Positions 1 through 10,020 of a stretch of 10,020 nucleotides of DNA are shown one piece after another (within the stretch, counting starts at the first letter, position 1; every line of letters starts with the position of its first letter). Made by a program: the position numbers and the translations under genes. Source of the DNA: an uncultured Chloroflexota bacterium (lineage in GTDB: Bacteria > Chloroflexota > Dehalococcoidia > UBA3495); the NCBI GenBank assembly GCA_913052545.1, contig CAJXEF010000076.1:1-10020 (forward strand), in the 5' to 3' direction. Below the pieces are notes generated by a model. It ran no database searches, had not been told where the DNA came from, and was given only the letters and a program-made list of their open reading frames with translations.

Positions 1-455
1 CCACGATCCTCTTGAGTGTATTCACCAACATGATATGCGTTCAAAGCGCGTTCGGGTCTATCAAAAAGATGGAATACAAACTGGGCCAAGGTCCTTTCCC
101 GTTCGGGCGACTCCCAACGTAGTTTATCCTCAGGGATCTGTCGGGTTGCCTTACAGGCTGCGGTCAGAATGGTTTCAAATTTTGAAATCATTCCGGGCAA
201 ATCTGCTTCGAAACTATCTTCGCTAGCAAGGTCAAAAAGACGTGATAGTTCCTTAGGGTTAAACCCTATAACTACCTCATCACCCCAAATGGTCACTGGC
301 ACTACTTTGAGACCTTTTTCCAGAAGCTCATTCATTGAAGACTGGTCATGTTCGACATCGCCGCTATCAAAATCAACCCCTCGATCCGAAAGAAACTCTT
401 TCGTTCTTCCACAAGTGAATCAACCAGGCCTCCAGTAAACTTTTGGTTTATTCAT
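1..455 (-). CDS. Glutaredoxin-like protein with DinB-like C-terminal region, candidate selenoprotein (partial, runs off left edge)
   Basis: Reading leftward from the ATG at 455-453 gives about 151 codons that stay open to the window edge except for one TGA (422-420, codon 12). The start is supported by AAGGA six bases upstream. The N-terminus has a glutaredoxin/NrdH-like fold signature: a first strand KVYWRPG, then (TGA)-F-T-C followed by GRTKEFL, a cis-proline motif VVPVT (Pro53), and VVIGFNPKELSRLF near residues 61-74, like the VVGF(D/N)P ending of glutaredoxins. In relatives the TGA position is the nucleophilic Cys of CxxC, so the protein would carry Sec12-x-x-Cys15. Residues about 85-151 (FETILTAACKATRQIPEDKL, then RERTLAQFVFHLFDRPERAL) resemble the helical DinB/YfiT-like superfamily, which includes thiol S-transferases. 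Role (inferred): thiol-disulfide exchange or thiol transfer in the cytoplasm. Sequence on both sides of the TGA fits the family with no other lesion, which argues against a pseudogene. The alternative is a point nonsense mutation or a sequencing error. Confidence 0.82.
387..403 (-). promoter_or_regulatory. Candidate bacterial SECIS hairpin
   Basis: On the minus strand CGAAAGA-GTT-TCTTTCG forms seven perfect pairs closing a three-base loop (or six pairs with loop AGTTT). It begins 16 nt after the UGA, and the loop starts after 23 nt. This meets the published bacterial SECIS rules: an apical loop of 3-14 nt, a G in the first two loop positions, and 16-37 nt between UGA and loop. The loop also carries GU, as in the E. 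coli fdhF element. I see no obvious bulged U. The hairpin lies inside the coding sequence (residues 18-23), as bacterial SECIS elements do. Confidence 0.7.
420..422 (-). other. In-frame UGA proposed to encode selenocysteine (Sec12)
   Basis: The codon sits between ...WRPG and FTCGRTKEFL, exactly at the first cysteine of a glutaredoxin CxxC motif. A Cys-to-Sec replacement at a redox nucleophile is the classic selenoprotein signature, and TGA is one base from the Cys codons TGT and TGC. If read as a stop, the product would be an 11-residue peptide, although about 139 conserved-looking codons follow. TGA also ends the amidohydrolase gene at 7837-7839, so reassignment of TGA to Trp throughout the genome looks unlikely. 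selA, selB, selC and selD are not in this window. Confidence 0.78.
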
Positions 456-472
456 TATCTGTCCTTCAGAAT

Positions 473-502
473 ATTATCTATAATTTATCAAACCTATGTT
501 AA
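473..502 (-). promoter_or_regulatory. Possible sigma70-type promoter for the glutaredoxin-like gene
   Basis: TTAACA (502-497, 5/6 to consensus) and GATAAT (478-473, 5/6) are separated by 18 bases. Transcription would begin near 466, leaving a very short leader in which the AAGGA Shine-Dalgarno (466-462) lies almost at the 5' end. The gap to the mfd stop is 87 bases, with no clear terminator, so read-through from mfd is also possible. Confidence 0.4.
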
Positions 503-542
503 GAATTTCGCGACTTTATGTAAAGAAAATGTCGACAGCCAA

Positions 543-3500
543 TTAACCCTGATCAGCCATACTGTTTAAAGTTTTCAAGAAAACCTGCAATCTATCTAAG
601 ATTAAAGCAAACCTAGCTACATTCTCTTCGTCTGATCCTTTAACCGACACCTGTAGTTGCTGATTACCGACTTTTACTGACGGCCCGAGAGCCCTCTGCA
701 ACGGTGTCCGGGCGCTACCAACCGCATTTCTAAAATTCAAAGTAATAACATTTTTGCTATGTGATACAGATTCCGCCCCAACATTAGAGGCCGAAGTACG
801 TATTTCGGTCAATTTAAGCAGGTCTTCCGCCTTCTTAGGCAATGCACCAAAACGATCTTTTAGCTCTTCACTGATCTCTGACACTTGCTCGCGAGTAGAA
901 ACTTTGGCTAATTTTTGATAAATAGCCATTCGTGTGGGCATATGTTCTACATAATCTTCGGGTATACTGGCAATCAAAGGTAGATCAATCCGTGGCAATT
1001 CTGGTGTAGATGGTTTTGATTCCGGTTCCCTACCTTCGCTCAACATTAACTCATTCACGGCCTCCTGTAACAGTTGACCATACAGTTCCATTCCAACTGC
1101 ATGAATCTGTCCGCTTTGAGCCGCCCCAAGCATATTTCCAGCTCCCCTGATTTCGAGGTCGCGCATGGCTATCCTGAATCCTGACCCGAGATCTGAAGCC
1201 TCTAATATAGCCTCTATTCGTTGCTCTGCAGCTTGAGTTATCCGGCGTCCGCGAGGAACTAACAGATAGGCATATGCTCTGTGATCGCCTCTGCCGACTC
1301 TACCTCTAAGCTGGTATAGCTGGGACAGACCAAATCTATCGGCCCTGTCCAGGATCAGTGTATTAACATTTGGCATGTCTAAACCAGACTCTATAATCGT
1401 AGTACAAACTAGGACATCCGCCTCTCCTTTTCCAAATGCAACCATAACATCTTCTAATTCGGATTCTGGCATCTGACCGTGTCCGATCAAAAATCTGGCC
1501 TGTGGAACCAACTCAGATAGTTCTGCAGTTGTTTGTTGTATGGTCCTAACCCGGTTATGAAGAAAGAACACTTGTCCATCGCGTTCTAATTCCCTTAGTA
1601 TGGCTTCTTTTATGATATCTTCGTTGTATTCGGAGACAACAGTTTTTACTGGTAATCTCGCCTCAGGGGCAGTATGCATCACACTCATGTCTCGGATGCC
1701 AGACAGCGCCATATGCAATGTCCTGGGTATAGGAGTAGCACTAAGAGTAAGAATATCCACTTCTTTTCTAAGCTGCTTTAGCCGCTCTTTGTGACCAACC
1801 CCAAACCGTTGTTCTTCATCCACTACGACCAACCCAAGATTCTTAAAGCTTACATCTTTTTGAAGTAATCTGTGGGTACCTATAACTATGTCGACACTGC
1901 CCTGTTCTATCCCTGAAACAACTTCTTTTTGCTCTTGTGGTGTTCTAAAACGACTCAACACTTCCACATTGATCGGAAACGTGCCAAGCCTATCAGTGAA
2001 AGTCGTGTAATGTTGCTGTGCTAAGACAGTCGTTGGTACTAGAATGCCGACTTGCATCCCTTCGGATACCGTTTTGAACGCGGCGCGCAAGGCCACCTCC
2101 GTTTTACCATACCCAACATCACCGCAAATTATCCGATCCATAGATTTACTCTGTTCCATATCCTGCTTGACTTCTTCTATAGCCCTTGACTGATCAGGAG
2201 TTTCTTCAAAAGGAAAAGAGTCTTCTAATTCCTGCTGCCAAACTGTATCGGCAGAAAATTCATGGCCCTCAGCCAGTTCACGAGCAGCATACAATTGCAG
2301 TAATTCCTGCGCTAATTCCTTGGTAGCATCCTTCGCACGTTCTTTAATCCTTGTCCAATCCGCTGTACCTAGTCTCGTTAAATTTGGAGGATGGTCTTGG
2401 GCGCCCATGTACGCACCTACGCGGTCTAAATGATCGGTTGGCACATATAACTTATCGCTATCAGCGTACTCTAAAACTAGATATTCCTTCTCCTCCCCGT
2501 CTTCAGACATGGTGGTTGTGCCAGAAAATTTGGCCACGCCGTGATCTACGTGTACCACAAAACTATCCGGTATTAATTCGGACAGCACTATTTCCCTGCC
2601 TAATTCGCTCCTTGACCGTTGAGGGCGACGCCCTCGCTCTTTGACAGTACCGAATAACTCCCTATCAGTTATTAAAATTAATGAATTAGGTGCCCCATCA
2701 TCATCAGGATTAAGCCCACCGAGCGACCACCCTTCTCTCAAGGAACCCGAAACCAGGTAGATTCTTCCTTTCTGCGGAGGTTCTCCTCTTCCAATACCCT
2801 CTGATGAAGCTACCCCTACTCCAGATTCGCTTAAAATTTCCGTTAGACGACCTAGACCGTGTTGAGTAGCAACTATTACCGATTGACCAGACCGTTGGCA
2901 ATTTGCCATATCATTACTAAACTGATCCAATTGCCCATAATAATGGTTGACTGTTTCAAAGATCGGGTCGCTCTCTACGGTCAATTCCATGCCTTCGGAC
3001 TGAGCAACCTGAAGGTGGCTTTGCAGTAACACAGAGCGAGACCCCTTAGCCTTCATTTTCGACGAAAAGTCAGACCACGGAAGATATGGAGGAGGAAAGT
3101 TCAGCGGCAACTGACGTCGTTGTTCCCTACTGAATCGCATACGTCCAAACTTCTCATCCTGCTCTATCCCTTCATCCTCTATCTGTGCAGGACGGTCGAG
3201 AACCAGTAATCCTTTTGCCGGAACATAATCTAAAAGTGATGAGCTATTTAGTAATCCATTGTAAAAATGGAGTAACTCCAAATCGGGATTTGATAAAAGA
3301 GTAACCAGTTCATCTTCCATCCGATTCCGTAGATCATCGTCACAATTTTCTAAATCAATACTATGTATACGATGTTCTAATTCAGAAGACTCGAGGACAC
3401 CAGGCAATTGCTCCCGAGCAGGTATTATGTTCACGCATTCAACAGGTCCAATCGACCTTTGAGTGACTGGATCGAACTGCCGAATGGTATCTACCTCATC

Positions 3501-4145
3501 GTCCCACAACTCTATCCTAAGCGGGTAATCACCATTTGGAGGAAAAACATCTATTATCCCTCCTCGTTGGCTAAAAGTTCCCTGAGTCTCGACCAACGGT
3601 TCGTGTCTGTAACCTAGATTGATCCAATCTACCAGCAACTCATCAACTTTTCCTATCCTAGAACCAACCTTTAGATTTTTATGAGGGTTGTAGTCCTGCA
3701 AAATCGTTTCTGGACTGAGCGTTAATCTAAGTGCAGAACCTATAGATGTAACAACCAATGGAGGAAGACTAGTAGGTTTATCCACTTCATCCAAATTACA
3801 TTTTGCCAACGCAGACAAGGTAACTAACCGTTGATTGCTTGTCCTAACATCTACGGCTAGCCGTTCAAATGGAAGAACTTCAGGTTCAGGAAGGAGATAA
3901 ACAAACTCATCCTCTCCACCTAAATACGTAACCAGCTCATCATAAATACGCCTGGATTCGTCCGGACGTGGAGTCAGAACGATAATAGGAATTTGAAGCT
4001 CTGACCACAAAGCTGCTAAATATGCAGGCTTAGTTCCTGTTCTAAATCCTATTGTTGAAGTCAGTGCATCTGATCTGACTTCTTCTATGTGACGTTTAAA
4101 CTCCGGATGAAGTTTTATTGATTCTAATAATCCAGTAAGAGCCAT
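543..4145 (-). CDS. mfd: Transcription-repair coupling factor Mfd
   Basis: This 1200-residue protein is close to the usual family length (about 1150). Mfd is an ATP-driven translocase that binds RNA polymerase stalled at DNA damage, pushes it off and recruits UvrA for nucleotide-excision repair. Domains in order: a UvrB-homologous N-terminal module (about 1-350) with no working Walker A (GFRTGTKPAYLAAL near 33); a CarD/RNA-polymerase-interacting domain around 520-620 (FVVHVDHGVAKFSG, EYLVLEYADSDKLYVP); a superfamily 2 translocase with Walker A GDVGYGKT at 675-682, DEEQ at 776-779, TLSATPIPRTL, and the RecG/Mfd-type motif LYQLRGRVGRG; and a C-terminal TRCF domain (about 1050-1150, YVEHMPTRMAIYQKLA). 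The stop is TAA. No strong Shine-Dalgarno lies directly upstream: AGAAGG is 15 bases from the ATG. It is transcribed divergently from proB and lies upstream of the glutaredoxin-like gene on the same strand. Confidence 0.97.
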   Translation of the reverse strand: MALTGLLESIKLHPEFKRHIEEVRSDALTSTIGFRTGTKPAYLAALWSELQIPIIVLTPRPDESRRIYDELVTYLGGEDEFVYLLPEPEVLPFERLAVDVRTSNQRLVTLSALAKCNLDEVDKPTSLPPLVVTSIGSALRLTLSPETILQDYNPHKNLKVGSRIGKVDELLVDWINLGYRHEPLVETQGTFSQRGGIIDVFPPNGDYPLRIELWDDEVDTIRQFDPVTQRSIGPVECVNIIPAREQLPGVLESSELEHRIHSIDLENCDDDLRNRMEDELVTLLSNPDLELLHFYNGLLNSSSLLDYVPAKGLLVLDRPAQIEDEGIEQDEKFGRMRFSREQRRQLPLNFPPPYLPWSDFSSKMKAKGSRSVLLQSHLQVAQSEGMELTVESDPIFETVNHYYGQLDQFSNDMANCQRSGQSVIVATQHGLGRLTEILSESGVGVASSEGIGRGEPPQKGRIYLVSGSLREGWSLGGLNPDDDGAPNSLILITDRELFGTVKERGRRPQRSRSELGREIVLSELIPDSFVVHVDHGVAKFSGTTTMSEDGEEKEYLVLEYADSDKLYVPTDHLDRVGAYMGAQDHPPNLTRLGTADWTRIKERAKDATKELAQELLQLYAARELAEGHEFSADTVWQQELEDSFPFEETPDQSRAIEEVKQDMEQSKSMDRIICGDVGYGKTEVALRAAFKTVSEGMQVGILVPTTVLAQQHYTTFTDRLGTFPINVEVLSRFRTPQEQKEVVSGIEQGSVDIVIGTHRLLQKDVSFKNLGLVVVDEEQRFGVGHKERLKQLRKEVDILTLSATPIPRTLHMALSGIRDMSVMHTAPEARLPVKTVVSEYNEDIIKEAILRELERDGQVFFLHNRVRTIQQTTAELSELVPQARFLIGHGQMPESELEDVMVAFGKGEADVLVCTTIIESGLDMPNVNTLILDRADRFGLSQLYQLRGRVGRGDHRAYAYLLVPRGRRITQAAEQRIEAILEASDLGSGFRIAMRDLEIRGAGNMLGAAQSGQIHAVGMELYGQLLQEAVNELMLSEGREPESKPSTPELPRIDLPLIASIPEDYVEHMPTRMAIYQKLAKVSTREQVSEISEELKDRFGALPKKAEDLLKLTEIRTSASNVGAESVSHSKNVITLNFRNAVGSARTPLQRALGPSVKVGNQQLQVSVKGSDEENVARFALILDRLQVFLKTLNSMADQG

Positions 4146-4157
4146 AATATTTTGTCT

Positions 4158-4253
4158 TTACCTTCTGAACGCTACCAACCACAAAAACCCATATGCAACT
4201 AAATTTGCACTGGCAACTGATTGGGTTATCTCTATTCTAATATTTAGCCGCAC
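4158..4253 (-). CDS. Possible small hydrophobic ORF immediately upstream of mfd
   Basis: A GTG at 4253-4251 (or TTG at 4262-4260) opens a 31- to 34-residue frame ending in TAA, 12 bases before the mfd ATG. Its C-terminal half, NLVAYGFLWLVAFRR, looks like one short membrane helix followed by two arginines, the layout of CcmD-like small membrane proteins. The resemblance is loose. There is no convincing ribosome-binding site for either start. The family link is speculation, and chance is the main alternative. Confidence 0.18.
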   Translation of the reverse strand: MRLNIRIEITQSVASANLVAYGFLWLVAFRR

Positions 4254-4262
4254 GTTGAACAA
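4234..4262 (-). promoter_or_regulatory. mfd: Weak candidate promoter for mfd
   Basis: TTGTTC (4262-4257, 3/6) and TAGAAT (4239-4234, 5/6) are 17 bases apart and would start transcription near 4227, about 80 bases before the mfd ATG. The -35 is poor. No better minus-strand promoter was found in the 188-base divergent gap. Confidence 0.28.
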
Positions 4263-4296
4263 GCCAATCTAAAGGTTTATCCATCACATCAGACAT
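4237..4296 (-). CDS. Possible 19-residue micro-ORF upstream of mfd
   Basis: ATG at 4296-4294 encodes MSDVMDKPLDWLVQRAAKY and ends in TAG. AAGG lies six bases upstream of the ATG, a well-placed Shine-Dalgarno, better than the one for mfd itself. The peptide has no recognisable domain. It overlaps, in another frame, a hydrophobic open stretch that ends just before mfd. It could be a leader peptide, the N-terminus of a frameshifted small protein, or chance. Spacing and codons alone cannot settle this. Confidence 0.25.
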   Translation of the reverse strand: MSDVMDKPLDWLVQRAAKY

Positions 4297-4326
4297 TAAT
4301 CACCTTAATATCTTACGCTATACCCA

Positions 4327-4335
4327 TGTTATAAT
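4327..4335 (+). promoter_or_regulatory. proB: Extended -10 promoter for proB
   Basis: TGTTATAAT matches the extended -10 consensus TGnTATAAT exactly. A weak -35-like TTAATA lies at 4305-4310 (19-base spacer), but an extended -10 does not need a good -35. Transcription should start near 4342. The TATAAT overlaps the first in-frame ATG (4334-4336), so that ATG would lie upstream of the transcript start. Confidence 0.65.
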
Positions 4336-4347
4336 GTGGCTATTAAC

Positions 4348-4377
4348 TGACCTGCTCAAGAATGAGTTTCATGGTCA
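4348..4377 (+). promoter_or_regulatory. Two-tier hairpin at the 5' end of the proB leader
   Basis: TGACC (4348-4352) pairs with GGTCA (4373-4377). Inside it GCTCA (4354-4358) pairs with TGAGT (4363-4367, one G-U pair) around an AGAA loop, with a lopsided 1x5 internal loop. The structure starts about six bases after the predicted transcript start and ends eight bases before the proB Shine-Dalgarno. No T-run follows, so it is not a terminator. It may stabilise the mRNA or influence ribosome access. It does not match a riboswitch class that I recognise. Confidence 0.35.
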
Positions 4378-4384
4378 TAAAAAT

Positions 4385-4389
4385 AAGGA
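4385..4389 (+). promoter_or_regulatory. proB: Ribosome-binding site that selects the proB start
   Basis: AAGGA lies ten bases before the GTG at 4400. It is the only good Shine-Dalgarno between the promoter and the conserved kinase domain, and therefore favours GTG 4400 over ATG 4334 and over the GTG at 4469, which has only a weak AAGAAAA upstream. Confidence 0.5.
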
Positions 4390-4399
4390 CGTCACAACT

Positions 4400-5608
4400 G
4401 TGAACTCCTTCAACAGACCAACTTCTAACTATAACCACCATCCCGATTCGGATCTCGACCAAGAAAAAGTGGAAACAATCTATAAACGTGTTGTGATTAA
4501 GGCCGGTACGAGTGTACTTACGGGCGACTCCACAAGTGAGATTTTAGACCAGGGCAGAATGGCGGACCTAGTATTTCAGCTCAGTCAACTAAACCTCACC
4601 AATTCCACTGAGGTTCTTTTAGTCAGTTCAGGAGCTATCGCCGCCGGCAGAGAAATATTGGGACAAGCTACCAATGTCAATCATGGCAGAAATATAATCA
4701 ATCGGCAGATGTTAGCAGCCATCGGTCAAGGTAGACTTATACACCTGTATCAAGAACTATTTGCCAAACAAAACGTACAGGTAGCCCAAACATTATTAAC
4801 CGTTAACGATATATCGGAGCGCCATTCTTACCTCAATCTTCGAAACACATTACTAGGATTACTTGAGCTCAACATAATTCCCATCCTAAACGAAAATGAC
4901 GTAGTTGCTGTGGATGAAATCGGGGAAGTCTTTGGCGACAACGATAGACTCTCAGCCCTTGTAGCAACCCTTGTAGATGCTGATCTGCTCGTGATCTTGA
5001 CTGACATAGACGGACTGTATACATCCGATCCAAAAACTAATCCCAAGGCAAACCTTGTACCGATAGTCGAATTAATAGACTCTACCGTAGACTCAATGGT
5101 AGGAGAACATTTGAACCCTTTATCTAGGGGCGGCATGTTCACAAAGATCCAGGCAGCTCGATTGGTCACCACCGCTGGTATACCGATGATAATTTGCAAT
5201 GGTAACACCACGGATTCTATCCTCAAGGCTGTTACCGGAGATACTAATGGAACTCTCTTTCGACCCGCAGGAGGAAAACTAGAAGCACGCAAGCGATGGA
5301 TGCTCAGCCAGGCGAAAGATACGGAATCAGGTGAAATATTAATTGACCAGGGGGCAGTTAGGGCCCTAGTAGAAAACCGAGTCAGCTTGTTACCCGCAGG
5401 TATAATGGACGTTCAGGGACAGTTCGAACGAGGAGAAATCCTGTTTATTACAGATAATAACGGTACTCACATTGCCTGCGGGATAGCTAATTATAGTTCA
5501 TCAGATATCATTTCAATCAAGGGGTCCCGTTCAGACAGAATCCTTGACTTATTAGGTTATTATTTTGGTCAAGAAGTTGTTCATCGTAATAATATAGTTC
5601 TGTTATAA
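4400..5608 (+). CDS. proB: Glutamate 5-kinase ProB
   Basis: ProB phosphorylates glutamate with ATP to gamma-glutamyl phosphate, the first and usually feedback-inhibited step of proline synthesis. From GTG 4400 the product is 402 residues. The frame also opens at ATG 4334 (424 residues), but that codon overlaps the -10 box. GTG 4469 would give 379 residues, nearer the usual 370. Amino-acid-kinase signatures: VVIKAGTSVLTG with the phosphate-binding Lys at residue 34, LVSSGAIAAGREILG, NENDVVAVDEIGEVFGDND, LLVILTDIDGLYTSDP, and the G(G/M)xxK-type SRGGMFTKIQAA. The last 80 or so residues (GEILIDQGAVRALVENRVSL, RGEILFITD) form a PUA domain, as in the E. coli-type enzyme. The first 25 or so residues are polar, rich in Asn, His and Asp, and unlike the family core, so part of them may be untranslated. 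proA follows after 91 bases, consistent with one operon. Confidence 0.93.
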   Translation: MNSFNRPTSNYNHHPDSDLDQEKVETIYKRVVIKAGTSVLTGDSTSEILDQGRMADLVFQLSQLNLTNSTEVLLVSSGAIAAGREILGQATNVNHGRNIINRQMLAAIGQGRLIHLYQELFAKQNVQVAQTLLTVNDISERHSYLNLRNTLLGLLELNIIPILNENDVVAVDEIGEVFGDNDRLSALVATLVDADLLVILTDIDGLYTSDPKTNPKANLVPIVELIDSTVDSMVGEHLNPLSRGGMFTKIQAARLVTTAGIPMIICNGNTTDSILKAVTGDTNGTLFRPAGGKLEARKRWMLSQAKDTESGEILIDQGAVRALVENRVSLLPAGIMDVQGQFERGEILFITDNNGTHIACGIANYSSSDIISIKGSRSDRILDLLGYYFGQEVVHRNNIVLL

Positions 5609-5699
5609 GTTGAGAAACTCATATATCAATCGAACCTGTATTAATTAATTTCATTGCAAGAGACCGTTATTAATAAGCACAACCCGAAAGAAGAAAGTT

Positions 5700-6980
5700 A
5701 TGACACCAATAACCACTAAAGAAAACCTCATTTCAATGGGTATATCTGCACAAGCAGCATCACGGAAGCTGTCAAGGCTATCAGATTACGTCAAAGTTCA
5801 AGTCCTTAATAACATAGCCCAAGCTCTAGAAAGCAACCACGACTCTGTAATAAAAGCCAACCAAACTGATTTCCAGCAAGCTAAATCTGAAGGAATGGCT
5901 GAAGCTATGTTGGATAGGCTCTTGCTGACTCCAGAACGGCTACTTGCCACCGCCAAAGAAGTCCGAAATGTAGCCGAATTAGTAGATCCAGTCGGCCAAA
6001 TAATAGAAACTAACACTTTACCAAACGGCCTAGTAATGGAAAAGAAGAGGGTGCCCCTAGGTGTAATCGGTAGTATTTACGAAAGTCGGCCTAATGTGAC
6101 GGTAGATATCGCTAGTTTATGTATAAAATCGGGAAATGCTTGTTTACTCAGAGGCGGTAAGGAAAGCCTTTATTCCAATACAGCCCTCATCCATTTAATT
6201 CAGCGAGGTATAGAGGAGTCCGGGCTTCCCATTGAATCAGTACAGTTCATTGATAACCCGGATAGAGATCTGGTTACAGCCATGTTGAACATGAAAGGAT
6301 ATATCAACTTGCTGATCCCAAGAGGAGGCAGCGGGCTGGTTAATTTCGTCGGTCAAAATGCGACTATGCCCGTGGTAACCGGTGGAGTCGGAGTCTGTCA
6401 TACTTATGTAGATTCACATGCGAATCAGGAAAAAGCTAGAAAAATCATATTTAACGCGAAGGTACAACGACCTACAGTATGTAATGCTCTGGATACAATT
6501 ATCGTGCATAAAGATATAGCTCCAGCAATTCTGCCGTCCCTGGCCCAAGAGCTATGCAGCGTTGGCGTCGAATTAAGATGTGATGCGAGGGCTATAGCAA
6601 TGGTGGGACCTACCAAAAGTCTTAATGTAATCCCGGCAAATTCTGATGACTGGGGAACCGAGTTTCTTTCGCTGGTAGCTGCAGTCAGGGTAGTCGATTC
6701 ACTACAAGATGCACTAGATCACATTGAACAACACGGATCTGGCCACTCCGAAGCCATAGTTACTGAAGATACTACATCAGGAGAGAGATTCCTAAATGAA
6801 GTAGATGCAGCAGCAGTTTACTTGAACGCTAGCACGAGATTTACCGACGGCTCTCAATTCGGGCTCGGAGCTGAAGTCGGAATCAGCACTCAAAAATTTC
6901 ACGCTCGCGGCCCAATGGGATTAGCTGAACTCACATCCTATAAATGGGTAATCAAAGGTTCAGGCCAGATCAGAGAGTAA
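5700..6980 (+). CDS. proA: Gamma-glutamyl phosphate reductase ProA
   Basis: ProA reduces gamma-glutamyl phosphate with NADPH to glutamate 5-semialdehyde, which cyclises to pyrroline-5-carboxylate for ProC. The 426-residue length is typical (about 415-420). It has the aldehyde-dehydrogenase-like fold: VPLGVIGSIYESRPNVTVDIASLCIKSGNA in the cofactor-binding half, LLIPRGGSGLV, the catalytic Cys261 in QRPTVCNALDTI, and HGSGHSEAI plus YLNASTRFTDG and LGAEVGISTQKFHARGPMGL near the C-terminus. The ATG follows a purine-rich GAAAGAAGAAAG. ProB and ProA commonly act as a pair that protects the labile phosphate, which fits their adjacency. The stop is TAA. The amidohydrolase begins 19 bases later. Confidence 0.97.
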   Translation: MTPITTKENLISMGISAQAASRKLSRLSDYVKVQVLNNIAQALESNHDSVIKANQTDFQQAKSEGMAEAMLDRLLLTPERLLATAKEVRNVAELVDPVGQIIETNTLPNGLVMEKKRVPLGVIGSIYESRPNVTVDIASLCIKSGNACLLRGGKESLYSNTALIHLIQRGIEESGLPIESVQFIDNPDRDLVTAMLNMKGYINLLIPRGGSGLVNFVGQNATMPVVTGGVGVCHTYVDSHANQEKARKIIFNAKVQRPTVCNALDTIIVHKDIAPAILPSLAQELCSVGVELRCDARAIAMVGPTKSLNVIPANSDDWGTEFLSLVAAVRVVDSLQDALDHIEQHGSGHSEAIVTEDTTSGERFLNEVDAAAVYLNASTRFTDGSQFGLGAEVGISTQKFHARGPMGLAELTSYKWVIKGSGQIRE

Positions 6981-6999
6981 AATTTTGAAGTAGTATGCA

Positions 7000-7839
7000 A
7001 TGATTATCGACTCACATTGCCATATTTTCCCAGAAGGCTTTCAAGATCGCCGAACTGAATTAACTCAACTAGACGAAACTTTCAGATCTCTTTTTGAAAA
7101 TCCTAGGACCACACTCGCTACAATTACACAGCTTATAGCGGATATGGACCGCGACCACGTAGATATTTCAGTAATTATGGGTATTGGATGGACTAATAAA
7201 AACATCGCCAAAGAAGCCAATGATCATATTATCCAGGCAACAAAGGAATACCCTGAACGAATCGTAGGCTTCTGTTCTGTTAATCCATTATGGGGAGACC
7301 AGGCAACTAGAGAAATTGAGAGGTGTGCTGGGGAAGGATTAATCGGTATCGGTGAGCTTCACCCAGACACACAGGGTCTCGACATCACAAACAAGAGAAT
7401 TATGGAACCAGTTATGACACCTGCGTTAGCTCTCGAGATACCTGTAGTTATTCATTCCTCCGAACCTGTAGGGCATTCTTATCCAGGCAAGGGAAATACC
7501 ACTCCTGACAAACTCATTGCTTTAATTAATAATTTTCCAGAAAATAAAATTATATGCGCACATTGGGGTGGAGGATTACCATTCTATGCGTTAATGCCTG
7601 AAGTGAATCGAGACTTAAAAAACGTATACTTCGATACAGCAGCTTCCCCTTTTCTATATGATCAAAGAATATTTAATTTAGTAAGTTCTCTCACGAATCC
7701 CGGGAGAATTCTTCTGGCTTCTGACTATCCATTGATTTCTCACAGAAGGGTATCGGTACAATTAGATGAATCTTCATTGGATGCAAGACAAAAATCAGAC
7801 ATCCGCGGGGGCAACGCTAAGATTTTGTTAAATCTGTGA
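7000..7839 (+). CDS. Metal-dependent amidohydrolase (amidohydrolase-2/TIM-barrel family)
   Basis: This 279-residue hydrolase has the metal-binding layout of the amidohydrolase superfamily: IIDSHCHIFP with His6 and His8 at the first strand, GIGELHP with Glu119, VVIHSSEP with His152, IICAHWGGGLPFY with His188, and LLASDYP with Asp242 on the last strand. This is the amidohydrolase-2 group, which holds both hydrolases and decarboxylases (for example the ACMSD-like enzymes), and TatD-like enzymes share the same general plan. The substrate cannot be read from the sequence. No signal peptide is seen, so it is probably cytoplasmic. It is the only gene in the window ending with TGA. It sits 19 bases after proA and 47 before the Mug-type gene, probably in the same operon, although a proline-related function is not implied by the family. 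Confidence 0.88.
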   Translation: MIIDSHCHIFPEGFQDRRTELTQLDETFRSLFENPRTTLATITQLIADMDRDHVDISVIMGIGWTNKNIAKEANDHIIQATKEYPERIVGFCSVNPLWGDQATREIERCAGEGLIGIGELHPDTQGLDITNKRIMEPVMTPALALEIPVVIHSSEPVGHSYPGKGNTTPDKLIALINNFPENKIICAHWGGGLPFYALMPEVNRDLKNVYFDTAASPFLYDQRIFNLVSSLTNPGRILLASDYPLISHRRVSVQLDESSLDARQKSDIRGGNAKILLNL

Positions 7840-7886
7840 TATTGTAAAATGACGCCATTAGAGTGCTTTAAAACAGGGGCAGTCCG

Positions 7887-8414
7887 ATGCTTGTAACTTT
7901 ACCGGATTACCTGAGACCAGGCTTGGATATAGTTTTCGTGGGACTGAATCCCTCCACCATTTCGGTAAAGCAAGGCCATTATTTCGCTAATCCCAGAAAT
8001 AGGTTCTGGAAAGCTTTAAATATGTCAGGCTTGATACCAGTGGAATTAAACCCCGAGTTAGATTCTCACATGATCGACTATGGCATAGGTTTAACTGATT
8101 TAATAAAACGACCAACATCTCAAGCTACAGGGTTAAAAGCCTCAGATTATCGTCAATGGACTCCTGTCCTGAAAGACAAGTTGATATTATATCAACCCAA
8201 GGTAGCCTGCTTCCAGGGAATGTTATGTTATAAAGCATTTTTAAAATATGGCGAGAATCTAAACCTTAAACCAGAACTTGGGTTACAAACGAACATGATT
8301 AATCTAACCCATATATTTGTAGCGCCCAACCCCAGTCCAGCCAATGCTAAATATTCTTCGGTAGATATAGCCAACTGGTACAAGCAACTAGGGCAGGAGC
8401 TATTAAAAATTTAA
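7887..8414 (+). CDS. mug: G/U(T) mismatch-specific DNA glycosylase, Mug/TDG family
   Basis: Mug/TDG enzymes flip out uracil, thymine or ethenocytosine mispaired with guanine and cut the base-sugar bond, starting base-excision repair. At 175 residues this matches bacterial Mug (about 168). Motif 1 is VFVGLNPS with the water-positioning Asn21 (E. coli has GINPG). The following stretch, HYFANPRNRFWKAL, is the family's signature. The second motif is NPSPAN at 148-153, in place of the E. coli NPSGLSR wedge, so lesion discrimination may differ. An AGGGG Shine-Dalgarno sits eight bases upstream of the ATG. The next gene is another base-excision glycosylase, 67 bases downstream. The TDG-type reading is preferred over family 4/5 uracil glycosylases because no iron-sulfur cysteines are present. 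Confidence 0.9.
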   Translation: MLVTLPDYLRPGLDIVFVGLNPSTISVKQGHYFANPRNRFWKALNMSGLIPVELNPELDSHMIDYGIGLTDLIKRPTSQATGLKASDYRQWTPVLKDKLILYQPKVACFQGMLCYKAFLKYGENLNLKPELGLQTNMINLTHIFVAPNPSPANAKYSSVDIANWYKQLGQELLKI

Positions 8415-8481
8415 CCTGACCATTATCCGCGCCTACTCAAATTAATCCAAGCACCAAAATACGATTTTTGAAAGATTTGAT

Positions 8482-9399
8482 ATGGATAGCATCATTAGCA
8501 CCATCTTCCCAGAACCTCCTTACGACTTCGATCTTACAGTTGGCTACCACACATACTATAGATCGCGGTACGGCACAGATTGTTATGTCTATGGTGAGTA
8601 CCGGAGATTATTAAATATAGGAAATAAATTGATACTGGCCTCAGTAAGGTCAATAGGAACCGTAGAATACCCAAAATTGGAGATGACTCTTGAAGGAACT
8701 GCCCTGACGTCTACAGACGTCGGCCAGGCTAAATCACAAATTGAATGGATCCTGGGGACATCACAAAACCTGAACCAGTTTTACGAGTCAATTGTTCATG
8801 ACCAACCATTGAACGATTTTGGCAAAATATTCTACGGGTTGCATCTCCCACACACCCAATCTCCTTACGAAGCGCTAATTCTCGCTGTCCTGGGGCAACA
8901 GATATCAACTAACGTGGCACATTTAATTAGAACGTTAATGATCGAAAAATATGGCTCTTCTGCAAGATATCGAGGAATGGATTACTATTCATTTCCACAA
9001 CCAATACACCTTGCCGAAGCGTCATTAGAAGACTTGCGCCTTTTGAAGATGAGCTATAGAAAAGCTGAGTATATTCTTGGTATTTCAAGAATTATCAGCG
9101 AACAATCAAACTTGCTAGAATTTGAATCTCGCACGGATGACCAAAAAATAATTACCGAAATCACGAGATTACGCGGAGTAGGCAGGTGGACTGCTCAATG
9201 GTTACTGATAAGAGGGTTGGGAAGAATGGATGCATTCCCTATCGGCGATCTGGCTTTGAACCAAATGGTATCGAAGATCTATTTTGACGATACTCCCGTA
9301 ACTGATTATGAAATAGCAAAATTTTCCGACCGTTGGAGCCCGTGGAGAACCTATGCAACAATTTATCTATTCGCGGCTAATCGCCGAGGATTAATTTAA
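8482..9399 (+). CDS. alkA: DNA-3-methyladenine glycosylase II (AlkA-like, HhH-GPD)
   Basis: This 305-residue protein removes alkylated purines, such as 3-methyladenine, by hydrolysing the glycosidic bond. Residues about 1-100 form an AlkA-N-like beta-rich region (YHTYYRSRYGTDCYVYGEYR). Next comes the helical HhH-GPD domain: PYEALILAVLGQQIS (about 128-142), then the helix-hairpin-helix LRGVGRWTAQWLLIRG from residue 230, and the catalytic Asp256 in FPIGDLAL, equivalent to AlkA Asp238. The four cysteines of an endonuclease-III-type iron-sulfur cluster are absent. The ATG is preceded by GAAAG. The gene lies directly after the Mug-type glycosylase and ends 12 bases from the convergent ffh stop. 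Substrate range and any induction by alkylation damage cannot be seen in the DNA; there is no Ada-like domain. Confidence 0.9.
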   Translation: MDSIISTIFPEPPYDFDLTVGYHTYYRSRYGTDCYVYGEYRRLLNIGNKLILASVRSIGTVEYPKLEMTLEGTALTSTDVGQAKSQIEWILGTSQNLNQFYESIVHDQPLNDFGKIFYGLHLPHTQSPYEALILAVLGQQISTNVAHLIRTLMIEKYGSSARYRGMDYYSFPQPIHLAEASLEDLRLLKMSYRKAEYILGISRIISEQSNLLEFESRTDDQKIITEITRLRGVGRWTAQWLLIRGLGRMDAFPIGDLALNQMVSKIYFDDTPVTDYEIAKFSDRWSPWRTYATIYLFAANRRGLI

Positions 9400-9411
9400 C
9401 CATAAACCAAG

Positions 9412-10020
9412 TTACCGGAACATGTTCATCAGCCCACGCGGGTTTTTATTTCGAGAAAATTGTTTCATTATCTTCTGTGTTTGCCTAAACTGGTTCATCA
9501 GTTGGTTGATATCTTGAGCCGTAGTACCGCTTCCCCTGGAAATTCTACGTCTCCTACTGCCATTAATGATTTCAGGACGTTTCCGCTCTTCTACTGTCAT
9601 GGACTGAATAATGGCCTCTATCCTATTCATTTGACCTTCATCAAACTCAGTTGGCATCTTTTTCCCCATCAAATTCATACCGGGTATCATTTCCATTATT
9701 TGTGATAAGGATCCCATTTTCCTCACGCTTTGAATTTGTTGTAGAAAGTCATCCAAATTGAAGGTAGCTTGCCGGAACTTACGTTCCATCTCCTTAGCCT
9801 GATCCTCATCTACAACCTCTTGAGCCTTTTCAATGAGAGTAAGAACATCACCCATAGCTAAGATGCGAGAGGCTAGTCGATCAGGATGGAATGGCTCCAA
9901 TGCATCATTACGTTCGCCGACTCCTATAAATTTGATGGGTACTCCAGTGACCTGAGTAATAGAAAGAGCAGCTCCACCTCTAGCGTCTCCATCCAGTTTA
10001 GTCATTACCAGTCCGGTGAG
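9412..10020 (-). CDS. ffh: Signal recognition particle protein Ffh, C-terminal part (partial, runs off right edge)
   Basis: The 202 visible residues are the end of the GTPase domain and the whole M domain; the N-terminus lies beyond the window. The first residues, LTGLVMTKLDGDARGGAALS, hold the G4 motif TKLD, followed by the G5-like GVGE. Next come PFHPDRLASRILAMGDVLTL and FNLDDFLQQI. The M domain is methionine-rich (GSLSQIMEMIPGMNLMGKKM). The RNA-binding helix-turn-helix carries SRRRRISRGSGT and DINQLMNQF, like E. coli SRKRRIAAGSG, and contacts 4.5S RNA. Ffh with that RNA binds signal sequences of nascent membrane proteins at the ribosome and delivers them to FtsY. It ends with TAA, tail to tail with the glycosylase gene. 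No rpsP or other usual neighbour is visible on this side. Confidence 0.97.
   Translation of the reverse strand, partial: LTGLVMTKLDGDARGGAALSITQVTGVPIKFIGVGERNDALEPFHPDRLASRILAMGDVLTLIEKAQEVVDEDQAKEMERKFRQATFNLDDFLQQIQSVRKMGSLSQIMEMIPGMNLMGKKMPTEFDEGQMNRIEAIIQSMTVEERKRPEIINGSRRRRISRGSGTTAQDINQLMNQFRQTQKIMKQFSRNKNPRGLMNMFR
9431..9450 (+). terminator. Weak candidate terminator for the plus-strand operon, inside the ffh 3' end
   Basis: AGCCC (9431-9435) and GGGTT (9440-9444) pair around ACGC, three of the five pairs being G-C, and run into TTTTTATTT. It lies 32 bases past the glycosylase stop and within the ffh coding strand, so it would end plus-strand transcription over its convergent neighbour. 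The stem is short, so this is a modest call. Confidence 0.3.

What the first reader, a model, noticed from the sequence alone, without database searches (positions are those of the whole stretch)
1..455. Likely selenoprotein: glutaredoxin-like UxxC fused to a DinB-like region
An in-frame TGA lies at the first position of the CxxC motif (WRPG-TGA-FTC), and the protein continues with intact glutaredoxin features (cis-Pro53, the VIGFNP motif) and a second domain. Annotation pipelines would truncate the gene, start it late (for example at Met41), or call it a pseudogene. Selenium-dependent glutaredoxin-like proteins have been reported in marine metagenomes. A Sec form fused to a DinB/YfiT-like region is unusual enough to deserve follow-up.
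Basis: partly seen in the sequence, partly recalled or inferred. Interest (0 to 1): 0.9.

Follow-up and report, generated by a model that had tools for sequence, protein, structure and literature searches.

The report
Overlooked selenium-containing redox fusion enzyme
The gene's apparent early stop signal is very probably read as selenocysteine, giving a small selenium-based redox protein fused to a metal-binding-type helical domain; the same design is common in one group of uncultured bacteria, and the database copies found here lack the part that carries the selenium.

Summary
On the minus strand (455..3) the frame reads MNKPKVYWRPG-TGA-FTCGRTKEFLS, with TGA at 420-422 where a redoxin has the first Cys of CxxC. 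The gene runs off the window; relatives show that it continues into a DinB-type four-helix domain (about 250 aa).

Selenocysteine is strongly supported:
- All 73 Grx-DinB genes read at base level have TGA at this codon.
- The 22 listed database relatives that include the motif have Cys there.
- Purifying selection is equal before and after the TGA.
- Just downstream is a SECIS-like hairpin with compensatory changes, not kept in Cys-type redoxin genes.
- selB is in 55 and tRNA-Sec in 51 of 62 genomes with the gene.

Weak points: the window's own genome is not held, its hairpin alone is only marginal (p 0.06), and Sec genes are equally common in relatives without this gene.

No tested protein reached an NCBIfam cut-off, and a 2026 inventory has no such fusion. 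I call it a new selenoprotein family by domain make-up: a new variant of a known kind. Its chemistry (Sec redoxin serving a three-His, thiol-transferase-like site) is inferred.

The parts
3..455 (-). Grx(Sec)-DinB fusion gene, 5' 151 codons; the 3' part lies beyond the window edge
   Evidence: full-length relatives of about 250 aa
420..422 (-). in-frame TGA, codon 12, proposed selenocysteine of the UxxC motif
411..413 (-). Cys15, second residue pair of UxxC (proposed resolving Cys)
   Evidence: invariant in alignment of 20 Sec and Cys forms
386..404 (-). SECIS-like hairpin; 7 pairs in the window (387-403) with loop GUU at 394-396; an eighth pair (386 with 404) forms in many relatives but not in the window
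225..455 (-). redoxin (Grx/NrdH fold) domain, residues 1-77; Pfam match at residues 6-62
297..299 (-). cis-Pro53 of the redoxin fold
   Evidence: invariant
3..212 (-). start of DinB-like domain, residues 82-151 (the rest is outside the window)
72..74 (-). His128, first of the three conserved His of the DinB site (His212 and His216 lie outside the window)
462..466 (-). AAGGA, Shine-Dalgarno-like, a few bases before the ATG at 455-453
   Evidence: sequence; similar sites before several relatives' upstream starts; no statistical test made
3..335 (-). the shorter ORF from Met41 (database protein P0002 starts here); lacks the active site

Best explanation
The gene encodes a selenoprotein. UGA12 is decoded as Sec by SelB and tRNA-Sec with the help of a SECIS-type hairpin lying in the TKEFLS codons just downstream. 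The product (about 250 aa) is an NrdH-like redoxin with a UxxC site joined to a DinB/STL-type domain. Proposed working: the DinB domain binds a divalent metal through His128, His212 and His216 and activates a thiol or holds a thiolated substrate, as bacillithiol and mycothiol S-transferases do; the redoxin then reduces the resulting disulfide or adduct, Sec12 attacking and Cys15 resolving, so that one chain handles and recycles a thiol adduct. Shown here from sequence: conserved TGA, Cys/Sec correspondence, selection on both sides, hairpin with compensatory change in the wider set, Sec genes in relatives, both folds by prediction, conserved UxxC, cis-Pro and His residues. Inferred: Sec insertion in this organism, metal binding, reaction and substrate. 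I put Sec decoding at about 0.95 and the thiol-adduct mechanism at about 0.35; the score below is for the selenoprotein Grx-DinB identity.
For: TGA at codon 12 in 73 of 73 genes and in 60 of 61 near-full places of 250 genomes, the exception being cut by its contig end. Cys at the site in all 22 listed database proteins that include it. pN/pS 0.24 before the TGA, 0.25 for residues 24-40, 0.24 for 41-80; 0.09 across the hairpin codons, where pS falls to 0.35 from 0.55-0.84. Hairpin 90.2% paired over 37 distinct Sec genes with 21 two-sided changes, 0 of 500 shuffles as high, against 45.8% in 15 Cys-type redoxin genes. Silent Ser23 codon tracks codon 18. selA and selD in 4 of 4 nearest genomes; selB in 55 and tRNA-Sec in 51 of 62; anticodon TCA in the two checked. 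Model pLDDT 91.5, pTM 0.89, redoxin and DinB folds. Three-His pattern and metal dependence known for BstA-H (PMC5815605 passages).
Confidence: 0.92

Rival explanations
1. The TGA is a true stop; the working gene is a DinB-like protein starting inside (Met41) and the upstream part is decayed.
For: This is how the database copies read: 106 of 128 listed proteins begin 4 or more residues after the site.
Against: Purifying selection upstream of Met41 equals that downstream; Met41 is Leu in L002 and L004; TGA, never TAA or TAG, in 73 of 73 genes; Cys at the site in full-length relatives.
Confidence: 0.03
2. UGA is read through or reassigned to another residue (for example Trp), not Sec.
For: No direct proof of Sec exists; the window's genome is not held.
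Against: The aligned residue is Cys in relatives; tRNA-Sec and selB are present in most relatives; UGA is used as a terminal stop in the same families (for example L002 ends in TGA).
Confidence: 0.02
3. Sequencing or assembly error at 420-422.
For: Reads are not available.
Against: Same codon in 72 other genes from many genomes.
Confidence: 0.01
4. It is a selenoprotein, but the DinB part is only a scaffold or dimer module; the protein works as an NrdH-type reductant or binds a metal or metalloid through Sec.
For: Closest solved sequences of the first part are Grx 7c10 and NrdH redoxins; a review suggests metal-ligand roles for UXX-star selenoproteins (PMC13188914 passages).
Against: H128 is invariant and H212, H216 and Q219 nearly so among 20 very different members, more than a scaffold should need.
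Confidence: 0.35

Closest known systems
Sec-containing glutaredoxins and Grx-like selenoproteins (PF00462, UxxC; GOS Grx-like; Uxx-star families)
   Same: Redoxin fold, Sec at the first position of the motif, SECIS-type hairpin after the UGA
   Different: Those are listed without a DinB domain (PMC13188914 Table 1; PMC2398784 passages); our redoxin scores 42.8 bits with Uxx_star against a cut-off of 66
HUGP/GUXX-star fusion selenoprotein (NF045501)
   Same: A Uxx-type redoxin joined to another domain in one selenoprotein
   Different: Different partner domain and order (redoxin at the C end of the profile); 32.1 bits against a cut-off of 325
DinB/STL superfamily: bacillithiol transferases BstA-H, mycothiol S-transferase, MDMPI
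   Same: Four-helix fold by prediction and the three-His pattern
   Different: No redoxin domain or Sec is mentioned in the passages seen; activity not tested here
Unnamed Cys-type Grx-DinB proteins (for example P0117, P0069)
   Same: Same two domains, order and length
   Different: Cys in place of Sec; where a source names them it is only as glutaredoxin or hypothetical

Membership tests
Bacterial selenoprotein | in-frame TGA conserved in relatives | tested here: met
   73 of 73 genes
Bacterial selenoprotein | Cys at the site in non-Sec homologues | tested here: met
   22 of 22 listed proteins that include the site; alignment
Bacterial selenoprotein | bSECIS after the UGA: 3-9 nt loop, 4-16 bp stem, G in first two loop positions, 16-37 nt spacing, energy <= -7.5 | tested here: inconclusive
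   Window meets loop, stem, G and spacing (7 bp, GUU, 23 nt) but the hairpin alone has -5.2 kcal/mol; covariation supports it in the wider set
Bacterial selenoprotein | selA, selB, selC, selD in the same genome | tested here: inconclusive
   Not testable for the window. Relatives: selA, selD 4 of 4; selB 55 of 62, tRNA-Sec 51 of 62
Bacterial selenoprotein | Se in the protein | not testable with these tools
   needs mass spectrometry or 75Se labelling
Glutaredoxin (Pfam PF00462) | model match over cut-off | tested here: met
   33.8 bits, cut-off 22.9; 15 of 15 members match at E <= 0.01
Uxx-star families (NF041212, NF041211, NF047338, NF041114) | model match over cut-off | tested here: not met
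   window 42.8/66, 32.4/100, 30.8/97, 27/72 bits/cut-off
DinB/STL superfamily | four-helix DinB fold | tested here: met
DinB/STL superfamily | three conserved His | tested here: met
   H128, H212, H216 in relatives; only H128 is inside the window
DinB/STL thiol transferase | metal-dependent thiol S-transferase activity | not testable with these tools
   needs an assay

The most novel reading that the evidence does not exclude
Grx-DinB is a selenium-first enzyme family: a single-chain, metal-assisted seleno-thiol transferase/reductase that is Sec-only in a large group of uncultured Chloroflexota, with Cys forms elsewhere derived from Sec ancestors (the tree places Cys rows in two spots among Sec rows), serving a low-molecular-weight thiol not yet identified in these bacteria.
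Probability: 0.35. Interest if true: 0.78.

Novelty: new variant of a known kind. Interest (0 to 1): 0.62.

Why it matters
It adds a two-domain family to the prokaryotic selenoproteome that current annotation misses: of 128 proteins listed here none contains Sec and 106 begin after the active site. It ties selenium to the DinB/STL thiol-transferase-like fold, gives a lead to the unknown thiol chemistry of uncultured Chloroflexota, and offers Sec and Cys forms of one fusion for a direct test of what selenium adds.

Tried and rejected
Without result: the window's own genome (none held); viral contigs (none); Rfam on the window (0 hits up to E 1); tRNA scan of the window (none). Thiol partner: BshC 0 of 24 with 3 positive control genomes; MshC matches in 24 of 24 but 0 over cut-off, and the control rings in all 14 genomes, presumably through cysteinyl-tRNA synthetase, so undecided. 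Gene neighbourhood: among ORFs of at least 80 aa in L001-L004 only the Grx-DinB ORF itself matched a window protein (in L002 and L003; in L001 and L004 the script kept an overlapping antisense ORF, and L004 ends shortly after the gene), so no shared context beside mfd was seen. Whole-length matches to GSTs and SspA I read as general resemblance (rmsd mostly 4-6 Angstrom or more).

Rejected: pseudogene or late start, other decoding, sequencing error, membership of Uxx-star (see rivals and membership). The near-full place without TGA (G002:C219) is a contig-end cut, not a counter-example.

Limits: the scan could only find U or C at the site; the 29 places were read with any residue allowed. The 73 genes include the window (cut), L001 (a further TAG) and L025 (frame broken later). 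The tree used 29 Sec and 12 of 22 Cys proteins; I left out close relatives, L001, L025, the window and the genes, and the Sec rows come from Chloroflexota searches only, so the nesting may be a sampling effect. Selection figures use 8 genes. Of NCBIfam, bits against cut-offs were shown for the window, the first member of A2 and two Cys forms; for the other 14 rows only E-values, among them mycothiol transferase NF047843 in 3 of 15 (best 1.2e-5).

Papers: PMC13188914, passages and section 7 parts 1 and 2 of 3, which hold Table 1; PMC2398784, PMC1794560, PMC5815605 and PMC10950700, passages only; all others as search listings. That no paper describes a Sec Grx-DinB rests in an open-access library. 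Recalled, from no call: that cGrx1 (7c10) is from Clostridium/Alkaliphilus oremlandii and has a natural Sec form.

Full report
What is in the window. The minus strand from 455 to 3 is one frame broken only by TGA at 420-422. What lies before and after is a redoxin: VYWRPG-U-FTC, cis-Pro53, VIGFNP; PF00462 at 33.8 bits, cut-off 22.9. The window cuts the gene after 151 codons, so the second domain is only half visible. The neighbours are ordinary by Pfam: mfd-like, proB-like, proA-like, an amidohydrolase, two DNA-glycosylase-superfamily genes and an ffh-like end (gene names are my reading).

Relatives. Four genome loci encode the protein at 66-76% identity over the shared part; record titles say Chloroflexi (3) and Dehalococcoidia (1). 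All four have TGA at codon 12; three give 250 aa, and L001 has a further TAG. Three of the four genomes also hold a second Grx-DinB gene at 31-34% identity with one TGA, and the fourth holds one cut by its contig end. In 393 genomes of the class 206 match at E 0.001; the listed matches other than the top ones mostly cover the redoxin part alone. Of the places spanning at least 230 of 250 positions, 15 by my count, all have one TGA. In 250 genomes of the order there are 61 near-full places, in 52 genomes by my count: 60 have one TGA (one of these also a TAG) and one is cut by its contig end; a further gene (G331) is split by a frame change. In 400 genomes of the phylum, at a stricter E of 1e-15, there are six full places, all with one TGA. 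Read at base level: 44 genes (14 FTC type with the window, 21 FSC type, 9 others) and 29 more with any residue allowed at the site. All 73 have TGA there.

Cys counterparts and annotation. A profile search found 622 relatives, the best 120 listed. Of 128 proteins listed in the two searches, 22 include the redoxin motif, all with Cys at the Sec position; the other 106 begin 4 to 50 residues after it, and none holds U or X. The 51 close relatives start at or after residue 30. Across 20 Sec and Cys forms G11, U/C12, C15, F21, L22, P53, L96 and H128 are invariant and H212, H216 and Q219 nearly so.

Selection. Among eight close genes pN/pS is 0.24 before the TGA, 0.09 across residues 13-23, 0.25 for 24-40 and 0.24 for 41-80; pS is 0.55, 0.35, 0.84 and 0.72. 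So the part before Met41 is coding, and the codons after the TGA carry an extra silent constraint.

The RNA element. After the TGA, ACGAAAGAGTTTCTTTCG folds into a 7-bp stem with loop GUU, 23 nt from the UGA. Loop, stem, G and spacing fit the published bSECIS model (PMC13188914 passages). The energy limit of -7.5 is not met by the hairpin alone (-5.2), only by the 54-nt fold (-13.4, z -0.99 against shuffles). Against synonymous recoding the hairpin is significant (p 0.05 or less) in 11 of 14 FTC genes, 7 of 21 FSC, 5 of 9 others and 14 of 16 single-domain Sec redoxins, against 1 of 15 Cys redoxins; the window has p 0.06. Over 37 distinct Sec genes (all but the FSC type) 90.2% of pair cells are standard and 21 cells changed on both sides, 0 of 500 shuffles as high; sliding the partner gives 40-62%. 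The number of pairs with two-sided change (157 of 500) and of pair types (490 of 500) do not exceed shuffles. Fifteen Cys-type redoxin genes from the same searches pair at 45.8%, like shuffles; these are single-domain or short relatives, since no Cys-type Grx-DinB DNA was at hand. Within the window's own group there is no two-sided change, because the stem hardly varies. The clearest sign: where codon 18 has C in the middle, Ser23 is TCG in 28 of 30 and TCC in 2; where it has T, TCA occurs in 6 of 12, against 0 of 30 (Fisher p 0.0002, not corrected for kinship). The five T cases with TCG are all FSC type, whose stem lies in another register; there one pair alternates GC (10) and UA (7), with 4 not paired.

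Machinery. selA and selD (the latter with its own in-frame TGA) are in 4 of 4 nearest genomes, selB and tRNA-Sec over cut-off in 2 of 4; the anticodon is TCA in both. Over the 62 genomes with a full or near-full match, selB passes in 55 and tRNA-Sec in 51; five have neither. Among 18 genomes of the order without a match it is 16 and 14. So the Sec system is general there and does not single out this gene.

Evolution. In a 41-row tree the 12 Cys rows fall in two places among 29 Sec rows, forced by well-supported branches. This suggests Cys forms derived from Sec forms; sampling is uneven and the root unknown.

Known or new. No NCBIfam cut-off was reached where bits were shown: the window, L002, two Cys forms (two truncated forms had no match at all). 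Table 1 of PMC13188914 (119 families by its text) has no Grx-DinB entry and its main text no 'DinB'. Searches pairing DinB with selenocysteine or selenoprotein gave no relevant paper by title and abstract start. I file it as a new selenoprotein family by domain make-up: a new variant of a known kind.

Noticed in passing
L047, L050, L073, L079 (TGA at about 1519-1528 from the match strand's start): About 160-aa Chloroflexota proteins with a Sec redoxin (TPT-U-PYC or TQT-U-PHC) and a C-terminal part that reads like a PDZ domain (my reading); Cys-type relatives such as L043 and L049 exist.
   Followed up: no
L032, L033, L040, L042, L064, L065, L072, L075: Many single-domain Sec redoxins in the same class or phylum carry the same hairpin, so the selenoproteome of these bacteria looks larger than annotated.
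   Followed up: partly
L001:6033-6035: A TAG stands in the frame where relatives have Leu or Gln-like codons, so this copy may be broken or carry an error. Described only.
   Followed up: no
window 1-30 region (P0002): The collection's copy of the window's own protein continues 26 residues past the window, but after the first few it does not look like the relatives (compare P0002 and P0003); perhaps a contig-end or assembly effect.
   Followed up: no
window 7887-9399: A uracil-DNA-glycosylase-superfamily gene followed by a HhH-GPD glycosylase gene on the same strand, a small base-excision-repair pair.
   Followed up: no
L051-L054: selD of the four nearest genomes has an in-frame TGA, so SelD is probably itself a selenoprotein there.
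   Followed up: no
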